A stretch of 64,000 nucleotides of DNA, from assembly GCF_900177345.1 (NCBI RefSeq), contig NZ_FWZT01000021.1, positions 1 through 64,000 of the forward strand, written 5' to 3'. Shown here piece by piece: positions 1 through 64,000 of the stretch. Numbering within the stretch: position 1 is the stretch's first letter; each line of letters begins with the position of its first letter. The position numbers were made by a program, and so were the translations under genes. The notes beneath the pieces are model-generated. The model saw nothing but the letters and a program-made list of their open reading frames with translations. It ran no database searches and was not told the DNA's origin. The stretch comes from Pseudobacteriovorax antillogorgiicola. Its GTDB lineage: Bacteria > Bdellovibrionota_B > Oligoflexia > Oligoflexales > Oligoflexaceae.

Positions 1-170
1 AAGCAATCTTGCTTAATAGACTTGCCGCCATCGGAAGAGTTAGCAGTCCCTTGGATTGTGACCGCCCTTCCAGGACTCCAGTTACACGCGAGAAAACGAC
101 ATTAACGGAGAGCGAATTACCTTTAATTTTAGATGGACCCAGGTTTGTCTAGGTTTTTAGGAGCGGTGCT
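1..170 (+). other. Window-edge region with an open frame
   Basis: Positions 3 to 152 are open on the plus strand and end in TAG, so this could be the last 49 codons of a gene that starts before the window. The minus strand is also open over part of the stretch, and I recognise no family in either reading. The first 14 bases form a small hairpin (AAGCAA/TTGCTT). The Shine-Dalgarno of the next gene (TAGGAGC) lies at the end of the stretch. Confidence 0.25.
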
Positions 171-797
171 ATGACAAATTATCAAAATTATAAGAATATA
201 ATTTTCGATTTCGGCGGCGTGCTATTAGAAATTGATTATCGCAAAACAGAAGACGCGTTTTGCGAGCTGATGGGCGATGGTAGCCATGCTGGGTTTTCAC
301 AGGCTAGCCAATCAGATCTTTTTAATCTGATTGAAGTGGGAGCAATTTCTAACGACGCCTTCCGCCAGGGGCTTCGGGATTTATTTCAGAAGTCTGATGT
401 TAGCGATCGAGAGCTAGATCTGGCTTGGAATGCCTTGCTAGGAACTATACCTCGGGATTGGTTTGAGCATGTAAAGGCAGTTGGTGAAACCAGGAGAATT
501 TTTCTACTTAGCAATACCAATGCAATCCATTTGGATGAGGTCTATCGGGAGATGGAGCGTTCATTAGGGAGTGTTGAAGCATTTGAGTCAGCCTTTGAAA
601 AAGTCTACTACTCCCATCGACTAGGGCTTCGCAAACCTCATCGAGAGATATTTGAAACCGTAATCCAAGAGAATCAGCTTGATCCAAAAGATACTCTCTT
701 CATTGATGACTCTATTCAACACATCCAGGGGGCTAAGGAGCTAGGCCTGGGGACACATCACCTCACCGGCCTGATCACCGATCTACAGTTTCTATAA
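171..797 (+). CDS. HAD-superfamily hydrolase, YihX-like
   Basis: This is a 208-residue soluble HAD-fold phosphatase of subfamily IA. Motif I is IIFDFGGVL near residues 10-18, with the nucleophile Asp13. The usual second Asp of DxD is Gly, as is common in YihX-type members. Motif II is LLSNT (about 112-116), the motif III lysine is in LRKPHREIF, and motif IV is LFIDDS (about 176-181). The ATG follows TAGGAGCGGTGCT, a good ribosome site. Family members act on small phosphorylated metabolites such as sugar phosphates or FMN. The substrate here cannot be told from sequence. No operon partner is evident, since the next gene has its own ribosome site about 100 bases downstream. Confidence 0.85.
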   Translation: MTNYQNYKNIIFDFGGVLLEIDYRKTEDAFCELMGDGSHAGFSQASQSDLFNLIEVGAISNDAFRQGLRDLFQKSDVSDRELDLAWNALLGTIPRDWFEHVKAVGETRRIFLLSNTNAIHLDEVYREMERSLGSVEAFESAFEKVYYSHRLGLRKPHREIFETVIQENQLDPKDTLFIDDSIQHIQGAKELGLGTHHLTGLITDLQFL

Positions 798-897
798 ATT
801 GCTACCCCCCTAGCCCTAACTTTGAATGTTTTTCACATGAGGTGGTATAATAGGCGTAGAGGCAGCCTTGCTTCAGGTTTTTAGAAAGGGAGCAACT

Positions 898-1437
898 GTG
901 AAACGCCAAACTCTAGCGCTAATTATTTTTCTTGGGCCCGTTGGCTGTGGTGTTCAGTCTTCACCCGACCGGGAATTGGTTGTGATGGGGAGTGAGTTCA
1001 ACGTCAATCTTTCGACACTTTTTGTTTGCACCACCAATATTGAGGATGGAGAGCAGGCCTATGCTGATCTGGAACTAAGTAGCGCAATTAAGATAACCTA
1101 TTCAGCTTTCAAGGGTACCAATAGCACAATCAATGAACGCATCGTGCGAGCTGAAATCGACACTTTATACAACCTAAGTGGTGAAACTTTTGGGACGGAA
1201 GACTTCGACGTTTCAAAGACTGAATACTATCAAGATGCCGACGATAATCCTGCCATTCGGCTTGCTAAGGATATTACTGGTAACGACGACGGTGTGTGGG
1301 CTTTTAGCATCGTCGATAACCAGCCTAGCGTAGCCTATACGGATACAGACTTAGGAGCCAAGAGCCCAGTAACGATCAATTACGATCTAACTGAAGGAAG
1401 CTCAGAGTGCTCTGGGAGCTATTCCACTGGATCTTGA
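898..1437 (+). CDS. Putative lipoprotein, unknown function
   Basis: I place the start at the GTG at 898, preceded by AAAGGGAGCAACT, rather than at an upstream TTG at 868 with no ribosome site. The 179-residue product begins with a Lys-Arg pair, a short hydrophobic stretch and a Cys at residue 17 (GPVGC), which fits a lipoprotein signal although Pro at -3 is atypical. The mature part is acidic and probably beta-rich, with Cys pairs near each end. I do not recognise a family. The gene's last 19 bases overlap the end of the convergent MFS gene. Confidence 0.6.
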   Translation: MKRQTLALIIFLGPVGCGVQSSPDRELVVMGSEFNVNLSTLFVCTTNIEDGEQAYADLELSSAIKITYSAFKGTNSTINERIVRAEIDTLYNLSGETFGTEDFDVSKTEYYQDADDNPAIRLAKDITGNDDGVWAFSIVDNQPSVAYTDTDLGAKSPVTINYDLTEGSSECSGSYSTGS

Positions 1438-2642
1438 GCAGGTTTGAGTTGTAGGGCGATGAAGGCCGCAGCGACAAATATCAAGCCCCCCACGTAAAAT
1501 GGTAGCTTTTTGCCTATTTCAAAAAGCGGGCCTGATAAAACCGGGCCGATGACACGTCCCAGTGATGCCATAGACTGGTTAAGACCCAGTGTACCTCCCT
1601 GATCTCGTTTAGGAACACACTTGGATATAAAAGCTGTTGTGGATGGGTTAAAGAGGCCCATGCCCAAGGCTAGCATGGCACCATTCAGCAAGAGCAAGAT
1701 CCAAGACTTACTATCAACCATGACGGGGGTCAGAAACATGCTAACGCAAAGTATGATGACTCCAGCCTGGCAAAGCCGCCGCTCACCATAGCGCTTCGAG
1801 AGGCGTCCGATGAGACCGCCTTGGACAATGGTTGCAGTGATGCCAACGGCAACCAAGAAAATGGATGTAATCTTGGCCGACTCTTTAAGAATGCTAGGCT
1901 TGTTGAGAGCCGTGTCCTGAAGCCAGGCACTCTCTATATAGAGCCCAACGATTTGCTCCATTAAGGCAAAGGCTAGGATTGTAAGCAAGGTGATCACGAG
2001 GATTGGTAGTACGTTGAGGCGCTTGCTGGCATTTTTCAAGCCAGAAATAGATAGGCCTGGCTTGTGCGCGCTGTGGGCTTGGCCTTTATCGACGTTAGTT
2101 TCAGGCAAGAGGAAATAAGCTAGGATAAGGTTGACTACTCCAAGTGCTGCGGCTCCAAAGGCCGGGGCTGTCGGGCTAACCTGGCCCAAGGCACCACCAA
2201 GGGCGGGACCAAAGATGAACCCAAGTCCAAAGGCTGCTCCGATGATTCCCATTCCTTTGGCCCGACTTTCTTCGTCTGTGACATCCGCGATAATGGCTTG
2301 AGCTGCCCCAATGTTGGCGTTGCCAAAGCCGGTCAGTAGCCTTGAGGCGAATAGTACCAAGAGGCTTTCAGCAAAACCAAATATGGTGTAACCCACGATA
2401 CTGGTACTTATACCAATGAGAATGATGGGGCGTCGGCCAACTCGGTCTGAAAGGCGTCCCCAGAAGGGAGCGAAAAGAAACTGCATGAATGAGTACGAGG
2501 CCCCCAACATCGTCACCAAAGTGGGTGAAGCACCTATCATTTCAGCATAGAATGGCTGTATTGGGATGATCACTCCGAAGCCAATGAGATCTAAAAAAAC
2601 CGTTAGGAAGGCAATAAATAGGACTTTCTTGTTCGCCGCCAA
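1419..2642 (-). CDS. MFS drug efflux transporter, TetA/DHA1-like
   Basis: This is a roughly 407-residue inner-membrane proton-coupled exporter with about twelve hydrophobic segments. The first helix reads FLDLIGFGVIIPI, and MFS motif A follows in loop 2-3 as GRLSDRVGRRP, both typical of the TetA-like DHA1 group. A Pro- and Gly-rich motif C-like segment (GLGFIFGPALGG) lies in helix 5. The start is probably the TTG at 2642, six bases after GGAG; a second TTG at 2648 lies directly against that GGAG. Family members export drugs or metabolites. The substrate here is unknown. The 3' end overlaps the convergent lipoprotein gene by 19 bases. Confidence 0.85.
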   Translation of the reverse strand: MAANKKVLFIAFLTVFLDLIGFGVIIPIQPFYAEMIGASPTLVTMLGASYSFMQFLFAPFWGRLSDRVGRRPIILIGISTSIVGYTIFGFAESLLVLFASRLLTGFGNANIGAAQAIIADVTDEESRAKGMGIIGAAFGLGFIFGPALGGALGQVSPTAPAFGAAALGVVNLILAYFLLPETNVDKGQAHSAHKPGLSISGLKNASKRLNVLPILVITLLTILAFALMEQIVGLYIESAWLQDTALNKPSILKESAKITSIFLVAVGITATIVQGGLIGRLSKRYGERRLCQAGVIILCVSMFLTPVMVDSKSWILLLLNGAMLALGMGLFNPSTTAFISKCVPKRDQGGTLGLNQSMASLGRVIGPVLSGPLFEIGKKLPFYVGGLIFVAAAFIALQLKPAQDPVE

Positions 2643-2916
2643 TCTCAACTCCTACACCGTGGTCATAGTTCAAAAGGCCTCTGTAAGAGGCGAGAATATT
2701 TCTAGAATTTGCGGCCAGAGATTGCAAGCATATTCCTGACTTAGCGCGGTTTCTAGAATGGAGCCCTCAACCCCAGGCATCCAAGGTATCGAACTTTAGC
2801 GCATCTGTCATATACCCTTTGATTTCCACCAAAATCTTCCCCTAAGAAAGCTTCGTTGGTCTAGCTGGACGGATGACGAAAAGATTTGTGTAAGACATCT
2901 CAGTGGGGAGTTAATT

Positions 2917-3075
2917 ATGAAACGATCATTTTACAAGTATCTCGTCGTATTTGGGCTTGTGAGCTATGCAACTGCTACGGCGGCGAGCATTGCGTATATC
3001 CATGAAGATCAAGACCCAGAAGCTCTGCAAACTGAACTAAATCTCGACGCAAAGTACATGGCGCATATTCGATAG
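2917..3075 (+). CDS. Small exported peptide, 52 aa
   Basis: The ATG at 2917 follows a strong Shine-Dalgarno (GTGGGGAGTTAATT). The product has two basic residues, a hydrophobic core (YLVVFGLVSYATA) and a likely signal-peptidase site near ATAAS. That leaves a mature peptide of about 30 residues that is acidic and ends HIR. A stem-loop followed by seven T's lies 25 bases after the stop, so it looks like a complete small transcription unit. I recognise no family. The ribosome site, signal peptide and terminator together argue that it is a real gene. Confidence 0.6.
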   Translation: MKRSFYKYLVVFGLVSYATATAASIAYIHEDQDPEALQTELNLDAKYMAHIR

Positions 3076-3099
3076 ATTCCTTTCCGAAAACCTTTGTCT

Positions 3100-3138
3100 G
3101 CCGGTGGTGGCCCTGTGAGGATCATCCCGGCTTTTTTT
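3100..3138 (+). terminator. Rho-independent terminator
   Basis: GCCGG at 3100 pairs with CCGGC at 3127-3131, with partial pairing inside, and seven T's follow. It ends the small peptide gene and lies just past the stop of the convergent gene. Confidence 0.7.
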
Positions 3139-3140
3139 GT

Positions 3141-3860
3141 TTAACTAACTGCTTTGATTGCTGGACTAGCTTGCGTCTCGGAATCGGTCTTTGGAAAGAA
3201 GCGCATGAGGCTCTGGTAGTCGCTGTCGAAGTTCAGAAGGAGCAGTCGCGCAAAGCCATCCAAAATGATAATGGCATTCTGATCGGCATCTCCCGTTTGA
3301 TCGATATCACGGATGCGTCCCAAAAGCCCTTGATTGACTTCGATGACCGATCGATACTGTGCCTGGAATCGCTCCATAGTGAAGGCTCCCGTTGCTTCGC
3401 CATGATGGAAAAACTGCTTTAAAAAGAAAAACGATAAGGCACGAACCATCGTCTCGTCCAGGCTTGCAAACGGCAAGTGAAATCTAGCCATCGGCCGTAG
3501 AAATGCCATTCTAGGGCAGGCGCTGGTAGCCATAGTTAACCCCAAGAGCGATTGTAAACCGTCTTGAATGGTTGTTTCCTTGCGATATTCCCGTTCTGGG
3601 GCCTTCACCGTAATTAGAGCTTTCTCACAAGATATCTCGTTTTTGAATGCTTCGAGTATCTCTGCGACTCCAAGAGCCAGAGGGCAATGGCTACAGTTTG
3701 GTTGTTGTAGCAAAGGGCAGTCTTTGCAGGGATGATGGGAAAGTCTTGTCCAATTGGGCTTGTCCTGGGGTTGTACAATGAGTTGCCAATCTTCATCAAA
3801 CAACAATCGGTACTCAACCGTCTCTTGGGGCATTTCGAAGATATAAGAGATTTCAGCCAT
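3141..3860 (-). CDS. Conserved Cys-rich protein, DUF6901-like
   Basis: The product is 239 residues with no signal peptide. The first 45 residues form a beta-rich start, followed by a Cys/His cluster (HPCKDCPL and CSHCPLA, about residues 43-61) that looks able to bind a metal or Fe-S group. The second half contains ATSACPRMAFLRPMARFHLP, a segment I associate with the conserved hypothetical family DUF6901, whose function is unknown. This family call is from memory of the motif. It stands alone between a terminator and an AT-rich gap, so context does not suggest a role. Confidence 0.6.
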   Translation of the reverse strand: MAEISYIFEMPQETVEYRLLFDEDWQLIVQPQDKPNWTRLSHHPCKDCPLLQQPNCSHCPLALGVAEILEAFKNEISCEKALITVKAPEREYRKETTIQDGLQSLLGLTMATSACPRMAFLRPMARFHLPFASLDETMVRALSFFFLKQFFHHGEATGAFTMERFQAQYRSVIEVNQGLLGRIRDIDQTGDADQNAIIILDGFARLLLLNFDSDYQSLMRFFPKTDSETQASPAIKAVS

Positions 3861-4266
3861 GAGCTGCCTCGCCTTCCATTCGGTACATCAATAAATATCA
3901 TCGGTAATGCTCCGTCGATCTTTGATGAGATTGGCGAACTGGGTGCAAAAGTAATAAAGGCACTGCATTTTCATACATAATTACTATCTCGTAATCATTG
4001 GCTATCGATCGTCAATTCGAGACGGAAAAAAAATTGCATCGAAAGTGAATGTTGAATCGATTCGCTGCCAAGCTTTTGGTCAATTTAAGGCTAGTAGTAA
4101 CTCTCACGTTCCAATCAAAAATCATAAAACACTGTTAAAGCCGGCATGAAACAGGCACAAAGGCTGTTTAAAATTTATAGTCAGCTACTTGCCAATCTTA
4201 GAAAAATACAATAACCATCCAGCAAAAGCCTATCATTTAGATCCATATTTTTGGGGAGACCTACGG
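3861..4266. other. AT-rich intergenic region upstream of phoX-like gene
   Basis: No convincing gene lies here. Two CTGTT(A/T)A elements at 4132-4138 and 4164-4170 are spaced 32 bases apart, about three helical turns. This faintly recalls direct-repeat Pho boxes and would fit phosphate control of the downstream gene, but the match is weak. Confidence 0.3.
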
Positions 4267-6153
4267 ATGACTAATCAAAAGTTCGATGCATCGGATGATG
4301 CTGTATGCAATCAGTCAGGCAATGAATCCTTTCGTACGATTCTAGCGCGAACCTTCAGCCGTCGCACAGTAGTTAAAGGAAGCTTAGCTAGCGCAGCAGG
4401 AACGTTTATCGCCAGCTCGGCAGCTAGTTCAAGATCTCTGGCATCAGGGCAGCTAGGGCCAGATAGCAAGCTACTTGACTTTCTACCAGTAAGCCTTGCA
4501 GAGGGTAATGGTGCTATTCCCACTGTATCGCCGGACTATGACTATCAGGTTTTTATTCCTTGGGGCGATCCTATCGAGCCTAGCGGTCCTGCCTACCAGT
4601 GGCCGCCATCAGCAGAAGATCAAAGGCTACAAATCGGCATTGGTCACGATGGGATGACTTACTTTCCGATGAGTGCCGATAGCGAATCATTCGATCGTCG
4701 CGAGATTTATCGCAACGCAGTAAACTACGGCAGTAAGCACGGAATGTTATGTATCAATCACGAGTTTGGCACCAATCCCCATGTGCTGGGCAAAGACGCT
4801 CCGGAAAGTATCGACGACGTGCGAGCCTCACAACATGCCCATGGGGTGTCAGTGCTCGAAGTCAAACGCTATGGCAGGCAGTGGCGCTTGGTTAACAGTA
4901 AGAATGCGAGACGTGTTCATGTTAATACACCAGTCCGTTTCAGTGGGCCGGCAGCTAAAAGCGATCTGCTCAAAACTCCAAATGGCAATATACCCCTGGG
5001 AACCGTTAACAATTGTTCCAATGGGGAAACGCCGTGGGGAACCTATCTTACTTGTGAAGAGAATTTCAACGGCTATTTCGGGGCCAGCAATCGAGAAAGC
5101 CAATGGACACCCAGTAAGGAACAGGAACGCTATGGTTTCTCCGAAAATGGCTTTGGTTACGGCTGGCATGTATATGACAGGCGTTTCGATCTTTCCGATG
5201 CTGACTTTACCAATGAAGAAAATCGATTTGGTTGGGTTGTAGAGATCGACCCATTTGATGGCACGCAAGTTCCCGTGAAGAGAACCGCTCTGGGGCGTAT
5301 TAAGCATGAAGGGGCCACTGTCGTTGAAGCTGGTGATGGCCGAGTTGTAGTTTATATGGGTGACGATCAGCGTTTTGACTACATCTACAAGTTTGTATCC
5401 AAAGATCCCTGGCGTCAGATGAGATCTGAAGGTCGTGATCCATTGGATGACGGAACCCTCTATGTGGCCCGATTCAATGAAGATGGCTCCGGCGTGTGGC
5501 TACCACTTGATATGAGTGTACCTGTGCTGGCAGAAAACTTTGCATCTCAGGAAGAGATTCTCGTTTTCACCCGTCTTGCAGCTGACAAGGTAGGTGCTAC
5601 CCCTATGGATCGACCGGAGTGGATTGCTGTAGCACCGAATCAGGATGTGTACTGTACTCTGACTAACAATAGCCAGAGAACCGAGGCCACTGGTGCCAAT
5701 CCTCTAGCACCAAACCCTGATGGTCATATTATTCGTTGGAGGGACACAGAGCAGCATTCAGGCAAAAAGTTTGTTTGGGAGGTATTTCTGATCTCTGAAG
5801 AGACTCACGGCACGGAGCAATCGTTTGCTGATCCCGATGGGATCTGGATCGACCCCGATGGCCGCCTCTTCATTCAAACTGACGGTGGCCAGAAAGATGG
5901 TCTAAACAACCAAATGCTCGTGGTTGACACCCGTACTAAAGAGATTCGTCGTTTACTCACCGGAGTTACAGGAGATGAGGTAACGGGTATCGCCGTTACC
6001 CCTGATCGTCGGACCATGTTTGTGAATCTTCAGCATCCAGGTAATGGCGATCCATCAGTCACAAACTTCCCAGCACCCCTCGATGGAGTGACAGTGCCTC
6101 GCGATTGTACCTTGATTTTAACGAGAAAAGATGGCGGAATCATTGGTTCATAG
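4267..6153 (+). CDS. PhoX-family (DUF839) secreted phosphatase
   Basis: The product is 628 residues from the ATG at 4267, which follows GGGGAGACCTACGG; a TTG at 4189 in the same frame has no ribosome site. A twin-arginine signal (SRRTVVKG plus an Ala-rich stretch) lies around residues 32-58, so the folded enzyme is exported by Tat. The body matches the PhoX/DUF839 group, with CINHEFGTNP, the GETPWGTYLTCEENFNGYF segment near 250-275 and a late WIDPDGRLFIQTDGG. PhoX enzymes are Ca- and Fe-dependent alkaline phosphatases that release phosphate from organic esters in the periplasm. Some DUF839 members have no proven activity. The stop overlaps the convergent cyclase gene by six bases. Confidence 0.85.
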   Translation: MTNQKFDASDDAVCNQSGNESFRTILARTFSRRTVVKGSLASAAGTFIASSAASSRSLASGQLGPDSKLLDFLPVSLAEGNGAIPTVSPDYDYQVFIPWGDPIEPSGPAYQWPPSAEDQRLQIGIGHDGMTYFPMSADSESFDRREIYRNAVNYGSKHGMLCINHEFGTNPHVLGKDAPESIDDVRASQHAHGVSVLEVKRYGRQWRLVNSKNARRVHVNTPVRFSGPAAKSDLLKTPNGNIPLGTVNNCSNGETPWGTYLTCEENFNGYFGASNRESQWTPSKEQERYGFSENGFGYGWHVYDRRFDLSDADFTNEENRFGWVVEIDPFDGTQVPVKRTALGRIKHEGATVVEAGDGRVVVYMGDDQRFDYIYKFVSKDPWRQMRSEGRDPLDDGTLYVARFNEDGSGVWLPLDMSVPVLAENFASQEEILVFTRLAADKVGATPMDRPEWIAVAPNQDVYCTLTNNSQRTEATGANPLAPNPDGHIIRWRDTEQHSGKKFVWEVFLISEETHGTEQSFADPDGIWIDPDGRLFIQTDGGQKDGLNNQMLVVDTRTKEIRRLLTGVTGDEVTGIAVTPDRRTMFVNLQHPGNGDPSVTNFPAPLDGVTVPRDCTLILTRKDGGIIGS

Positions 6154-8115
6154 GCCGACTGATTGGGGCAGCTGCGAGCTATGTTGCTCGTCTGCCTCTT
6201 TGTCTAATTCACAAGTAAAGCCGTAGCTCTGGGTCTGGTAATAGAAGCAGTTCTCTTGGGCGTTGTCGCGGATACGATAGCTTCCTTTATCCAGATCTAC
6301 TGCCACAAATGCCCCTTGATCTTCGTTGAGAAGAGCTTTCTGAAGGCTCTCTTGAAGAATCAATATGTGGGTGCCAGTTTCTAGCTGGAGGCAACGACGT
6401 GCTTCTTGAAATCGATTGGCACGAACAATGCCATCCCCGAAAAGTTGGTACTCTAGAATTCCTGATACAGGATAAAACCCCTCTAAATTGCCTTCGGCAA
6501 TACCAATAGCACACCCATTAGGTACGTTCATCGAGCGAACTACTCGATCGAAAATCTGCATAAATTGCTTGGCAAGGTGGAGGCTGTGGTGAGCAGGCTC
6601 TAATTTGCTAGGAGGCAGGAAGGGAAAACCGATGGAACAGTAAAAGCCATCGCCCACTTCCTTGATGCGATAGCCGTTGGCAATGAGATTTTCTGGCTCG
6701 TAGGCCTTTTGCATAAGTTCATAACATTGGGTGAAAACCTGCTCAAAGAGGCTTTTGCGAACGGGTTCTGGTAGGGTGCTACTGAGAATAACGTCGAAAC
6801 AGATGACGATGCCGCGGTTCTTGCCAGTCGGCATAGTCGTCTCTAGCTTCTGACCCTGTTGCAGCAATTTAAGCTGATGGGGAAAGACCATCTTTTGAAT
6901 TTCGCTATAGGCTTGGCTGGTCTGTTCCTTATAGTAGCGTAGATCTTGCAATGTCCTGTGATTGAGGTAGGCTAAGAGAATCGCTTGAGCAACTACCATG
7001 AGGTAGATGGCATAGACAGACACTGAGACAACAGAACCCATCATAGAAAAAGCAATTTCGACTGTGGCACCGATCAGCAGGATCATGACGGAAACAGAAA
7101 ATGGTATGGCTGCTCGATCCCCTTGAAGCGTCGCTCTTACGAGTACCACTGTCGCCGTTGCGATCAAAGTAAGGGCTACCTGTTGAAAATAGAATAGATA
7201 GCTCGTGAAGAGGGCCGGAGGTGCGAACAGGATCATAGCCAGGTATGGTGCAAGAATAAGGCTCGCAATATTCGATATACGCTTATGGTAGAGACTCGGG
7301 AAAATATGGTGATAATAGTAAGATAGGCATAGGACACAGAGCACCGTAGCTAGATATTCAAGCCGAAAGGCGAGGTTAAAGGGGATGGTGCCAAACATTT
7401 CAAACCAAATTCTTGGGTTGCCGTAACTTCCTGATCGCAGGGCCAGAAAGAAGCATAGAATACCAAACCAAAAGTTGATCTTCTCTTTGGGGTTATATAA
7501 AAAAAGGATTAGATGGAAGACCCCGATGAGTAATGTCGAGCCAATCATCAGTGATAACACCGTTACGATTCGCTTTTCAGTCTTCCAAAGGATATTTTCA
7601 AGGCCTATCCGAGGCAGACTCCTTAAGCCACCCGTTCGATGGGAATAGCTTGAGTTATGAATGACAAGGTGCGATACCTTCTGGGAGGGTAGGCGAATGA
7701 GACCGTACTCCCTGGTAGGGTGTTCGACATGACCTTTTCCAGCAATCTGGCCTTGCTGATAGACAAGTTTGCCGTTGAGGTAGACGTCCGCAGCGCTATA
7801 AATGGTAGGCATAGCGATCATATAGTCATCTCGTATCTGCTCTACCTCGATTCGCGTATAGTAACTTGCGTGGCGAATACTTGAGTCGTCAAGGTTATAT
7901 CGCCATTCAAGCTTTCCTGATTGCATTGCATCCGCTTGATCTACGGAGAGCGGGGCCTTGGCGGGTTCTATGTACTGGTTTTTCCAAATTGCCCAAGTTT
8001 GATCGAGGCTGATTGGGCCTTGCTGGAGCTGATCGAGGCGATAAACTGGAGTTGAAATAGCCAACGCTGCTATTTCATAAAAGGATATTAGAAAAATAAG
8101 AAGCCATCGATGCAC
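6148..8115 (-). CDS. 7TMR-DISM receptor with class III cyclase domain
   Basis: This 655-residue membrane protein starts at a GTG. A signal peptide (about 1-20) is followed by an extracytoplasmic beta-sandwich-like domain (about 25-175), seven hydrophobic segments (about 185-390) of the 7TMR-DISM type, a short linker helix, and a C-terminal nucleotide cyclase homology domain (about 430-640). The cyclase shows CFDV (first metal Asp), RIKEVGDGFYCSIG (substrate Lys and second metal Asp) and YQLFGDGIVRANRFQEA. Catalysis therefore looks possible, giving cAMP or cGMP in response to an external signal. It lies nine bases after the broken DISM kinase gene and is probably cotranscribed with it. Confidence 0.85.
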   Translation of the reverse strand: MHRWLLIFLISFYEIAALAISTPVYRLDQLQQGPISLDQTWAIWKNQYIEPAKAPLSVDQADAMQSGKLEWRYNLDDSSIRHASYYTRIEVEQIRDDYMIAMPTIYSAADVYLNGKLVYQQGQIAGKGHVEHPTREYGLIRLPSQKVSHLVIHNSSYSHRTGGLRSLPRIGLENILWKTEKRIVTVLSLMIGSTLLIGVFHLILFLYNPKEKINFWFGILCFFLALRSGSYGNPRIWFEMFGTIPFNLAFRLEYLATVLCVLCLSYYYHHIFPSLYHKRISNIASLILAPYLAMILFAPPALFTSYLFYFQQVALTLIATATVVLVRATLQGDRAAIPFSVSVMILLIGATVEIAFSMMGSVVSVSVYAIYLMVVAQAILLAYLNHRTLQDLRYYKEQTSQAYSEIQKMVFPHQLKLLQQGQKLETTMPTGKNRGIVICFDVILSSTLPEPVRKSLFEQVFTQCYELMQKAYEPENLIANGYRIKEVGDGFYCSIGFPFLPPSKLEPAHHSLHLAKQFMQIFDRVVRSMNVPNGCAIGIAEGNLEGFYPVSGILEYQLFGDGIVRANRFQEARRCLQLETGTHILILQESLQKALLNEDQGAFVAVDLDKGSYRIRDNAQENCFYYQTQSYGFTCELDKEADEQHSSQLPQSVGL

Positions 8116-8124
8116 AAATACTGC

Positions 8125-10521
8125 CTAGCTGACCAATGAATTATCCAAATCGACCGCGAGTGCTTTGGGAATCCGAATGAGGAATTTTGTTCCACGGCCC
8201 AAGGTTGACTCCACATCGATATGTCCACCTAGTCCATCGACCTTTTCTTTCACCGCAGATAAACCCACGCCTCGACCACTTGTCATCGTCGCTTTTTCAG
8301 ATGTACTGAAACCGTCGTCGAATATCACATTGAGGGCATCCTCTTTTCCAATTGTAAGACCCCGTTCTTTAGCTTTTTGGAGCACTTTTTCTTCATCGAT
8401 ACCAAATCCGTGGTCTTCCAAGGTAATGATGATGTCATCACCCTTGCAATAAGCCACCAAACTCATTTTAATGGCACGGGTGAAGCCATTCTTTTCCCTT
8501 GGGAGTAAATATCCATGATCGATGGAGTTATTGATCAGGTGGATTAGGATGTGACGCAGCTCGCTCACGATTTCCATATTCCAATGAACCACTTGGTCGC
8601 GAACAGCGATGTCTTCCAAAGTCGTACCGGCAGCGCGGATACTCTCAATCCTATCGTGAACCATTTCAGCCACGAATTGCATTAGGTTCCAGGACGAAAG
8701 ATCGTCCATCTCCGTGCCGAATACTTGATTGTAAACTTGAAAAAAACTATGGAATGTATCTTCCACAGCCTTAAACTTGGGCCGGAGATAGCTAGCCTTT
8801 TCTTGTGAGCTATGCTCGCTTGAAACCAGTTCACCCTCGCAAATATGAATCGCTTCAGCAAGCTGAGAAAACTTCATAGCCCGACTTAAGCCTTTGAGTG
8901 TGTGGAGCGCGCGGAATACAGTAGATTCGTTAAAGGTGCCACTAAGATTGTCATTGACTAAAACGATAATTTTCTCGCCTTCCACAAAGAATCCGTTCAA
9001 GCTGTGTTTGTCTAAACTCACTAATCGAGACAAGATATTGAGGAACTCTTGTTTCTTTTCCTCTTCTTCTTGGAGTTTCTCTTCAAGTTTGATTTTGTCG
9101 GTAATATCTTTCGCAACGACCATGATCTGGTCTACATGATCGTCTTTACAGAGCGGCTTGTATTCAAGCTCGATATGGCGTTTGTCTCGCTCAAAGACTT
9201 TCACCACTTTGTCAGGAAAATGATGGCTATTCACATCCCAATAAAGGTCTTCATTGCCAATAGCTGCGCGGATCGATTCCATTGCTAATGATTTTTGATC
9301 CCCTGTGATTCGGGTTTGGCGAAAAATCAAATCTTCGAACTGCATCGTTTTCATATCGGTTGAGTTAACTTTGAAGATATCCAACAGGTGAGTCGAATAT
9401 TCATCGCCAATGTTTGTCTCAGCATCGATGGTGAAGATCCCTTGCTCAATATTTTGGAGAATATCGTCAACCTTTCTCTGGCGGTCTTCCACTTGAACCA
9501 GAGCCGTTTTAAGTTCAGCAGTACGCTCGTCAACCAAGTGCTTTAGGTTATCCTGATAGTAAATATTCTGGAGAGCTAGGGCTAAAGACTGTGTTGTGTT
9601 TTCGAGGAAGAATAGATCTTCATCTTGAACATCCTGACTTTCAGGGGTGAAGTAAACAGTCATGGTTCCGAAATTGTGGCCCTTCCAGTTTATGGGAGCG
9701 ATGACGCGATGTTCCTCGGCGGTGAACGTCTTGGCTTGCACTGAGACATTACTTGCAATAGCTGGATCGCCTGCTAATGTTTTAATGTGACTCGAACCGT
9801 CTTTGGCCAGTTCTTCGAATACTATCGACTTGATTCCTATGGACCTTAATTCCGCTTGAATCGACTGGCTTGCAGCGGCCAAAGCAGATTCGGAGTCTTT
9901 GGTCTCAGTCATAGATTTGGTAGAAATTAAAACGGCTTCAAGCCTTTGCTTTAGGGTTCCAATCTTTTCGAGCCCTGAAATAATCTTCTGCGACTGTTCC
10001 AATTGAGCTTTCTTCATCATATTGATTCGATCAGCTAGACCCAAAGATAGAAGAATCGCTTCCATAGCTGATGCAAACTGACTTGCCTTAGCTGTATCTG
10101 TTGGTGAGATATCAAGAGCTGCAAGGGAAGAGGCTCCTCCCAGGGCAATGATTAAGAGGAACCCAGTCCAAGCGATTGCGAAGAAGATAGCCTGTCGGTT
10201 TTTTTTGACAACTGCCAGGTAGACTGCGACTGAAAAGGAAACAAACCCGCAGTGGAAGCCTGTAAAGAAACCGACTCGTTGGGCGATCGACAGTTCGGTA
10301 TTAAAGGCCATGACAAAGAAGCTAAGGTTTAGTGCAATGAGAAAGTAATAGAAATTGGTAATCTTACGATATTTTTTAATGCCTAGAAAATGATACTGAA
10401 AAAGGTAGATCGACACGGCAAGCAAGGCTCCAGATACGGGCCAAGCTCTTTGGGCTAGCCACCTTGAATCGGGCCAGAGATGCTCTGCGCCTACTCCTGT
10501 CCATGCCAAGTAGAAGAACAT
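8125..10521 (-). CDS. Kinase part of the broken DISM gene: 7TM-GAF-PAS-Hpt-HATPase
   Basis: This is the longest intact open part of the interrupted gene, 798 codons from an ATG at 10521 that has no ribosome site and lies inside the membrane domain. It holds the remaining helices (to about 175), a coiled coil, a GAF-like domain (about 190-320), a second coiled coil and a PAS-like domain (about 345-480). Next comes an Hpt domain with ALHTLKG (phospho-acceptor His), as in CheA. Last is an ATPase domain with LINNSIDHG (N box), DHGFGID and GRGVGLSAVK. Hpt plus CheA-like ATPase implies phosphotransfer to a separate response regulator. Whether any of it is translated is uncertain. Confidence 0.7.
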   Translation of the reverse strand: MFFYLAWTGVGAEHLWPDSRWLAQRAWPVSGALLAVSIYLFQYHFLGIKKYRKITNFYYFLIALNLSFFVMAFNTELSIAQRVGFFTGFHCGFVSFSVAVYLAVVKKNRQAIFFAIAWTGFLLIIALGGASSLAALDISPTDTAKASQFASAMEAILLSLGLADRINMMKKAQLEQSQKIISGLEKIGTLKQRLEAVLISTKSMTETKDSESALAAASQSIQAELRSIGIKSIVFEELAKDGSSHIKTLAGDPAIASNVSVQAKTFTAEEHRVIAPINWKGHNFGTMTVYFTPESQDVQDEDLFFLENTTQSLALALQNIYYQDNLKHLVDERTAELKTALVQVEDRQRKVDDILQNIEQGIFTIDAETNIGDEYSTHLLDIFKVNSTDMKTMQFEDLIFRQTRITGDQKSLAMESIRAAIGNEDLYWDVNSHHFPDKVVKVFERDKRHIELEYKPLCKDDHVDQIMVVAKDITDKIKLEEKLQEEEEKKQEFLNILSRLVSLDKHSLNGFFVEGEKIIVLVNDNLSGTFNESTVFRALHTLKGLSRAMKFSQLAEAIHICEGELVSSEHSSQEKASYLRPKFKAVEDTFHSFFQVYNQVFGTEMDDLSSWNLMQFVAEMVHDRIESIRAAGTTLEDIAVRDQVVHWNMEIVSELRHILIHLINNSIDHGYLLPREKNGFTRAIKMSLVAYCKGDDIIITLEDHGFGIDEEKVLQKAKERGLTIGKEDALNVIFDDGFSTSEKATMTSGRGVGLSAVKEKVDGLGGHIDVESTLGRGTKFLIRIPKALAVDLDNSLVS

Positions 10522-10626
10522 GCTATTCGCGAGAAACAGAACGTAGGTACCATAGGTTTTATCTCTTGTAGATGCGTAAAGGAAAAGGTTGTAAAGCAGG
10601 ATTGATATGATACAGCCAAAGTAGAG

Positions 10627-11022
10627 TCATTGAGCCTTACTGCTAATATTCATGTGATTGACGAACTTTGTATCATCCCATAGCCGAAGGGGAATCGTAA
10701 CCGTACTGGTTGATCCGACTCTCATATAGTAGGTTTTCTGCGAGTTTGGTGGAATATCCAGGTGGAAGGTGAAGCTGTGATGTCTCAGGTAGCGATTTTC
10801 CAAGGGCTGACTGTCCCCGGATCTTAGTTGCTTAAAGCTGCCATCACTCCCAGGTTGGTAGAAGTCGATGGTGTCAATGAGCGGGTAATCAACTTGAACA
10901 ATCAGGCTGCGACTTTTTTTGTGGGGATTCTCAAGGGTGTAGCGGAGCCAATAGTGCTTTTTTGTGTAACCAAAACTGAGATTGTTGGCCTGATTGAGCT
11001 GAAATTTTTCAGATCGACTCAC
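10627..11022 (-). pseudogene. Sensor-domain fragment of the broken DISM gene
   Basis: This reading frame carries the extracellular DISM sensor (7TMR-DISMED2-like). It includes FGYTKKHYWLRYTLEN and RYLRHHSFTFHLDIP, motifs seen in the family's carbohydrate-binding-like beta-sandwich. It is in the same frame as the kinase part and is separated from it only by TGA at 10629-10627. Its ATG at 11022 is internal and lacks a ribosome site, and the coding frame stays open upstream to about 11076. Confidence 0.6.
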
Positions 11023-11167
11023 AGTTTCTATATCAAGGGGTGTTCGGCCCTCAGGAAGGAGATAAACAGAGGAGGCAAGGTTCCTGATTTAGTGTAAAGG
11101 TCTCTCGCTCGGCCCCAAAGCTGACACAGGACAAGAAGGTGGCGGCAAGCACAGCAAGATGCAACAT

Positions 11168-11543
11168 GGGTTCGCTCCTTTGATGAACATCTTTAGGTTC
11201 GTCAGTCTAAGACCCTGTCTTTAGGGCAAAAAAACTGACGTTTAAGGCATGGGTTTTTATGGTTTATCATCGTTACTTAAAAGTATTCGGTAAGGATACT
11301 TACGGAATGGTAATTCTTCACTGTAAGCTGCCATGCCACAAAAGATGCTATTAAGGGGAGTTAGAGAGAGGACACTTCAATCAGGTCGATGGTCCAAATG
11401 TCAAAAGCCCTTACACAAATTGGATGGAACAAATGAAATAATTATTCTTGTTGTTAGAGGTAGCCTGGTGATAAGGTTTGGGCCATTTAGCCGTAACTAT
11501 CTGACACCAATGGTATCACCCGACTTACCTAAAGGAGGCAGAC
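11168..11543. other. Divergent intergenic region
   Basis: This gap lies between two outward-facing transcription units and should hold both promoters. I see an inverted repeat AAGTAT/ATACTT around 11279-11301 and a longer-spaced pair GGTGATA (11467-11473) and TATCACC (11514-11520) just before the oxygenase operon. Either could be an operator or a leader hairpin. A short open frame from 11333 has no ribosome site and overlaps the real gene. Confidence 0.4.
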
Positions 11544-12368
11544 TTGCTCGCCAGGGAACACCGAGAGAACCTAGAACGCTTTGGTTATGTAAAGCTCGAT
11601 TCGTACTACAGAAAGCATGAATTGGAAGCTTTGAAAGTGGAGTTTGAATCGCTTATCGACCAATTTTATAACGAGACGGAGCTTCTGAAGCATAGCGTCT
11701 ATCCATCAGATACCAGCGACTCACGGGTCAGCCATGCGATGATGATATCCGAAGGTCAAAGCTCTTTCCCCAAGGTTGAGCATGGAGAGTATCAGCAGAT
11801 TGATGCTTTTTTGCAGGATCAAAACAGACTCCTTAGCGAGTTAACGGGTCACAAGGTAGCACCAGGGTCGCGAAGCCTTCTCAACTATCAGAATTATTTT
11901 AGTGGTAGCAAGCCAGTGGGTGAGCATTTTGATGGCGAGTACCTCCGTGCTGACAAAGAGCAAGATGGCATTGAGTTTAACTTGATTGAGGGAATCTTGC
12001 CTCGATTCGTTGGTGTTTTAGTAGTGGAAAATCAAAACGAGGGCAAAGGGGTGGAGTTGATCGATCACAAGCACCATCATGTCTACAGCCCACGGCTCCA
12101 TGAAGGGGATTTGGTTTTATTTGATAATATTCGCTTGCGGCATCGTGTTCCTACGATGGAAAAGCCGCGTATTAGCGTCGGACTCCGAAATTTCGACCAC
12201 ATACCCCTTCACTTTGCGCGAACGGAAAATGACTTTCTCCCTGGAGCGGAGTATCGCTCGATTCCTGAAGGCTTCGTCTCGGAAGATGCAGATTGTCAGG
12301 CTCGATTTCATCGTTACATGAGCGAAGAATGGCCTTTGATCAAGGATAGCTACTCATCTTACGTTTAG
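11544..12368 (+). CDS. 2OG-Fe(II) oxygenase-like protein
   Basis: The product is 274 residues starting at a TTG just after a near-perfect Shine-Dalgarno (AAAGGAGG). There is no signal peptide, so it is cytoplasmic. A double-stranded beta-helix with the iron facial triad is visible: HFD in PVGEHFDGEY (about 132-134) and the distal His in IRLRHRVP (about 203), with RISVGLR supplying the likely 2-oxoglutarate Arg. It is therefore probably an Fe(II)/2-oxoglutarate-dependent hydroxylase, substrate unknown. It heads an operon with an aldehyde dehydrogenase (9-base gap) and a thymidylate-synthase-like protein, which suggests the three modify one metabolite. Confidence 0.75.
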   Translation: MLAREHRENLERFGYVKLDSYYRKHELEALKVEFESLIDQFYNETELLKHSVYPSDTSDSRVSHAMMISEGQSSFPKVEHGEYQQIDAFLQDQNRLLSELTGHKVAPGSRSLLNYQNYFSGSKPVGEHFDGEYLRADKEQDGIEFNLIEGILPRFVGVLVVENQNEGKGVELIDHKHHHVYSPRLHEGDLVLFDNIRLRHRVPTMEKPRISVGLRNFDHIPLHFARTENDFLPGAEYRSIPEGFVSEDADCQARFHRYMSEEWPLIKDSYSSYV

Positions 12369-12377
12369 GAGGCTGTG

Positions 12378-13808
12378 ATGGAAGCAATTCAACATGTGAA
12401 GTTATTGATTCATGGCGAGTGGCAGTCAAGTTCGGGAACCTTTGCTGTAAAGAATCCTTACGACCAAACAACTCTGGCCCATGTCGCGGATGGAACAGCG
12501 GCAGACGCGACCGCAGCCGTAGACGCTGCTGCGCAGGCCTTCGGGCGTTGGAAGAAAAGTGCACCCGAGGAGCGACGGGGTATTCTACTAGCTTGGGCAG
12601 ACCTAATAAAAGATCGAAAAGATGCCCTTGCAAACCTTCTTTGTCGAGAACAGGGCAAGGTCCTTTGGCAGGCGGAAGCGGAGATCCTCCATGGCGCTAG
12701 CCTAGTTGAAAGAGCAGCAGAAGAATCGGTTCGCATCCATGGAATGACTTTGGCTCGGCATGATGATCAGGTACGAAATTTTATATTGAAGCAAGCTGTG
12801 GGTGTTGTCGCGGCGATTACTCCATGGAATTTTCCAGCGGCTTCAGTATTGGTGAAGTGTGCTTCGGCAATAGCAGCTGGTTGTACCGTTGTCTTGAAGC
12901 CATCTGAAGAAACTCCACTTTTAGCCCTTGAGCTTGCGGCGCTGGCTATGGAAGCAAACCTACCGCCTGGAGTTTTGAATGTGATTCCTTGCTTAAATCC
13001 TACTGCTGTAGGACAAGTTCTCACCAATGACCCCCGGGTCTCTTTATTATCATTTACAGGGTCCAGTGCCGTGGGCAAGGGGCTGGCAGCTTCTTGCGCA
13101 CCAACTTTGAAGCGCCTCTCTCTTGAGCTTGGTGGCAACGCACCGTTTCTCGTCTTCGATGACGCTGACATCGATGCAGCTTGCGATGCTGCGATGGGGG
13201 CTAGATTTTTCAATAGCGGGCAAATCTGTGTTGGAGCTAATCGCTTCTTGGTTCATCAGTCCGTGGAGCAAGCCTTCGTTGACGGCATGGTGGCACGAGC
13301 GAAGAAGCTTGTAGCAGGCAATGGCCTGGAGCAAGGGGTCGGTCTTGGTCCGTTGATCAACGACAAGGCTGTTAGCAACTTGAATCGCCTCGTGGAAGAT
13401 GCTGTCGCTCAAGGAGCGCAACTTCACCTAGGAGGAGTTGGCAACGGAGAGGGGCTTTGTTATCAAGCCACAATTTTAAGCCAGGTGACCCAAAACATGG
13501 CGGTTGCAGGGGATGAGGTCTTCGGTCCCGTAGTCTGTATCTACAGATTTCAATCTGATGAGGAAGCTATTGCCATGGCCAACAATACGAGAGCTGGCCT
13601 TGCTGGCTATGTGTTTACTGGCAATCAGAAACGCTTGTGGTCTGTGGCTGAAGAGCTTGAGTGTGGAATGGTGGGAGCGAATACAAGCAATATCTTCGCT
13701 CCTGAATTAGCTTTTGGCGGTCTCAAAGAATCAGGTATGGGTCGCGAAGGCGGCTTGGATTGTTTGAGTGATTATTTAATTTTGAAGAACCTAAGTTTAG
13801 GCTTATGA
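12378..13808 (+). CDS. NAD(P)-aldehyde dehydrogenase, succinate-semialdehyde type
   Basis: The product is 476 residues, a normal length for the family. The ATG at 12378 sits five bases after AGGAGG; the GTG three bases earlier is too close to it. Motifs include ITPWNFPAA, CTVVLKPSEETP (cofactor Lys), SFTGSSAVGK, LELGGNAPFLV (general-base Glu) and FFNSGQICVGANRFLV (catalytic Cys). The CVGANR context is like GabD and related semialdehyde dehydrogenases, which oxidise succinate semialdehyde or similar short aldehydes to acids. It is the middle gene of the oxygenase operon, so its aldehyde may be made by, or used with, that enzyme. The exact substrate is inference. Confidence 0.85.
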   Translation: MEAIQHVKLLIHGEWQSSSGTFAVKNPYDQTTLAHVADGTAADATAAVDAAAQAFGRWKKSAPEERRGILLAWADLIKDRKDALANLLCREQGKVLWQAEAEILHGASLVERAAEESVRIHGMTLARHDDQVRNFILKQAVGVVAAITPWNFPAASVLVKCASAIAAGCTVVLKPSEETPLLALELAALAMEANLPPGVLNVIPCLNPTAVGQVLTNDPRVSLLSFTGSSAVGKGLAASCAPTLKRLSLELGGNAPFLVFDDADIDAACDAAMGARFFNSGQICVGANRFLVHQSVEQAFVDGMVARAKKLVAGNGLEQGVGLGPLINDKAVSNLNRLVEDAVAQGAQLHLGGVGNGEGLCYQATILSQVTQNMAVAGDEVFGPVVCIYRFQSDEEAIAMANNTRAGLAGYVFTGNQKRLWSVAEELECGMVGANTSNIFAPELAFGGLKESGMGREGGLDCLSDYLILKNLSLGL

Positions 13809-13818
13809 GGACACACCT

Positions 13819-14385
13819 ATGGAACCAATCAAAACCTGTTATCAAACCTGGCAAATGATGACCGACGTTGCCGAGAATGGGCCGGTGAGGAACTTTTCTC
13901 AGATGATCGACATGGAAAACTATACGGTTGAGACTGATATGTTTCCTGAGGAGGTCTTAAAAGCCTATTCCGATTATAATCTGGAAAAACCACTCACCGA
14001 CGCACAGAAGGCATTCTTCAATGAAGCCCGTGGAGGCAAGCAAGGAGACTACCGCGATGGTATGAAGCGTAAAATTGAGAATGTTGTCGACTGTATGAAT
14101 CGCTTTCCCCAATCGAAACGAGCGCTGATTACAATCAGTAACAACCCTTTTCCGTCGCATGAAAGTGATGATGACGCTAAGTGCATGCGCGAGATTCATT
14201 TTTATCAGGAAGATGGTAAGCTCAATGCATCGGTGTTGTTTCGTGCCCAGGCCGCCCAAATTTTTCCTAAAAATATCCATTTTATCGGTAGTCTGATGGA
14301 TGAAGTCGCATCATCTCTTGAGCCAGGCCTTAAACTCGGTGCCCTTCACTACCATACCTCGATCCTTGTGTCTGACCGCTCCTAG
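13819..14385 (+). CDS. Small thymidylate-synthase-like protein
   Basis: This 188-residue protein begins ten bases after the dehydrogenase stop. From about residue 98 it follows the thymidylate synthase core: SKRALITIS (like SRRIIVS), then KCMREIHFYQEDGKL aligning with the catalytic PCH..FQFYV..GKL strand and keeping the Cys, then VLFRAQAA where synthases have RS.D, then FPKNIHF for PFNI with the substrate Asn. The Asp after the Arg and the usual HIY motif (here HYH) are changed, and the N-terminal part is shorter than in true synthases (about 264 residues). A pyrimidine-related methyl or hydroxymethyl transfer is possible, as is a different activity on the same fold. Its operon holds an oxygenase and an aldehyde dehydrogenase. 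Confidence 0.65.
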   Translation: MEPIKTCYQTWQMMTDVAENGPVRNFSQMIDMENYTVETDMFPEEVLKAYSDYNLEKPLTDAQKAFFNEARGGKQGDYRDGMKRKIENVVDCMNRFPQSKRALITISNNPFPSHESDDDAKCMREIHFYQEDGKLNASVLFRAQAAQIFPKNIHFIGSLMDEVASSLEPGLKLGALHYHTSILVSDRS

Positions 14386-14533
14386 GGAAGTGCTTACTGT
14401 AAGGAGTGTGATTGGAGCTGCATAATTGGCTGGTAAATACTGTGATTTACTAGCTTTTTATGTGCAAAATTGACATATCTTGAAGGCGATGCTATAGATA
14501 GCATTCCAAAGGTCATTGCCAGGAGAATGCTTC

Positions 14534-14686
14534 ATGATGAAGAGCCTTGAGACACTATCGTCCTTAGCACTAACGGCTGGTGCCTTGTCGTTGCTTACTG
14601 TCATCAGTGTTAGCTGGGATCAGCCGGCAGGCTTTTTCCTGATGGGGATTTTGGGTGTGTGTTATATCGCAAGTCAAGATTCCTGA
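14534..14686 (+). CDS. Small membrane protein, 50 aa
   Basis: An ATG-ATG start at 14534/14537 follows AGGAG. The product has two hydrophobic segments (about residues 8-27 and 33-46) joined by a short polar turn (SWDQPAG), and would be a small inner-membrane protein. A strong stem-loop follows at the stop codon. I recognise no family. It was judged real from the ribosome site, composition and terminator. Confidence 0.5.
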   Translation: MMKSLETLSSLALTAGALSLLTVISVSWDQPAGFFLMGILGVCYIASQDS

Positions 14687-14706
14687 GGGCCACGTCGTGG
14701 CCTCCT
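14685..14706. terminator. Stem-loop between convergent genes
   Basis: GGCCACG (14688-14694) and CGTGGCC (14696-14702) form a perfect stem between two convergent genes, with TCCTTCT on the plus side. It may serve both directions, although the T-tract is weak. Confidence 0.5.
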
Positions 14707-14707
14707 T

Positions 14708-15118
14708 CTAGCCCGCCGCTTTACCAAAAAAGCCCTGGCGTCTCAGTGCATGATCGAATTCTTCAATCTCAACTGGCTTGCCAAGTATATCGTCTGCTGC
14801 CGCTAGCGATCCCCAGCCTTGTTCATCAAATGTGAAGTACTCGGGAGCAACTCCTGTGATGAGGATGAAACTCGGGAAGCGATTCATCGTCTGTCGTGTA
14901 TCTACGAATTCCTTGAGAATCTGATTACCTTTGATGTTTGGCATGTGCACGTCACAAATCACTAAGTCATAGTTCTCAATGACGCTTGCGATCGAGTTGT
15001 TTTGAAAAAACTCTTGTGGGTCCGAAACCAGCTCCGCCTGTGGATGACCGAGTTGCTTGAGGTAGTCGTTGTAAACCGAAAGAATATCCTGGTCATCATC
15101 GATAATTATAGCTCTCAT
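14708..15118 (-). CDS. Single-domain response regulator (CheY-like)
   Basis: The product is about 136 residues from the ATG at 15118, which follows GAGAGGGAAGGC; a TTG 18 bases upstream is less likely. It is a lone receiver domain: acidic pocket IIIDDDQD, phospho-acceptor Asp in YDLVICDVHMP, Thr in ILITGV and Lys in ILGKPVEI. It has no output domain, so it probably passes a phosphate or binds a partner protein. No kinase gene is adjacent. The window contains several orphan kinases, including the CheA-like one at 8.1-11.2 kb, but any pairing is speculative. Confidence 0.85.
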   Translation of the reverse strand: MRAIIIDDDQDILSVYNDYLKQLGHPQAELVSDPQEFFQNNSIASVIENYDLVICDVHMPNIKGNQILKEFVDTRQTMNRFPSFILITGVAPEYFTFDEQGWGSLAAADDILGKPVEIEEFDHALRRQGFFGKAAG

Positions 15119-15514
15119 GCCTTCCCTCTCACTCAATTCTGAAATTCCCTGCCTAATTTCTCTTCGAAAAAAGTAGCTTAAAATTTAACCAAATAGTTCG
15201 GATGGTTTAGAAAACAGTGTCTTATAGTCTGAATTGAAGTGGGATTTCCCCTCAGGATATGAGCCTATACAAGGAATTATAACGTTTTCCGGCAGTGAGT
15301 GATGTCCCAACCCAGACCCTCCATTGGGGTTAGATGAATGTTATCTATTATCAGGGTCTTAGGGAAGTCGCTGGGAGCTTTTACGAATTAATTGCAAAAT
15401 TGACTCTGCAAGCTGCAGAAATAAAAAGGAAAATTATTCGCTGCCGATTTATCTAAATGAACTACATAAATATACCGATGAACCCATGGGACGATACGGT
15501 TAAAGAGGTGCAAC
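15119..15514. other. Divergent intergenic region
   Basis: This gap is flanked by divergent genes and should contain both promoters. The only structure I note is a hairpin TCTGCA-AGC-TGCAGA at 15405-15419, followed by an A-rich run. No gene is supported. Confidence 0.4.
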
Positions 15515-16543
15515 ATGATTGGTAAGACCATTCTTCCATTGATGGTCCTTAGCTGTTTTGCGGCTATGGGATGCAATTCCCGTGGGCCATTACCAGAATC
15601 ATCTGAGAGTGAGAGATCGCCTACGACGATAGGAGAAGAAGATGAGAGTAGTAATCTATCGACACAACCAGATATCGAAGCTATTGACCAAAAGGTAGAT
15701 GAGCAAAATCAATACCTAGCCGACATGAAGGCTTCACAGGAGCAGATTGAGGTTTTAGAGGCAAGCCTTGTATCATTGACAAGTCCTGCGACTTGGACCA
15801 AAACCCTAACTGATTTGAAAGCCCAGTATCAAACGCGGGATGAGCTCGACGGCAAGATTCGAGGCGAGTCTGAGCTAGTTGAAAACCTTTTAAGTGAGGC
15901 TCGTCTAGCTTTGCCGGCCGCGATCGACCGAAATTTGGTCGTAGCTTTAGAAACTAGTGAGTTCAAATACAATGTTTTCCAGCAGGACTATGAAGGCCTT
16001 ACCGAGAAGATTCGCATCTACGATGAAAAAACTAGAGAATCTCTCGCGGCTGTTCAAACAGTCGGTAACTTCACCTTTGATGCCTTGAATGCAAACCATT
16101 TTCAAGAAGCCTGCCCGAACGGAGCGATCAATCAGTTCCAAGGTCGTTCTGGAATGCTGGTCGACCGTGTTGTCGGCGTCTGCGGCGACGATCAATTGAC
16201 CGCCATTGGTGGGGTCGGCGGAGACTTACAGACTCCCAGGGTTTGTGCGGATGGTTTTGTCGGTAAGGGTATCTATGGTGGCGCAGGGGACGCCCTCGAT
16301 TCCGTTGGATTGATCTGCGCTCCGGAATCAGATTTGGATGGAGCCCAATTTACAAAGCTTGCTGTTTTCGGTAACGAGGCAGGAGGAACTCCATACGAGA
16401 GGTTTTGTCCGCCTCGTACGGTGCTTGTTGGGCTAACGGGAACCATTGCAAACAATGGCGACTTTCTAGGATCGATCTTCCCTCAGTGTCAGTACATTGC
16501 CGGAGAGCCAGGGAGTGCCGCTACTTCAGGCTTTTTCGAGTAG
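15515..16543 (+). CDS. Lipoprotein with coiled coil and Cys-containing C-terminal domain
   Basis: The product is 342 residues, with the ATG after AAAGAGGTGCAAC. The signal peptide ends in a lipobox with Cys20 (FAAMGC). An acidic linker is followed by a helical, probably coiled-coil region (about 50-180) rich in Glu, Lys and Gln. The C-terminal 150 residues contain regularly spaced Cys in repeated elements such as VDRVVGVC, LDSVGLIC and LGSIFPQC, each after a Gly-rich turn, suggesting a repeated beta-fold such as a beta-prism. I cannot name the family. It is likely an outer-membrane-anchored protein, with the C-terminal part possibly binding a ligand. It overlaps the convergent DUF1223 gene by 23 bases. 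Confidence 0.7.
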   Translation: MIGKTILPLMVLSCFAAMGCNSRGPLPESSESERSPTTIGEEDESSNLSTQPDIEAIDQKVDEQNQYLADMKASQEQIEVLEASLVSLTSPATWTKTLTDLKAQYQTRDELDGKIRGESELVENLLSEARLALPAAIDRNLVVALETSEFKYNVFQQDYEGLTEKIRIYDEKTRESLAAVQTVGNFTFDALNANHFQEACPNGAINQFQGRSGMLVDRVVGVCGDDQLTAIGGVGGDLQTPRVCADGFVGKGIYGGAGDALDSVGLICAPESDLDGAQFTKLAVFGNEAGGTPYERFCPPRTVLVGLTGTIANNGDFLGSIFPQCQYIAGEPGSAATSGFFE

Positions 16544-17306
16544 ACTTTTGGGGGAGCATAGCTCCTATGGATTGCAATGGCATTTGCCTACCAGCCTCAC
16601 TGATCCAGATGACAAATGCCCGTTGCTTCACGTGAGGAGCGACGCGGTTCTCTTTTAAGTTTAGAACCGTCTGCCAACCATCTTTCGATGATTGCAAAGG
16701 TTTTGTACTAAGGCTGAGCGCAATCAGGTCATGGTTGAGGGTTCGGCCTGCATTCTCACCATGGCTCACCTTACTTGTCAACTGGCGGCTGAGATAGGAG
16801 CCGTGGGCTAGTAGCTGCCGCTTATCGCTCTTTGGCAAAATTACCGAGACTTTAAACTGATCACCATTTTGAACAACCTTTATGGGAAGGCTAGCTTGTT
16901 TAGCCTTAGGTAGTGGCTGTTGCCTTCTCCAACCGTAAAATGCTTTTCCTTGAACTAGTACTGTAGGAGTCGCGACACTGTCCATGTATTTCTGCCGAAC
17001 ATAGTCACGCTGGCGTTTGGAAAAAAGTTTATGGCTAAAGGGATCTTTCCACCCAAGGTAGTCCCAGTAATCCACATGAAACTCGATGGCATTGAAAGTT
17101 TTGAAGAGGCTCTGGTTTTTACCAATTTGAAACATCCAGTTTTCGGCTGGTGGGCAAGAGCTACAACCCTCCGAAGTGAAAAGTTCGACAAGGGGGGTAA
17201 ACTGTCGAGACTCGTAGACTTGTGCCTTGGCTGGGGAGGGAATGAAAAAAATCCCAAGTAACACCACTAGAAACCTACATATTGGTAATAATTTTTGACC
17301 TTCCAC
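16521..17306 (-). CDS. DUF1223 exported thioredoxin-fold protein
   Basis: The product is 261 residues with a signal peptide (hydrophobic FLVVLLGIFFIPSPAKA, cleavage near residue 28). The DUF1223 signature LVELFTSEGCSSCPPAE follows directly, with a CxxC redox-like pair, then FHVDYWDYLGWKDPF, typical of the family. These proteins have a thioredoxin-like fold and act in the periplasm, but their reaction is unknown. Translation seems to begin at a GTG (17306) with a weak ribosome site. Confidence 0.8.
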   Translation of the reverse strand: MEGQKLLPICRFLVVLLGIFFIPSPAKAQVYESRQFTPLVELFTSEGCSSCPPAENWMFQIGKNQSLFKTFNAIEFHVDYWDYLGWKDPFSHKLFSKRQRDYVRQKYMDSVATPTVLVQGKAFYGWRRQQPLPKAKQASLPIKVVQNGDQFKVSVILPKSDKRQLLAHGSYLSRQLTSKVSHGENAGRTLNHDLIALSLSTKPLQSSKDGWQTVLNLKENRVAPHVKQRAFVIWISEAGRQMPLQSIGAMLPQKSTRKSLK

Positions 17307-17513
17307 TATGGAAACTTCTTGTCTAATTCTATTAATGATCCACCTCCCTATTGCTATTTTAAACTACGTTTTTGAAATCCTATTGGTCTTCGTTTGAAAA
17401 TCGAAAAGGGTTTCAAAAAAACTTGCCAAAGATCCAAAATCTCCTGAATTGACCTTCTGTTTAAGTGCGGTATCCTTTCGTCATTACTTCTTAAACTGAG
17501 TTCGGAGGATAGA

Positions 17514-18821
17514 ATGCTCATCAAATCCTTGGCTGTCACAGCGGGAATACTTTGGACGGGTGCAGCGTGGTCTAGCATCGATATGGGAAGCCTGAGTCAG
17601 TCCCATGTGGATGGTGAATTGATTATCACATTTTCGGAAGGTGTGAGTCATGAGGAGAAGCTTGCCATCCTAGAGGCGTCTGGAGCTAGCTTGATCAAAG
17701 AGTTTAAGTCAAGCAATGCAGCCTTGGTGAAAGTTGAGGGAACGGGACAAGAAAACACCTTAGAAGCAGCAGGTATGTTTGCTCGAACCAATGCTATAGC
17801 CAGAATTGGCCTAAATCGAATTTTTAAGATCAACGCAAGGCCATCCGATCCTAGTTTCTCGCGGCAGTATCAATATGATTTGATCGGTGCAGAGGAAGCC
17901 TGGGATATCACAACCGGCTCGAAAGATATCGTGGTTGGCGTTATTGATACGGGGATTGTATACAATCATCCCGATTTAGAAGAAAACATATGGCGCAACC
18001 CTGGTGAGACCGGGCTTGATGACGATGGCAATGATAAGAGCACCAATGGCATTGATGACGATGGCAATGGCTATGTTGATGACTTTAGAGGCTGGGACTT
18101 TGCAGAAGACGATAATGATCCCATGGACGATCATGGCCACGGCACCCATTGCGCAGGATCTATCGGAGCCGTATCTAACAATGGTGAGGGAATCGCTGGC
18201 CTAAACTGGAATGTTACCTTGGTTCCACTAAGATTTATCACAGCCCGAGGTGAAGGCACGGAGGCTGATGCCATTGAAGCCATTGAGTATGCGACTATGA
18301 TGGGCTTCGATATGACCTCTAATAGCTGGGGTGGCGACGCTGAAGGCGATGGTGATGGTACCGATCCCCTCTATGAGGCCATTAAGAAAGCCGGTGAAGC
18401 GGGTCAGTTGTTTATTGCTGCCGCTGGTAATGATGGGCGAGATACCGATCGACGTCCTACATTTCCAGCATCCTATGATTTGGATACAATCATCTCGGTT
18501 GCCTCTAGTGATAGCCGTGATCGGATGTCGGGATTTTCAAATTATGGGGCATCAACGGTAGACCTCTTAGCGCCAGGGTCCAACGTCTACTCAACAATCA
18601 AGAGAGGCTGGTTTGGAAACTATTATGGAAATATGAGTGGAACGTCGATGGCAGCACCTATTGTTGCTGGAGCGGCAGCTCTGATCAAGTCTGAATTTCC
18701 AAAAGAGACCCCTTTGGAGCTTAAGGCGCGAATCTTGGATGGTGCGGAGCCGGTGAGCGCGGGAAAAGGCAAGTTAACCACTGAAGGTCGCTTGAACGTG
18801 TTCCGTTCACTCACTCTATAA
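17514..18821 (+). CDS. Subtilisin-like serine protease (S8), secreted
   Basis: The product is 435 residues with a signal peptide (about 1-20), an inhibitor-I9-like propeptide (about 30-105) and a catalytic domain. The triad is clear: Asp in VVGVIDTGI, His in DHGHGTHCAG and Ser in SGTSMAAPIVAGA, with the oxyanion Asn in AAAGNDG. An insertion rich in Asp, Asn and Gly (about 163-200, DDDGNDK and DDDGNGY) follows the Asp and probably binds calcium. The ATG follows CGGAGGATAGA. It is likely secreted to degrade proteins. No autotransporter or sorting domain is visible. A bidirectional terminator follows. Confidence 0.9.
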   Translation: MLIKSLAVTAGILWTGAAWSSIDMGSLSQSHVDGELIITFSEGVSHEEKLAILEASGASLIKEFKSSNAALVKVEGTGQENTLEAAGMFARTNAIARIGLNRIFKINARPSDPSFSRQYQYDLIGAEEAWDITTGSKDIVVGVIDTGIVYNHPDLEENIWRNPGETGLDDDGNDKSTNGIDDDGNGYVDDFRGWDFAEDDNDPMDDHGHGTHCAGSIGAVSNNGEGIAGLNWNVTLVPLRFITARGEGTEADAIEAIEYATMMGFDMTSNSWGGDAEGDGDGTDPLYEAIKKAGEAGQLFIAAAGNDGRDTDRRPTFPASYDLDTIISVASSDSRDRMSGFSNYGASTVDLLAPGSNVYSTIKRGWFGNYYGNMSGTSMAAPIVAGAAALIKSEFPKETPLELKARILDGAEPVSAGKGKLTTEGRLNVFRSLTL

Positions 18822-18851
18822 TCGATACAAGCAGCTAGGTTTGTAAAAATA

Positions 18852-18883
18852 AGCCGGCGTTGCTCAAGCAACACCGGTTTATT
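18852..18883. terminator. Bidirectional terminator
   Basis: A stem of CCGG and GTTGCT with matching AGCAAC and CCGG arms (18854-18877) is flanked by TTTATTA on the plus side and by AAAAATAA on the other side, which reads as a T-run on the minus strand. It separates the convergent protease and TonB-receptor genes. Confidence 0.8.
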
Positions 18884-18888
18884 ATCGA

Positions 18889-21429
18889 TTAAAGAGCGTA
18901 TTCTACTTGCATGTAGTAGCTTGGACCTTTGATCCCGTACAAGGAAGGGGTAATGCCCTTCGATAGCCCAGAAGTTGAAGACTCATCGATGGGCGGGCGA
19001 ACTTGAGTGACATTGTTGCCGCCAAGTGAAATCCGCGATCCACCTGTGAAGCTGTAGGCATAGTTTAGGTCCCAAGTATTGTAGGAAGGAACCTTGCCAG
19101 TTTCATCAGCGCGATCACGGCGAGCATCGATATGGTTGTTAGCCAAGCGAACTTGGTGAGCGAGGACTGACCAGGTTACACCTGCTGTATTGCGCCAGCG
19201 AGGCTCGTCACGAAGATCGTCGATGTAGCGCTCACCAGGCGCTGACTGCCACTTGGAAACTGTTTTAACAGCGAGGTTGTCATCGAAGGCGAGGCGACCA
19301 AAACTAGTCGTCATGCTATAGCGAACGCCAAGATCCCAGCCATGAGAAATGGTCTTACCCAAGTTGAGAAGCGGGAGGGTGATACTGCTGAGACGACCAT
19401 CACTGTCACGAATAATGTCGATCCCAGTAGGAGTTTTCCCGTCTCTCTCATAGCGAAGGGCGTTGTCAATAGAGATCGCTTGGATCTCGTCTTTGACCTC
19501 GATCTCATAGTAGTCACCACTGAAAGCAAGCTGCTCGGTAGCATCCCATACAAATCCTAGACTGATACTTTGAGATGTTTCAGGGTCTAGTTGATCGTTG
19601 CCACCCACAAACGTGTCGATCGCTTGGGTCCCCTCACAATAGTCCGTGTCGGTATCTTTAGGGTCGCCACAAACCACATAATCGCGACCAAAATCGAAGC
19701 TTTTGTTGAGTGGGCTATTGATATCGTCCAAGGTAGGAGCCTTGAAGCCTTCTGTATAGCTTGTACGGAGCAACAAGTTATTGGTCGGTCGGTATTCCAA
19801 AGAGGCAGCCGGGGTTGTTGAATTGCCAACATCAGAGTAAGAATCGATGCGACCAGCTGTGGTCAGGCTTAGGGTTTGCGCTAGAGGAACCTTAAATTCC
19901 ACATAGGCGGAGTTTACCATTCGTTCGGCGTCACGCTTGGTTCCTGAGTAACCGAAGATACGGTACTTGTTTTCTTCTCCGTACGGAAGAACTGCCTGGC
20001 CATCATCCACGTTCATATTTTCTTTGACGAAGTTATAGCCCGCAGCAAATTCTACTGCACCGGCCCAGTTTTCAAATAGTAGACCGGAGAGCCCAGCGTC
20101 GAAGGTTGTAGTCATGGTTCTACTATTGCCGTAAACGTTGGTGGTGGCTGAGTCTAAGCTACCCTGCTCGCCCACTGGTTTGAACGGATTGTATAGCCCG
20201 TCTTCCATCGCTTCGTTCAGCTGCGACGTCACGAGAGCATTGCGCGTTTCGCTTTGTACAACACTATCAGCATAGGCGAGGTTAACGGAGTAATCTAAAG
20301 TATCGCTTAGGTATCCTTCGAAACCACCAGCAGCGCTATAGGTTTTTACGTATGTAGTCGTCAATCGAGGGCCAGCTGTATTGATAAAGCCAGTGGCTTG
20401 AACTTTGCCATCACTAACTTCCAGAGGAGCGACTTTAGGGTTCATTTCTTTAAGAAGTGAGACGGGGACCAAGTCGCGGCGGAAGAAGTTCGCAGTGCTG
20501 GACTCATTGATTTCTTTCGAGAGCAAGAAGAAGCTGGCGTTAAAGGTGTGGTTCTCTGATATAGCGCGCTGGTATTGGCTAAAACCGGTGATCTGCTCTA
20601 CTTCAGCTTGGAAGTAGTTCCAATCTTTAGCCCAATCAGAGCCACAAAGATTTTCGTTATCGGGATCGGGAACGCTACACGGCGCTAGGGTGTATGATTT
20701 TTTATCGATACCAACGTATGATGCTGGATCGCCGATACCGAACTGCTCATCGGAATCAATCCAGCTTCGGTCGTTCCAAAATAGAGGTTGGATCTTACGA
20801 TACTGGACGACGTTGAACGAACTGCTGCTTTCAGAGCTACTGCCCCAAACTGCCGAGGCAACTGCCTCTTCACCACCACCATCACGGGTGCCCGTGTACG
20901 AACCTGAAAGGAGGGTACCATCGTAGTCGCGACGGGTAACGATGTTAATCACACCACCAAGAGCATCGGAGCCATAGATAGCTGATGCGCCGCCTAGAAG
21001 AACTTGTACCTCTTCCACCGCAGCTAGAGGAATCATCGAGATATCAGCCCGCTCATTATTGGCGTCTTTGACCATGCGGCGGCCATCGATGAGAAGGAGG
21101 GTGTTCGCACTTCCTACGCCGCGAAGGTTGGGAGTGGTAGCGTTCGTGCCATCGTCAACAAACGAACCAAAGGAGTTTTGAGGTAGGTCGCGAATCACCT
21201 CTGCAAGGGAGTTGTGACCAGTAGCTTTAATTGCATCGCGATCGATACGAATCACTTGCTCAGGGCCTTCTAGCTCAGATCGCTTGATGCGAGAGCCCAC
21301 CACCGAAATTCGTTCTGCCTTTTTAATCGCGTTATCGTCCGTAATTTCAACTTCATTTTGCCCGTAAGCAGCGCTTCCCATCACCAGGGTTAGCAGAGCA
21401 GGGACACAGTGTCGTGAATAGGTTGACAT
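18889..21429 (-). CDS. TonB-dependent outer-membrane receptor
   Basis: The product is 846 residues with a signal peptide ending near AAYGQ. A TonB-box-like ERISVVGSRI (about 39-48) is followed by a plug domain (RDLPQNSF, LRGVGSANTLLLIDGRR, GGASAIYGSDALGGVINIVTRR) and a 22-strand-type barrel ending in the aromatic strand YMQVEYAL. The family takes up siderophores, vitamin B12, oligosaccharides or peptides using TonB energy. The plug resembles that of receptors for larger organic substrates more than siderophore receptors, but the ligand is not determinable. No transporter genes are adjacent. A small ExbB/ExbD-type set lies at 55.3 kb but belongs to another cluster. Confidence 0.9.
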   Translation of the reverse strand: MSTYSRHCVPALLTLVMGSAAYGQNEVEITDDNAIKKAERISVVGSRIKRSELEGPEQVIRIDRDAIKATGHNSLAEVIRDLPQNSFGSFVDDGTNATTPNLRGVGSANTLLLIDGRRMVKDANNERADISMIPLAAVEEVQVLLGGASAIYGSDALGGVINIVTRRDYDGTLLSGSYTGTRDGGGEEAVASAVWGSSSESSSSFNVVQYRKIQPLFWNDRSWIDSDEQFGIGDPASYVGIDKKSYTLAPCSVPDPDNENLCGSDWAKDWNYFQAEVEQITGFSQYQRAISENHTFNASFFLLSKEINESSTANFFRRDLVPVSLLKEMNPKVAPLEVSDGKVQATGFINTAGPRLTTTYVKTYSAAGGFEGYLSDTLDYSVNLAYADSVVQSETRNALVTSQLNEAMEDGLYNPFKPVGEQGSLDSATTNVYGNSRTMTTTFDAGLSGLLFENWAGAVEFAAGYNFVKENMNVDDGQAVLPYGEENKYRIFGYSGTKRDAERMVNSAYVEFKVPLAQTLSLTTAGRIDSYSDVGNSTTPAASLEYRPTNNLLLRTSYTEGFKAPTLDDINSPLNKSFDFGRDYVVCGDPKDTDTDYCEGTQAIDTFVGGNDQLDPETSQSISLGFVWDATEQLAFSGDYYEIEVKDEIQAISIDNALRYERDGKTPTGIDIIRDSDGRLSSITLPLLNLGKTISHGWDLGVRYSMTTSFGRLAFDDNLAVKTVSKWQSAPGERYIDDLRDEPRWRNTAGVTWSVLAHQVRLANNHIDARRDRADETGKVPSYNTWDLNYAYSFTGGSRISLGGNNVTQVRPPIDESSTSGLSKGITPSLYGIKGPSYYMQVEYAL

Positions 21430-21730
21430 CTTTAGTTCCTTCTAAGTATTGAATGGCCCACCAGCCAAAAGTGAGAAGATACTAAGAAATATTTTATTAA
21501 TAATCAAATCTTAATTCATAGAATGCCAAATAGGCTAGAAAAAATGCCGTTCCTGCGTAAGAAACGAAGGCAAAGGCCAGATACATGAAAGTGAAATGAA
21601 AGGCTCACGATCAGATAGCGGAGATACATGTCATCTATATGTCGCATGAAAAGGTATAAACATGGTGTCGAAATTGGCATAACTGATTCGCGGGGGATGA
21701 AGGGCCCAATCGGGCCCCTGGAAGTAGAGT
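21430..21730. other. Intergenic region with GC hairpin
   Basis: This AT-rich stretch upstream of the TonB-receptor gene presumably holds its promoter. At its far end GGGCCC (21702-21707) and GGGCCC (21712-21717) form a hairpin just past the stop of the neighbouring minus-strand lipoprotein gene. It is probably that gene's terminator, although no T-run follows. Confidence 0.45.
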
Positions 21731-22489
21731 TTAGTCAAACATACCTTTACTCGGAAGGCTATCAGCGAAGTCTTCGAAAAGCTTCTGAATGACTTTTTTC
21801 TGCTTCGGTGGCTTAGGATGAAACTTAACGTTATTTAAAACTTTACCATCTTCAGCTTTTCCGCCAGTTATGGCCTTAGCCAGCCCCCCAATAGCATTTA
21901 CGGTATTAACCGATTCATCCATATTAGAAAGCTCACGGTGACGGCTAGGTGTGTATGTTTTAGTTTCGCTAAGGCGTTTGTTAATATCCCCGGCCCAAAC
22001 CATCTTTTTCTTTTCCAAGTCATAGACTTTGAAGGTAGTCGTGATCTTTCGTTCAGTTATGTACTGGTAGCCAGTGATCTTACCATCGCTATCTTTCTGC
22101 TCAGAGTCTTTATAATCCATTTCATCGTTGACGATGATGCCATAGGCTAAGTAGCGCCGACTACTTGGTAGGCTGGCCAAAGTTTTCTCTGACAAAGAGA
22201 GATTCTTAGCAAATTCATTAACTATTTTGGTGTCCGAATAGGTTGGCTCTGCTGGCTTCAATGAGAAGTCGCTTCGCTCATCCCTAATCTCTGCTTCGAG
22301 CAAGTTCTTGAGCTGGTGCTTTGAGACACCTTCGAGCTTCACTTCAGAGCCTTTTACAACCGCAGCAATCATCAACCCACGGTTTCCCAACTCTTGGTAG
22401 GTAAAGGATTTATCAACTTCTAAGCCATCCACACTCACGCAGCCTGTGAATAGAAGAATCGAACTTACAGCAAGTATCTTGCAATTCAT
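21731..22489 (-). CDS. Putative lipoprotein, unknown function
   Basis: The product is 252 residues, with the ATG after GGAGCACTAAATA. The lipobox is LLFTGC (Cys17), so it is a lipid-anchored envelope protein. The central part (about 110-165) has beta-strand character, with KVYDLEKKKMVWAGDI reading like proteins that report on a cell-envelope quantity. The last 35 residues are Lys- and Pro-rich. I recognise no family. Its own ribosome site and the following hairpin suggest a single-gene unit. Confidence 0.6.
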   Translation of the reverse strand: MNCKILAVSSILLFTGCVSVDGLEVDKSFTYQELGNRGLMIAAVVKGSEVKLEGVSKHQLKNLLEAEIRDERSDFSLKPAEPTYSDTKIVNEFAKNLSLSEKTLASLPSSRRYLAYGIIVNDEMDYKDSEQKDSDGKITGYQYITERKITTTFKVYDLEKKKMVWAGDINKRLSETKTYTPSRHRELSNMDESVNTVNAIGGLAKAITGGKAEDGKVLNNVKFHPKPPKQKKVIQKLFEDFADSLPSKGMFD

Positions 22490-22660
22490 TATTTAGTGCT
22501 CCTGGGAATTTAAACATTCGACCCCTATCGGATCGTCCGAGTCCAGTGATCATCAACCCCTAAAACTAATGAAATTAGAAGGCGTTGCTTTCAACTTTTC
22601 GGGAGGTAAGGATGTTGGCTTCAAACTTTAAGTAACAGTAGAAGCCGGCTCGCAAATTAT

Positions 22661-23584
22661 TTAGGGTTTCACCAGATTTAGTTCCTGATTATGGCAACCT
22701 TGCTCATCTTCACGGGCCATTTCAATCGTGATATGACGAAATCCATAGGGTGACAGGATCTCGCGGATTTTGGTTTTCACGCACCAATAGTCCTCGTTTT
22801 CTTGTGAAACAAGCTCGATGGTGCAGCTGAAGACATGAGTCGAGCCATCTAAGGTCCAAGCATGGTAATCCCTTAGTTTTCTTATTTCAGGAAGCGCTTC
22901 GACTTCATCTTGGATCGCTTTTAGGTCAACGGACTCGGGGACGTATTGCAAGAAAATCTTAATGGTACTCGCCAAACTTCGCAGCACATTCCAAATAATA
23001 TAAGCGCTAATACATGCGGCAAGCAGTGGGTCAAGCCAAGGCCATTTAAAGAAAAAAATCAGAATAGACCCGATTAATACGGCGACCCAACCGAGAAGGT
23101 CTTCAAGTAGGTGAAGGGATAGAACTCGTTCGTTTTGATTACTGCCTTTCGATAATTTCCAAGCTGTGTAGCCATTCACAGCAATGCCAAAGCAAGCTAG
23201 AGCAAACATTCCTTTGAAATCTGGAATCTCGTTTGAATTGTTTAGAATCCGGGGCACCGACTCCCAAAGTATGATGATCGATCCAAGGAGAAGAACAATG
23301 CCAACGATAAATGCAGATACCGCGGACAATCGTCTATAGCCATAGGTTACCCCCTGGGTGGCTTTCTTATCAGCTCGCTTTTCTAGGATTAAAGCCAGAC
23401 CGAGGCTTAGTGAGTCTCCGAAGTCGTGAATTGCATCGGCGACGATAGCCATACTCTGAGTGAGCATACCCCCAATCAATTCCACAATGGCAAAGATCAA
23501 GTTGAGAACAAATGCTAGCCTGATCCGTTTGACGGACTGACCGTCTGTGCCATGATGATGATGATGATGATGGTGATGACTCAT
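22661..23584 (-). CDS. CDF-family metal cation exporter with N-terminal poly-His
   Basis: The product is 307 residues, beginning MS and then nine consecutive His, with the ATG after GAAGGGCCTTC. Six transmembrane segments follow. The metal-site motifs are VADAIHDFGDS in helix 2 and HLLEDLLGW in helix 5, as in zinc/cobalt/cadmium CDF exporters. A cytoplasmic C-terminal domain with ferredoxin-like fold follows (about 210-300), including a DYHAWTLDG segment. It probably exports Zn or a similar divalent ion, with the His run acting as a metal-binding tail. It is divergent from a Fur-family regulator gene, which makes metal-controlled expression likely. Confidence 0.88.
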   Translation of the reverse strand: MSHHHHHHHHHGTDGQSVKRIRLAFVLNLIFAIVELIGGMLTQSMAIVADAIHDFGDSLSLGLALILEKRADKKATQGVTYGYRRLSAVSAFIVGIVLLLGSIIILWESVPRILNNSNEIPDFKGMFALACFGIAVNGYTAWKLSKGSNQNERVLSLHLLEDLLGWVAVLIGSILIFFFKWPWLDPLLAACISAYIIWNVLRSLASTIKIFLQYVPESVDLKAIQDEVEALPEIRKLRDYHAWTLDGSTHVFSCTIELVSQENEDYWCVKTKIREILSPYGFRHITIEMAREDEQGCHNQELNLVKP

Positions 23585-23678
23585 GAAGGCCCTTCAGTTA
23601 TTCTCGAAGCTTGTATCCTAGCACGAAAAAAATGACAACGATTGCCGTAAAATAGTGTAAAATCGACATGCCATTGAG

Positions 23679-23691
23679 AGGTCATAGACCT
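23679..23691. promoter_or_regulatory. Candidate operator between exporter and Fur-type gene
   Basis: A short inverted repeat, AGGTC-ATA-GACCT, sits in the intergenic stretch between the metal exporter and the Fur-family gene. It does not match a classical Fur or Zur box well. The call rests on symmetry and position only. Confidence 0.25.
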
Positions 23692-23752
23692 TTTGCAGTG
23701 CCTGACATATACTACTGTCGCTGTTTGTACTACTAAGATTGGGTTGCCCTGG

Positions 23753-24214
23753 ATGAAAAAAAAGAAACTTGACTACACTTGGTTTTGGGAACAATTGGAT
23801 GCTTATTTGGAGCGAGCTAATCTTAAACATAGCAAGCAACGCAACTCCATTATAGAATATTTCCTCGATCTAGACGACCACGTCAGTGCCGAGGATCTTC
23901 ATACCTATGCTAAAGACCAAGGCGCGACAGCTGGCATGGCGACTATCTATCGAACACTCAATCTTTTAAAAGACGCGGGTCTTGTCGATCAGAAACAATT
24001 TTCTGATGGTAAAGCTGTTTTTGAGCTGAATCGACCAGACTCTCACCATGATCATTTGATCTGTACTGTCTGCGGCAAGGTTGTTGAATTCGAAAACTCA
24101 CAAATTGAACGACTTCAAGAAGAAGTCGCCAAGAAATACGGCATGCGTCTGACCCATCATTCTCTCGATTTATTTGGTGTTTGCGAGCGTCCTAAATGCA
24201 AAGGTCGCAAGTAA
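23753..24214 (+). CDS. Fur-family metalloregulator
   Basis: The product is 153 residues from the ATG at 23753; the ribosome site is weak. The winged-helix DNA-binding half includes LKHSKQRNSIIEYF and GMATIYRTLNLLKDAG. The C-terminal half has the regulatory metal site SHHDHLICTVCGKVVEF, with the structural CxxC, and a second Cys pair near the end (CERPKC). This is the layout of Fur, Zur and related repressors of iron, zinc or manganese genes. The divergent CDF exporter suggests zinc or another exporter substrate, but repression of an exporter by a Fur protein would be unusual, so the metal is left open. Confidence 0.85.
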   Translation: MKKKKLDYTWFWEQLDAYLERANLKHSKQRNSIIEYFLDLDDHVSAEDLHTYAKDQGATAGMATIYRTLNLLKDAGLVDQKQFSDGKAVFELNRPDSHHDHLICTVCGKVVEFENSQIERLQEEVAKKYGMRLTHHSLDLFGVCERPKCKGRK

Positions 24215-24228
24215 CATTCTCTGTCATG

Positions 24229-24244
24229 GCCCTCGATTGAGGGC
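24229..24244 (+). terminator. Hairpin after Fur-type gene
   Basis: GCCCTC-GATT-GAGGGC is a perfect six-pair stem 14 bases past the stop. No T-run follows, so it is a weak or Rho-assisted terminator candidate. Confidence 0.45.
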
Positions 24245-24463
24245 TGAACGACATCTACTCTGATTAATCCATACGTTGATTATGGATACAAAGCTTATCT
24301 GTGAACGAGGCATGGAGCAGCAAAAGGTGAATGGTTCCACTGCCGATTCACTTCTCTGCCAGAATGCTTTTAGCATCCGTCTGGATTGCTTTCTTGCCCC
24401 TTTGGTTCGCCTTCAGTAGAATGACTCACAGCCTTCATTTAAATCATTGCAGGGAGTCTAGCC

Positions 24464-27175
24464 TTGAACAAGTTCAGCAGGCTGTTTCTGGCCTTGCTTT
24501 TGGGGTCGCCGTTCGCGTTGGCCTCGGAGCATCGCTTTGAGTTCAACTTTACTTTAGAAAGCATCCAAGGGTGGGAGCTTGAACAAAGCATTCGGTACTT
24601 TAGAAATGGTCAAGTTGTAGAAGGAGTTTTTCTCGATCAGCAGGACCTGATGATTGAAGAAAAGGACGACGGCACTCAGGTGACGGGAGCAATTTTCGGC
24701 TCTCCGGGCGTTGTTGGCTTTGATATCAATGGTAATGGTTTGCTCGATTATGAAGAACCACGCACCGTAGGCAAACCTATCGGCTCATATGATGCTTCGA
24801 AAAAAAGTGCAATTCTAGATTTAGGTGTTTTATGTCCCTGTCGCGGTCTTGTTGGTTGTGAACGGAAAGTCGATCTTCATGTGTCTATGGTGGATCGAGA
24901 GACGAAGAATCTGGTGTGGAAGGGTGAAGGGTTTACGATCAAAGTTGATCAGTCCTGTTCCGCTATGGTGATTCTAGGTTCGACGGTAGAACTCCCGCAA
25001 TTTAAATCAGGAAACCGAGATCTCGCCCTTCGTTTAAAAAGCGGAGATATGATCCATGATGTCCCAGTAGTAGGAATCTTAGATGAGCCAGGGCCTCCTG
25101 GACCTCCAGGCCCCCCCGGACCCGAAGGCCCGCGGGGTGAGCAAGGGCCTGCTGGGCCAGCGGGACCGGCGGGTCCAAAAGGTGATCGGGGACCCCGAGG
25201 TTATACGGGCCCACTCGGTGCCCAGGGGCCTCAAGGTATTGAAGGGCCGGTGGGGCCAGCTGGCCCAGCAGGACCAAGGGGACTCACGGGACCACGTGGG
25301 CCACAAGGAACAGATGGCGAGCGTGGACCCCAAGGAGAAATTGGACCCCGAGGTTATCAAGGGGAAGCTGGTGTCCCAGGACCCAGAGGGCCTGTGGGTG
25401 ACACAGGGCTCATTGGGGATCCTGGCCCCATTGGCCCTCAAGGTCTTGAAGGCCCTTCTGGCCCAACAGGTCCCCAGGGCGAGCGTGGACCCGCAGGGCC
25501 CGCCGGACCTGAGGGCCCAATCGGTCCACAAGGTGACGACGGTGAGCTTGGCCCCGCCGGAGATCCTGGCCCTATCGGCCCTCCCGGCCCGGAAGGTCCC
25601 ATTGGTCCCAAGGGTGATTCGGGTGATACCGGCCCTCAGGGCTTGAAAGGAGATACTGGTGATGAAGGCCCTGTGGGCCCTGTAGGGCCCCAAGGTGATC
25701 CTGGTGCCCCGGGACCAAAAGGTGATCGCGGTGAAAAAGGTGATCCTGGTCCGGTCGGACCTCAAGGCCCTCTTGGGGAAACTGGTGATGAGGGAGCTCC
25801 TGGGCCTCAAGGGGTTCAGGGCCCTATAGGCCCCCGTGGTCCTGCTGGGGCTGCTGGTCCCGCCGGCCCGGAAGGGCCCGCTGGTCCTGAAGGTTTACCC
25901 GGCCCTGAAGGTGAGCGAGGGCCGCAAGGTGATCCGGGAATTCAAGGCCCTCCCGGTGTTCAAGGTCCTCAGGGAATTGAAGGCGAACCGGGCTCACAAG
26001 GGCCACGAGGTTTACCAGGTCCGCAGGGTGATCCTGGTGTTCAAGGGGAACAAGGCCCTGCTGGGGTTAAAGGAGATACAGGCCCCATCGGTCCGGCAGG
26101 CCCCATTGGTCCGTCGGGCCCAGAAGGTGATGCTGGTCCTCAGGGCCCCATCGGACCGAAAGGTGATATTGGACCTGCTGGCCCCCAAGGTCTATCCGGT
26201 CCCAAAGGTGAAAAAGGCGATGTTGGTCCCGCTGGGCTGCAAGGCCCAGAAGGTGATCCAGGCCCTCAAGGAGACATTGGACCTTCTGGTCCGAAAGGTG
26301 ATCCGGGACCACAAGGGCCAAAAGGCGACATAGGTGATACTGGGCCACAAGGCTTGACGGGCCCGGAAGGGCCTGAAGGTCCTCAAGGGGAACCAGGAGT
26401 TGATGGCTTACCAGGGCCGGTTGGCCCCCGAGGCCCAACTGGTGATGTCGGGCCTCAAGGCTTGGAAGGCCCCGAGGGTCCCCAGGGTTTGGAGGGTCCT
26501 GCTGGTCCCCAAGGCCCCGTTGGTCCCGCAGGAGAAGCTGGCCCTGAAGGTCCCGAGGGTCCCCGTGGTCCCCGTGGAGAGACCGGTGAGCAGGGACCTG
26601 ATGGAGAACGGGGTTTAACCGGCCCCCGGGGTGAGTCGGGCCCCAAGGGTGATCAAGGTGAGCCAGGCCCTCCCGGTCCGCGAGGTGAACAGGGAGACCC
26701 AGGAATTCAAGGGCCCAAGGGCCCAAGAGGGGAATCCGGTGCGACGGGGCCTGCGGGGAATTTCGCGAGAGACGGGGATCTCAAACCCTGCGATGCAACG
26801 GTAGGATATTTTGTCTGTCAAGATGGTGAGTTACTCAAGATTGGTGAACGCTACTACCAAGCGGTGCCAAGCTTGAATGGTAAGCCGGTAAGCTTGAAAA
26901 TGTTTCAGGGTACAGCCCCCGAGGAGGCCATCAGCGACTTCATCGACTGGCTGCCGGCTATAGGTGTCTATGAGGAAGTTATTGGAATAACGGGTACTTT
27001 TACCGATGGTGCAGGAGTCTCACGACCGATCAACGCGGGGCAGGGGATTGATATCAGGATCCAGGAAGGACAGTTTCAGGTGAAGTCCGAAGGCGCAGGC
27101 TTAGGCTCTGTGATTCATCTAAAAGTTGAGTCCCTGAAGCCCACTGGCACTCCAGTGGTGACCGAGAAGCGTTAG
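24464..27175 (+). CDS. Collagen-like exported protein 1
   Basis: The product is 903 residues. The start is a TTG after AGGGAGTCTAGCC, followed by a signal peptide (about 1-21). An N-terminal domain of about 185 residues has a [12 protein letters not shown] calcium-loop-like motif (about 87-98) and a Cys cluster (CPCRGLVGC). From residue 210 to about 764 the sequence is an unbroken run of about 185 Gly-X-Y triplets rich in GPQ, GPA, GPI and GDP. A C-terminal domain of about 138 residues (LLKIGERYY) follows. The layout implies a secreted trimeric fibre with globular ends. It is a paralogue of the protein at 30.2-33.6 kb. A pup-like operon lies 233 bases downstream. Confidence 0.88.
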
Positions 27176-27192
27176 GCTTATCTCTAAAGTTG

Positions 27193-27215
27193 CTCGGGGG
27201 ATTTTTGCCCCCGAG
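27193..27215 (+). terminator. Strong hairpin after collagen gene 1
   Basis: CTCGGGGG (27193-27200) pairs perfectly with CCCCCGAG (27208-27215) around a seven-base loop containing five T's. It lies 17 bases past the stop. A T-run follows a separate, second hairpin at 27252-27282, so the two may work together. Confidence 0.5.
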
Positions 27216-27251
27216 AACTCGGCTAGACAAACATCACAAAAAAGTCACACA

Positions 27252-27282
27252 GCTCCTTCGATTTCCTTAGGAGTTTTTTTTA
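27252..27282 (+). terminator. Rho-independent terminator
   Basis: CTCCT at 27253 pairs with AGGAG at 27269, followed by eight T's. This is the better terminator of the two behind collagen gene 1 and isolates it from the pup-like operon. Confidence 0.6.
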
Positions 27283-27356
27283 TTAAAACTAACGCTTAGA
27301 GATGTAATGGGTGAAATTAATTACGGATTGTAAAAAAATGCTATTGAAAGCTGACG

Positions 27357-27384
27357 CTCTTACCGATACCTGTATTGGTAAGAG
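27357..27384. promoter_or_regulatory. 28-bp inverted repeat upstream of pup-like operon
   Basis: Arms CTCTTACC and GGTAAGAG match perfectly over 8 bases. Inside them ATA and TAT also pair, leaving a CCTG centre and one mismatch. It lies 24 bases before the ATG of the 49-aa gene, and TTGAAA (27344-27349) eight bases upstream may be a -35 element. Its place suits an operator for a dimeric repressor, or a leader hairpin. Confidence 0.5.
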
Positions 27385-27408
27385 GATCGAATCAAAGGAG
27401 TTGGCGTT

Positions 27409-27558
27409 ATGAAACAAAATGCCCTTAAAGTGGTGGATCTTGAAGTATCAGAGATTGCACGGCAATGGGAAGACATGGAGACAGCGATAGCTGCCGACGC
27501 TCGGATCGCGGCGGAAGCCTATGTGAAGTCTGCCAAGGTCGATTTAGGTGGCGAGTGA
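27409..27558 (+). CDS. Pup-like small modifier ending in Gly-Gly-Glu
   Basis: The product is a 49-residue protein with an ATG after AAAGGAGTTGGCGTT. It is charged, Ala-rich and probably helical over residues 8-42, without Cys or a signal peptide. It ends VDLGGE, and Pup-type modifiers end in GGQ or GGE. A C-terminal Glu is the form that PafA can attach without prior deamidation by Dop. The stop lies inside the next gene's start region (11-base overlap), implying coupled translation with a PafA-family ligase. Mycobacterial Pup is longer (64 residues) and overall similarity is slight, except for an AYVKSAK stretch that recalls AYVQKGGQ. The call therefore rests on the end, the size and the partner gene. 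Confidence 0.75.
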   Translation: MKQNALKVVDLEVSEIARQWEDMETAIAADARIAAEAYVKSAKVDLGGE

Positions 27559-29320
27559 TCAGTCCCACCATCTGTTAGGGCAAGAAACTGAACTTGCCAT
27601 ACGCTTCCAGGAAAGGAACGGAGACCATCCTGGAAACAAAGTCATCTTCGATTACATGGCCCGTGCCATAAAATCCATTGTTAAAACCAAACCTGGTAAG
27701 CGGAACTTCATTCAGGATCAATTCTTTGTCCAGAATGGAGGTGCTGTATATTATGAGCATCATCCACAAAGCCTGCGGCGTGGACTGATTGAATCAGCGA
27801 CCCCTGAGTGTCATTCGGCTCATGAACTGATCCTATATCAAAGAGCCCAAGAGGCATTGTTGATCAAGGCCTTACCCATGGCTCAAAAAATGATGTCTTA
27901 TGATGGCTACGAAGGTGAACTTAGCCTCTTAAAAAATTGCCGGGATTATGAGGGCAATACCTATGGTAGCCAGGAAAACTATGACTCCTTCGTTGCAGAA
28001 GGTTGGCGTTGGTACATGCTCATTGCGTGCCTGCTAGCCTATGTGCCGTTCGCGTTGGTTTTGAAGTTAGTCTATCTCACTCTTCTCGTGCCCTTCGTGA
28101 TGATTATCTTTACTAGTAAGGTTTTTATCGAGTTATTGCTAGCTATCAGTTCCTTAGGGCCGCTGGAAAAGGTGTTAAACCGGATCAAGGCCGGTAGCTC
28201 GTGGCGGACCTTCTTGCAATCGGGTATTCTGCGATTCGATTTTGAGGCCGAGGATACCGAAGAGACTCTTCTAAAAGTGGAGTATTCCCTATTCTATCCA
28301 CTGTTTTGGATTAGCTATAAACCTTTGATTATGCTCTATAATCAATTCGCATTTGGGCCTCAACGTCAGGCTATACATAGCCATGTGATTTCGAGGATTA
28401 TATTTACTGGTGCTGGTTCTTTAATTGAGAATGATCGCTTCATTCTCTCTGAAAAATCTCTAGCCATTAACTGCTTTTTGCGCCGCAGCATCCATAGAAA
28501 CGACAAACCATTGTTTGATTGTGGCAACCTCATAAAAGAGTACGAACTGGCTCTTTGGGAGTTGTTTTTGCTGAGGGTCCATTCGTGGGCGACTCTTTTC
28601 AAACGGGAGCAGCGCTTACAAATCGCTTTTTCAGACTCCAATCGTTGCCATTTCTCCGAATTTTTGAAAGTTGGCAGCACATCGTTGGTTGTTCGGTTGG
28701 CAAATGATGGGTTTCTTAACGATGCCCCAGAATTTTTAGAACCCATCAAAGCGCTTGGGGAGGTCTCTCGCGACATTGATTTGAAGCAGACCTATCCCAT
28801 GAAAGACGGCAGCACTATGAATGCTATCGAAATTCAACAATGGTACTGCCAGCGCGCCAAGGAATATCTTCAGACGGGGCCAGTGAACATAGAGGATCAT
28901 GAGGTGGTTCGGTTGTGGGAACAAACCTTGGCAACCCTTCAACGAGATCCTGCTGCACTACTTGGGCGGGTAGATTGGATTACCAAACAATACCTTTTGA
29001 GCACTTCTGGGGAAGAGCTAGACTACTGGGGACGAAAAAAAATCGACCTCAAATATCACGAATTAGGTGATGGATACTTTGAAATTCTTCAGTCTCGGGG
29101 GCTTACCTTAGATCTTTTTAGCGATGAAGATGTGGAGCGGGCGATTTACGAACCATCGTCATCACGGCGAGCGAAGGTGCGGAGTCGTCTAATCAAGAGC
29201 ATCGCCTTGGAAAACCATCCCATGACTATCTCCTGGAGCCAAGCAAAGATTGGCCGTTGGAATCCCAAAGTCATCTCCCTATCAGACTATCGCAAAACCA
29301 AGGAGATCGAAGAAGCTTAA
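27548..29320 (+). CDS. PafA-like Pup ligase with membrane insertion
   Basis: This 590-residue homologue of the Pup ligase PafA starts at a GTG inside the pup-like gene. Matching blocks in order are GQETEL (11-16), FVQNGGAVYYEHH (60-72), ESATPEC (82-88), GNTYGSQENY (136-145), FTGAGS (286-291), FSDSNRCHFSEFLKVGS (361-377), ALGEVSRDI (402-410), EIQQWYCQRAKEYLQT (428-443), DWITKQ (476-481), DLKYHEL (500-506) and SRRAKVRSR (539-547). Between 152 and about 278 it has an insertion of roughly 125 residues with two strong hydrophobic helices (156-178, 180-202) and a third segment (246-267). Glu70 replaces the catalytic Asp of PafA. No Dop-loop is evident. It likely ligates the 49-aa protein to targets near the membrane. 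Confidence 0.88.
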   Translation: MASDQSHHLLGQETELAIRFQERNGDHPGNKVIFDYMARAIKSIVKTKPGKRNFIQDQFFVQNGGAVYYEHHPQSLRRGLIESATPECHSAHELILYQRAQEALLIKALPMAQKMMSYDGYEGELSLLKNCRDYEGNTYGSQENYDSFVAEGWRWYMLIACLLAYVPFALVLKLVYLTLLVPFVMIIFTSKVFIELLLAISSLGPLEKVLNRIKAGSSWRTFLQSGILRFDFEAEDTEETLLKVEYSLFYPLFWISYKPLIMLYNQFAFGPQRQAIHSHVISRIIFTGAGSLIENDRFILSEKSLAINCFLRRSIHRNDKPLFDCGNLIKEYELALWELFLLRVHSWATLFKREQRLQIAFSDSNRCHFSEFLKVGSTSLVVRLANDGFLNDAPEFLEPIKALGEVSRDIDLKQTYPMKDGSTMNAIEIQQWYCQRAKEYLQTGPVNIEDHEVVRLWEQTLATLQRDPAALLGRVDWITKQYLLSTSGEELDYWGRKKIDLKYHELGDGYFEILQSRGLTLDLFSDEDVERAIYEPSSSRRAKVRSRLIKSIALENHPMTISWSQAKIGRWNPKVISLSDYRKTKEIEEA

Positions 29321-29595
29321 TCCCTCTGATTTATGGTCTATCATCTCCTTTAGTGCCTATGAGTTAATTCTGCCTGAAACTTCGAGTCTTGAAAGAAAAT
29401 CACATAGACTTGCAAATCCCTGAAGATTGGTACAAAAAAAAGTACCCTACGACACCAATTAAATGCTTCTTAAAGAATTCTCTTAAGCGTATGATAATAA
29501 AGTCTTAAATAGCAAGTGAACTTCAGTGGTTAAGATATTTTCGAATCGGTACGAAATAACTAGTATCTGTTAGCTGTTCGAGGACTGCAAAGCAT

Positions 29596-30081
29596 ATGGA
29601 TCATCGTAACCGGATTCGCTTCAAAAATCGATATACGTGTGTACTGGAAGATTTAGTCATGTCTTTGGAGCATCATGTATATCATGCTCTGGAGAAAAAT
29701 CATGTTTCTCCATCCGAGCTTTTCTACTCGCTTCCCAACTATGATCGATTTTCTAATCAATTTCCGAAGGCTTGTCACTCCTGTCAGAAACCTTTCCATA
29801 GTCGGGATCATTACTTGAAACATACTGAGCCTGGAGAGAAGCCAATAGAGGATGGTGAGCAAGCGGTTGAATATAGAATCTGTGAATGTGGTAGCCCCAT
29901 AATTCTTGTGGCAGCTTGTCGCCGCGATAACAATCCCTTTGGTATGGAATGCCGGGCCTACTTTGATATCTGTGTCGAGAGGCTAGTTAGCGAGCAAGGT
30001 TTTGTTCGTAAAGAAGCCGAAGATTTGACGAGGATTATTTTTCAGCAAGTCTTTGAAGGAGTGGAGCAAAAGGTTTCATAG
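29596..30081 (+). CDS. Zinc-ribbon protein, unknown function
   Basis: The product is 161 residues without a signal peptide. The middle carries CHSCQKPFHSRDHYLKHT (about 60-77) and ICECG (about 97-101), two Cys pairs typical of a zinc ribbon, with His and Cys spares. The N-terminal 60 residues and C-terminal 50 residues are helical. The start may be the ATG at 29596 (AGGA is 11 bases away) or the ATG at 29659, which has GGAAG closer. It follows the ligase gene by 275 bases and has no terminator-like signal between them that I can see, so cotranscription with the pup-like operon is possible but not shown. Confidence 0.6.
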   Translation: MDHRNRIRFKNRYTCVLEDLVMSLEHHVYHALEKNHVSPSELFYSLPNYDRFSNQFPKACHSCQKPFHSRDHYLKHTEPGEKPIEDGEQAVEYRICECGSPIILVAACRRDNNPFGMECRAYFDICVERLVSEQGFVRKEAEDLTRIIFQQVFEGVEQKVS

Positions 30082-30151
30082 ACCTGTGTTCCATTAAACC
30101 CGAACTCCAAGAGAGACTTCCACCCTTGACTAGCAAGAGTGGGTCCGAACA

Positions 30152-33100
30152 TTACATTTCCAAATACTGATAGAAAATGGTTAGAGGTTGATTGAGATAG
30201 TTGATCTCTGTGACCTTGATATGGAACTGCTGATCTGTGAAGCTCAACTCAAGGCCGGAACTTGGCATTGACGGCACAAAAAGGCCAGTGCGGGACATTA
30301 GAGTGCTACGGGCATCCACCACCTCCACATTCGCTGGCAAGATAGGGCCAATGGCAACGGGAAAGCCTAGGCTCACCTGAAGTTTTTCTACTTTCACGAT
30401 TCCCATTTTCAATATTGAAGAACCAATCACGGGGCTTGGTGTGTAGAAGCGCTCACCCAGCTTAAGCACATCCCCCATCAGGCAGATGCCCTCTGTGCTA
30501 GGATTGGCTGTGCATGATTCAACTTCTAAATCACCTGGAGGCCCAGGAATGCCTTGGGCTCCGGTTTCTCCTTTTGGGCCCCGTGGTCCAGTGTCTCCCT
30601 GATCTCCCTTTGGTCCCGCCGGCCCTTCCGGGCCTATTGCGCCTGACTCTCCTTTTGGCCCTCTAAGTCCAATCGGTCCTTCGGGTCCTTGTTCCCCAGG
30701 GTCGCCCTTATCACCTGTTTCGCCTTTTGGCCCCCGAGAGCCTTCCGGCCCGATTGGTCCCGCCGGCCCCGTAGGTCCTTCCAAGCCCTGAGGACCTTCA
30801 GGCCCTATGGGTCCGCGGATGCCTTCCGGGCCAGCAGGCCCTTCCGGCCCTTCTGGTCCAGTGTCTCCTGTTTCTCCTTTGGGTCCTCTTGGTCCTTCTT
30901 CACCAGGGAAGCCTCGCTGCCCTGGGGGGCCCTGGATGCCGGGGTCGCCTTTAGGTCCTCGATCCCCCCGTTCCCCCTGGTCTCCAGGTAGTCCCTGCAA
31001 GCCTTCTGGTCCTTGGGGGCCGGTAGGTCCTTCGGGCCCTCGTGGTCCCACCGGGCCCTGAAGTCCCTCTGGTCCTCTAGCTCCTTCGGGGCCCTCGGGC
31101 CCTTGGGGGCCTTCGGGCCCGATTGGTCCTTCGGGTCCAACGGGTCCTTGAAGACCTTCATCGCCTTGTGGCCCTGCTGGCCCTGCTGGCCCAATTGGCC
31201 CTTGCAATCCGGTATCCCCGGTATTGCCTTTTGGACCAGCAGGGCCAACATCGCCGGGATCGCCTTTTAGTCCCGGTGGTCCTTGCTCTCCTTGCTCTCC
31301 TTGCGGCCCTTCCGGTCCGATGGGGCCTGTTTCACCGGTATCGCCTTTGGGTCCCGGAGGGCCAACATCTCCAGTATCTCCCTTAGGCCCAGGTAAGCCA
31401 TCGGCACCATCAGCTCCCGGATCACCCTTATCGCCTTTTGGTCCGGCAGGCCCTACTTCGCCAGTATCGCCTTTTGGCCCCTGAGGGCCAACATCTCCAG
31501 TATCTCCCTTAGGCCCAGGTAAGCCGTCGGCACCGTCAGCTCCCGGATCACCCTTATCGCCTTTTGGTCCGGCAGGTCCCACATCGCCGGTATCGCCTTT
31601 GGGTCCCGGAGGGCCAACATCTCCAGTATCTCCCTTAGGCCCAGGTAAGCCGTCGGCACCGTCAGCTCCCGGATCACCCTTATCGCCTTTTGGTCCGGCA
31701 GGTCCCACATCGCCGGTATCGCCTTTGGGTCCCGGAGGGCCAACATCTCCAGTATCTCCCTTAGGCCCAGGTAAGCCGTCGGCACCATCAGCTCCCGGAT
31801 CACCTTTATCGCCTTTTGGCCCCTCTGGACCTTCTGGTCCCATTTCTCCAGATTCTCCTTTTAGGCCCCGATCGCCTTTTGGTCCTGGTGGTCCCTGCTC
31901 ACCAGGCTCTCCTTGCAGACCTTGAGGTCCTGGTTCCCCTTTATCTCCTTGAGGTCCCGGAGGTCCAGTTAGCCCAGGTTCACCTTGTGGTCCCTCTGGT
32001 CCAGCGGGCCCAACAGGACCCGTATCGCCTTTGTCCCCTTTTGGTCCTGGTAATCCGTCATCACCATCCGCCCCCGGATCCCCTTTATCTCCCTTTGGTC
32101 CCGCAGGCCCGGCAGGTCCTGTATCTCCTTTGTCCCCTTTTGGTCCTGGTAATCCGTCATCGCCACCGGCCCCCGGATCCCCTTTATCTCCCTTTGGTCC
32201 CGCAGGCCCGGCAGGTCCGGCAGGTCCTGTATCTCCGGTATCTCCTTTAGGTCCCGCGGGCCCGACATCACCGGTATCTCCTTTAGGGCCGGCAGGGCCC
32301 GTATCGCCTTTGTCCCCTTTTGGTCCTGGTAATCCGTCATCACCATCCGCCCCCGGATCCCCCTTATCTCCCTTTGGTCCCGCAGGTCCCGCAGGTCCCG
32401 CAGGCCCGGCAGGTCCTGTATCTCCGCTATCTCCTTTAGGTCCAGGGGGCCCAACAGGGCCTGTATCGCCTTTGTCCCCTTTTGGTCCTGGTAATCCGTC
32501 ATCACCATCCGCCCCCGGATCCCCCTTATCTCCCTTTGGTCCCGCAGGTCCCGCAGGCCCGGCAGGTCCTGTATCTCCGGTATCTCCTTTAGGGCCGGCA
32601 GGGCCCGTATCGCCTTTGTCCCCTTTTGGTCCTGGTAATCCGTCATCACCATCCGCCCCCGGATCCCCTTTATCTCCCTTTGGTCCCGCAGGTCCGGCAG
32701 GTCCTGTATCTCCTGTATCTCCGGTATCTCCTTTAGGTCCCGCGGGCCCGACATCGCCGGTATCTCCTTTAGGGCCGGCAGGGCCCGTATCGCCTTTGTC
32801 CCCTTTGGGTCCGGGTAATCCATCAGTACCGTCAACCCCTGGGTCTCCTTTATTACCTTTTGGACCTTGAGGTCCCTCTGGCCCTACGGGGCCTCTATCA
32901 CCTTTAGGTCCCGGAGGTCCTGGGTCACCCTTTGGTCCCTGCCCACCACCACTGCTACCGGCGAAGGGAGGAATTACGGAAAGGAACTGTGTCACGCCCC
33001 GCCGATTGGATATTCTAATTCCAACTCTTTCCAATGGCATGGAGAATAGCTGTTCGGGTAGGGGATTCGATTCCCCTAAGACGAAGGTGAGCCCGCAATC

Positions 33101-33634
33101 AGGACCCATGTTAAATGTTTTAAGTTCGGGGGTTGTCAAAGCCTCAGCTGTATCAAAGTCGAACAAGCTGATGAGGTAATCATAGGAGTCAGTGCAGGAC
33201 GATGTCCCGAGGCAGGAGCAATTGGTAATAAGATGAAAGTAGGCCTTGCGCTCGGTAGCCAGTAAACGGGTTTCGATGTGACTGGTGATACTGTTACCAC
33301 GGATACGGATGTCGTCAGAATCACGCTTACCATTTTGGTTCAAATCAAAGTCGATAAAAAGCTGTGAAATAGGTTTTTCGGTGAAAGCTATCAGCGTTCC
33401 TCGAATCCAAAGCTGGTTGTCTAGTTCAGTGAATCGCAGTTCACTTTCTTGAATCTCTAAACTCACAGGCCGTATTCCGTCATCACCTCTGATGACCGAT
33501 TCGATTTGAAATCCTTGGGTTTTGGGAATCGAAAAATTGACAGAAAATTTAAACTGAGTGCTTTCAGCTCCTTGTAAGGACCCTGATAGCAAAACGCACA
33601 GAGTCCAAACAAGGCTCGTGATACGAGACAGCAT
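30152..33634 (-). CDS. Collagen-like exported protein 2
   Basis: The ATG at 33634 follows AGGGAGGATCATCCC and begins the signal peptide, giving about 1160 residues; an upstream ATG in frame at 33685 is less likely. A N-terminal domain (about 215 residues) resembles that of collagen-like protein 1, with a calcium-loop-like [12 protein letters not shown] and Cys pairs. About 267 uninterrupted Gly-X-Y triplets follow, rich in [12 protein letters not shown] and GLPGPK. A C-terminal domain of about 126 residues contains LKLGERFY, matching LKIGERYY in the paralogue. High Asp/Lys content of the triplets favours interchain salt bridges. The two proteins could form related surface or secreted fibres. 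Confidence 0.88.
31325..31830 (-). repeat. 126-bp tandem repeats in collagen gene 2
   Basis: About four near-identical copies of a 126-bp unit (42 residues, 14 triplets, containing [12 protein letters not shown] and [12 protein letters not shown]) lie at regular 126-base spacing. The landmark CCCGGAGGGCC recurs at about 31353, 31605 and 31731, with a variant at 31479. The DNA identity is much higher than protein constraint alone needs, so recent unequal exchange is likely. Confidence 0.85.
31990..32840 (-). repeat. Variable-length tandem repeats in collagen gene 2
   Basis: At least five copies of a near-identical block encoding [17 protein letters not shown] recur at about 32030, 32133, 32310, 32473 and 32617, separated by variable numbers of GPA triplets. 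Spacing differs between copies, so copy number and length are likely to vary between strains. Confidence 0.8.
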
Positions 33635-33755
33635 GGGATGATCCTCCCTCTTCTTTTGTGGAAATCTATGCTGAGAATTATTCATCCATAAAGCTAAAAA
33701 TCCAATGAAAAACTGATAAACTTAACACGGACTGATTAAAGAGGAGTGATTGATA

Positions 33756-34283
33756 ATGTTCCGACGTGTGTTCTTTGTCATGATTCTAATGATCAGCTCT
33801 TGCAAAAATTCTGGTTTTCAAGGCAGCTCCTCAGAAAGTACAGGATCGCAAGATGCTAATCCTGAAACATGTGTAGAAGGGGATCGGGTTACTTTACCAT
33901 TCCCAAAGGAGATTCAAGGGTGTATCGAACAGAATCGCATCTACAGTTTTTATGATCAAGTGTGCCTTGAAACACAAGTCGCACCCTTCCCATGCAGCTT
34001 CGATGCTGTGATTCAAAAGGTGAAGAGTATTGGTGTGGGCTACCAGAGTTTAGAGGACGCGCGATCGCAAAATGCTTTACTGGTTGCCTGTTCGGAAAAA
34101 AACCAAGGCCGCACTGTCATCGCCCAGTGGATATTTCCAAAAAGTGACGACCCGTGTGAGTTGGATCTTGCAAGTCGCGAAATCGTTACAGCATGCTATC
34201 GATTGAATGTTGGTGGTTCGGGAAAAAAGGCGGAAACACCGGAAGAAATCAGCGCAATGGTTGATGAATGTCTAAAATCATAG
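33756..34283 (+). CDS. Putative lipoprotein, Cys-rich
   Basis: The product is 175 residues from the ATG at 33756, nine bases after GAGGAG; an in-frame TTG at 33750 is too close to it. The signal ends at a lipobox-like MISSC (Cys16). The mature part has about seven further Cys, suggesting disulfides, and no family I can name. It is divergent from collagen gene 2, with about 120 bases between the two starts, so they may share a control region. Confidence 0.6.
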   Translation: MFRRVFFVMILMISSCKNSGFQGSSSESTGSQDANPETCVEGDRVTLPFPKEIQGCIEQNRIYSFYDQVCLETQVAPFPCSFDAVIQKVKSIGVGYQSLEDARSQNALLVACSEKNQGRTVIAQWIFPKSDDPCELDLASREIVTACYRLNVGGSGKKAETPEEISAMVDECLKS

Positions 34284-34431
34284 GGGTGTGACGTTTAGAA
34301 AAGCACGTAGCTGGTCTGACTGGATGACAAAAGCTTGGAGTGAAGAATAGGAATACGCGGGACAACGGATTGTCGCTATTCGGGTGTGTCAGATGCATGA
34401 ATTTTACGCATCAACTGTCCTTCATACCTTG

Positions 34432-35607
34432 CTAGCTAGCCTTTTTAATAGATTTTCCAGCATGTTTTATCGGAAGGTGGACGGTGGCGATTGCTCCTCC
34501 CTCTTCATGGTTTTTAATCGCAAGGCTACCGCCATAGTTCTCAATGATTCTTCGGCAATATGAAAGCCCTAGACCATGACCAGGTGCCTGGCCCGTGTTT
34601 CCATCTTTGGTCGTGAACAAAGGCTCAAAGATCTTTTCCTGGAGATTACTTGGTATTCCTGGACCGCTATCCTGAACGCTGACAATAATGTCTGACCCTG
34701 ACACCTCACTGCGAACCTTGATGGATTTTTGGTCTTGATCCCAAAGGGCATCCATCGCATTTTTAACCAAATTACCTACTACTTGCCTGATATGGCTCGC
34801 CGATGCCATAACCATTACGTCCGCATCCAAGTCCACCTTTAGTCTAATATCTTGCTCTGAGGCTCCAAGGCGTAAAAAATCCAACTCATCGCGGAGGACG
34901 CGATCGATCTCCAGTGGAACGATGTCGTCTTTGAGGTCACGATCAACGGAGCCGAGGATGTTTTTCACAATTTCGAGAAGTTTTTTCTGAACTTCGTCAA
35001 TTTTTGTCACAGCTTTCGATTCGGGATGATCTTTTTTAAGGTTATCCACATAAAACCGCAATACCTGTAGCGGGTTTTTTAGATTATGAACGATCTGTGC
35101 AGAATGTAGCCCTACAAAGGTCAAACGTTCTGCTTTTAAGAGTTGTTCCGAGCGTAGCTTTACTTCTTCTTCCAAATCTTGATTGATTTGAATAAGCTGT
35201 TGCTCAAGATTGAAAAGGCGGAGAAATACCCTAATCTTAGCTTCTAGCTCTTGCTTGTTAAAAGGCTTTGTCAGGTAGTCGTCAGCTCCGGATTCATAGC
35301 CCTCCAGTTTTTCTTCGATCAAACCTTTTCCAGAAAGTAAGATCACTTTGGGGTTACCAAGGCTTGGATCTTGTTTAATCAGTTTTGTCAGTTCGTAACC
35401 ACTCATTCCGGGCATCATAATATCCAGCAAGACAAGGGCTGGTTGAAAGCTGCGAATAATGTCTTGAGCTTCTTCCCCTGAGCTAGCCTCTGCTAGTTCG
35501 TAGTCCTTTGCTAGGCGAATTCTCAGTATCTTAAGGTTCTTCGGCTCATCATCGACAATTACAATTCGTCTATTTTCATTAGAGCCCTGTGTTTTTAATT
35601 CCATCAT
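34432..35607 (-). CDS. Hybrid: receiver domain plus histidine kinase
   Basis: The product is about 391 residues from the ATG pair at 35607, which follows AAAGGG. Upstream in-frame starts would overlap the divergent gene. A receiver (about 15-130) has IVIVDDEP, phospho-acceptor in ALVLLDIMMPGMSG and Lys in YLTKPFN. A coiled-coil linker is followed by a kinase core with H box SAQIVHNLKNPLQVL, N box LVKNAMDAL, G1 DSGPGIP and G2 GHGLGLSY. It is soluble. The REC-kinase order suggests that its own receiver is input from another kinase. It lies head-to-head with the PstS-like/kinase pair. Confidence 0.85.
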   Translation of the reverse strand: MMELKTQGSNENRRIVIVDDEPKNLKILRIRLAKDYELAEASSGEEAQDIIRSFQPALVLLDIMMPGMSGYELTKLIKQDPSLGNPKVILLSGKGLIEEKLEGYESGADDYLTKPFNKQELEAKIRVFLRLFNLEQQLIQINQDLEEEVKLRSEQLLKAERLTFVGLHSAQIVHNLKNPLQVLRFYVDNLKKDHPESKAVTKIDEVQKKLLEIVKNILGSVDRDLKDDIVPLEIDRVLRDELDFLRLGASEQDIRLKVDLDADVMVMASASHIRQVVGNLVKNAMDALWDQDQKSIKVRSEVSGSDIIVSVQDSGPGIPSNLQEKIFEPLFTTKDGNTGQAPGHGLGLSYCRRIIENYGGSLAIKNHEEGGAIATVHLPIKHAGKSIKKAS

Positions 35608-35737
35608 CAACCCTTTCGACAAGCTCCCTCTTATTCGGCCAAGCATATCGTAGAAATGAGGCAAAGATTTCCTCGATAGTGGCTTTGGGTTATGTGGCCT
35701 AGAGTCGATATCGGAACAATCGAGCTTGGGAGCCTCT

Positions 35738-36574
35738 ATGAGTATGAAAGTCGTTTTCTCAGTAGTCACGGTTATGTTCGCATTTCCGCTCTATGGAATT
35801 AGCATCGGTGGATCTACTACTGTCCATCCCGCAATTGCTGCAGTCAGCACACAATACCAGATCGAGTATCCCGATCGACGGATTGATCACAGCCAAAGTT
35901 CGAGCACCAGGGGAATCCAACAACTCATGAACGGGGAATTAGACCTCGCTGCTGCATCTCGCCCACTAAAGGTGTCAGAGGTGGAAAAAATGGCGGAAAG
36001 AGAAGTAACCATAAAAAGCTTCCATGTCGCCTATGATGCAATATGTGTGATCGTCCATCGAGATAACCCTGTAGACTTTCTTGATCAAGAAAGTCTACAG
36101 AAAATATTTTTTGATGGCGACGCGACCCATTGGTCAAAATGGGTACCTACATTTCGTGAGCCGGTGATGCCGTTTGGGAGAAGAGGTTCGACTTCAGGAA
36201 CATCAGAGATCTTCAAGCAGGTAGTAAGCCATAACAAGGGCAAGAGTTTTGGCAATAATACCGCGCTTGCCGATAGTCACGAAGCCAACATCCACTCGGT
36301 CGAGCAGAATCGCGGAGCCATCTCGTTTGTGCCTCTTAGCCTGGTCTCAAAAGGGGTGAGGGCCATCGCTCTTAAATTTGGAGATGACAAGCCTCAAGAC
36401 TGTCATGAAAATCAGATTCGAACTCAATCATATCCTATGAGCAGGAGCTTATATTTAATTGCTCATTATCCTCCATCCAAACCAGTGGCGCAGTTTATGT
36501 TGTATTTCCTCTCGAAAGAAGGTCAAAAGAAAGTTGCTGCAAGCCGTCTTTTGCCAGTAAGGATCGGTATATGA
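35738..36574 (+). CDS. PstS-like periplasmic anion-binding protein
   Basis: The product is 278 residues from the ATG at 35738 after TGGGAGCCTCT. A signal peptide (about 1-20) is followed by a type-II binding-protein fold with ISIGGSTTVHP, SSSTRGIQQLMNGELDLAAASRP and RRGSTSGTSEIF, the phosphate-contacting loops of PstS. It binds phosphate or a similar oxyanion. No ABC transporter genes follow. Its stop overlaps the start of a membrane histidine kinase (ATGA), so it is better seen as a sensing subunit than a transport subunit. A 32-bp perfect palindrome lies within the gene. Confidence 0.8.
   Translation: MSMKVVFSVVTVMFAFPLYGISIGGSTTVHPAIAAVSTQYQIEYPDRRIDHSQSSSTRGIQQLMNGELDLAAASRPLKVSEVEKMAEREVTIKSFHVAYDAICVIVHRDNPVDFLDQESLQKIFFDGDATHWSKWVPTFREPVMPFGRRGSTSGTSEIFKQVVSHNKGKSFGNNTALADSHEANIHSVEQNRGAISFVPLSLVSKGVRAIALKFGDDKPQDCHENQIRTQSYPMSRSLYLIAHYPPSKPVAQFMLYFLSKEGQKKVAASRLLPVRIGI
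36069..36100. repeat. 32-bp perfect palindrome inside coding sequence
   Basis: CTGTAGACTTTCTTGA is followed immediately by its exact reverse complement, a 16-pair symmetry with no loop, inside the PstS-like gene (encoding VDFLDQESLQ). A perfect palindrome of this size is very unlikely by chance. Confidence 0.85.
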
Positions 36575-38049
36575 AACTCTTAAGTAACACTAATGATATT
36601 GAACAAGCTTCCGTAAGGGCGCGACGTGTGATTATGGGTGTTGTGATACTACTAATATCTTTGGTGTTCCAGACTTACTTCACGCAACTTGTGATCACTT
36701 CCTTTAAAAGCCTTAGATCTTTAGAAAGTCGCCTAGCGCGCTATCATAACGAGGTGATCCGTTTGCAAAAGGGGGTCATTGCCCTAGAGGGCCAACGTTT
36801 TAGTGAAACGGGAGAAATCAAAGTTGTTGCCCACGTGAATACTCTTAAGGGAGTGTTACGAGAATTAGAGCAAGAAGATAGCGAAAGCCCTTTCGTGGCA
36901 CTCTCAGAGACAATCAAAGGCATTCTTATGAATGTGGAAAGCTACTTGAGACTGACGAGGCTGATGGGAACCGAGGAGCGCGAGCATAGAATAAATCGAC
37001 AGCTGGTGCTTAGTGAGCTACTTGTGTTAAATGATATTTTTGATTTGCAAAGGACATTGATTGATGCACAAGCTGTCGAGCTCACTAAGAAGTATGAAGA
37101 TCAATTTAGGCTAATGCTTTGGGTTAACGGTACTGTACTTTTACTTGTCTTACTAGCAATTTTTATGATCGTCAGGATCTTGCTGATTAGCCTGAGAGTT
37201 GCTGTTTCAAGGGAACAAATTGTCAAAGAGCAAAATGACGAGTTAGAGGAGCATCGTAATAAGCTCGAATCTATGGTATCTCAACGAACGGAGCAGCTTC
37301 AAAAAGCAACTGAAGAAGCACAACAGGCTAACCAAGCAAAGAGCCTGTTCTTGGCAAATATATCTCATGAAATTCGAACCCCATTACATGGCATTATTAG
37401 TTTCGCCGAGATTGGTCAGGAGGAATCTGATCCGCAATCTAGCTATTATGATTATTTTGATGAAATTCAAGACTCAAGCCAGAGGCTACTAAACTTAATT
37501 AACGACCTTCTCGACTTATCGAAGCTTGAGGCGGGCAAGGTTCGGTACAACGTAGAGGAAGCGGATTTGGGCGCCATGTTCTCTCAGCTTCATAGCGAGT
37601 TTTCGCAATTACTCATCAAGCAGGATATAGAGTTAGTTATTTCAGGAGACCTAGAAGATAAACAAGCCTATGTCGATTATCAAAAAATTATGCAAGTGGT
37701 ACGTAATATTCTTTCCAATGCAGTTAAATTCTCGTTTCAAGGGACACAAGTTCACATTATGTATGGCCTTTGCTTTGAGGCATCGCAAGAAATATATATT
37801 AAAATTAGTAACCGAGGGGTTGGCATTCCAGAAAATGAAATTGCTAGCATTTTCGATAAGTTTATACAAAGCAGCAAAACACGGACCGATGCTGGCGGTA
37901 CTGGGTTGGGGCTCTCCATCTGTAAGCAGATTATCGACGACCTTGGGGGGCGGATAGAAGTTACGTCTGAGCTAGATGCTCAAACGGACTTTCTTGTGAT
38001 TTTACCTTTGGACTGTCGTGACCATGACGAGATTCACGAAGCAGCCTAA
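36571..38049 (+). CDS. Membrane histidine kinase coupled to PstS-like protein
   Basis: The product is 492 residues, with the ATG overlapping the upstream stop by four bases. TM1 (about 20-45) and TM2 (about 180-205) flank a periplasmic helical domain of about 135 residues. A coiled coil (about 210-260) leads to the kinase core: H box LFLANISHEIRTPLHGII, N box NILSNAVKFS, G1 NRGVGIPENE, F box FDKFIQ and G2 GGTGLGLSICKQI. There is no receiver, so it needs a separate regulator. A plausible scheme is that the PstS-like protein reports anion level to the sensor domain. Its stop overlaps the convergent REC-PilZ gene by four bases. Confidence 0.88.
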   Translation: MKLLSNTNDIEQASVRARRVIMGVVILLISLVFQTYFTQLVITSFKSLRSLESRLARYHNEVIRLQKGVIALEGQRFSETGEIKVVAHVNTLKGVLRELEQEDSESPFVALSETIKGILMNVESYLRLTRLMGTEEREHRINRQLVLSELLVLNDIFDLQRTLIDAQAVELTKKYEDQFRLMLWVNGTVLLLVLLAIFMIVRILLISLRVAVSREQIVKEQNDELEEHRNKLESMVSQRTEQLQKATEEAQQANQAKSLFLANISHEIRTPLHGIISFAEIGQEESDPQSSYYDYFDEIQDSSQRLLNLINDLLDLSKLEAGKVRYNVEEADLGAMFSQLHSEFSQLLIKQDIELVISGDLEDKQAYVDYQKIMQVVRNILSNAVKFSFQGTQVHIMYGLCFEASQEIYIKISNRGVGIPENEIASIFDKFIQSSKTRTDAGGTGLGLSICKQIIDDLGGRIEVTSELDAQTDFLVILPLDCRDHDEIHEAA

Positions 38050-38789
38050 TACATGGGGATCTGAGCGATGATCGCATTCTCTTGGGTGTACTTGTTGAGG
38101 AACACGATACTAGCATCTGTCAACTCCAAGAACTCGATCCCGACGCCTTTAGGGTGCCGCTCCTCTTCCCCTGCGCTATTCCGTTGCCAGCGGCATACAG
38201 CAAGGCCCTCTAATGTGGATTGGCTGTCTTCAATATCGAATTTGAAGTGAAAGGTTTCGCTCGCGCGAGGCAAGCTATCTTCGAGGGCGACAAAGGCTCC
38301 GCCGCGGCCCACAGCTAGCTTGTGGCTCTTTTTAGCCTCGGAGATCGAAGCAAAGCTTAGCTGAATGGAGGACTCTTTGGTCCAATCGGTTTGCCGTTTC
38401 CAGCGCTCCATGGGCTCTTTTAGCGAGAACTCAATGTAAGACAAGAGCTTCTCGGTAGCTAAAGGTTTCGAGAACACGCTGTTCACGCCTTTATGATAAG
38501 CTTCGTCCACCGTGATATCAGCAAAACCAGAAACGAAAACCACAGGAGGGTTTTCGATGTCCTTTTCTCGCAAAGAGTCGAGAAGGTAGACGCCATCACC
38601 TCCCGGCATCCGAATATCGGAAACTACGAGGTCGACGTGGTTTTTTTCTATCTGGTTGAGAGCTTCATGAGCTTGGCTGGCTGTTAGGGTTTTATACCCA
38701 ACATCTTCAAGGTCGAATTGGAGAATCTCACACAGATCAGCTTCATCATCTACGACTAGGATTGTCTTTTCTTCTGGGTTAAAGCCCAT
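38046..38789 (-). CDS. Response regulator with PilZ-like domain
   Basis: The product is about 247 residues from the ATG at 38789 after GGTGGAGCTGTAGT. The receiver (about 9-125) has ILVVDDEADL, phospho-acceptor Asp in VDLVVSDIRMPGGDG, Thr/Ser position VFVSGF and Lys in VFSKPL. The C-terminal half (about 140-245) reads like a PilZ domain of the myxobacterial type (VGRGGAFVALEDSLP, GVGIEFLEL). The arginine motif for c-di-GMP is not clear, so ligand binding is uncertain. It lies tail-to-tail with the kinase at 36.6-38.0 kb and could be its partner, but that is inference. Confidence 0.75.
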   Translation of the reverse strand: MGFNPEEKTILVVDDEADLCEILQFDLEDVGYKTLTASQAHEALNQIEKNHVDLVVSDIRMPGGDGVYLLDSLREKDIENPPVVFVSGFADITVDEAYHKGVNSVFSKPLATEKLLSYIEFSLKEPMERWKRQTDWTKESSIQLSFASISEAKKSHKLAVGRGGAFVALEDSLPRASETFHFKFDIEDSQSTLEGLAVCRWQRNSAGEEERHPKGVGIEFLELTDASIVFLNKYTQENAIIAQIPMY

Positions 38790-38941
38790 ACTACAGCTCC
38801 ACCTTGTAACCACTATTCTTTGGGAATATCGGACTATTGCATCTAAAGTTGACCATCGTACCATGGCAGCAGGGCAACTATCTAAAAATACTCACTATAA
38901 TACCCTTAGACGCCGCCTGTGACAAGGCTTGATGAAAATGA

Positions 38942-39373
38942 TTAAGCCTGAATTGCTTCGGCTCGCTCCTTTACTCGCTCTAGACCTTTGGTGATGAAGC
39001 TTTCCATGTTGCGGCGAATCATTCCATCGACCCGATCGTCTATGGTTTCCCACTCGATATGGCTTTCTAGGATATGGCTCTGTGGATCTTCAATATTCGG
39101 TGAAATAACCTTGCGAATAACACCCACAAGACTAGGGTGACCTACGAGTTTAGATTCGACGGTTTTATTTTCATAGTCGTATAAGACTTTTTCACGAACA
39201 TCTGCATCGGGAACCTTAACGCTCCGTAGCACACCGTCATGAAATCGCTCCAGAATAGACACCCCTAGAATGCCGTTATTATAGGCATCAGGGTGTTCAA
39301 CCTCGTCCATGAGTGTTTTCCAGATATTCTCAATGGGAGCTTGAACAGTACATTTAAAACTGATCACTGACAT
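38942..39373 (-). CDS. SRPBCC (START-like) domain protein, DUF1857-like
   Basis: The product is 143 residues with a single SRPBCC/START-like fold: it begins VISFKCTVQAPIENIWKTL, the usual first strand and helix, and ends in a long amphipathic helix (ESFITKGLERVKERAEAIQ). This fold binds hydrophobic ligands in a cavity. The middle resembles DUF1857/AtaL-type proteins, but I am not certain. It is soluble and about 27 bases downstream of the aminotransferase gene on the same strand, so cotranscription is likely. Confidence 0.65.
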   Translation of the reverse strand: MSVISFKCTVQAPIENIWKTLMDEVEHPDAYNNGILGVSILERFHDGVLRSVKVPDADVREKVLYDYENKTVESKLVGHPSLVGVIRKVISPNIEDPQSHILESHIEWETIDDRVDGMIRRNMESFITKGLERVKERAEAIQA

Positions 39374-39400
39374 CGTATACCCCTTTCATCATGACGAAGA

Positions 39401-40513
39401 TTAAAATAAGGAACGAAGGGCTTCAGCTGATGCTTTGCACTCTTCCATTGTTATACCAGCAAAAAGTGGAAGATTAATCACTCTTTGACTAAATTCTTTG
39501 CTGTGCCTCAAATCCGATGTCCTCATCGCTTTGGCGGCCGGTGGCTGCTCGCATAAAGTTTGTGGGTAAGTTCTTGCGCAGCCTATGTCCAGGCTTTTTA
39601 GGCCGGCAGCCAACTCGTCACCAGATTTCTTAATACCAGCAATCATCGATAGGTAGCCATTGCCTTCCACTCCTTGTGGAGCACGATAGACACGGATATC
39701 TTTTGGATAGTCGGAAAGAAAATCCTGGTAAAATTGCTCAGCTTTTAATCTTTGTTCGATCAAGTCATCGATGATGTCGAGCATATGATTCATATAGTGA
39801 CCGTTAAGGCCACCCATCCGGCAATTCCAACCGACATAATCATAAGTGTAGTGTCCTGCGCGGCCATGATTGCACAGCGCTCGTATAGTTTCATCAGTCT
39901 TGGGATTGGGCGTCATGATACCGCCTCCATCCCCAGAGCCACCTAGCACCTTCGCAGGGTAGAACGAAATCGTTGAAAGAGCCGCTCCTGAATAGACTGA
40001 CTGACCTTCAACCTTAACGCCAAAGCTTTGAGCGCCATCTTCAAGCAGGATGATTTCTTCTGCCTCACAGAACGTGCGCAACTCCTTCAAGCGAGCACTA
40101 CTCCAACCGAAAAGGTGGACAAAAATAGCTGCGTCAAATCGGAGATTTTTGTGACCCTCCTTGAATTCGTCGATAGACATCTGTAAATCGTCGGGATCGA
40201 TATCGACCAGGACGGGTATGGCGCCAACTTGAACTATAGCCTCGTAGGGTGCCCAGAAAGTCATATTGGGTACCGCGACGCGCATTCCTGGCTTGACGCC
40301 AAGAGCCTGCAAGCCGACAACAATGGCGTCAGTGCCGTTGCTGCAGCCGACGAAGTGGCTTACATCTAGGCGTTTCTCCAGCTTTTTCTCCAGTGAGGCT
40401 ACGGCTGGCCCGCCGACGAACTCACAATTATCGAGCGCTGTTTCCCAGCTGTTTAGAACTTGTTCGCGAATGAGTTTGATACTTCGAGAAAGGTCTATGA
40501 ATGGTACCCGCAT
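39401..40513 (-). CDS. DegT/DnrJ/EryC1/StrS-type aminotransferase
   Basis: The product is 370 residues with an ATG after AACAAGGAAAATTC. It is a PLP enzyme of fold type I: GCSNGTDAIVVGLQALGV (N-terminal cofactor turn), LLEDGAQSFG (pyridine-contacting Asp) and SFYPAKVLGGSGDGGG with the Schiff-base Lys. Family members make amino sugars by transferring an amino group to a nucleotide-linked keto sugar, and some are dehydratases that lack the Lys. Here the Lys is present. No other sugar-nucleotide genes lie nearby, so its pathway is unclear. Confidence 0.88.
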   Translation of the reverse strand: MRVPFIDLSRSIKLIREQVLNSWETALDNCEFVGGPAVASLEKKLEKRLDVSHFVGCSNGTDAIVVGLQALGVKPGMRVAVPNMTFWAPYEAIVQVGAIPVLVDIDPDDLQMSIDEFKEGHKNLRFDAAIFVHLFGWSSARLKELRTFCEAEEIILLEDGAQSFGVKVEGQSVYSGAALSTISFYPAKVLGGSGDGGGIMTPNPKTDETIRALCNHGRAGHYTYDYVGWNCRMGGLNGHYMNHMLDIIDDLIEQRLKAEQFYQDFLSDYPKDIRVYRAPQGVEGNGYLSMIAGIKKSGDELAAGLKSLDIGCARTYPQTLCEQPPAAKAMRTSDLRHSKEFSQRVINLPLFAGITMEECKASAEALRSLF

Positions 40514-40673
40514 GAATTTTCCTTGTTAACGGATGGTAACTACGGCAGTTTGATTGCTCTAAGCCTAAGGCCTCCAATCTAACGTCAGTACATAGAAAAT
40601 TCTAGTATAAAGGAGGCGTGACAACGGAATGATAATGGCGAGACTTTTGGAGGGATGGTGGGGGGCTTTTCAG

Positions 40674-40709
40674 ATAAAAAAACGAAGGCCTGAGACTCGG
40701 CCTTCGTTT
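40674..40709 (-). terminator. Rho-independent terminator
   Basis: AACGAAGGCC (40681-40690) pairs perfectly with GGCCTTCGTT (40699-40708), and on the minus strand the stem runs straight into a T-rich tract. It ends the VWA lipoprotein gene. Confidence 0.85.
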
Positions 40710-40736
40710 CTGATCTTTGATGAATTGAGACTCAGT

Positions 40737-42812
40737 CTAGAGCGGGGTTGCTTGGATTCTAACCTTAGCTCCAGGGGGTAAGTCTTTCTGTAGAATGACT
40801 ACGGTTTGTTCGAAAAGGTGAAAGCTTTCGAACTCTTTGCCGTCGACAAAAACTTGCCATAGCACTGGCCCAGCATAATCGAAGTCCAAGGTGAACGAGT
40901 TTTGATAGTCTTTGATCTCGGTGTAATTGATGTCGATGGTTTCGAAGTCTTCATCACTACAGCTAAAGCTAAGCTCCTTATCAGAAATCTTAACATCTTG
41001 CTCGCAGGTCTGACGCTCTCCACCGGCAGAAATAGAGAGCGATGAGGGTACTATGCTATGGGGGATCGGTAACTTAAATTGCCTCTGGTCTTCGTCAAAC
41101 TCAAGGTTGTATTCGGCACGCACCTTGCGACCATTGTAAATGTCATTCGAAGGAAACTTTAACTTTCCAAACTCATCGATTTCCACTTCGATCGGTTCAC
41201 CGGATTCCAAATCCACTACGCGAAAATTCTCTAGGTCGCTTGGTTCAACACCCACGACATCGTAAGTTTCGGTCTTATCGCCATCGCGAGCGTAGGAAAT
41301 TCTGATTTCTGCATCATCTGTCGGTGGCTCGTCGAAGATAATCCTTTTGGTAACTTCGTCGATGGTAAAATCTGTATGAGGAGTGCCATTAACCCAAACG
41401 CTAAGCGAATCCTCTAGGTAGCTTAGGGACGGCGTAAATTGAGTTTCTAGGGGCGTGTCTTCGCGGAAGACCAAATCGATCCGGGCCCGATCTTCGGGCA
41501 GTTGATTGAATTCAACCTGGCGGGTTGATGAATTGTAACTATAGGTTACTGAGCTTGCTGCAGTGTTGTTGACCAGCACTGATAAGGTGTCCGGGTCTAC
41601 TGCCATACCTGCCGAGAAGAAGCGAGTCTTGCTCACCGGATCGTGCTTATAAGTGATGGAGATTTGTGATGAGCCATCAGCAACGGGTTCCGTGATAGTC
41701 AAAACGTTAGAGTCGGTGAAGTAGCTGCTCACAGGGTTGCCATCGATACTGATACCCATGGTTCCGACGGGGGTATAAGCTAGCTCAAACTGGACGTTGA
41801 TCTTGTCCCCAACATTCTGTGATATCTGTTCAAGAACGACGCCATAATCAGATTGGCAAATATCGGTGTAGATACCCCCAGTGGTTGTAATGAGATCCAC
41901 GTAGTTTGAAGGGTTCGGTGGGTTTTCATAATAGCCTGACTGCTGACAAGAGGAATCACTAGCTACGGGTGGATCTTGGAGCAGAAGCAATCCATGAACC
42001 ACAGGGTCTGGATCGAACTTATCAGTAAGGTAGGAAGCTGTTTCATGAGCCTCACCAGGACAGCCTTCGTTGGATGCTGATCCGCAGTTTTCCTCATCGG
42101 TCACAAGCAGAACAGAAACCTGCGCTTGGGGTCGCAACCAAGGAATGGTGGATGCTCCACACTTTCCTTCCAAGGCATCGGCAGCCATGAGAATACCCCG
42201 TTCATAAGAACTTCGAACTCCCACATCGATCAATTCTCTAAAGGCTTCTTGAGCTGCTGTGGGGTCGGAGTTATAGTAGTTGCGCGTAAGAATTTGAACA
42301 CCTGAAATGGTCTGTCTAAGACATGAATCAGAGGTTGTTGCCACAGCGATTCGCCAGTTCGTATTGCCCACATGACTTAAAATATTGGGTAGACTGTTTG
42401 CAAGGCGTTGTTGATAGCCATCCATAGAATCAGAGTCATCAATCACAATCAAGAGGTCAAGAAGACCAGCCTCGGAAACAGCAAAAGTTTCTGTAGCATC
42501 ATCACCATCGTGACCTTGGAAGGCTGTGATTGTTTGTACTGGGCGGTTTGTCTGCCGCAAGGATTCTTCGGTGAGTGGCTCTTGTGCTAACGAAAACTCA
42601 TGGCTGACAAGACCAAAGCCGGTATTGATACTCACGGATTGATCCGATGCTGAGCCAGCAACCCACTCCTTAGCCAGAGCTGGGCTCGCGTCTTCTGATT
42701 GTGCTTCAGTCGGATTTTTGGGGGCCTCAACAAACTGGGGAGGCGCATTTACCCCGCAGGCACTCAAGGTGGCCCAAGCCCACACGATATGGGGGATACT
42801 CTTATTCGTCAT
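40737..42812 (-). CDS. VWA-domain lipoprotein with beta-rich repeats
   Basis: The ATG at 42812 follows GAGGGACAGATC and begins a lipoprotein signal (WATLSACG), giving about 691 residues; an in-frame start 246 bases upstream is unlikely. A von Willebrand A domain (about 115-350) has the metal site DDSDSM with further conserved LVTDEEN. Cys pairs (CGSASNEGC) suggest disulfides. The rest contains about five copies of a 60-90-residue beta element of the form SLSVxVNGxxxxxFTxDxxxxxIxF, each ending in a short Tyr-containing strand. This points to a surface-exposed, extended adhesin-like or matrix-binding lipoprotein. Confidence 0.8.
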   Translation of the reverse strand: MTNKSIPHIVWAWATLSACGVNAPPQFVEAPKNPTEAQSEDASPALAKEWVAGSASDQSVSINTGFGLVSHEFSLAQEPLTEESLRQTNRPVQTITAFQGHDGDDATETFAVSEAGLLDLLIVIDDSDSMDGYQQRLANSLPNILSHVGNTNWRIAVATTSDSCLRQTISGVQILTRNYYNSDPTAAQEAFRELIDVGVRSSYERGILMAADALEGKCGASTIPWLRPQAQVSVLLVTDEENCGSASNEGCPGEAHETASYLTDKFDPDPVVHGLLLLQDPPVASDSSCQQSGYYENPPNPSNYVDLITTTGGIYTDICQSDYGVVLEQISQNVGDKINVQFELAYTPVGTMGISIDGNPVSSYFTDSNVLTITEPVADGSSQISITYKHDPVSKTRFFSAGMAVDPDTLSVLVNNTAASSVTYSYNSSTRQVEFNQLPEDRARIDLVFREDTPLETQFTPSLSYLEDSLSVWVNGTPHTDFTIDEVTKRIIFDEPPTDDAEIRISYARDGDKTETYDVVGVEPSDLENFRVVDLESGEPIEVEIDEFGKLKFPSNDIYNGRKVRAEYNLEFDEDQRQFKLPIPHSIVPSSLSISAGGERQTCEQDVKISDKELSFSCSDEDFETIDINYTEIKDYQNSFTLDFDYAGPVLWQVFVDGKEFESFHLFEQTVVILQKDLPPGAKVRIQATPL

Positions 42813-43243
42813 GATCTGTCCCTCTAATGCAAAGCGCGACACTCTTGCCGCAGGTGACTCATCCTTGGCTTCGGTAGGGCTGGCAGCTTGAGTTGAACAT
42901 GGTCCAAGTCGCAGAATCTTTGCTCTAAGGGGATCACTTAAAGGCCCAGATTCAAATAAAAATCTGCAATACAGGATCAGGAGTAACAAATTGGTAATTT
43001 TTACGCAGGGGTCACGATGTCTTGAATGATCTTGGAACTGCCGGGAAAAGAACTGCAAATACTGAAGCTTACTGCCTCTGGTGAGTGGGGGTGTTAGTAG
43101 CTTGCTATAAACCGATGAACTAGCTGCTGCTCCAGTCCGCTATCTGCATGGAATGATAAGGTTTCCTAGTTCGCGACTATTTTCGTTAAATGCTTGTAAT
43201 TCTAAAGCCGATAAGGGGAAAGGACTGGAAAAAGGAGTGAGAT
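42813..43243. other. Divergent intergenic region
   Basis: This 430-base gap separates two outward-facing lipoprotein genes and should carry their promoters. I see no credible gene, RNA or strong inverted repeat. An open frame from 43058 continues upstream of the VWA gene's start but has no ribosome site and reads as unusual composition. Confidence 0.4.
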
Positions 43244-43786
43244 ATGAAGCCCGTTACAGCAATCTCTTGGATTGCCTGTCTTTGCATCGCAGCGATGAGC
43301 TGTGAATCTCAAAATGCTGAAAATCCAACAGCGCCCAACGACGAAATCCTGGTAAATGGTGGCGATGCCGTAGGTGTTCAACCGGAAAATCCGGGAGAAA
43401 ATCCCGATGCCCAAGATCCTTCGCCGCCAGAGATGCCAGACATTCCCGTGGCAAGTGAAGATGAAGAGGGAGTTATCACCCTTAACGTGGTGCCTGGGGA
43501 GCAACTGCCAGATCGGCTGAAGACTTGTCTCGATCAGGGAGTCGCAGGCGAGGTCACCAATGGCTCTTTCGCCTGTAATCAGCAAGCACTGGTGGTTTGC
43601 AACGATTTGTCTGAGGGCCAGAAGCTAGCCGCTAAGACCTATTCCGAGGAAAATATTCCTGACTATGCCCTGTGGGGATGTTCAGTCACTGCTGACGAAA
43701 CCCCTATGCTGCACTTCTACATGACCGATGGCGTGTCTCTTAAGATCTTTAATCTTGCGGTTCAAAAGGCAGCGCCTGCACAGTAA
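43244..43786 (+). CDS. Putative lipoprotein, unknown function
   Basis: The product is 180 residues, with an ATG after AAGGAGTGAGAT. A lipobox-like AAMSC sets Cys20 as the anchor. A Pro-, Glu- and Asn-rich linker (about 25-75) leads to a folded C-terminal part (about 75-175) with four Cys, likely forming disulfides. It resembles the other small Cys-rich lipoproteins in the window only in general shape. I recognise no family. Confidence 0.6.
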   Translation: MKPVTAISWIACLCIAAMSCESQNAENPTAPNDEILVNGGDAVGVQPENPGENPDAQDPSPPEMPDIPVASEDEEGVITLNVVPGEQLPDRLKTCLDQGVAGEVTNGSFACNQQALVVCNDLSEGQKLAAKTYSEENIPDYALWGCSVTADETPMLHFYMTDGVSLKIFNLAVQKAAPAQ

Positions 43787-43816
43787 CTCATTTGAAGCAA
43801 TCCAAAGATAACGTCG

Positions 43817-43849
43817 ACGAAGAACTCTCATTGGCAAGAGAATCTTCGT
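43817..43849 (+). terminator. Imperfect hairpin after lipoprotein gene
   Basis: ACGAAG (43817-43822) and CTTCGT (43844-43849) form the outer stem and CTCT/AGAG an inner one, about 30 bases past the stop. The T-run is poor, so it may be only a weak terminator. Confidence 0.35.
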
Positions 43850-43911
43850 TGATCTCGATTCATTCGTGGCCGTAAAGGATGATGTACTTCAACTGAATTT
43901 GGTGAGACATC

Positions 43912-44340
43912 ATGCTAAAATCGGCTCTAATTGTTGATGATGATCCTGGGATCCTAGCCCTGATCTCTGAGATCATATCCCAGCATGGATTTCTTTCAGC
44001 AGGTGTTTCAAGAGGCGAAGATGCTCTAGACTATGGCCGAGAACTTCATGAAATGGACGTTGTTTTTACCGACTTGAGAATGCCAGGCATGGATGGCTTT
44101 GAGTTGACGGCGACGCTTCGTAAGCGTGGCATAAGCTGTCCCATCATCGCTATCACGGGCCTGCCAGATAAAGGGCAAAGCCTGTATCACAGCAACGATG
44201 GCAAGGCTCGGGAGCGTCCGGATATGATCCTACCCAAGCCCTTCGGCTTGGGTCAGATGGAACAGGTGCTAGCCTATCTCAACCATATTGAGTCGCCCGT
44301 TGCGAAGCAAGCTGCAATGCAGCTTGACCTCGGTTTCTAA
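43912..44340 (+). CDS. Single-domain response regulator
   Basis: The product is 142 residues, with an ATG after GGTGAGACATC. Receiver landmarks are ALIVDDDPG, phospho-acceptor in MDVVFTDLRMPGMDG, Thr in IIAITGL and Lys in MILPKPFG. No output domain follows. The last 20 residues are a short extra tail (about 120-142). A partner kinase is not adjacent. Confidence 0.85.
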   Translation: MLKSALIVDDDPGILALISEIISQHGFLSAGVSRGEDALDYGRELHEMDVVFTDLRMPGMDGFELTATLRKRGISCPIIAITGLPDKGQSLYHSNDGKARERPDMILPKPFGLGQMEQVLAYLNHIESPVAKQAAMQLDLGF

Positions 44341-44352
44341 GCACACCTCTAT

Positions 44353-44838
44353 CTAGCGATAACCGCTTTTAATCCAGGCCTTGATGAATGTCTTCACATT
44401 GCTTGGTTTTGTGCTGTTATTGACGAACCGCTCGGCCCAGCCATCGTCTCCGACCCAGGCAATTCCCGTGTCGGCGATTGGTGATGAGGTGTCGATCGCT
44501 GTGAGGGCTTCGTCTTCTGCAGATTCGACCCAATAGCCACCGAGTGCTAAGGAATTGTTATGGCAGGCGCTACACTTTTGGCCATCGTCCCGACCGGCGA
44601 CCTTGCTCATGATGATATCCGCTAAGTTTTTGCCATCGATATTGGGGTTGGCCTCTAAGCCAAAATCGGTGGAGCGGATGGTTTCGTCAATACGGAGTGT
44701 TGTTTTCGTGTCCTGACTCCCGGGTTCGGCATCTGCGGAAGCTGCCATCGACTTCTTGTAACGAGAGGCGACGGGCTCCTCCGAAGAACAGGAAGCCAAA
44801 CCCAAGCTGAGTGCTAGGCTCAAACTGAAGTAATTCAA
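44353..44838 (-). CDS. Lipoprotein with one c-type heme motif
   Basis: The product is 161 residues starting at a TTG. The lipobox is GLASC (Cys17), so it is anchored in the envelope. One heme attachment motif, CSACH, lies at residues 89-93, in a context like the start of a class I cytochrome c. No Met occurs between the motif and the C-terminus (residues 94-161), so the usual distal Met ligand is missing. Heme might be ligated by a His or not be redox-standard. It could transfer electrons or sense a ligand. No cytochrome maturation or oxidase genes are nearby. Confidence 0.7.
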   Translation of the reverse strand: MNYFSLSLALSLGLASCSSEEPVASRYKKSMAASADAEPGSQDTKTTLRIDETIRSTDFGLEANPNIDGKNLADIIMSKVAGRDDGQKCSACHNNSLALGGYWVESAEDEALTAIDTSSPIADTGIAWVGDDGWAERFVNNSTKPSNVKTFIKAWIKSGYR

Positions 44839-45003
44839 GTCTTAGTCCCTACCTACGACATATTGATGTTGGTCGGTGAGAAATATGCAAATATGGCGCC
44901 ATGAGCTAAGGGCCTGAAACTTCGTTTCTCAAAAGGAAATATGTTGGGAATCCCACAAAAATTGCGGGTGACGTTGAGAAATATCGCGAATCGATTACTA
45001 AAA

Positions 45004-45510
45004 CTAATGTTTTGTGTTAATTTGACTTGATGAGAATGATAGCTGCTCGTCGAACGTCACGTTTTCTAAATCAAGACGTTCTGTACCGGATTGTCTAAAG
45101 TTTAGTTGCAACTGTTCCCGAAAGCTTTGGTTGAAGGGCCTAATGCAATTTCTAAACTCTGGGCTCGTGAGGGCATAGTTTTCACAGCTCTGCTGAACGG
45201 GAGCAAAAAAACTGGTGCATGAATCCACGTACTGCGGAACGTACGAGCGAACCAACTTGAGCTTTTCTGAACCGCTAATGTCAATTCCAGTTCTGCGATA
45301 ACGATCGATCAGCTGTTCCAAAAGCTCACGAAATTCCGTATCTTTCGGGCCAAATTGATAGATTTGAGTACCACTTTCCTGCTCTGCCATATAGAAGGCG
45401 ATGGGGTGCTGCACACACTGATCTTGAATCAGTTGCTCCACATCGGTTTTTTGCGGCTTGCATGCCATCCAGCAAAAATTCGCGATGATAAGTAGGCTTG
45501 CTTTCATCAT
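45004..45510 (-). CDS. Putative lipoprotein, unknown function
   Basis: The product is 168 residues. A pair of ATGs at 45510/45507 follows GAGGGC. The signal ends at a Cys about residue 17 (CWMACKPQ), which fits a lipobox. The rest is helix-rich with paired Cys and a Tyr- and Arg-rich middle. I recognise no family. Confidence 0.55.
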   Translation of the reverse strand: MMKASLLIIANFCWMACKPQKTDVEQLIQDQCVQHPIAFYMAEQESGTQIYQFGPKDTEFRELLEQLIDRYRRTGIDISGSEKLKLVRSYVPQYVDSCTSFFAPVQQSCENYALTSPEFRNCIRPFNQSFREQLQLNFRQSGTERLDLENVTFDEQLSFSSSQINTKH

Positions 45511-45654
45511 GCCCTCAGGTCAGTCCATTGACGCCATCGGCAAGCAGATAAAAAGCTTGAAGGTTTTTCCTGATTGCAGAGGATCTTCTTAAGAATTCAG
45601 GTCGTTTGGAGGAGTGCAAACATAAGTTGCACGTTTCTGCGCAGGAGGGAAGGA

Positions 45655-45674
45655 GTGAGCCCTTGCGGGCTCAC
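45655..45674 (-). terminator. Hairpin terminator candidate
   Basis: GTGAGCCC (45655-45662) and GGGCTCAC (45667-45674) form a perfect eight-pair stem about six bases past the protease stop on the minus strand. The following T content is modest. Confidence 0.5.
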
Positions 45675-45679
45675 AGAAC

Positions 45680-46462
45680 TTAGTTGCAAGGGAGTCCTAA
45701 ATCAATTCCAGAGTCTTCCTGGACCCAGCAGATATTGGCACTCATACGGCCCCAGATACCGCCAGTGCCACAGCGTCCACCCCGAGAGACAACACCAAAT
45801 ACCCGCCACTCACCATTGGCGAGTTGTCCGTAGGCAGGTCCGCCACTGTCTCCCTGGCAGGAGTCTTTACCATCTTTTCCAATGTAAACCTCGTTGTCAG
45901 TAACCCGCGTGATCTCGGCGTCCACCTCATACTTGACTCCGTAGCCACCACCATCTCGGGTGCCAAAGCCAACGAGTCGTACTGAGTTACCAATGCCCAA
46001 GACTTCTTCGATCTCATCATCAGCAAAAAGGATCTCTGGAATATCTGCTTCTTCAATATCGAATGGTTCTTCAAGGACCAGATAGGCAATGTCATCCCAG
46101 CCAGAGGTCTTGCGGCCATATTTGGGAGAAATTTCGAAGCGAGATACCTGATACTGGCCTGAAATTCGACCTCCCTCTTTGCCTTCACCGCTGTAGACGC
46201 TGAGCGAAGACGGGCTCCACACCCCGGAAACGCAGTGCGCTGCGGTGATAACTAAGTTGGGATGAACTACTGTTCCAGAGCAATTGATACCTCGGCCACT
46301 CACAAGGCCAATCGTTGAGGGCCATTGGCCCTTGCTTACTTTAGAACCGCCATATATTTTGGGGTCGCTCGTTGTTTCCTTGCCACAGGATGTCAGGATA
46401 AGCCCTAATGCAAAAATTCCGGTTACGCCGTACTTGACTGATTGGAATAGAGACCGAGTCAT
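45680..46462 (-). CDS. Trypsin-like (S1) serine protease lipoprotein
   Basis: The product is about 260 residues from the ATG at 46462 after CGAGGTTCTC. A lipobox (ILTSCG, Cys about 26) anchors it to the envelope. The S1 domain begins with IYGGSKVSKGQWPS, the position of zymogen activation. The catalytic residues are His in VITAAHCV, Asp in DDIAYLVL and Ser in KDSCQGDSGGPAYG. Asp six before the Ser suggests trypsin-like preference for Lys/Arg. A lipid-anchored bacterial S1 protease would act on periplasmic or outside substrates. Confidence 0.87.
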   Translation of the reverse strand: MTRSLFQSVKYGVTGIFALGLILTSCGKETTSDPKIYGGSKVSKGQWPSTIGLVSGRGINCSGTVVHPNLVITAAHCVSGVWSPSSLSVYSGEGKEGGRISGQYQVSRFEISPKYGRKTSGWDDIAYLVLEEPFDIEEADIPEILFADDEIEEVLGIGNSVRLVGFGTRDGGGYGVKYEVDAEITRVTDNEVYIGKDGKDSCQGDSGGPAYGQLANGEWRVFGVVSRGGRCGTGGIWGRMSANICWVQEDSGIDLGLPCN

Positions 46463-46579
46463 GAGAACCTCGAATGTTGTATAGGATGGATGAGTCATTG
46501 ACTAGATAGCCAGTTAAGGAAAAATAATCGATTAACTAAAAATAAATTGCCATTAATTTCACCTAGTTCGGATTACCTA

Positions 46580-47761
46580 ATGTGTGACCAAATTAATTTT
46601 GTAGATCTTGACCCCCAAGGCTTTCTCGAAAACTACTGGCAAAAAAAGCCATTGCTCATAAAAAATGGATTTGCATATTTACGAGAAGTTCTCGAACCGG
46701 AAGAGTTGGCCGGACTCAGTTGTGAACAGGGGGTGGAGTCGAGGCTTATCCTTGAAAAGGGCGGGGTGAAGCCATGGGAGGTCCGCCACGGGCCGTTTGA
46801 AGAAGACGACTTCACAACCCTTCCTCAAGATTCTTGGACACTTTTAGTCCAAGGGGTTGAACAATGGATTCCCGAAGTTTACCAGCTTCTCGAATCGTTT
46901 CGGTTCGTACCCAACTGGCGAGTAGATGATGTCATGGTATCTTACGCTCCAGACGGAGGCAGTGTCGGAGCTCATGTGGATCAGTACGATGTGTTTCTAA
47001 TTCAAGGCTTTGGCCAACGGGAGTGGCGGATAGGTAAAGAGCCATTGAAAGAGGAGCTAATCATTCCTGGTCTCGATGTAAAAATTCTTCAGGAGTTCAA
47101 TGACTACGAAGCTCTCCATCTAGATCTAGGCGACGTGTTGTATCTACCTCCTGGGATTGCCCACCATGGGATCGCCAAGGGTAGGTCTATGACTTATTCG
47201 GTAGGGTTTCGTGCACCTCATAACAAAGAACTCGCTGGTCATTTTGCAGATCACGTCTTGCTCCATGGTCGACGGGAGGTCATGTATCGAGACCCCGACT
47301 TAGAGTTGCAAGAAAGTTCTGGGGAAATGAATCAAGCTAGCCTTGATCGTTTATTTCGCGAAGTGCAGGCGACTCTAGGAGATCGAGACTTGTTCAACGA
47401 CTTTGTTGGCCGCTATATGACGCTTCCCAAGTACGATCACAAGCCCGAGCCTCAGGATCCGACTTGCCTCGACGACCTCAGAGATGATGATGTCCTTGAG
47501 CCTTTTTTGGGTGCGCGAATGCTGTATCAAAAAACCCACAAACTTGTTCTTTATATCAACGGGGAGCCATTTCCTGTAGAGATGGAAGCCCTGCCTGTGG
47601 TGAAAGCCTTGTGCGACAGTAAACAAGCCTTTTTATGGGGTGAGCTTAAGAGCGCAGCTCTTCGCTGCAACGGCTTGGGCTTGCTTCAAGATTTGGTCAA
47701 AGAGGGCTGGTTGCTTGTTGCGGATCCTACAGAAGATGATGGAAGTCGCAAAGAGTCATAA
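46580..47761 (+). CDS. Cupin/JmjC-type ribosomal oxygenase, RoxA/YcfD-like
   Basis: The product is about 393 residues from the ATG at 46580 (MCDQINFVDL); a TTG at 46547 is possible but neither has a strong ribosome site. It opens like YcfD (FLENYWQKKPLLIKN) and has the iron site HVDQYDVFLIQ (His and Asp) with the distal His in LPPGIAHHGIAKG. YcfD-type enzymes use Fe(II) and 2-oxoglutarate to hydroxylate an Arg of ribosomal protein L16. The C-terminal part (about 290-390) has the helical dimerisation/winged region expected for the family. It is soluble and monocistronic. Confidence 0.85.
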   Translation: MCDQINFVDLDPQGFLENYWQKKPLLIKNGFAYLREVLEPEELAGLSCEQGVESRLILEKGGVKPWEVRHGPFEEDDFTTLPQDSWTLLVQGVEQWIPEVYQLLESFRFVPNWRVDDVMVSYAPDGGSVGAHVDQYDVFLIQGFGQREWRIGKEPLKEELIIPGLDVKILQEFNDYEALHLDLGDVLYLPPGIAHHGIAKGRSMTYSVGFRAPHNKELAGHFADHVLLHGRREVMYRDPDLELQESSGEMNQASLDRLFREVQATLGDRDLFNDFVGRYMTLPKYDHKPEPQDPTCLDDLRDDDVLEPFLGARMLYQKTHKLVLYINGEPFPVEMEALPVVKALCDSKQAFLWGELKSAALRCNGLGLLQDLVKEGWLLVADPTEDDGSRKES

Positions 47762-47842
47762 TTTTTGGTTGATTCGTCGCCTAAAACCGTGTGAATTATG
47801 AGTCACTGTTTCGAAAAATTTAATCCAGCTTAGGGGCCATCC

Positions 47843-48505
47843 ATGACTCGTGTTGTCGCGTTTTTCGATCTCGATCGTACCCTCATTGATGTAAATAGTG
47901 CGGTATTGTATGCAAAGTACGAACGACGCCACAAACGAATAAGTCTATGGCAGATGTGGACCGCAGTTTTTTATACCAGTCTTTACCACCTGAACCTTTT
48001 GGATATGGAGTTGGCCTATCTTAAGGCCTTGCGCCATTACAAAGGGCAATGTGAAAAAGACGTTGATAAAAATACCCGTGAGTTTTTTTACCAAGAGGTA
48101 CACAAGCGACTTCAGCCCGGTGCCCAGAGAGCTTTGGATTTCCATCGCAAGGCGGGACACCAGCTGGTTTTGCTAAGCACGAGTTCAGTCTACCAAGCAC
48201 GTGCCGCAGCTGAAGCTTGGGGGTTGGACGATGTGATTGCCAATCGATTTCCCACAGACAAGGGTTTCTTAAACGGAACTTTTGAAAAGCCCTTGTGCTA
48301 TGGGCAAGGTAAGGTAGATCTGGCGGAAAAGTGGATCAATGGTAAGGGAATCGATCTGGAACAATGTTATTTCTATTCGGACTCCTATTCCGATCTGCCC
48401 ATGTTGCAGAGGGTTGGAAATCCGAAGATCGTCAATCCAGATCCTCGGCTAAAACAGTTTTCTAGGCGTCAAAAGTGGGAAGTACTTAACTGGAGTGCGG
48501 TGTAA
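47843..48505 (+). CDS. HAD-IB family phosphatase
   Basis: The product is 220 residues, with an ATG after AGGGGCCATCC. Motif I is FFDLDRTLID (two Asp present), with a helical cap (about 30-90). Motif II is LLSTSS, a Lys lies in QGKVDLAE, and motif IV is YFYSDSYSDLPML. This is the SerB-like HAD subfamily IB, many of whose members dephosphorylate phosphoserine or lipid-linked phosphates. The substrate here cannot be told. Confidence 0.85.
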   Translation: MTRVVAFFDLDRTLIDVNSAVLYAKYERRHKRISLWQMWTAVFYTSLYHLNLLDMELAYLKALRHYKGQCEKDVDKNTREFFYQEVHKRLQPGAQRALDFHRKAGHQLVLLSTSSVYQARAAAEAWGLDDVIANRFPTDKGFLNGTFEKPLCYGQGKVDLAEKWINGKGIDLEQCYFYSDSYSDLPMLQRVGNPKIVNPDPRLKQFSRRQKWEVLNWSAV

Positions 48506-48626
48506 ACACATCCTATGGTTAAGGGGAGCAAAACTCTCTACGATTTTACTATTTCCTCGCATTTTTTAACCAAGCCTTGTCTCATAGGTTGTGCTCCCTT
48601 TGATAAGTGCCGGGCTCTCTGAGCAT

Positions 48627-49595
48627 CTACAAGGACTTTGTCCAGGTGATCATCCCAACCGCTCCTGATGCTTGAGGCACGACGTCTACCTTCCAAGTTT
48701 TGGGCTCTGGGCGTTCCGGTGCCAGGTAAATGCTCTCTAAAACCTCGTTGTTGGCCAGTTGATTCTTAGCCTCTTCAATGGCGCCCCGTCTGCGTCCGCG
48801 GCGGCCTCTCGCTGGCTCCCGTGGTGGGTTTAAGACGGCTTCAGCTACGCCGACTCCATAAAGACCCAAGAACAAAAACAATCCGGTTTGAGCCTCTTCG
48901 CGGGCAGCAATTACAAACTGCTCGTTGGCATCCAGATAAGCATTAAACTCTTCATCCGAGAACGAAGATGAGGCCTCCTGTTCATCGATCACCTGCAATG
49001 CCTCTGCATCAGCCGCGTCAGCAGCACTGTTTCTTTCGAAGAACAGCAAGATCCCCAAGGCTTGTCCAGCCGCCAATCCTGCTCCCAGTAGTGTTTTACC
49101 CTGAGAGAACTGCCCCAAGCCAAATGGTAAGAAAGTCATGATCCCCCCAGAGCTAGCAGGTTCTTGGCGAGACATAGAACGTCGGCTGCGCCTTGCACTC
49201 CTGAAGCTGCGAGAGCTTGAGCCACGGGATCGGCCCCTGATCTGTTTTTTAGTGCGCTTGAAAAGAGCGATAGCGCGACGATCGCGAGACTCCTCACGAC
49301 TGATCGTGAGGGTTGGATCGAGTTTGAGGGCTCGTTTGAAGTAGGCTGCAGCTTTCGAGCGTTTGCCTAACTTAAATTCTGTAAGGCCTAGAAGCTTATA
49401 GATAAGCGCCTTATCATAACGGTCACTGGTTTGCCTGAGACCCTGACTCAAGAACTTTTTCGCCTTGCGATAATTGCCATTGAGATAAGATTGATAACCC
49501 CGGTCGAAGGCTTGAGCAGGCAAGGTTTCTGGTTTAATCAAGACACAGGAAAAAAAGAATATGGCAAGGTATCTAAGAATCGACTGTGGGCTCAT
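48627..49595 (-). CDS. TPR-containing exported protein
   Basis: The product is 322 residues with a signal peptide (hydrophobic core FFFSCVLI, cleavage near residue 27). Two to three TPR-like repeats (about 30-100: GYQSYLNGNYRKAKKFL and AAAYFKRALKLDP) are followed by an Arg- and Ser-rich basic stretch (about 113-145) and a segment MTFLPFGLGQFSQGK, which I have seen in envelope proteins of this lineage. A hydrophobic span (about 238-252) lies before a basic RGRRGRRRG. It probably associates with the periplasmic side of an envelope complex. I do not assign a function. Confidence 0.65.
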   Translation of the reverse strand: MSPQSILRYLAIFFFSCVLIKPETLPAQAFDRGYQSYLNGNYRKAKKFLSQGLRQTSDRYDKALIYKLLGLTEFKLGKRSKAAAYFKRALKLDPTLTISREESRDRRAIALFKRTKKQIRGRSRGSSSRSFRSARRSRRSMSRQEPASSGGIMTFLPFGLGQFSQGKTLLGAGLAAGQALGILLFFERNSAADAADAEALQVIDEQEASSSFSDEEFNAYLDANEQFVIAAREEAQTGLFLFLGLYGVGVAEAVLNPPREPARGRRGRRRGAIEEAKNQLANNEVLESIYLAPERPEPKTWKVDVVPQASGAVGMITWTKSL

Positions 49596-50219
49596 CCTCT
49601 AGCATCCTTTATTTGGAGTCACAGGGCAAATATCTTCACCAGCAATATTACGCCTATGACCATTTTAGCGTATTCGAGCCCAAGATTTGAATACCATCGC
49701 CAGATTCTTATGGAATGATTGTTCCGAAGTGCTTTCATGTCTATGTAATAAATATCGTTAATGCTTGTTGTTCAGGAAAGCGGAAATAGAATCTAAGTTA
49801 AAAAAATCATGCTTTTGATTTTCGCGCAAATGAATTGTCGTTCGCATTTGGTCACAATGAGTTCGTCCTTAATTGCATCTGCTGTCAAAATCAGCTAACT
49901 AAACCAGACAGCAAACTAAAAATAGGAACCCCCAGGACAAGTTCTTTCTACAATAATTAGACTATTCAAAACCTTACGTTGGAGTAAGGTTTACCTTGAT
50001 TCCGACTAGCATAAAATATATAATGAAATTAATCTGATATCAGATAGGGTAATGGCTTATGCAGGGATCTGCAAAGCTTGGTATTACTAGATATTACTAG
50101 TTAAAATTTCTTAAGTTTTACGATAAGGTGCGTCGCACTTGAAAAACAGAAGGAAATCTTACTAACCCGTAAGATAGTTGCCACATTGGCCATCACGTAC
50201 TTTTAATCAATCAGTGAGG
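49596..50219. other. Long AT-rich intergenic region
   Basis: No open frame here has a ribosome site or coding-like composition. It contains a strong hairpin at 49969-49992, a short direct repeat ATTACTAG near 50089-50100, and a GTGCG-T-CGCAC palindrome at 50129-50139. It probably holds the promoter of the LuxR-type gene and perhaps an untranslated leader or a small RNA that I cannot identify. Confidence 0.4.
49969..49992. promoter_or_regulatory. Perfect 9-bp stem hairpin upstream of LuxR-type gene
   Basis: AAACCTTAC and GTAAGGTTT pair perfectly around a six-base loop. It is 228 bases before the regulator's start and could be an operator, a terminator of a small RNA or a leader structure. Confidence 0.35.
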
Positions 50220-50546
50220 ATGTTGTCATTGAAAGCTCCCATTGCAGAATTTAGCCGCAAGTATAGTTTATCCAAGCGTGAGCAAGACGTACTCACTTTA
50301 TTGGTAAGCCGCATCGTGAATGCTGAAGAAATATCCAAGCGCTTGGGAATCAGCCAAAACACAGTTAGAATTCACGTGAAGAACATCAACACAAAAGTTG
50401 GGGTTCGCAGCAAATCCGAAATTCTTAGTACCTTCATTGGTTTTTTAGGAACGTTCTACGATATTCCACAGGACTTAGGTTCAGACTTAGGTATTCCGTT
50501 ACCCCCTTCAGCCCGATCTGGTGTTGATGTAGTTGAAACTAATTAA
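50220..50546 (+). CDS. Short LuxR-type DNA-binding regulator
   Basis: The product is about 108 residues. The start is unsure among ATG 50220 (too close to GAGG), TTG 50223 and TTG 50229 (nine bases after GAGG). It is essentially a lone LuxR/GerE helix-turn-helix: LSKREQDVLTLL then AEEISKRLGISQNTVRIHVKNINTKVGVRSKSEI. No receiver or ligand domain precedes it. A 35-residue tail ends ETN. Stand-alone LuxR-type domains act as transcription factors, sometimes controlled by other proteins. Its target is not known. Confidence 0.8.
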   Translation: MLSLKAPIAEFSRKYSLSKREQDVLTLLVSRIVNAEEISKRLGISQNTVRIHVKNINTKVGVRSKSEILSTFIGFLGTFYDIPQDLGSDLGIPLPPSARSGVDVVETN

Positions 50547-50900
50547 TTTCTAAATTTGAGAAGGCTTTCAGGTGCTTAGATCCTGCACTAAGGCCCCCGT
50601 TGGGTAGCAGCGATAGTATCTCTATCCTAGAGGCGTATGCGACACAGGGCAAACCAGCCAAGTGTCCAGGGTGGAGAGAAGCTTAATGAAGTTTCTTAAT
50701 CTAGGATTTTTAGGCTGTATACCTACTTTGTTTTCACAATGCCCGAGCTTCGTGGGTAGCTTTCGATATCAGTTGGCTAGACAAGCTGCTCCAGTTTGCC
50801 AAAGGCCACGAATGCGAGTTCATCAAGGTGGTCGAAGCCTTAAGTGGTAGGCCGTTTGAATAGGGGGTGCAGAGGGGGAGATAAGCTCTCCCCGTAGGCC
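50547..50900. other. Intergenic region with weak small open frame
   Basis: A frame from ATG 50686 (MKFLNLGFLGC, after GGAGAGAAGCTTA) runs to 50850, 54 residues. The start resembles a lipoprotein signal with a Cys, but the rest is Arg- and Gln-rich and unlike a mature lipoprotein. It could be a small gene or the remains of one. Otherwise I see nothing in the gap. Confidence 0.3.
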
Positions 50901-51362
50901 TTACTTACCTTCTACTTCGCAAGTTGGGTCAGTAGGGTCGACGTAGTCATCGTCGCCAGCATCATCGCCTTTGCCATCGTCATCGGTATCTTCGTCGTCT
51001 TCGTAATCATCACCCTTGTCGTCACCATCATCACCCTTATCATCATCGTCGTCGCCCTTATCGTCGTCATCATTCTGAGACGGATCGTCGTTTTGTGATG
51101 GGTCATCATTTTGGGTAGGGTCATCGTAATCGTCATCCTTGTCTTCGCCTTTTCCTTTACCCTTGCCATCCTCATCACCGGAACCCCAGTAATCAGTCAT
51201 GCAATCTTCTTCGAGGAAGTCATCACCATTGTCGCCACCATCGATTTCTCCACCGTATGGTGTCGCGGTTTGATCTTCCGCACTGTGATTGCTTGCAGAG
51301 TTACAGGCAAAACCGAGAAGCCCTAACGAAAGAACAACTGCAAGATTCGTCAATTTCAACAT
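50901..51362 (-). CDS. Asp-rich low-complexity lipoprotein
   Basis: The product is about 153 residues from the ATG at 51362, six bases after AGGAG. The lipobox is LLGFAC, so the Cys is lipidated. More than half of the mature protein is Asp, Gly and Lys, with repeats such as DPSQNDD and DDKGDD. Cys occurs near both ends of the acidic region. Such a charge pattern suggests metal or cation binding, or an unstructured surface brush. I see no catalytic domain, and the sequence cannot give a function. Confidence 0.7.
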   Translation of the reverse strand: MLKLTNLAVVLSLGLLGFACNSASNHSAEDQTATPYGGEIDGGDNGDDFLEEDCMTDYWGSGDEDGKGKGKGEDKDDDYDDPTQNDDPSQNDDPSQNDDDDKGDDDDDKGDDGDDKGDDYEDDEDTDDDGKGDDAGDDDYVDPTDPTCEVEGK

Positions 51363-51651
51363 AAACATCTCCTAAAACAACATTTTTTACGTCAGCAACA
51401 ATTGCAGGTCGTAAAGAAGTAGAAACAAGCTTCCGCTCATCGGAAGCTTGTGCAATGGTCTGACCAAAGTTCGAGAAGGTTTAATATGTTGATATTGTTA
51501 GTATTCGTTGAAATCTGCGGTTCGGTAAGAATGTTTACGCCTCATCGGGGTGTCAAGGACTTGGACAAGAGCCTGTTTTTTCCCCTAAATTTTTGCGGAA
51601 GTCGAGCCGATAAGCAGCCATTACCATACTATGACTAAAGGGGTGAAAAGT

Positions 51652-52536
51652 ATGAGGATTTGGGGACTTGCAGTGACGCTCTCACTTTCCCTTGCTCTGA
51701 CGTTTTCCTGTAAGGAAAAAGGGTTTGAAGAGTCCAATGATGAAGAGGCAGCAGTAACTGATGATAGCGACACTGGAGGAGCAATACCCCTTCCAGAAGA
51801 AGTGGATGAACGAGCCGAGGAAAATAAGACATTTAATGACTATTGCTTCGACGAAGATCCTGATCCAGGAATTCAGGCCACCGTCGAGGCGCTAAGGGCT
51901 ATTACCAATGAAACCCTCTGCGGAATTGTTGCCGGTAAGGCATCCAGAATGGACCCTCTTGATCTTTCCGGCCGTGGCCTTACAGATCTCCGTCCTCTCC
52001 GCGGCATCGGCGATTTGAGAAACATTGATCTAAGTGGTAACCTAATATCCGACATTAGCGTACTTGCAAGTTTCACCAACCTAACAAGCCTTGATATTTC
52101 GGGAAATCCTGTGACTTCGGTAGAGGTGCTAAAAGACTCTGTTAGGCTCCAGGTGTTAGATATTGGCGGAACGGATATTGAAGTCCTAACATCAGTCGCT
52201 TCATTAACAAACTTAACTGAGCTAGACGCGAGCCAGCTTTTCAAAGTCACGGACGCATCGCCTTTAGCAGCCTTGACAAAGCTTAAAATTTTAAATTTGT
52301 CCAACACAGAAGTTGCAAACTTAAACGGTCTTTCGACTCTAACAGTTTTGCAAGAGCTGAACGCTAGTGGCTCCCTGTTGGCAGATGTTTCAGGAGTGGC
52401 AGGTATCACGTCTCTCACGACGTTCACAGCCATGGCTACTCCAGTGTCTGATGATGCCAACAAGACCGCAGATAACTGTCCGCCAACAGCGGCATCCAGC
52501 GCCATCAGTGCTTTTTGTACTGTAGCTGTTGAATAA
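51652..52536 (+). CDS. Leucine-rich-repeat lipoprotein
   Basis: The product is about 294 residues. The ATG at 51652 follows GGGGTGAAAAGT and begins a lipoprotein signal (LALTFSC). An acidic linker is followed by about seven leucine-rich repeats of the 22-residue bacterial type (LRNIDLSGNLISDISVLASF, then LTSLDISGNPVTSVEVL), from about residue 95 to 270, ending in a Cys-containing tail. LRR lipoproteins of this kind bind other proteins at the cell surface, as in internalin-type proteins, but the partner is unknown. A strong terminator follows. Confidence 0.8.
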   Translation: MRIWGLAVTLSLSLALTFSCKEKGFEESNDEEAAVTDDSDTGGAIPLPEEVDERAEENKTFNDYCFDEDPDPGIQATVEALRAITNETLCGIVAGKASRMDPLDLSGRGLTDLRPLRGIGDLRNIDLSGNLISDISVLASFTNLTSLDISGNPVTSVEVLKDSVRLQVLDIGGTDIEVLTSVASLTNLTELDASQLFKVTDASPLAALTKLKILNLSNTEVANLNGLSTLTVLQELNASGSLLADVSGVAGITSLTTFTAMATPVSDDANKTADNCPPTAASSAISAFCTVAVE

Positions 52537-52564
52537 AAAGAGGTTCAAACCCGCAAAGAGTGAG

Positions 52565-52590
52565 ACCACCCGTTAACGGGTGGTTTTTTT
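52565..52590 (+). terminator. Rho-independent terminator
   Basis: ACCACCCGTT pairs with AACGGGTGGT as a perfect palindromic stem, followed directly by seven T's. It ends the LRR gene. Confidence 0.9.
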
Positions 52591-53860
52591 ATGGTCTATT
52601 TTGTGTAGGTAACTCAATGGTAAACAGGGAGCCATTTGCTGTGGTTTGTTCTAAGTATAGCTTACCCTGGTACTGCTCAATGATCGACTTGGAAAGAGGT
52701 AGTCCTAACCCTGAGCTGTTTCCTGGGTATTTGGTGGAAAAGTAAGGCTTCATAATATCTTCTCTGATATCTGCGGGAATCCCGCCACCTGTATCCTGAA
52801 AGCGGAGAATAATCTTGTCATTGTCCTCGCAAAGCGAAACGGAAATGGCTTTCTTAGGGCTGCGCCGAACCGCATGGATTGAATTGTTGATGAGGTTTTT
52901 AATGACGAAGTTCATATGTTGTTGGTCAACAAATGCAGACATCTGGCCCTGTCCTTGATTCAATTCAAAGCTTATTCCTTCCTTTTCAAAAGACTTCTGG
53001 TAGTCGTCAACAATGGATTTCATTAGATCTCTGATATTGGTAATTGGTTCAGTTTTCTGTGGTGGGAGTGGTAGATCATGAAGACTGCTTAAACTTTTCA
53101 TTAATTTATTAACTCGATTGATCGTCTGATGGGCCTTGGCTGAGTCGTTTTCGAGTCTGCTAAACTCTAAAGCTTTTAGTTCAGCGATCTGGCTTAAGAA
53201 ATTGGAGTGCTGGCCTAAGTCGGGAAGATCTTCCAGGGCCATTCGCTTTGGGTCTTTTAAAAATTCCTTCTCATGATTCGAGATGGATTCGCGGGCTTTT
53301 TCCGAAACCTCATGTGTTTGGCTTTCGAGGCGATCGAGATAAAGATCTAGGTCTCGCTTGCATTCCCACTTATGGGTGAGTGTCGACGCAAGCTGTTTAA
53401 CTGCAGATATGTCGAAGGGCTTCTTGAGAATCAGGAACTGATCTGATAGTCCAATGATATCGATAATCTCTTGCCAGGTGTAGTCAGTGTAAGCTGTGCA
53501 CAGTACAACCTCGATATTGGGGTCAGTGACCCAAATTTTTTTGGTCGCCTGGACACCGTCGAGACCGGGAGCCATTCTCGAATCCATGAATACCAGCGCG
53601 TAAGGATCGTTCTCTTTAATCGACTGTTCAACTTTTTGACTGGCTTCGATCTCATGGGCCGCATAATCCAAGCGATAGCGTGGATAGTTCGGCCGAGAGT
53701 CGGTTTGCGGGTCGGTTTCCTCTCCAAATAGATTCTTACTAAGATCCTGAAGGTCCTGGGTAAATGCGCTTCGTGGGGATAGGATAGTTCGAAAGTCTTC
53801 GTAAATTGACGGATTGTCGTCGACAACTAGAATTCGGTATTCTTTTGGCTCTTCGCTCAT
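52589..53860 (-). CDS. Hybrid: receiver domain plus histidine kinase
   Basis: The product is 423 residues, soluble. The receiver (about 1-155) has ILVVDDNPS, a long insertion (about 30-75), a phospho-acceptor Asp in ALVFMDSRMAPGLDG, a Thr at VVLCTAY and Lys in LILKKPF. A helical linker leads to the kinase core (about 215-423): LGQHSNFLSQIAEL as a possible H box, NLINNSIHAV, G1 DTGGGIP and G2 GLGLPLSKSI. The H box is atypical, so self-phosphorylation is less sure than in the other kinases here. It stands alone, with no matching regulator beside it. Confidence 0.8.
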   Translation of the reverse strand: MSEEPKEYRILVVDDNPSIYEDFRTILSPRSAFTQDLQDLSKNLFGEETDPQTDSRPNYPRYRLDYAAHEIEASQKVEQSIKENDPYALVFMDSRMAPGLDGVQATKKIWVTDPNIEVVLCTAYTDYTWQEIIDIIGLSDQFLILKKPFDISAVKQLASTLTHKWECKRDLDLYLDRLESQTHEVSEKARESISNHEKEFLKDPKRMALEDLPDLGQHSNFLSQIAELKALEFSRLENDSAKAHQTINRVNKLMKSLSSLHDLPLPPQKTEPITNIRDLMKSIVDDYQKSFEKEGISFELNQGQGQMSAFVDQQHMNFVIKNLINNSIHAVRRSPKKAISVSLCEDNDKIILRFQDTGGGIPADIREDIMKPYFSTKYPGNSSGLGLPLSKSIIEQYQGKLYLEQTTANGSLFTIELPTQNRP

Positions 53861-54137
53861 TAGGGGACCTCCTGAAGTACAAAGTGCTCAGTCATGAGGG
53901 GATCAAGTCATCAGAGATGCGCTTATGAATCGTTGCTTGCTCCTGTGACTGCATCAGAGTCTTGCCTCTATCTTAAGATTTGAGTCTGACAAAGCACTCT
54001 TATTTAATTCGCATCACAAGCCTCAGATCGTGAGTATTTTTTTCTTACGAAACAGTAGACGAGATCTATCAAGGCCTTAGAAAAATATCAAAGGATAGCA
54101 CGGAATTCTAGTTCTTTAAGGACTGATATCTGAGGTC

Positions 54138-55100
54138 TTAAAAAGGTATGGAGAAATAGTGGATCGATCGGGCCATCGTCGAAAAGTCTCGGAGTTGATC
54201 GTTGACGTCGATCAGAGCCATGATTTCCGTTTTCTTACCTTCTTCCACATTACAGACTATGGCGTGTGAGGAGTAAAGAATTTTAAAGAGACCAAGGCCA
54301 GCACCTCCCCGTTTGGTATCGATGAGGCCCTCGGTAGAGCTTCGCTTGAGAACTTTCTTGAGATATTGAAAGACCTTATCTTTTTTTAGCGCTCCAAAAG
54401 GGTCTGAGCTTGAAATCGCAAGAATGCGGCCATCGCAGGCAAAACTAAGTTGACCTTGCTCACCTTCCTGAAGGTGAATGGCCGTGGTTTGATCTATATT
54501 TCGAAATCGATCGATACCTGCAGCTGCTGGAGCATCATAAATGGAGTTCATGAGAAGTTCTTCGGTGATGCCAAAGGCCATGCGCGATGTATGCTGACCA
54601 AGATGGCAAGCTTGAGCGAACTCCATCACCTTATTGTTGAGCCTTTCCCGCTCTTTTGATGATTTAATCACTTCGTGGTGGATGGTGGTGTTTGGGGCAA
54701 GGTATTTTTCAACGCCGAAGATGTCACCAGATGAGAGCTTTGAAATTGTGATCCTTAAGTCATGGGTGGTCCAAGCATCCTTGATTTTGTTGGAAACTAC
54801 ATGGTCGATGAGTGTTTCCTCAACACCACGAAGCTCTGCCGAGTACTCTTTCATCGGCATGGCTGTGACGAGAATGGTCGAGCCTTTTGGTTGCCGCTTG
54901 CGAAACTCTGTGAACAGCTCATAGTTGGGGTTATTGGTGACCATGATCATGATAGGGTCAATGTTTTCAAGAACACTTAGGGCTGAAGGCAAGTCAGTGA
55001 CACTTTCCACCTGAAATTGGCTGCTAATGATACGCAGAGTTTCCCCAGGAGGTAAAGGCTTATACCCGTGGCAGTCGACATAAAGGATTGTCTGTTTCAT
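54138..55100 (-). CDS. Pseudo-receiver plus GHKL ATPase domain protein
   Basis: The product is about 320 residues from the ATG at 55100 after TGGAGCACCCC. The first 120 residues have receiver-like secondary structure but lack the phospho-acceptor Asp and acidic pocket (ILYVDCHGYK). The second part is an ATPase of the anti-sigma/HATPase_c_2 type with GITEELLMNSIYDA as the N box and RGGAGLGLFKI as the nucleotide-binding glycine loop. No H box is visible, so it is probably not an autokinase. It could be a Ser kinase-like switch or a scaffold in a partner-switching system. Its partners are not in this window. Confidence 0.7.
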   Translation of the reverse strand: MKQTILYVDCHGYKPLPPGETLRIISSQFQVESVTDLPSALSVLENIDPIMIMVTNNPNYELFTEFRKRQPKGSTILVTAMPMKEYSAELRGVEETLIDHVVSNKIKDAWTTHDLRITISKLSSGDIFGVEKYLAPNTTIHHEVIKSSKERERLNNKVMEFAQACHLGQHTSRMAFGITEELLMNSIYDAPAAAGIDRFRNIDQTTAIHLQEGEQGQLSFACDGRILAISSSDPFGALKKDKVFQYLKKVLKRSSTEGLIDTKRGGAGLGLFKILYSSHAIVCNVEEGKKTEIMALIDVNDQLRDFSTMARSIHYFSIPF

Positions 55101-55300
55101 GGGGTGCTCCAGCTTGCCAGCCAACTATCTTAAGGTATCCAAGAATTCCTTCTTTTCTCATTGTAACTCAATCAGAACAGACTTGCTAGTAACCCAGGAT
55201 GGTTGACAGGGTCGTTACACCATACGTACAATTTTAGTAAAAGCCCTGAGTTTAATCACTACAGATCTATATTTTACCTATTTTGGAGGTACGGTCCCTC

Positions 55301-55951
55301 ATGGAAGCGCTACATACATATTTTGAGCATGGTGGCTATCCGGTCATGTTTTCGATCTTGGCTACTTTGCTGATTTCCATGGTTATCGTGGTAGAGAGAG
55401 CCTACCGCCTTTGGATGGTCTACGATTTGGTGAACAGTGAGGGTTTCATGGCGATGGTCCAGAAGATGGTCATGAATAACTCGATTGAAAATGCGATTCG
55501 CCTTTGCAAAAAAGCGCGACCAAAACTCTTGCCTTATGTGTTGGCGGAAGGCTTGAAGCGGTCCAATGACTCCAGCCAAGAAATTCAAAACGCCGTCGAC
55601 CATGCGATCCTCTCGGCAGCGCCGAAGGTCAATAAAACGGTAGGATTTTTGGCGACTACTGCAAACGTGGCTACACTCTTGGGGCTTCTTGGTACAATTT
55701 TTGGATTGATGAGATCGTTCTCAGCGGTTGCCAAGGCTACCGGTGCTCAGAAGCAAGTTCTACTCGCCGAAGGTATCGCCGAAGCATTGAACGCAACATC
55801 TTTTGGGCTCTCGGTAGCACTCTTCTGTCTCTTCACCTACGGTGTGCTTCAGGCAAAGCAGGGGGCACTCAACGAGGATATTCAAAAGAATGCAGCGAAA
55901 TTAATTGACTTGCTTTACACGCGAAAGATGAAACTCAAAAGTCGTGCTTAG
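55301..55951 (+). CDS. MotA/TolQ/ExbB-type proton channel protein
   Basis: The product is about 216 residues from the ATG at 55301, eleven bases after GGAGG. Three transmembrane segments are visible: TM1 about 12-35, TM2 and TM3 in TTANVATLLGLLGTIFGLM and SFGLSVALFCLFTY. The TM2-TM3 region carries the Thr and Gly pattern of ExbB/TolQ/AglR. These proteins form the stator with ExbD-type proteins and use the proton gradient. It begins an operon that continues with two ExbD-like proteins, an OM barrel and TPR proteins, as in the Myxococcus AglRQS and Glt clusters. Confidence 0.9.
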   Translation: MEALHTYFEHGGYPVMFSILATLLISMVIVVERAYRLWMVYDLVNSEGFMAMVQKMVMNNSIENAIRLCKKARPKLLPYVLAEGLKRSNDSSQEIQNAVDHAILSAAPKVNKTVGFLATTANVATLLGLLGTIFGLMRSFSAVAKATGAQKQVLLAEGIAEALNATSFGLSVALFCLFTYGVLQAKQGALNEDIQKNAAKLIDLLYTRKMKLKSRA

Positions 55952-55983
55952 AGCACAAACTTTTGCCTAGTTGAGGTGACAAA

Positions 55984-56538
55984 GTGGGTACTAAGAAGAA
56001 AAGGTATAAAAAGCCCAAAGAAACGACCCCTGAATTGAACGTGATGCCTTTTATCGATATTTTTTCGATGTTGAACACGTTCCTTCTGGTTTCAGCTTCT
56101 TTTATTGGCTTGGGTATACTTGAAGTCCAGGTGCCATTTTTCTCAAATTCTCCAGATCTAAAGGATGATAAGCCGACTCGCTCACTATCGATTCGGGTCG
56201 ATGTAGAAGAGTCCAATATCCTGCTCACAACTAGTTGGTCTGAGCCTCCAGAAGATGAGAAAAAAAAGGACTACAAACTAGATGAAGAAGGGCTTGAACA
56301 GTTTCATCAGGACCTGATCCAACTCAAAACCGATGTTCCTGAGTCTGATAAAGTCACAATGTTTACAGACGATAATGTTAAATACGATCAAATGATCCTA
56401 GTGCTAGATGCGATAAAGACCTTGAAAGAAACTGATCCTAGCTTACCACAGCCTGAAGATAGTGGCAGTGGGCAGGATAGCCGCAATCCAAGTCGATTTC
56501 TATATAATAAAGTAGTCATGGGTAGCGTGATTTTATAA
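55984..56538 (+). CDS. ExbD/TolR-like protein 1
   Basis: The product is 184 residues, starting at a GTG after TTGAGGTGACAAA. After a Lys-rich head, the single TM segment holds the functional Asp in LNVMPFIDIFSML (about residue 25), as in ExbD/TolR/AglQ. The periplasmic part is long and acidic (about 45-184). It is 32 bases downstream of the channel gene and 9 bases upstream of a second ExbD-like gene; two ExbD-like genes behind one ExbB-like gene is the AglRQS arrangement. Confidence 0.88.
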   Translation: MGTKKKRYKKPKETTPELNVMPFIDIFSMLNTFLLVSASFIGLGILEVQVPFFSNSPDLKDDKPTRSLSIRVDVEESNILLTTSWSEPPEDEKKKDYKLDEEGLEQFHQDLIQLKTDVPESDKVTMFTDDNVKYDQMILVLDAIKTLKETDPSLPQPEDSGSGQDSRNPSRFLYNKVVMGSVIL

Positions 56539-56547
56539 GGAGTAGCT

Positions 56548-57054
56548 ATGGCTTCGGTAGGTGGTGACGGCGGAGAAACCTTATCGCTGAATATCATGCC
56601 AATGCTTGATATTTTTAGTATTCTACTAACATTTCTTTTGATGAGTTATTCAACGGACCCCACCCAGCATGATGTTGATGAGAACTTAGAGTTGCCCGAC
56701 TCGGTAACCCTTGTCACTATGGATGAAGTGCCAAGCATCGTTGTCAATCGAAACGAAATCTATGTCAACGATAATAAGATTGTCGATCTCCAAAATGGCA
56801 AAATCCCTGAAGATGATGTATTTCAAGGAGGCATCAACTCGGTTTTTAAGGAGCTTAAGAAGCTAGCTATTCAGAACCAAAAAGTAGCTTCGAACCTAAC
56901 AGATCCCGAAGACAAAAAGAAATCCAAGCCCGGAACGATAACCATTGAGATGGATCGTAAACACGATTTTAGACTCCTACGACGCATTATGATATCGGGT
57001 CAGCAAGCTGAGTTTATCCGATTCAAGTTGATGGTGGCTAAAGAGACGATATGA
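56548..57054 (+). CDS. ExbD/TolR-like protein 2
   Basis: The product is 168 residues, with an ATG after AAGGAGTAGCT. The TM segment LNIMPMLDIFSILLTFLLM carries the Asp (about residue 21) expected in the proton pathway. A Lys-rich stretch (about 117-124) precedes a C-terminal domain with ITIEMDRKHDFRLLRRIM. It forms a set with the preceding ExbB- and ExbD-like genes. Confidence 0.88.
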   Translation: MASVGGDGGETLSLNIMPMLDIFSILLTFLLMSYSTDPTQHDVDENLELPDSVTLVTMDEVPSIVVNRNEIYVNDNKIVDLQNGKIPEDDVFQGGINSVFKELKKLAIQNQKVASNLTDPEDKKKSKPGTITIEMDRKHDFRLLRRIMISGQQAEFIRFKLMVAKETI

Positions 57055-57072
57055 GAGGTCTAAGGCATTAAA

Positions 57073-57825
57073 ATGAAGCTAACAAACTGGCTAACAAAGT
57101 CCGTGGCAGGCCTGCTGTGTCTGTCTTTTTCTTGTGGCGATGTCTTAGCTGATCAATTCGAAGATGTTGAAATCCGGGTGATCCGACCGCGATTCTTCAA
57201 TAAGTCGAATCGTCTGGAGTTAGGTGCGGAGTTATCGACGATCATGAATGAAACCTTCATCTATACATTCATGGCGACTGGTTTAGCTGCCTACCATTTC
57301 TCTGAAAGCTTGGCCATAGAAGCTTCCCTATCTTACGGTTTCAATGTCAACAAAGAAGACAAGCGAATCTTGTTCGATGAGTTTGAAATTAAGACACAGA
57401 TCTTCAGGACGCAGTTCAATGGCGAACTCGCTCTCCAATGGACGCCGATCTATGGGAAGTGGCAGCTAGCTTCAGGGCGTCTCATTTACTTTGATACCTA
57501 TGTCCAAGGTGGTTTTGGCACAACGGGAATTAATTGGCAGTACAGCGATTTCTGTGATGAACCGGACTTCGAACAAAACCCCGATGCCGAAGCTCTCCCC
57601 GAAGACACAACCATCTCTTATCCAACGTTTATGGTGGGTGCAGGTCAACGCTACTTTGTTTCGAAGACCCAAGCCTATAAGCTAGATTTTAGAGTTCATC
57701 GATTTCTATACAATACCTTAGATGCCGAGTGTAGTCCGCAGCAGGTACAGGAAAGTGGAGAATTTAAGGATGGTTTTCCTCATGATACGATCACGCTGCA
57801 TTTTGGAACATCATTTTTCTTCTAG
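57073..57825 (+). CDS. Outer-membrane beta-barrel protein, myxobacterial type
   Basis: The product is 250 residues. A signal peptide (about 1-26) is followed by alternating amphipathic strands such as ESLAIEASLSYGF and a final HFGTSFFF with aromatic C-terminus, which fits an eight-stranded barrel. It matches the barrel-domain type found beside Glt/Agl-like genes (TIGR04565-like, from memory). A Cys pair (DFCDEPDF and DAECSPQ) may be bonded. It lies directly after the ExbD-like genes and before a TPR protein, so it may be the outer-membrane partner of a stator-TPR complex. Confidence 0.75.
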   Translation: MKLTNWLTKSVAGLLCLSFSCGDVLADQFEDVEIRVIRPRFFNKSNRLELGAELSTIMNETFIYTFMATGLAAYHFSESLAIEASLSYGFNVNKEDKRILFDEFEIKTQIFRTQFNGELALQWTPIYGKWQLASGRLIYFDTYVQGGFGTTGINWQYSDFCDEPDFEQNPDAEALPEDTTISYPTFMVGAGQRYFVSKTQAYKLDFRVHRFLYNTLDAECSPQQVQESGEFKDGFPHDTITLHFGTSFFF

Positions 57826-57838
57826 TTGAGTCTTATAG

Positions 57839-59353
57839 ATGATGAAAAAATTGAAATGGCTAGTCTTTTTTCTGCTTCTTTCGCAGCCTGCTTCGGCGGA
57901 CTACAAGAGAGCGAAAGCTCTATTTGCAAAACAGGACTATAAGCGTGCTGCTAATGAGTACTTTGTAACTTTCTCAACAACCAAGAAGCGATCGGAGAAG
58001 CGCAAGGCCGAATGGGGGCTTGCCCAGTCTTTACAAAAAGACGGTTTGCTCTACTCTTCGTCCAAGTACTACAGTATCATCGTCCGACGAGGTCGTCGCG
58101 CCTCGAACCCGTTCTTCCGGTCGGCCTTAGAAGAGCTTGGCAAGATCAATTCCAAGCTTAGTCTTGGTCGTTCTCATATAGTGAAGCTATTTAAAACGAA
58201 ACTTAGATTATCTGATGTTCCAGGGCCGGCAAGGGGTTTCTACTTTTATTACAAGGGTATCGAAGCCTTCGGCAAGAGGAGTTTTGAACAATCTGCGGAT
58301 TTCTTCAAGAAAGTGCCTACCAGTAGCGACTACTATCTGGGTGCGGTTTTTCATCTAGGGGTTATTTCAAATATTTCTGGTCGCCATTCCCGAGGTATTG
58401 CTTACTTTGAGAAAGTCTTGGCTGGTACCAGAGGAAAAAAGCAATATGATGAGATGCGAGAGATGTCTCTCATGAATATTGCAAGGGTCCACTACGAGAA
58501 CAAAAGATACACCCAGGCGATCAGCTATTATGGGCAGATTCCTCGCAGCTCAGAAAACTGGCTAGATGCCCTATGGGAATCGTCTTGGGCCTTCTTTTTC
58601 ATGGAAAAATACAACAATACACTGGGTAATATCCATACCTTGCACTCACCATTTTTCGAAAATCGGTTTTTTCCTGAAAGCTACATTCTCAATGCCATCA
58701 CCTACCTGAGGCTTTGTCGCTATGATAGTGTGAAGGACTCCATGGGCCAGTTTAAGAAACGCTACGCTCCAGTTTATGGTGACGTTAAATCGATGCTGAA
58801 TCGCTACCGTGGCGATGCTAAAGGCTTTTACAAGTTGGTTTATGATTATAAAAGAGGAAATCTTAGGAAGTATCGGGACGCTGAGCAGATCATCAAGAAG
58901 TTATCCTCGATCGACGCTTACAAAGGTGCCCGTGATACTATTCGCTTCGCTGATCGAGAGCTTGATATCTTGAGGCGATATGGAGCCTGGCGATCCAGCG
59001 GCTTGTTAAAGAACCTTGCAAACTTTTTAAAATCGAAGAAGAAAGCGGCTATCTCCAACGCTGGTCGTTTAATGTTTAAAGAGGGCACGACTTACTACTC
59101 ACAACTCCTTGAACTATCAAATCAAACCAAACTCATCGTCGCTGAAATGCAGCTTGGAAAGCTTCAAAAACTCCGCTCCTTGATAAATGTTGATCGAGGT
59201 TCTAAACGTGTTGACTTCATCGGCGGTTTGCAAAAACTCAATATCAATGAAACCCTTGAGTATTGGCCCTTTGAAGGAGAATACTGGGAAGATGAGCTTG
59301 GCTTTTATGTATACAATCTTGAGAGTAAGTGTCAGAAAGCAAAAGGGAAGTAG
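57839..59353 (+). CDS. TPR-repeat exported protein, Glt-type
   Basis: The product is 504 residues with a signal peptide (LVFFLLLSQPASA, cleavage near 20). TPR-like helical repeats run from about 21 to 330, including RYTQAISYYGQIPRS. The last 40 residues have the acidic, aromatic motif LEYWPFEGEYWEDELG, which I associate with TPR proteins of Glt-type gliding clusters. It stops immediately before the next gene, whose ATG follows the TAG directly. It is probably a periplasmic scaffold of the motility-like complex. Confidence 0.75.
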   Translation: MMKKLKWLVFFLLLSQPASADYKRAKALFAKQDYKRAANEYFVTFSTTKKRSEKRKAEWGLAQSLQKDGLLYSSSKYYSIIVRRGRRASNPFFRSALEELGKINSKLSLGRSHIVKLFKTKLRLSDVPGPARGFYFYYKGIEAFGKRSFEQSADFFKKVPTSSDYYLGAVFHLGVISNISGRHSRGIAYFEKVLAGTRGKKQYDEMREMSLMNIARVHYENKRYTQAISYYGQIPRSSENWLDALWESSWAFFFMEKYNNTLGNIHTLHSPFFENRFFPESYILNAITYLRLCRYDSVKDSMGQFKKRYAPVYGDVKSMLNRYRGDAKGFYKLVYDYKRGNLRKYRDAEQIIKKLSSIDAYKGARDTIRFADRELDILRRYGAWRSSGLLKNLANFLKSKKKAAISNAGRLMFKEGTTYYSQLLELSNQTKLIVAEMQLGKLQKLRSLINVDRGSKRVDFIGGLQKLNINETLEYWPFEGEYWEDELGFYVYNLESKCQKAKGK

Positions 59354-62300
59354 ATGTCTATGAAAATCCTTCGACTATGGTTGGCTCTTATTGTCCTACC
59401 CATGGTTTACAGCCCTGCAGCTTATACCCAAGAACAGAAACGTGCCGTTCTTGATGTGAAAGAAAGAAAGCGCGTTAAAAGGGATCGCCAGAAGGTGCAA
59501 GGTCCTCGTTTGTCTCGTTCGGCGATGTTTTCAGTGCGAGTCGAACGCAAGTTGATCAAAGGTATCGATAAGACGGTTCGCTACTTGCAAAAAACAGCCA
59601 AGTCCCTTCCGAAAAAATCCCCGCAAAAACTTCAAATTCAAGAACGAATTCTAAACCTCTATATGGAACAGGCAACCTACGTGCGATCGGAAGAGGAGCG
59701 ACGCTACGACCAACAGTGGAAACGCTGGGAAGCCCGAGGGCGTAAGGGGCCAGAGCCTCAAATGACTGGTAAACAGTCTCTACGTTACTGGAAGTTAGTG
59801 GTAAAACAGAGTTCCGATATTCTCAAAGAATTTCCAAAAGCAAGGACTGCAGATACCATCACCTACAATAAGGCAGCAGCACTTCAGTATCTGGGTAAGG
59901 AAAAAGATGCGGCAAGAATTTTCAACCAACTGATTCGAAACTACCCTAACTCTGAAGTCACTGGCGACGCTTATGCATCACTTGGAGACTACTTTTTTGA
60001 ACGCAATGATTATCGCAATGCTCAGAAAAATTTCAAAAAGGCTCTAAAGTATAAGCGGTCTAAGCGCTATCTCTGGTCGGTATTCAAGCTTGGCTGGTGC
60101 TCATTCAACCTCTCAAATTATAGAAGGGCCCTAGGCTACTGGAAAAAATTGGTGCGAGATGCAGGCCGAACCAACCAGAAAGGTGCCAGTCAACTTAAAG
60201 AAGAAGCCTTGCGGGATATGGTCTACGCTTTTGCGGAATTGAAGCAAATCGAGCAGGCCATATCTTACTATCGAGCCAATGGAGGCAAGAACTACATCGG
60301 CCCCTTCCTCACCTTACTAGCTCAGATCTTAGCTGATCAAGGTGAGTATAAGAAGGCTATCAAGGTTCTGAAACGCTTTCAGACAACCGTTCCCTATGAT
60401 CCCACAGCCCCAGAAGCGCAGAAGGAAATCGTGAGTCTAAATGCTGCATTAGGCAACTATAACGAAACTTGGAAGGAATTGGGCCGTTTTCCAGCACTCT
60501 ACGGCCCGAGGAGTGGCTGGGCAAGGCGTAATGAAAAGAACCTTGTCGCCGAGACTCAATCCAGCATCAAAGATCAAATGATTTATTATGCTAGTTTAAC
60601 TCACCAAAAGGCGATCAAAGATAATAATCGTGCCCTCAATCAAGAAGCGAAGAAGGGTTACCTATTGTTCTTGAAAAACTATCCCACTGCACCTGAGGTG
60701 CCCGGAATCAAGTATTACCTAGGAGATATCGAATACTATCTTAAGAACTACCAAGAAGCTGGTAAGTACTATGCTGAGATTGCATCCCTAGGCAAGCAAA
60801 AGGCAGTTCGGTTCAATCCCAAAACCAAGAAAAATACCAATATTCATAAAGAAGTTTCGATTTATATGGTGAACTCTTTTGTGAAGGATTTCGAGCCAGA
60901 GTTTAAAGTACTAAAAAAGAGAAAGCCTGACTTTTCGAAACCTCGGCCAATTTCAAGCAGGGCTCAGAACTATATTAAGGCATGTAATAAATATGTGGCC
61001 TGGTATCCACGGGACAAGAAGCGTGTAAAAAGCTGTGACACGGGTATTGCCAATATTTACTACCATTCTGGCCATAAAAAAGATGCGATTGGCTATCTTA
61101 AGAAGCTAGCCCTTCAGTATCCGAAAGATAAAGAAGGCCCCAATGCCATTGAATTGCTCATTCCTATGATGGCAAACGATCGAAAAGAGCTTTTGCAGCT
61201 TTCTTATCGCTTTTTGAAAGTACCCGCTTATCGCAAGGGCAAGATGGGAGCTAAACTTAGAGGCTTGCAACGAGGTGCAGAAAAAGAAGCGATTGGTCAA
61301 GAGAAAGACTTGATGAAACGAGCCCAGCGATACGAGGCTCAGGCCCGAAAGTATCCCAAAGATCCCGATGTGGATAAGTTGTGGTACAACGCTGCCGTAG
61401 ATTACATTAAGGCGGGAGCGATCCCTAATGCGATTACAGCCTACCTTGTCATCGTAAAGCGCTTTCCTAGAAAGCCTCAGGCGCAGGAATCATTACTACA
61501 AGTCGCGCAAATCTATGAGCGTGTTTTGGATTTTGATAAGGCGTCCTCATATTTTCTTCAATACCATCGAAAGTATCCGAAAACCAAAGAAGCTGCTGGA
61601 GCCTTGGCTCGTGCCTGTGAGCTCCAGTTAGCCTTAAACACCAGCAAGGCTTTACAAGTGTGCAATGGCTTCGCCAATCGCTACCCTGATGGTGCGATGC
61701 CCTATGTGGAACGTTTGATTCTAGGAGCATTTCGCGCCAAACGATCCTCGCAGATGGTCCAGATTATCAACAACATCTATTTGCCCAAATTCAAGCTCAC
61801 AGCTAATCAGAAAATTATCGCCTACTATCGAATCTATTCAGCCTATGGCGGCCAAGGCAGCCAGGCTGGTCGCGCAGTTTCTAATATGCGCGCCGAATTT
61901 TCAAGAAATCCAAACCGAGTCAATGGAGAAGCCCTCCGCTATATAGGAGAGTTGGCATTTAAGCAAGCAGACCCGATCCTCGCTCAGTATCTTAAGGTTA
62001 GGCTAGTAGGTGGCACAGTGGAGAAGCTGTTGGCATCGATTCAGAACAAGGCTGCGATGCTTCAGAAACTTGAGCAAACCTATGCCCAGGTTGTTAATAC
62101 GAAGGATTCCTACTGGGGAACTGCAGCCTTACATCAGATTGGAGTTGCCAATGAGCAGTTCGCGAATCTCCTTGCTAATCCGCCAGGCATCCAAGGAGCA
62201 AAGAAAGAAGATGTGATCAAACAGCTAGGGCCTCAGATCCAGCAGATTCGCGCAGCAGCAGCGAACTGGTATAAGACTGCTCAGCAGACGGTTACTCAAT

Positions 62301-62452
62301 ATAAAGTTTACAATAACTATTCCGTTAGAGTGATCAATGCAATTGCTCGTATCAATGGCAGTAAATTCCAATTTGACGATTATGTGGTGACACCAGATTT
62401 TATGGGATCAGAACTCCCAGCCAGTATTGTCAATGCGGTTCAAGGAGACTAG
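59354..62452 (+). CDS. Large TPR-repeat exported protein
   Basis: The product is 1032 residues; the ATG directly follows the previous stop and a second ATG lies 6 bases downstream. A signal peptide (about 1-26) is followed by a basic stretch (about 33-60) and many TPR-type repeats (for example NYRRALGYWKKL, EYKKAIKVLKRF, DFDKASSYFLQYHRKYP) over most of the length. Very high Lys, Arg, Tyr and Gln content is typical of the large periplasmic TPR scaffold in gliding clusters. Its neighbours argue for a role in that envelope complex. Confidence 0.8.
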   Translation: MSMKILRLWLALIVLPMVYSPAAYTQEQKRAVLDVKERKRVKRDRQKVQGPRLSRSAMFSVRVERKLIKGIDKTVRYLQKTAKSLPKKSPQKLQIQERILNLYMEQATYVRSEEERRYDQQWKRWEARGRKGPEPQMTGKQSLRYWKLVVKQSSDILKEFPKARTADTITYNKAAALQYLGKEKDAARIFNQLIRNYPNSEVTGDAYASLGDYFFERNDYRNAQKNFKKALKYKRSKRYLWSVFKLGWCSFNLSNYRRALGYWKKLVRDAGRTNQKGASQLKEEALRDMVYAFAELKQIEQAISYYRANGGKNYIGPFLTLLAQILADQGEYKKAIKVLKRFQTTVPYDPTAPEAQKEIVSLNAALGNYNETWKELGRFPALYGPRSGWARRNEKNLVAETQSSIKDQMIYYASLTHQKAIKDNNRALNQEAKKGYLLFLKNYPTAPEVPGIKYYLGDIEYYLKNYQEAGKYYAEIASLGKQKAVRFNPKTKKNTNIHKEVSIYMVNSFVKDFEPEFKVLKKRKPDFSKPRPISSRAQNYIKACNKYVAWYPRDKKRVKSCDTGIANIYYHSGHKKDAIGYLKKLALQYPKDKEGPNAIELLIPMMANDRKELLQLSYRFLKVPAYRKGKMGAKLRGLQRGAEKEAIGQEKDLMKRAQRYEAQARKYPKDPDVDKLWYNAAVDYIKAGAIPNAITAYLVIVKRFPRKPQAQESLLQVAQIYERVLDFDKASSYFLQYHRKYPKTKEAAGALARACELQLALNTSKALQVCNGFANRYPDGAMPYVERLILGAFRAKRSSQMVQIINNIYLPKFKLTANQKIIAYYRIYSAYGGQGSQAGRAVSNMRAEFSRNPNRVNGEALRYIGELAFKQADPILAQYLKVRLVGGTVEKLLASIQNKAAMLQKLEQTYAQVVNTKDSYWGTAALHQIGVANEQFANLLANPPGIQGAKKEDVIKQLGPQIQQIRAAAANWYKTAQQTVTQYKVYNNYSVRVINAIARINGSKFQFDDYVVTPDFMGSELPASIVNAVQGD

Positions 62453-62454
62453 GT

Positions 62455-63456
62455 TTGATCGTCATTTATCGCGTACTCTTGTGCTTTCTGACAATTCTCG
62501 GAGCGTCTTGTGCTTCTGGCCCTAAGTCGATCAATGTATCGACACTGGAAGAGGATCAAGAAGACGATGATGAAGGCAAAGATAGTAACTCAAAGTCTGC
62601 CGCTTATTCGGGAAAAGTATCAGCAAATAATAAGCTCCTAACGTTTAGCATTACCAATAGCCCTCTGAGTTCTTTTCAAGTGGACCGGCGCAAGGCTGCG
62701 GAACTATCCAATGAATTAGAGTCCGATTTGAAGCGCGCTACAGCCAAAGAGAAGCGTGAACTGGTGGCTCTTATGGGTTTGAAGCGATTAGCTGGTGCAG
62801 ATCTCCAAGTGGTATTTAATATTGCCCGCAAGATTATCCTAAATGAGCTAAAAATAGATATTAGCCGAAGTATACCAGAGTCTGCGATGCTTGAGTTGGC
62901 CCTAACGGCAATTCAAAAACGAAACTTCTCAATGGCCGACCATTGGCTTGGAGAGATCAGCGGCTCCCGAAATAAACGAGTTCTAGCGGCGGCAGACACA
63001 GCTCGTGGAATGATTGAACTACTATCCGATCGCTTACCAGAAGCACTTTATTACTGGAATGAGGCCTTGAAGCACTTTCGAAACTTTGAGCCAGCTCGGC
63101 TCAATATCGGATTCTTTGCTTTGAAATACGGTGACTTTGAAACCGCAAAAAAGATGTTAGGTAATATGCAAAACGATTGGTTTGCTCTCACAGGAGTTCT
63201 TCAAGCCGAACGGCTTGCCAATCGCCCTAAGAAAGTGGATTCCCTGTGTGATCGCGTTAAGTCAAAGAAAAAAACTTATAAACCCGCTCTATTTAGCTGT
63301 GCCTTGAATACCTACCAGGGGCTGGGTCAACTTGATAAGGCCAAAGAGGAGCTTTCGAAGGTTGCACAAGTAGATGGTCCTCCAACAGAAGTAGATGAAA
63401 AAGCCTTTATCGTCATCGGTCGAATCGAAGAAGAGAAGGGTTCTAAAGCAAAATAA
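62455..63456 (+). CDS. TPR-type lipoprotein
   Basis: The product is 333 residues starting at a TTG after AAGGAGACTAGGT, two bases after the upstream stop. The lipobox is LGASC (about residue 17). An acidic linker (about 30-50) leads to helical TPR-like repeats (about 75-330: AADTARGMIELLSDRLPEAL, GYFDFETAKKML-like). It is likely the outer-membrane-anchored TPR member of the complex, comparable in position to the TPR lipoproteins of Glt clusters. It ends about 170 bases before the FHA gene. Confidence 0.75.
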   Translation: MIVIYRVLLCFLTILGASCASGPKSINVSTLEEDQEDDDEGKDSNSKSAAYSGKVSANNKLLTFSITNSPLSSFQVDRRKAAELSNELESDLKRATAKEKRELVALMGLKRLAGADLQVVFNIARKIILNELKIDISRSIPESAMLELALTAIQKRNFSMADHWLGEISGSRNKRVLAAADTARGMIELLSDRLPEALYYWNEALKHFRNFEPARLNIGFFALKYGDFETAKKMLGNMQNDWFALTGVLQAERLANRPKKVDSLCDRVKSKKKTYKPALFSCALNTYQGLGQLDKAKEELSKVAQVDGPPTEVDEKAFIVIGRIEEEKGSKAK

Positions 63457-63630
63457 TGCCGGCTCCTAGAGCCTTGGCTTCATGGGCGAATTTTAAAGTT
63501 ATTGATGTCCTCTTTAACTATCCCGGGTGACGGCTCTTCCCATTTTGCCCATTTGACGCGATAATATTGGTAAGCACTATCTGTAGAGCCCACAAGGTCG
63601 ATTGTTCTATCGTTGTTCAGAGGTAGTTGA

Positions 63631-64000
63631 ATGAACCTAGAAATCAGGTTTACGTTACCAAACCAAGCACCTCAAACCATTCCTGTTCGAGACCGCATCT
63701 TGATTGGAACGTTAATGTCCAATGAGGTTGTGATCCGAGCGCCAGGCGTGGAGCCGATCCATGCAATGATCGAAGTCTTGGAAGACGGATCAGAAATACT
63801 TACCGACCTTGGTTCACAAACTGGAGTCCAATTAAACGGCAAAGATGTTGAAGTCGAAGCCAATCTCTCGATTGGGGATGTGATCGCCATCGGCGACGTG
63901 AAAATTGATGTCCTAGCTTTTGGTGCAAGCTCAAATGATAACTTTCAAACAGCCACAACACAAACTCACACCAAAAGTTTCAGTCTCCATGATCAAGGCC
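63631..64000 (+). CDS. FHA-domain protein, N-terminal part (cut by window)
   Basis: The ATG at 63631 follows AGAGGTAGTTGA. The 123 codons seen carry a forkhead-associated fold: RILIGT, VVIRAPGVEPIHAMIEV, TDLGSQTGVQLNGKDV, then GDVIAIGDVKIDVL. The GSQTGVQLNG loop and IHAMI strand match the phosphothreonine-binding edge, although the usual Arg/Ser pattern is degenerate. FHA proteins are also found in Myxococcus Glt clusters (GltG). The gene continues beyond the window, so later domains such as a TM segment or TonB-like repeats cannot be seen. Confidence 0.8.
   Translation, partial: MNLEIRFTLPNQAPQTIPVRDRILIGTLMSNEVVIRAPGVEPIHAMIEVLEDGSEILTDLGSQTGVQLNGKDVEVEANLSIGDVIAIGDVKIDVLAFGASSNDNFQTATTQTHTKSFSLHDQG

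Follow-up and report, generated by a model that had tools for sequence, protein, structure and literature searches.

Gene pairs encoding a Pup-type modifier and a PafA-family ligase, unlinked to any proteasome, were described in Plesiocystis and Rhodopirellula by Iyer, Burroughs and Aravind in 2008 (PMC2588565). In these bacteria the ligase carries a transmembrane insertion of four TM segments after core strand 4, a membrane-protein gene is linked to the pair in both examples, and a membrane-localised form of pupylation was proposed. Single-copy planctomycete homologues later served as the outgroup for PafA and Dop (PMC7947786). No experimental study of a membrane-type ligase was found in the papers searched, a scope from which subscription journals and preprints were excluded. 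The architecture of a membrane-insert ligase was thus already known as a prediction, and an earlier note on the present DNA, which called the arrangement unfamiliar, overstated its novelty (PMC2588565). What is new is the extension of this type to Bdellovibrionota. Our analysis further adds that the ligases form a single clade apart from PafA and Dop, that all 30 share a Glu at the catalytic position, that each of eight genomes holds one modifier, and that the modifiers match no Pup model.

The window, a 64,000-nucleotide stretch of DNA analysed as a whole, comes from Pseudobacteriovorax antillogorgiicola (Bdellovibrionota, class Oligoflexia), a relative of predatory bacteria, and the earlier note was right to place the system outside Actinobacteria. 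Exactly as that note had read it, a plus-strand gene for a 49-aa protein ending in VDLGGE (MKQNALKVVDLEVSEIARQWEDMETAIAADARIAAEAYVKSAKVDLGGE; 27409..27558) overlaps by 11 bases the gene of a 590-aa PafA-family ligase (27548..29320, plus strand). The modifier gene is preceded by a strong Shine-Dalgarno sequence, AAAGGAG. The ligase opens with GTG directly after an in-frame TAG, and its translation is therefore probably coupled to that of the modifier gene. The layout is identical in a same-family MAG of Pseudobacteriovorax, including the TAG-GTG junction and the 11-base overlap. Between the two genomes the modifiers are 45% identical across 49 aa, with a dN of 0.46, a dS that is not estimable because synonymous sites are saturated, and most differences at codon position 3. 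The level of identity, the saturation and the position of the differences, together with the GGE-ending ORFs beside other ligases, argue that the modifier ORF is not a chance reading frame. In an Oligoflexales MAG from a different family, a TGA followed by GTA-ATT marks the opening of the ligase frame; there is no ATG, GTG or TTG 5' of its GxExE motif (L006 972). This ligase may start at ATT, coupled to the stop codon of its modifier gene.

The similarity of the larger protein to PafA, first noticed block by block, was confirmed by a profile search. The ligase matches Pfam PF03136 with an E-value of 8.2e-70 (236 bits, curated cut-off 25) and is the sole PF03136 gene of its genome. Its nearest solved structures are those of Corynebacterium glutamicum PafA (4b0t and 4bjr, E 1.6e-31 and 2.7e-31), and E-values against PafA and Dop structures overall range from 1.6e-31 to 1.7e-21. 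It scores below the NCBIfam equivalogs for both enzymes (PafA, TIGR03686: 171 bits vs a cut-off of 551; Dop: 148 bits vs 492). The superfamily motifs, GhExE, [HQ]x[NH] in strand 4 and DSN/DAN, are all present. The GxExE motif that handles ATP and Mg reads GQETE (residues 11–15, 27578..27592) and is conserved in alignments; the strand-4 motif (PMC2588565) is the QEN of GSQENY (residues 140–145, 27965..27982), with an insert directly 3' of it; and the DSN (residues 363–365, 28634..28642) aligns to the DSN/DAN of PafA and Dop; all three lie on the plus strand. The ligase thus shares with actinobacterial PafA the PF03136 domain, the glutamine-synthetase fold and the GxExE and DSN motifs. It differs from that enzyme by its score below the PafA equivalog cut-off, by Gln in place of His in the strand-4 motif, by an insert of about 115 residues, and by the residue at the catalytic position.

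At this position canonical PafA and Dop have the Asp of a YxD motif. In C. glutamicum PafA this residue is Asp64. The catalytic Asp has been placed beside Ser60/Ser67 of PafA (PMC7947786). The window ligase has Glu70 instead (27755..27757, plus strand), and in the same alignment, whose columns here include a short insertion, YxE followed by a longer loop is found in 30/30 membrane-insert ligases. Because Asp is replaced by Glu in this clade, the activity of PafA is not transferable to it without a test. The ligase belongs to the same family as Dop, although its genome holds no second family member. The replacement, and the fact that the Dop and PafA models score the enzyme much alike (148 and 171 bits), could be taken to mean that it is a Dop-like depupylase or deamidase, or an inactive relict. 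We regard this as very unlikely. A lone depupylase would have no source of tagged substrate; a deamidase would be superfluous for a modifier that already ends in Glu; the clade lies outside PafA and Dop alike; and motifs kept across 30 sequences do not look like decay. The clade-wide change from Asp to Glu offers a handle on the mechanism of PafA and Dop, and on the origin of both enzymes from a single-copy ligase.

The defining feature of the ligase, which like Glu70 had escaped the earlier note, is the predicted membrane-spanning insert of ~115 residues immediately after the QEN motif. From QENY to the next conserved Arg the window ligase has 137 residues, as against ~21 in PafA and Dop. All 30 membrane-insert ligases have 110–142 residues at this one place, with hydrophobic helices. 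By hydropathy, the insert of the window ligase comprises two strongly hydrophobic helices (residues ~154–201; 28007..28150, plus strand), which also appear as helices in a low-confidence model, followed by a weaker hydrophobic stretch at residues ~246–264; the total would be two strong and one or two weaker stretches. The structure model, built from five sequences, is of a quality (pLDDT 53) too poor to serve in a fold search. Judged by hydropathy, the insert corresponds to the transmembrane insertion after core strand 4 of Iyer and colleagues, and it may differ from the four TM segments of the 2008 type in having two strong stretches and one weaker. Because a single domain flanks the insert on either side, an even number of membrane crossings is expected. 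We infer that the insert forms a helical hairpin that would anchor the ligase in the inner membrane and leave the catalytic domain in the cytoplasm.

The modifier fits the Pup type in being a small protein (49 aa) with a Gly-Glu end (GGE) and a PafA-family neighbour. A small GGE-ending ORF immediately precedes the ligase gene in the window and at 15 further loci, and the relatives keep both the ending (15/15 aligned modifiers) and, with one exception, the adjacency. The exception is genome G381, where the modifier gene is on another contig; directly 5' of the ligase in this genome (L047, L088) we observed a small membrane-protein ORF that recalls the membrane-protein gene linked to the pair in the two 2008 examples. 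The alignment gives the consensus LxxVVxxxxxDAxxxPxxYLxETxVPxGGE. A profile of the modifiers (A5) has a single match in the window genome (E 5e-13, the window sequence itself being part of the profile) and exactly one in each of the eight genomes tested. None of the 15 modifiers matches PF05639 or the NCBIfam Pup models, which do retrieve a control Pup in A3 (3e-16), and a profile built from nine canonical Pups does not retrieve them. Profile-profile comparison with canonical Pup aligned the YL/FVK region over 27 columns (probability 2%, E 0.02), a signal too weak to prove homology, and this route was abandoned. The description "Pup-like" therefore stands as regards position, size and C-terminus and falls as regards profile, and it is in the former sense that we use it.

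Beyond the window's own genome, the gene pair occurs again in two further genomes of Oligoflexia, in a Spirochaetia-labelled MAG and in a series of Myxococcota. When whole genomes were searched, only 3/58 from the phylum as delimited proved to have the ligase: the window's own, the same-family Pseudobacteriovorax MAG and the Oligoflexales MAG of another family. It was also present in the Spirochaetia-labelled MAG (on a short contig that may be misbinned), in one MAG placed in Myxococcota, and in ~15/379 genomes drawn from Myxococcota. A search of 383 relatives, from close kin outward to other bacteria, gave no further case at E 1e-60. In an unrooted tree, built after columns with few residues, including those of the insert, had been removed, the 30 membrane-insert ligases make up one side of a 100/100 branch that separates them from canonical PafA and Dop, and the window ligase clusters (99/95) with the sequences from Oligoflexia and from the Spirochaetia-labelled MAG. 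We conclude from this tree that membrane-insert ligases are one clade outside both PafA and Dop.

The partners of pupylation were then a matter for the genome rather than the window, within which the earlier note had seen no proteasome, Mpa/ARC ATPase or Dop gene. Genome-wide searches upheld this: with PF03136 counted once there is no Dop; no PF00227 match was obtained, so neither a 20S proteasome nor HslV was found; and the OB domain of Mpa/ARC (PF16450) was not detected, while positive controls matched for both models. PF00227 and PF16450 had no match in G000, G001 or G023, and HslV was thereby also not found in these three Oligoflexia genomes. Since the completeness of the window genome is given as 97% and the assemblies in which partners were not found are drafts, we consider that Dop, proteasome and Mpa/ARC are likely, not certainly, absent from it. 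Nine Myxococcota genomes with a paired ligase each have one PafA/Dop-family gene and at most one PF00227 match. Where the sequence was read, this match is HslV, and its identification as a 20S proteasome was rejected (in L096 the motif was not matched); two 20S subunits, side by side, are seen where a genome has both PafA and Dop. C. glutamicum, in which pupylation (of ferritin) is independent of the proteasome, also lacks the 20S proteasome (PMC8223512). Unlike the window genome, it keeps dop and an ARC/Mpa-type ATPase (PMC8223512). The pair described here is a predicted tagging unit without Dop and without proteasome.

As the earlier note had reported, the pair stands between two long collagen-like genes, one upstream (24464..27175, plus strand) and one downstream (30152..33685, minus strand), and a 161-aa ORF (29596..30081) lies between the ligase and the latter. 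The two Gly-X-Y proteins, encoded on opposite strands, have non-collagen domains at their N- and C-termini. A perfect inverted repeat (CTCGGGGG..CCCCCGAG; 27193..27215, plus strand), read in the sequence between the upstream collagen-like gene and the modifier gene, is possibly the end of the upstream transcript; it was not called as a terminator, and no T run follows 3' of it. On the upstream side, a Fur-type regulator and the collagen-like gene are common only to the window and the Pseudobacteriovorax MAG. The window's plus-strand collagen-like gene also adjoins the pair in L012/L058. The collagen-like proteins were considered as substrates and rejected, their synteny being shared with one same-family genome only; they appear to be secreted, which makes them unlikely substrates of a ligase domain that should be cytoplasmic. 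Conserved neighbours in general were rejected on the same question: across about 17 neighbourhoods only the pair itself is conserved, with no third gene beside it. No conserved membrane-protein gene adjoins the window pair, a difference from the 2008 type along with its placement in Bdellovibrionota, although such a linkage is not essential to the type. By description, the two are alike in the insertion after strand 4, the adjacent small gene ending in G[E/Q] and the lack of a linked proteasome (PMC2588565).

This bare neighbourhood bears on two other readings of the pair. Proteins of the LysW kind are amino-group carriers used in biosynthesis. By analogy, the GGE protein might be a carrier whose terminal Glu is charged by the ligase with an amino acid or a small amine. 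The chemistry would be the same (a gamma-glutamyl amide bond on a small protein with a C-terminal Glu), and Pup-type degradation machinery was not found in the genome. Still, we hold this to be rather improbable: no biosynthetic genes are conserved in the ~17 neighbourhoods, a membrane anchor would not be expected of such an enzyme, and PafA and Dop, the closest characterised enzymes, work on Pup-protein bonds. The enzyme might alternatively modify mainly itself or one fixed partner, with the modifier acting as regulator of that partner and not as a general tag. Self-pupylation of PafA is known (PMC4783102), and one enzyme and one modifier per genome would suit such an arrangement. We find it unlikely, given that the neighbourhood conserves no partner gene and that the idea by itself does not explain the membrane insert.

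We rather favor a self-contained two-gene unit of the Pup type, and consider it probable that the membrane-anchored ligase attaches the modifier, through its terminal Glu, to lysines on membrane-associated proteins, either to regulate them or to direct them to a non-proteasomal fate. Established here are the gene pair, the family of the ligase, its active-site motifs and hydrophobic insert, the conserved GGE, and an assembly in which neither Dop nor proteasome is found; from these we infer conjugation, topology, substrates and the fate of tagged proteins. The reading is favored by the PF03136 match with GxExE, QxN and DSN kept in a single PafA/Dop-family gene, by the lack of PF00227 and PF16450 matches, by the GGE ORF upstream of the ligase in the window and at 15 loci with one modifier per genome (n=8), by an insert at the same place in 30/30 ligases without a third conserved gene, and by nine Myxococcota genomes that have no second PafA/Dop gene; the same proposal was made in 2008 (PMC2588565). 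Against it stand the modifier's failure to match any Pup model and its weak profile-profile signal, the Glu in place of the catalytic Asp, the PafA equivalog score of 171 vs 551, the pLDDT of 53 and the lack of a linked substrate or proteolytic partner.

In the proposed sequence of events, the modifier would be synthesised with its terminal Glu, which makes a deamidase unnecessary. The ligase, with its glutamine-synthetase fold, would use ATP to phosphorylate the gamma-carboxylate of this Glu, and the activated residue would be joined, as in pupylation, to lysines of proteins in or near the membrane. The hairpin would tether the enzyme to the inner membrane, its catalytic domain facing the cytoplasm, and thereby favor membrane-associated substrates. 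The mark could be stable and regulatory, or be read by another protease, such as a common AAA+ protease of the membrane or cytosol; because no 20S proteasome, Mpa/ARC or Dop was found, regulation or such an AAA+ protease is its most likely use. A bolder analogy, which we think has a small chance of being right, is a conjugation system separate from pupylation, and more than pupylation moved to the membrane, in which a catalytic-Glu class of enzyme would tag membrane targets with no proteolytic purpose; among these targets there might be a non-protein amine, for example an amino-lipid, as in Atg8-phosphatidylethanolamine. The two-gene unit bears on the role of pupylation without a proteasome, as the whole system here may be two genes. 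The genome yielded a single modifier and a single membrane ligase, while neither an eraser nor a degrader was detected, which makes the question of that role directly testable.

A second set of membrane-insert ligases (group B, n=14) belongs for the most part to genomes that also contain further canonical PafA/Dop-type matches; in one of these (G390), two adjacent 20S subunits stand beside those matches. No modifier of either kind was near group B ligases in the six neighbourhoods viewed, and a small downstream ORF considered for this role was rejected, as by eye it reads as GatC. Several of these ligases (L059, L060, L061, L062, L064) often lie 5' of gatC/gatA. In genome G088, two adjacent and very divergent PafA-like genes (L007 and L011) have long branches in the tree and no small GGE ORF was found nearby; they are followed by an aminopeptidase-like gene. 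Elsewhere in the window, a cation-efflux (CDF-like) transporter gene (22661..23584, minus strand) encodes an N-terminal run of nine histidines, seen in the DNA as MSHHHHHHHHHGTDG.

Follow-up and report, generated by a model that had tools for sequence, protein, structure and literature searches.

A putative two-gene Pup-like conjugation module, with a Glu-terminated modifier and a predicted membrane-anchored PafA/Dop-family enzyme, in Pseudobacteriovorax antillogorgiicola

Introduction

Can a Pup-like tag be attached to proteins, and perhaps taken off again, in a bacterium whose draft genome yields one enzyme of the PafA/Dop family, no separate Dop and no proteasome? This question is raised by two overlapping genes in a 64,000-nucleotide stretch of the genome of Pseudobacteriovorax antillogorgiicola (contig NZ_FWZT01000021.1, positions 1 to 64,000; hereafter the window). 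Studies of pupylation have dealt almost entirely with actinobacteria, whose tag is coupled to the proteasome and to Dop, and a two-gene system without either would offer a direct test of Pup tagging in the absence of degradation. The pair would also test whether one enzyme can hold both activities, and would bear on the nature of the ancestor of PafA and Dop. With its 49 residues the modifier would be very small, and together with ligation by one enzyme it might find use in proximity labelling at membranes.

Results and discussion

A conserved small protein ending in Gly-Gly-Glu

27394..27400, + strand: Shine-Dalgarno-like AAAGGAG, 8 nt 5′ of the modifier ATG (read in the sequence)
27409..27558, + strand: Pup-like modifier, 49 aa, ending Gly-Gly-Glu (ORF; conservation, selection and co-occurrence)
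27548..29320, + strand: single PafA/Dop-family enzyme, 590 aa, predicted membrane-anchored Pup ligase (PF03136, E 8e-70)

The modifier ORF opens with an ATG at 27409 and closes with the TGA that ends at 27558, and its product, MKQNALKVVDLEVSEIARQWEDMETAIAADARIAAEAYVKSAKVDLGGE, has the C-terminus VDLGGE immediately before the stop. The claim of an earlier note on this DNA, that the modifier is encoded directly with a C-terminal Glu, thus holds, and so does its corollary that no deamidase is necessary, since the tag is already Glu-terminated as translated. The GTG start of the enzyme (27548) sits within the last codons of the modifier ORF.

Two further genomes carry the same pair. In a second Pseudobacteriovorax (L002/L004) the peptide has 49 aa and the enzyme is 62% identical; in L003, which belongs to a different family within the order, the peptide has 53 aa and the enzyme is 41% identical. 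The two frames are adjacent, either overlapping or abutting, in all three genomes. A profile built from the three peptides gave strong matches (E < 1e-24) in just 3 of 58 genomes of the phylum; the enzyme occurs in the same three, and neither gene is found in the other 55. Our scan of genome contigs for relatives returned a single match, the Pseudobacteriovorax MAG. No relative was found in the viral contigs searched. All matches in the plasmid and phage collections were actinobacterial-type PafA/Dop records, which were taken as comparison sequences.

When the modifiers of the two Pseudobacteriovorax were compared, synonymous divergence (pS 0.80) was well above nonsynonymous divergence (pN 0.345), and their tails were almost the same (YVKxAKVDLGGE). 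The modifier is under purifying selection at the protein level and is no mere chance ORF. The distant L003 peptide is 27% identical overall and retains the GGE tail with other codons (GGG GGT GAG), so that this tail is invariant in 3 of 3 modifier peptides.

One could instead regard the small ORF as a leader peptide, translationally coupled to the enzyme gene and regulating it, with the enzyme making small gamma-glutamyl compounds or acting on other substrates. The overlap of the enzyme start with the ORF would fit, as would the failure of Pup models to match its product and the conservation of the last codons in DNA between the two close species. That conservation is partial and is expected there because the enzyme start overlaps the tail. 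The protein-level constraint, however, runs along the ORF, with pN well under pS; L003 keeps GGE by other codons and has no overlapping ATG, GTG or TTG start for the enzyme; and GGE is the exact tail used by the enzyme family. We therefore consider a leader peptide unlikely. In L003 (970-1030) the enzyme frame contains no ATG, GTG or TTG from the preceding stop to the catalytic GLETE motif, which implies either a rare start codon such as ATT or an error in the draft sequence.

By sequence, the modifier is not an ordinary Pup, and we rejected that assignment: the Pup models, including PF05639, did not match it in the Pfam scan or in the genome search at the locus, its alignment scores against two actinobacterial Pups were not above those of shuffled sequences, and hhalign against Pup returned a probability of 0.4%. 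UBact was also considered, and was covered by the full Pfam and NCBIfam scans. In all three genomes, a small protein ending in G[EQ] adjoins a PafA-family gene, as expected of a Pup modifier, and judged by position, size, tail and co-occurrence the peptide is a Pup in role.

An enzyme outside PafA and Dop

27578..27592, + strand: GhExE-type ATP/Mg motif, G11-Q-E-T-E15 of the enzyme (PafA/Dop alignment; motif defined in PMC2588565)
27755..27757, + strand: Glu70, at the catalytic Asp position (PafA Asp57, Dop Asp94/95; alignment)
28466..28471, + strand: site of the missing PafA/Dop alpha-loop, seven residues fewer (alignment)

Membership of the superfamily is clear, the enzyme scoring 236 bits against the Pup_ligase model PF03136 (cut-off 25) and matching PafA and Dop structures in a sequence search. 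Its 171 bits against the PafA equivalog TIGR03686 and 148 bits against the Dop model TIGR03688 fall far below the respective cut-offs of 551 and 492. We aligned the three lineage enzymes with the PafA and Dop sequences of Nonomuraea and MT835496; they are equidistant from the two families (24-31% identity to both) and, in the resulting unrooted seven-sequence tree, which has a long branch, they lie outside both PafA (support 98) and Dop (support 100). On this sequence comparison, the enzyme belongs to a third branch, placed as the sister group of PafA and Dop together, and is not an orthologous PafA.

The catalytic motifs of the family are kept, namely GxExE, the QxN in SQEN, the QxxxxD in QIAFSD and the arginines; the superfamily motifs shared by the lineage enzymes were listed by Iyer et al. 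2008 (PMC2588565). The catalytic Asp of PafA and Dop is replaced by Glu in 3 of 3 lineage enzymes, with several extra residues behind it. Both diagnostic loops are missing. The helix of the PafA alpha-loop (HxWEGxSSA) is absent, and in the region of the Dop-loop, which spans about 40 residues, the alignment leaves about 11 (TKPGKRNFIQD), in agreement with the earlier note, which had remarked that the ligase lacks an evident Dop-loop. An AlphaFold model made from a two-sequence input had a mean pLDDT of 38 and was discarded.

Most of the published positions that discriminate PafA from Dop lie in the loops deleted from this enzyme, and those that remain point both ways. The enzyme could be read as a Dop-like hydrolase rather than a ligase, given that it is no nearer to PafA than to Dop and that two positions of the published table are Dop-like: position 46 is Ser, and position 10, the PafA-specific insertion, is empty. 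Yet positions 7, 13 (in 2 of 3 enzymes) and 14 resemble PafA and there is no Dop-loop, a deamidase would be superfluous for a modifier that already ends in Glu, and, as the sole family member in the genome, a hydrolase would leave a tag that is useless without a ligase. We regard a hydrolase as very unlikely, and family chemistry suggests that the enzyme acts as a ligase.

A predicted transmembrane insertion in the catalytic domain

28004..28165, + strand: hydrophobic stretch, enzyme residues 153-206, with at least two transmembrane segments, after the core-strand-4 motif SQENY (hydropathy, alignment)
28283..28339, + strand: further membrane-seeking segment of the insertion, enzyme residues 246-264 (Wimley-White octanol scale)

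Hydropathy and alignment place an insertion in all three lineage enzymes that does not occur in soluble PafA or Dop. Two strongly hydrophobic segments are predicted in it, with as many as two weaker ones; the segment at residues 246-264 peaks above 11 on the Wimley-White octanol scale in all three relatives. With an even number of segments, the two halves of the catalytic domain would both stay cytoplasmic. With a transmembrane insertion after core strand 4, an adjacent Pup and no linked proteasome, the locus has the features of the membrane-anchored type of Iyer et al. 2008.

No Dop, proteasome or Mpa/ARC found in the pair-bearing genomes

The earlier note saw no Dop-like gene near the modifier, and this extends to the whole genome. 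PF03136, whose profile covers both PafA and Dop, gave one match in the host even at E ≤ 10, leaving no second gene that could be Dop. The two pair-bearing relatives likewise have exactly one PF03136 gene each at E ≤ 10 and no Dop, and so the finding that the note had named as fatal to its reading, a Dop gene elsewhere in the genome, was not made in any of the three. As a positive control, the same search recovered both PafA and Dop in MT835496.

The three genomes are drafts of 94-97% completeness (97% for the Pseudobacteriovorax-like host), which leaves some room for a Dop in the unassembled few percent. Such a gene would, however, have to be missing independently from three assemblies, and Dop lies close to Pup in the Nonomuraea and MT835496 loci; this explanation is hardly credible.

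No proteasome-fold protein (PF00227), not even HslV, was found in the pair-bearing genomes, in a search that matched 10 of 14 control genomes. No ARC/Mpa scored above the cut-off either; the best AAA matches were far under it, that in the host genome being FtsH. The 20S proteasome and the Mpa/ARC ATPase that define a Pup-proteasome system are thus lacking among these matches. The membrane insertion and the missing proteasome are more informative about this locus than the points raised in the earlier note.

That note had also counted the Glu ending among its reasons for a system that may be ligase-only, and here we disagree. In Corynebacterium glutamicum, Pup ends in Glu and Dop is kept, which has been explained by its depupylase role (PMC3511204), and in Nonomuraea a Pup ending in GGE has Dop nearby. 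Because both combine Pup-Glu with Dop, the Glu ending and the absence of Dop are compatible but independent in the present genome. As to the suggestion that the system is ligase-only, the part that concerns Dop stands, as none was found; the rest presupposes a PafA, while the enzyme falls in a third branch without either diagnostic loop, so that its activity is presumed rather than read from orthology.

A proposed minimal conjugation module, and how the tag might be removed

We propose that the two genes probably form a minimal Pup-like conjugation module that is held at the membrane, is non-proteasomal and possibly relies on the same enzyme for removal. Translation would yield a short modifier that is Glu-terminated from the start. 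The enzyme, with its GS fold, would be anchored at the inner face of the cytoplasmic membrane through the transmembrane insertion, where, following the chemistry of its family, it may phosphorylate the gamma-carboxylate of the modifier Glu with ATP and join the modifier to lysines of nearby proteins, probably membrane or membrane-associated ones. As the genome search yielded no proteasome, the tag would not be routed to one. Without proteasome and Mpa it is therefore probably regulatory, most likely a regulatory mark, or may at most serve for handover to another protease such as FtsH.

In favour of this module are the adjacency of the genes in three genomes, their perfect co-occurrence over 58 genomes of the phylum, the selection on the modifier and its invariant GGE, the kept catalytic motifs, the insertion in all three enzymes, and the single PF03136 gene per genome with no PF00227 and no ARC/Mpa above the cut-off; Iyer et al. 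2008 predicted the same for Plesiocystis and Rhodopirellula (PMC2588565). Against it, the modifier has no significant similarity to known Pup; PafA needs its catalytic Asp, D57N being inactive (PMC5358908), and the residue here is Glu; the alpha-loop, missing here, is important for target binding by PafA according to a 2020 Dop/PafA study; and the genomes are drafts, 94-97% complete.

The absence of Dop need not exclude removal of the tag, because PafA of Mycobacterium tuberculosis itself removes Pup with ADP, faster than Dop did in that assay (PMC5358908). Removal in the module, if any, would likeliest be by the same enzyme, through hydrolysis or through reversal with ADP as in M. tuberculosis PafA. 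A stronger form holds that the lineage split off before the PafA/Dop duplication and that one bifunctional enzyme routinely carries out both attachment and removal of the modifier. The third branch at 24-31% identity to both families, the lack of the Dop-loop and of the PafA alpha-loop, which set the two activities apart, the depupylation that PafA already performs (PMC5358908) and the promiscuous ancestor argued for in the 2020 study, whose tree is rooted on single-copy Planctomycetes proteins, would all agree with it. The case is nevertheless one of sequence position, taken from our small unrooted tree with its long branch, and PafA showed depupylation chiefly in the presence of ADP; we hold this reading as a tentative possibility. 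It is more doubtful still that the pair represents, all at once, a third Pup-enzyme lineage predating the duplication, with Glu in place of Asp, held at the membrane, tagging and untagging, and forming a reversible, non-degradative membrane signal of ancestral-like character.

Comparison with known systems

An arrangement of this kind was already on record. For Plesiocystis pacifica and Rhodopirellula baltica, Iyer, Burroughs and Aravind 2008 reported Pup ligases that carry transmembrane insertions and are not linked to a proteasome, suggested that membrane proteins are modified, and pointed out that the last residue of Pup may be either Glu or Gln (PMC2588565). Compared with that published description, our pair shares the adjacent Pup and ligase, the insertion directly after core strand 4, the lack of linkage to a proteasome, the G[EQ] ending and the predicted membrane-protein targets. 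It differs in having two to four predicted transmembrane segments where four were reported, in lacking a conserved neighbour comparable to their membrane-protein gene, and in phylum; the host thus adds a member from a different phylum. What we add is the occurrence of the type in the Pseudobacteriovorax lineage, together with tests for missing genes, for co-occurrence and for selection. We found no experimental work on the membrane-anchored, proteasome-unlinked type in the open-access literature.

The single-copy PafA/Dop relatives of some Planctomycetes, used as the tree root in the 2020 study, are also comparable in being encoded by one gene, in having partial sequence in the Dop-loop region and in branching outside PafA plus Dop; they are 29-31% identical to PafA and Dop, against 24-31% here. 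In the accessible part of that study they serve as an outgroup only, with no membrane insertion or modifier reported. With the actinobacterial PafA-Pup systems of Corynebacterium and Mycobacterium, the pair shares the GS fold, the active-site motifs, a small GGE modifier (acceptor-ready or deamidated) and genes that are adjacent or nearby. Unlike our enzyme, actinobacterial PafA is soluble and has the catalytic Asp and the alpha-loop helix, and its system includes Dop and Mpa/ARC, mostly a 20S proteasome, and a longer Pup that matches PF05639. Fold, motifs and sequence distance likewise bring our enzyme near Dop, from which it is set apart by the lack of a Dop-loop, by a modifier that requires no deamidation and by Glu in place of the catalytic Asp.

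Genomic neighbourhood and other observations

Both Pseudobacteriovorax share the order fur-type regulator, large collagen-like secreted protein, modifier and enzyme (23693-27558 in the window; 1388-5011 in L004), whereas the fur-type and collagen-like genes are not so arranged in L003. Two very large collagen-like proteins with Gly-X-Y repeats, matching models of bacterial collagen-like adhesins, flank the pair (24464-27175, + strand; 30152-33685, − strand). Farther upstream (22661-23584, − strand) lies a cation-diffusion-facilitator-like transporter whose native N-terminus is MSHHHHHHHHHGTDG, with a run of nine histidines. Downstream, at 29596-30081 (+ strand), a 161-aa protein carries Cys/His motifs (CHSCQKPFHSRDHYLKH), its zinc-finger matches being weak and below the cut-off; we rejected this gene as part of the system, as it does not adjoin the pair in the relatives. 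Among the comparison sequences, MT835496.1 (L028), from human stool, is labelled "Bacteriophage sp." and carries a full set of Dop, Pup (ending in GGQ) and PafA; because of this set, it is probably an actinobacterial chromosome and not a phage.
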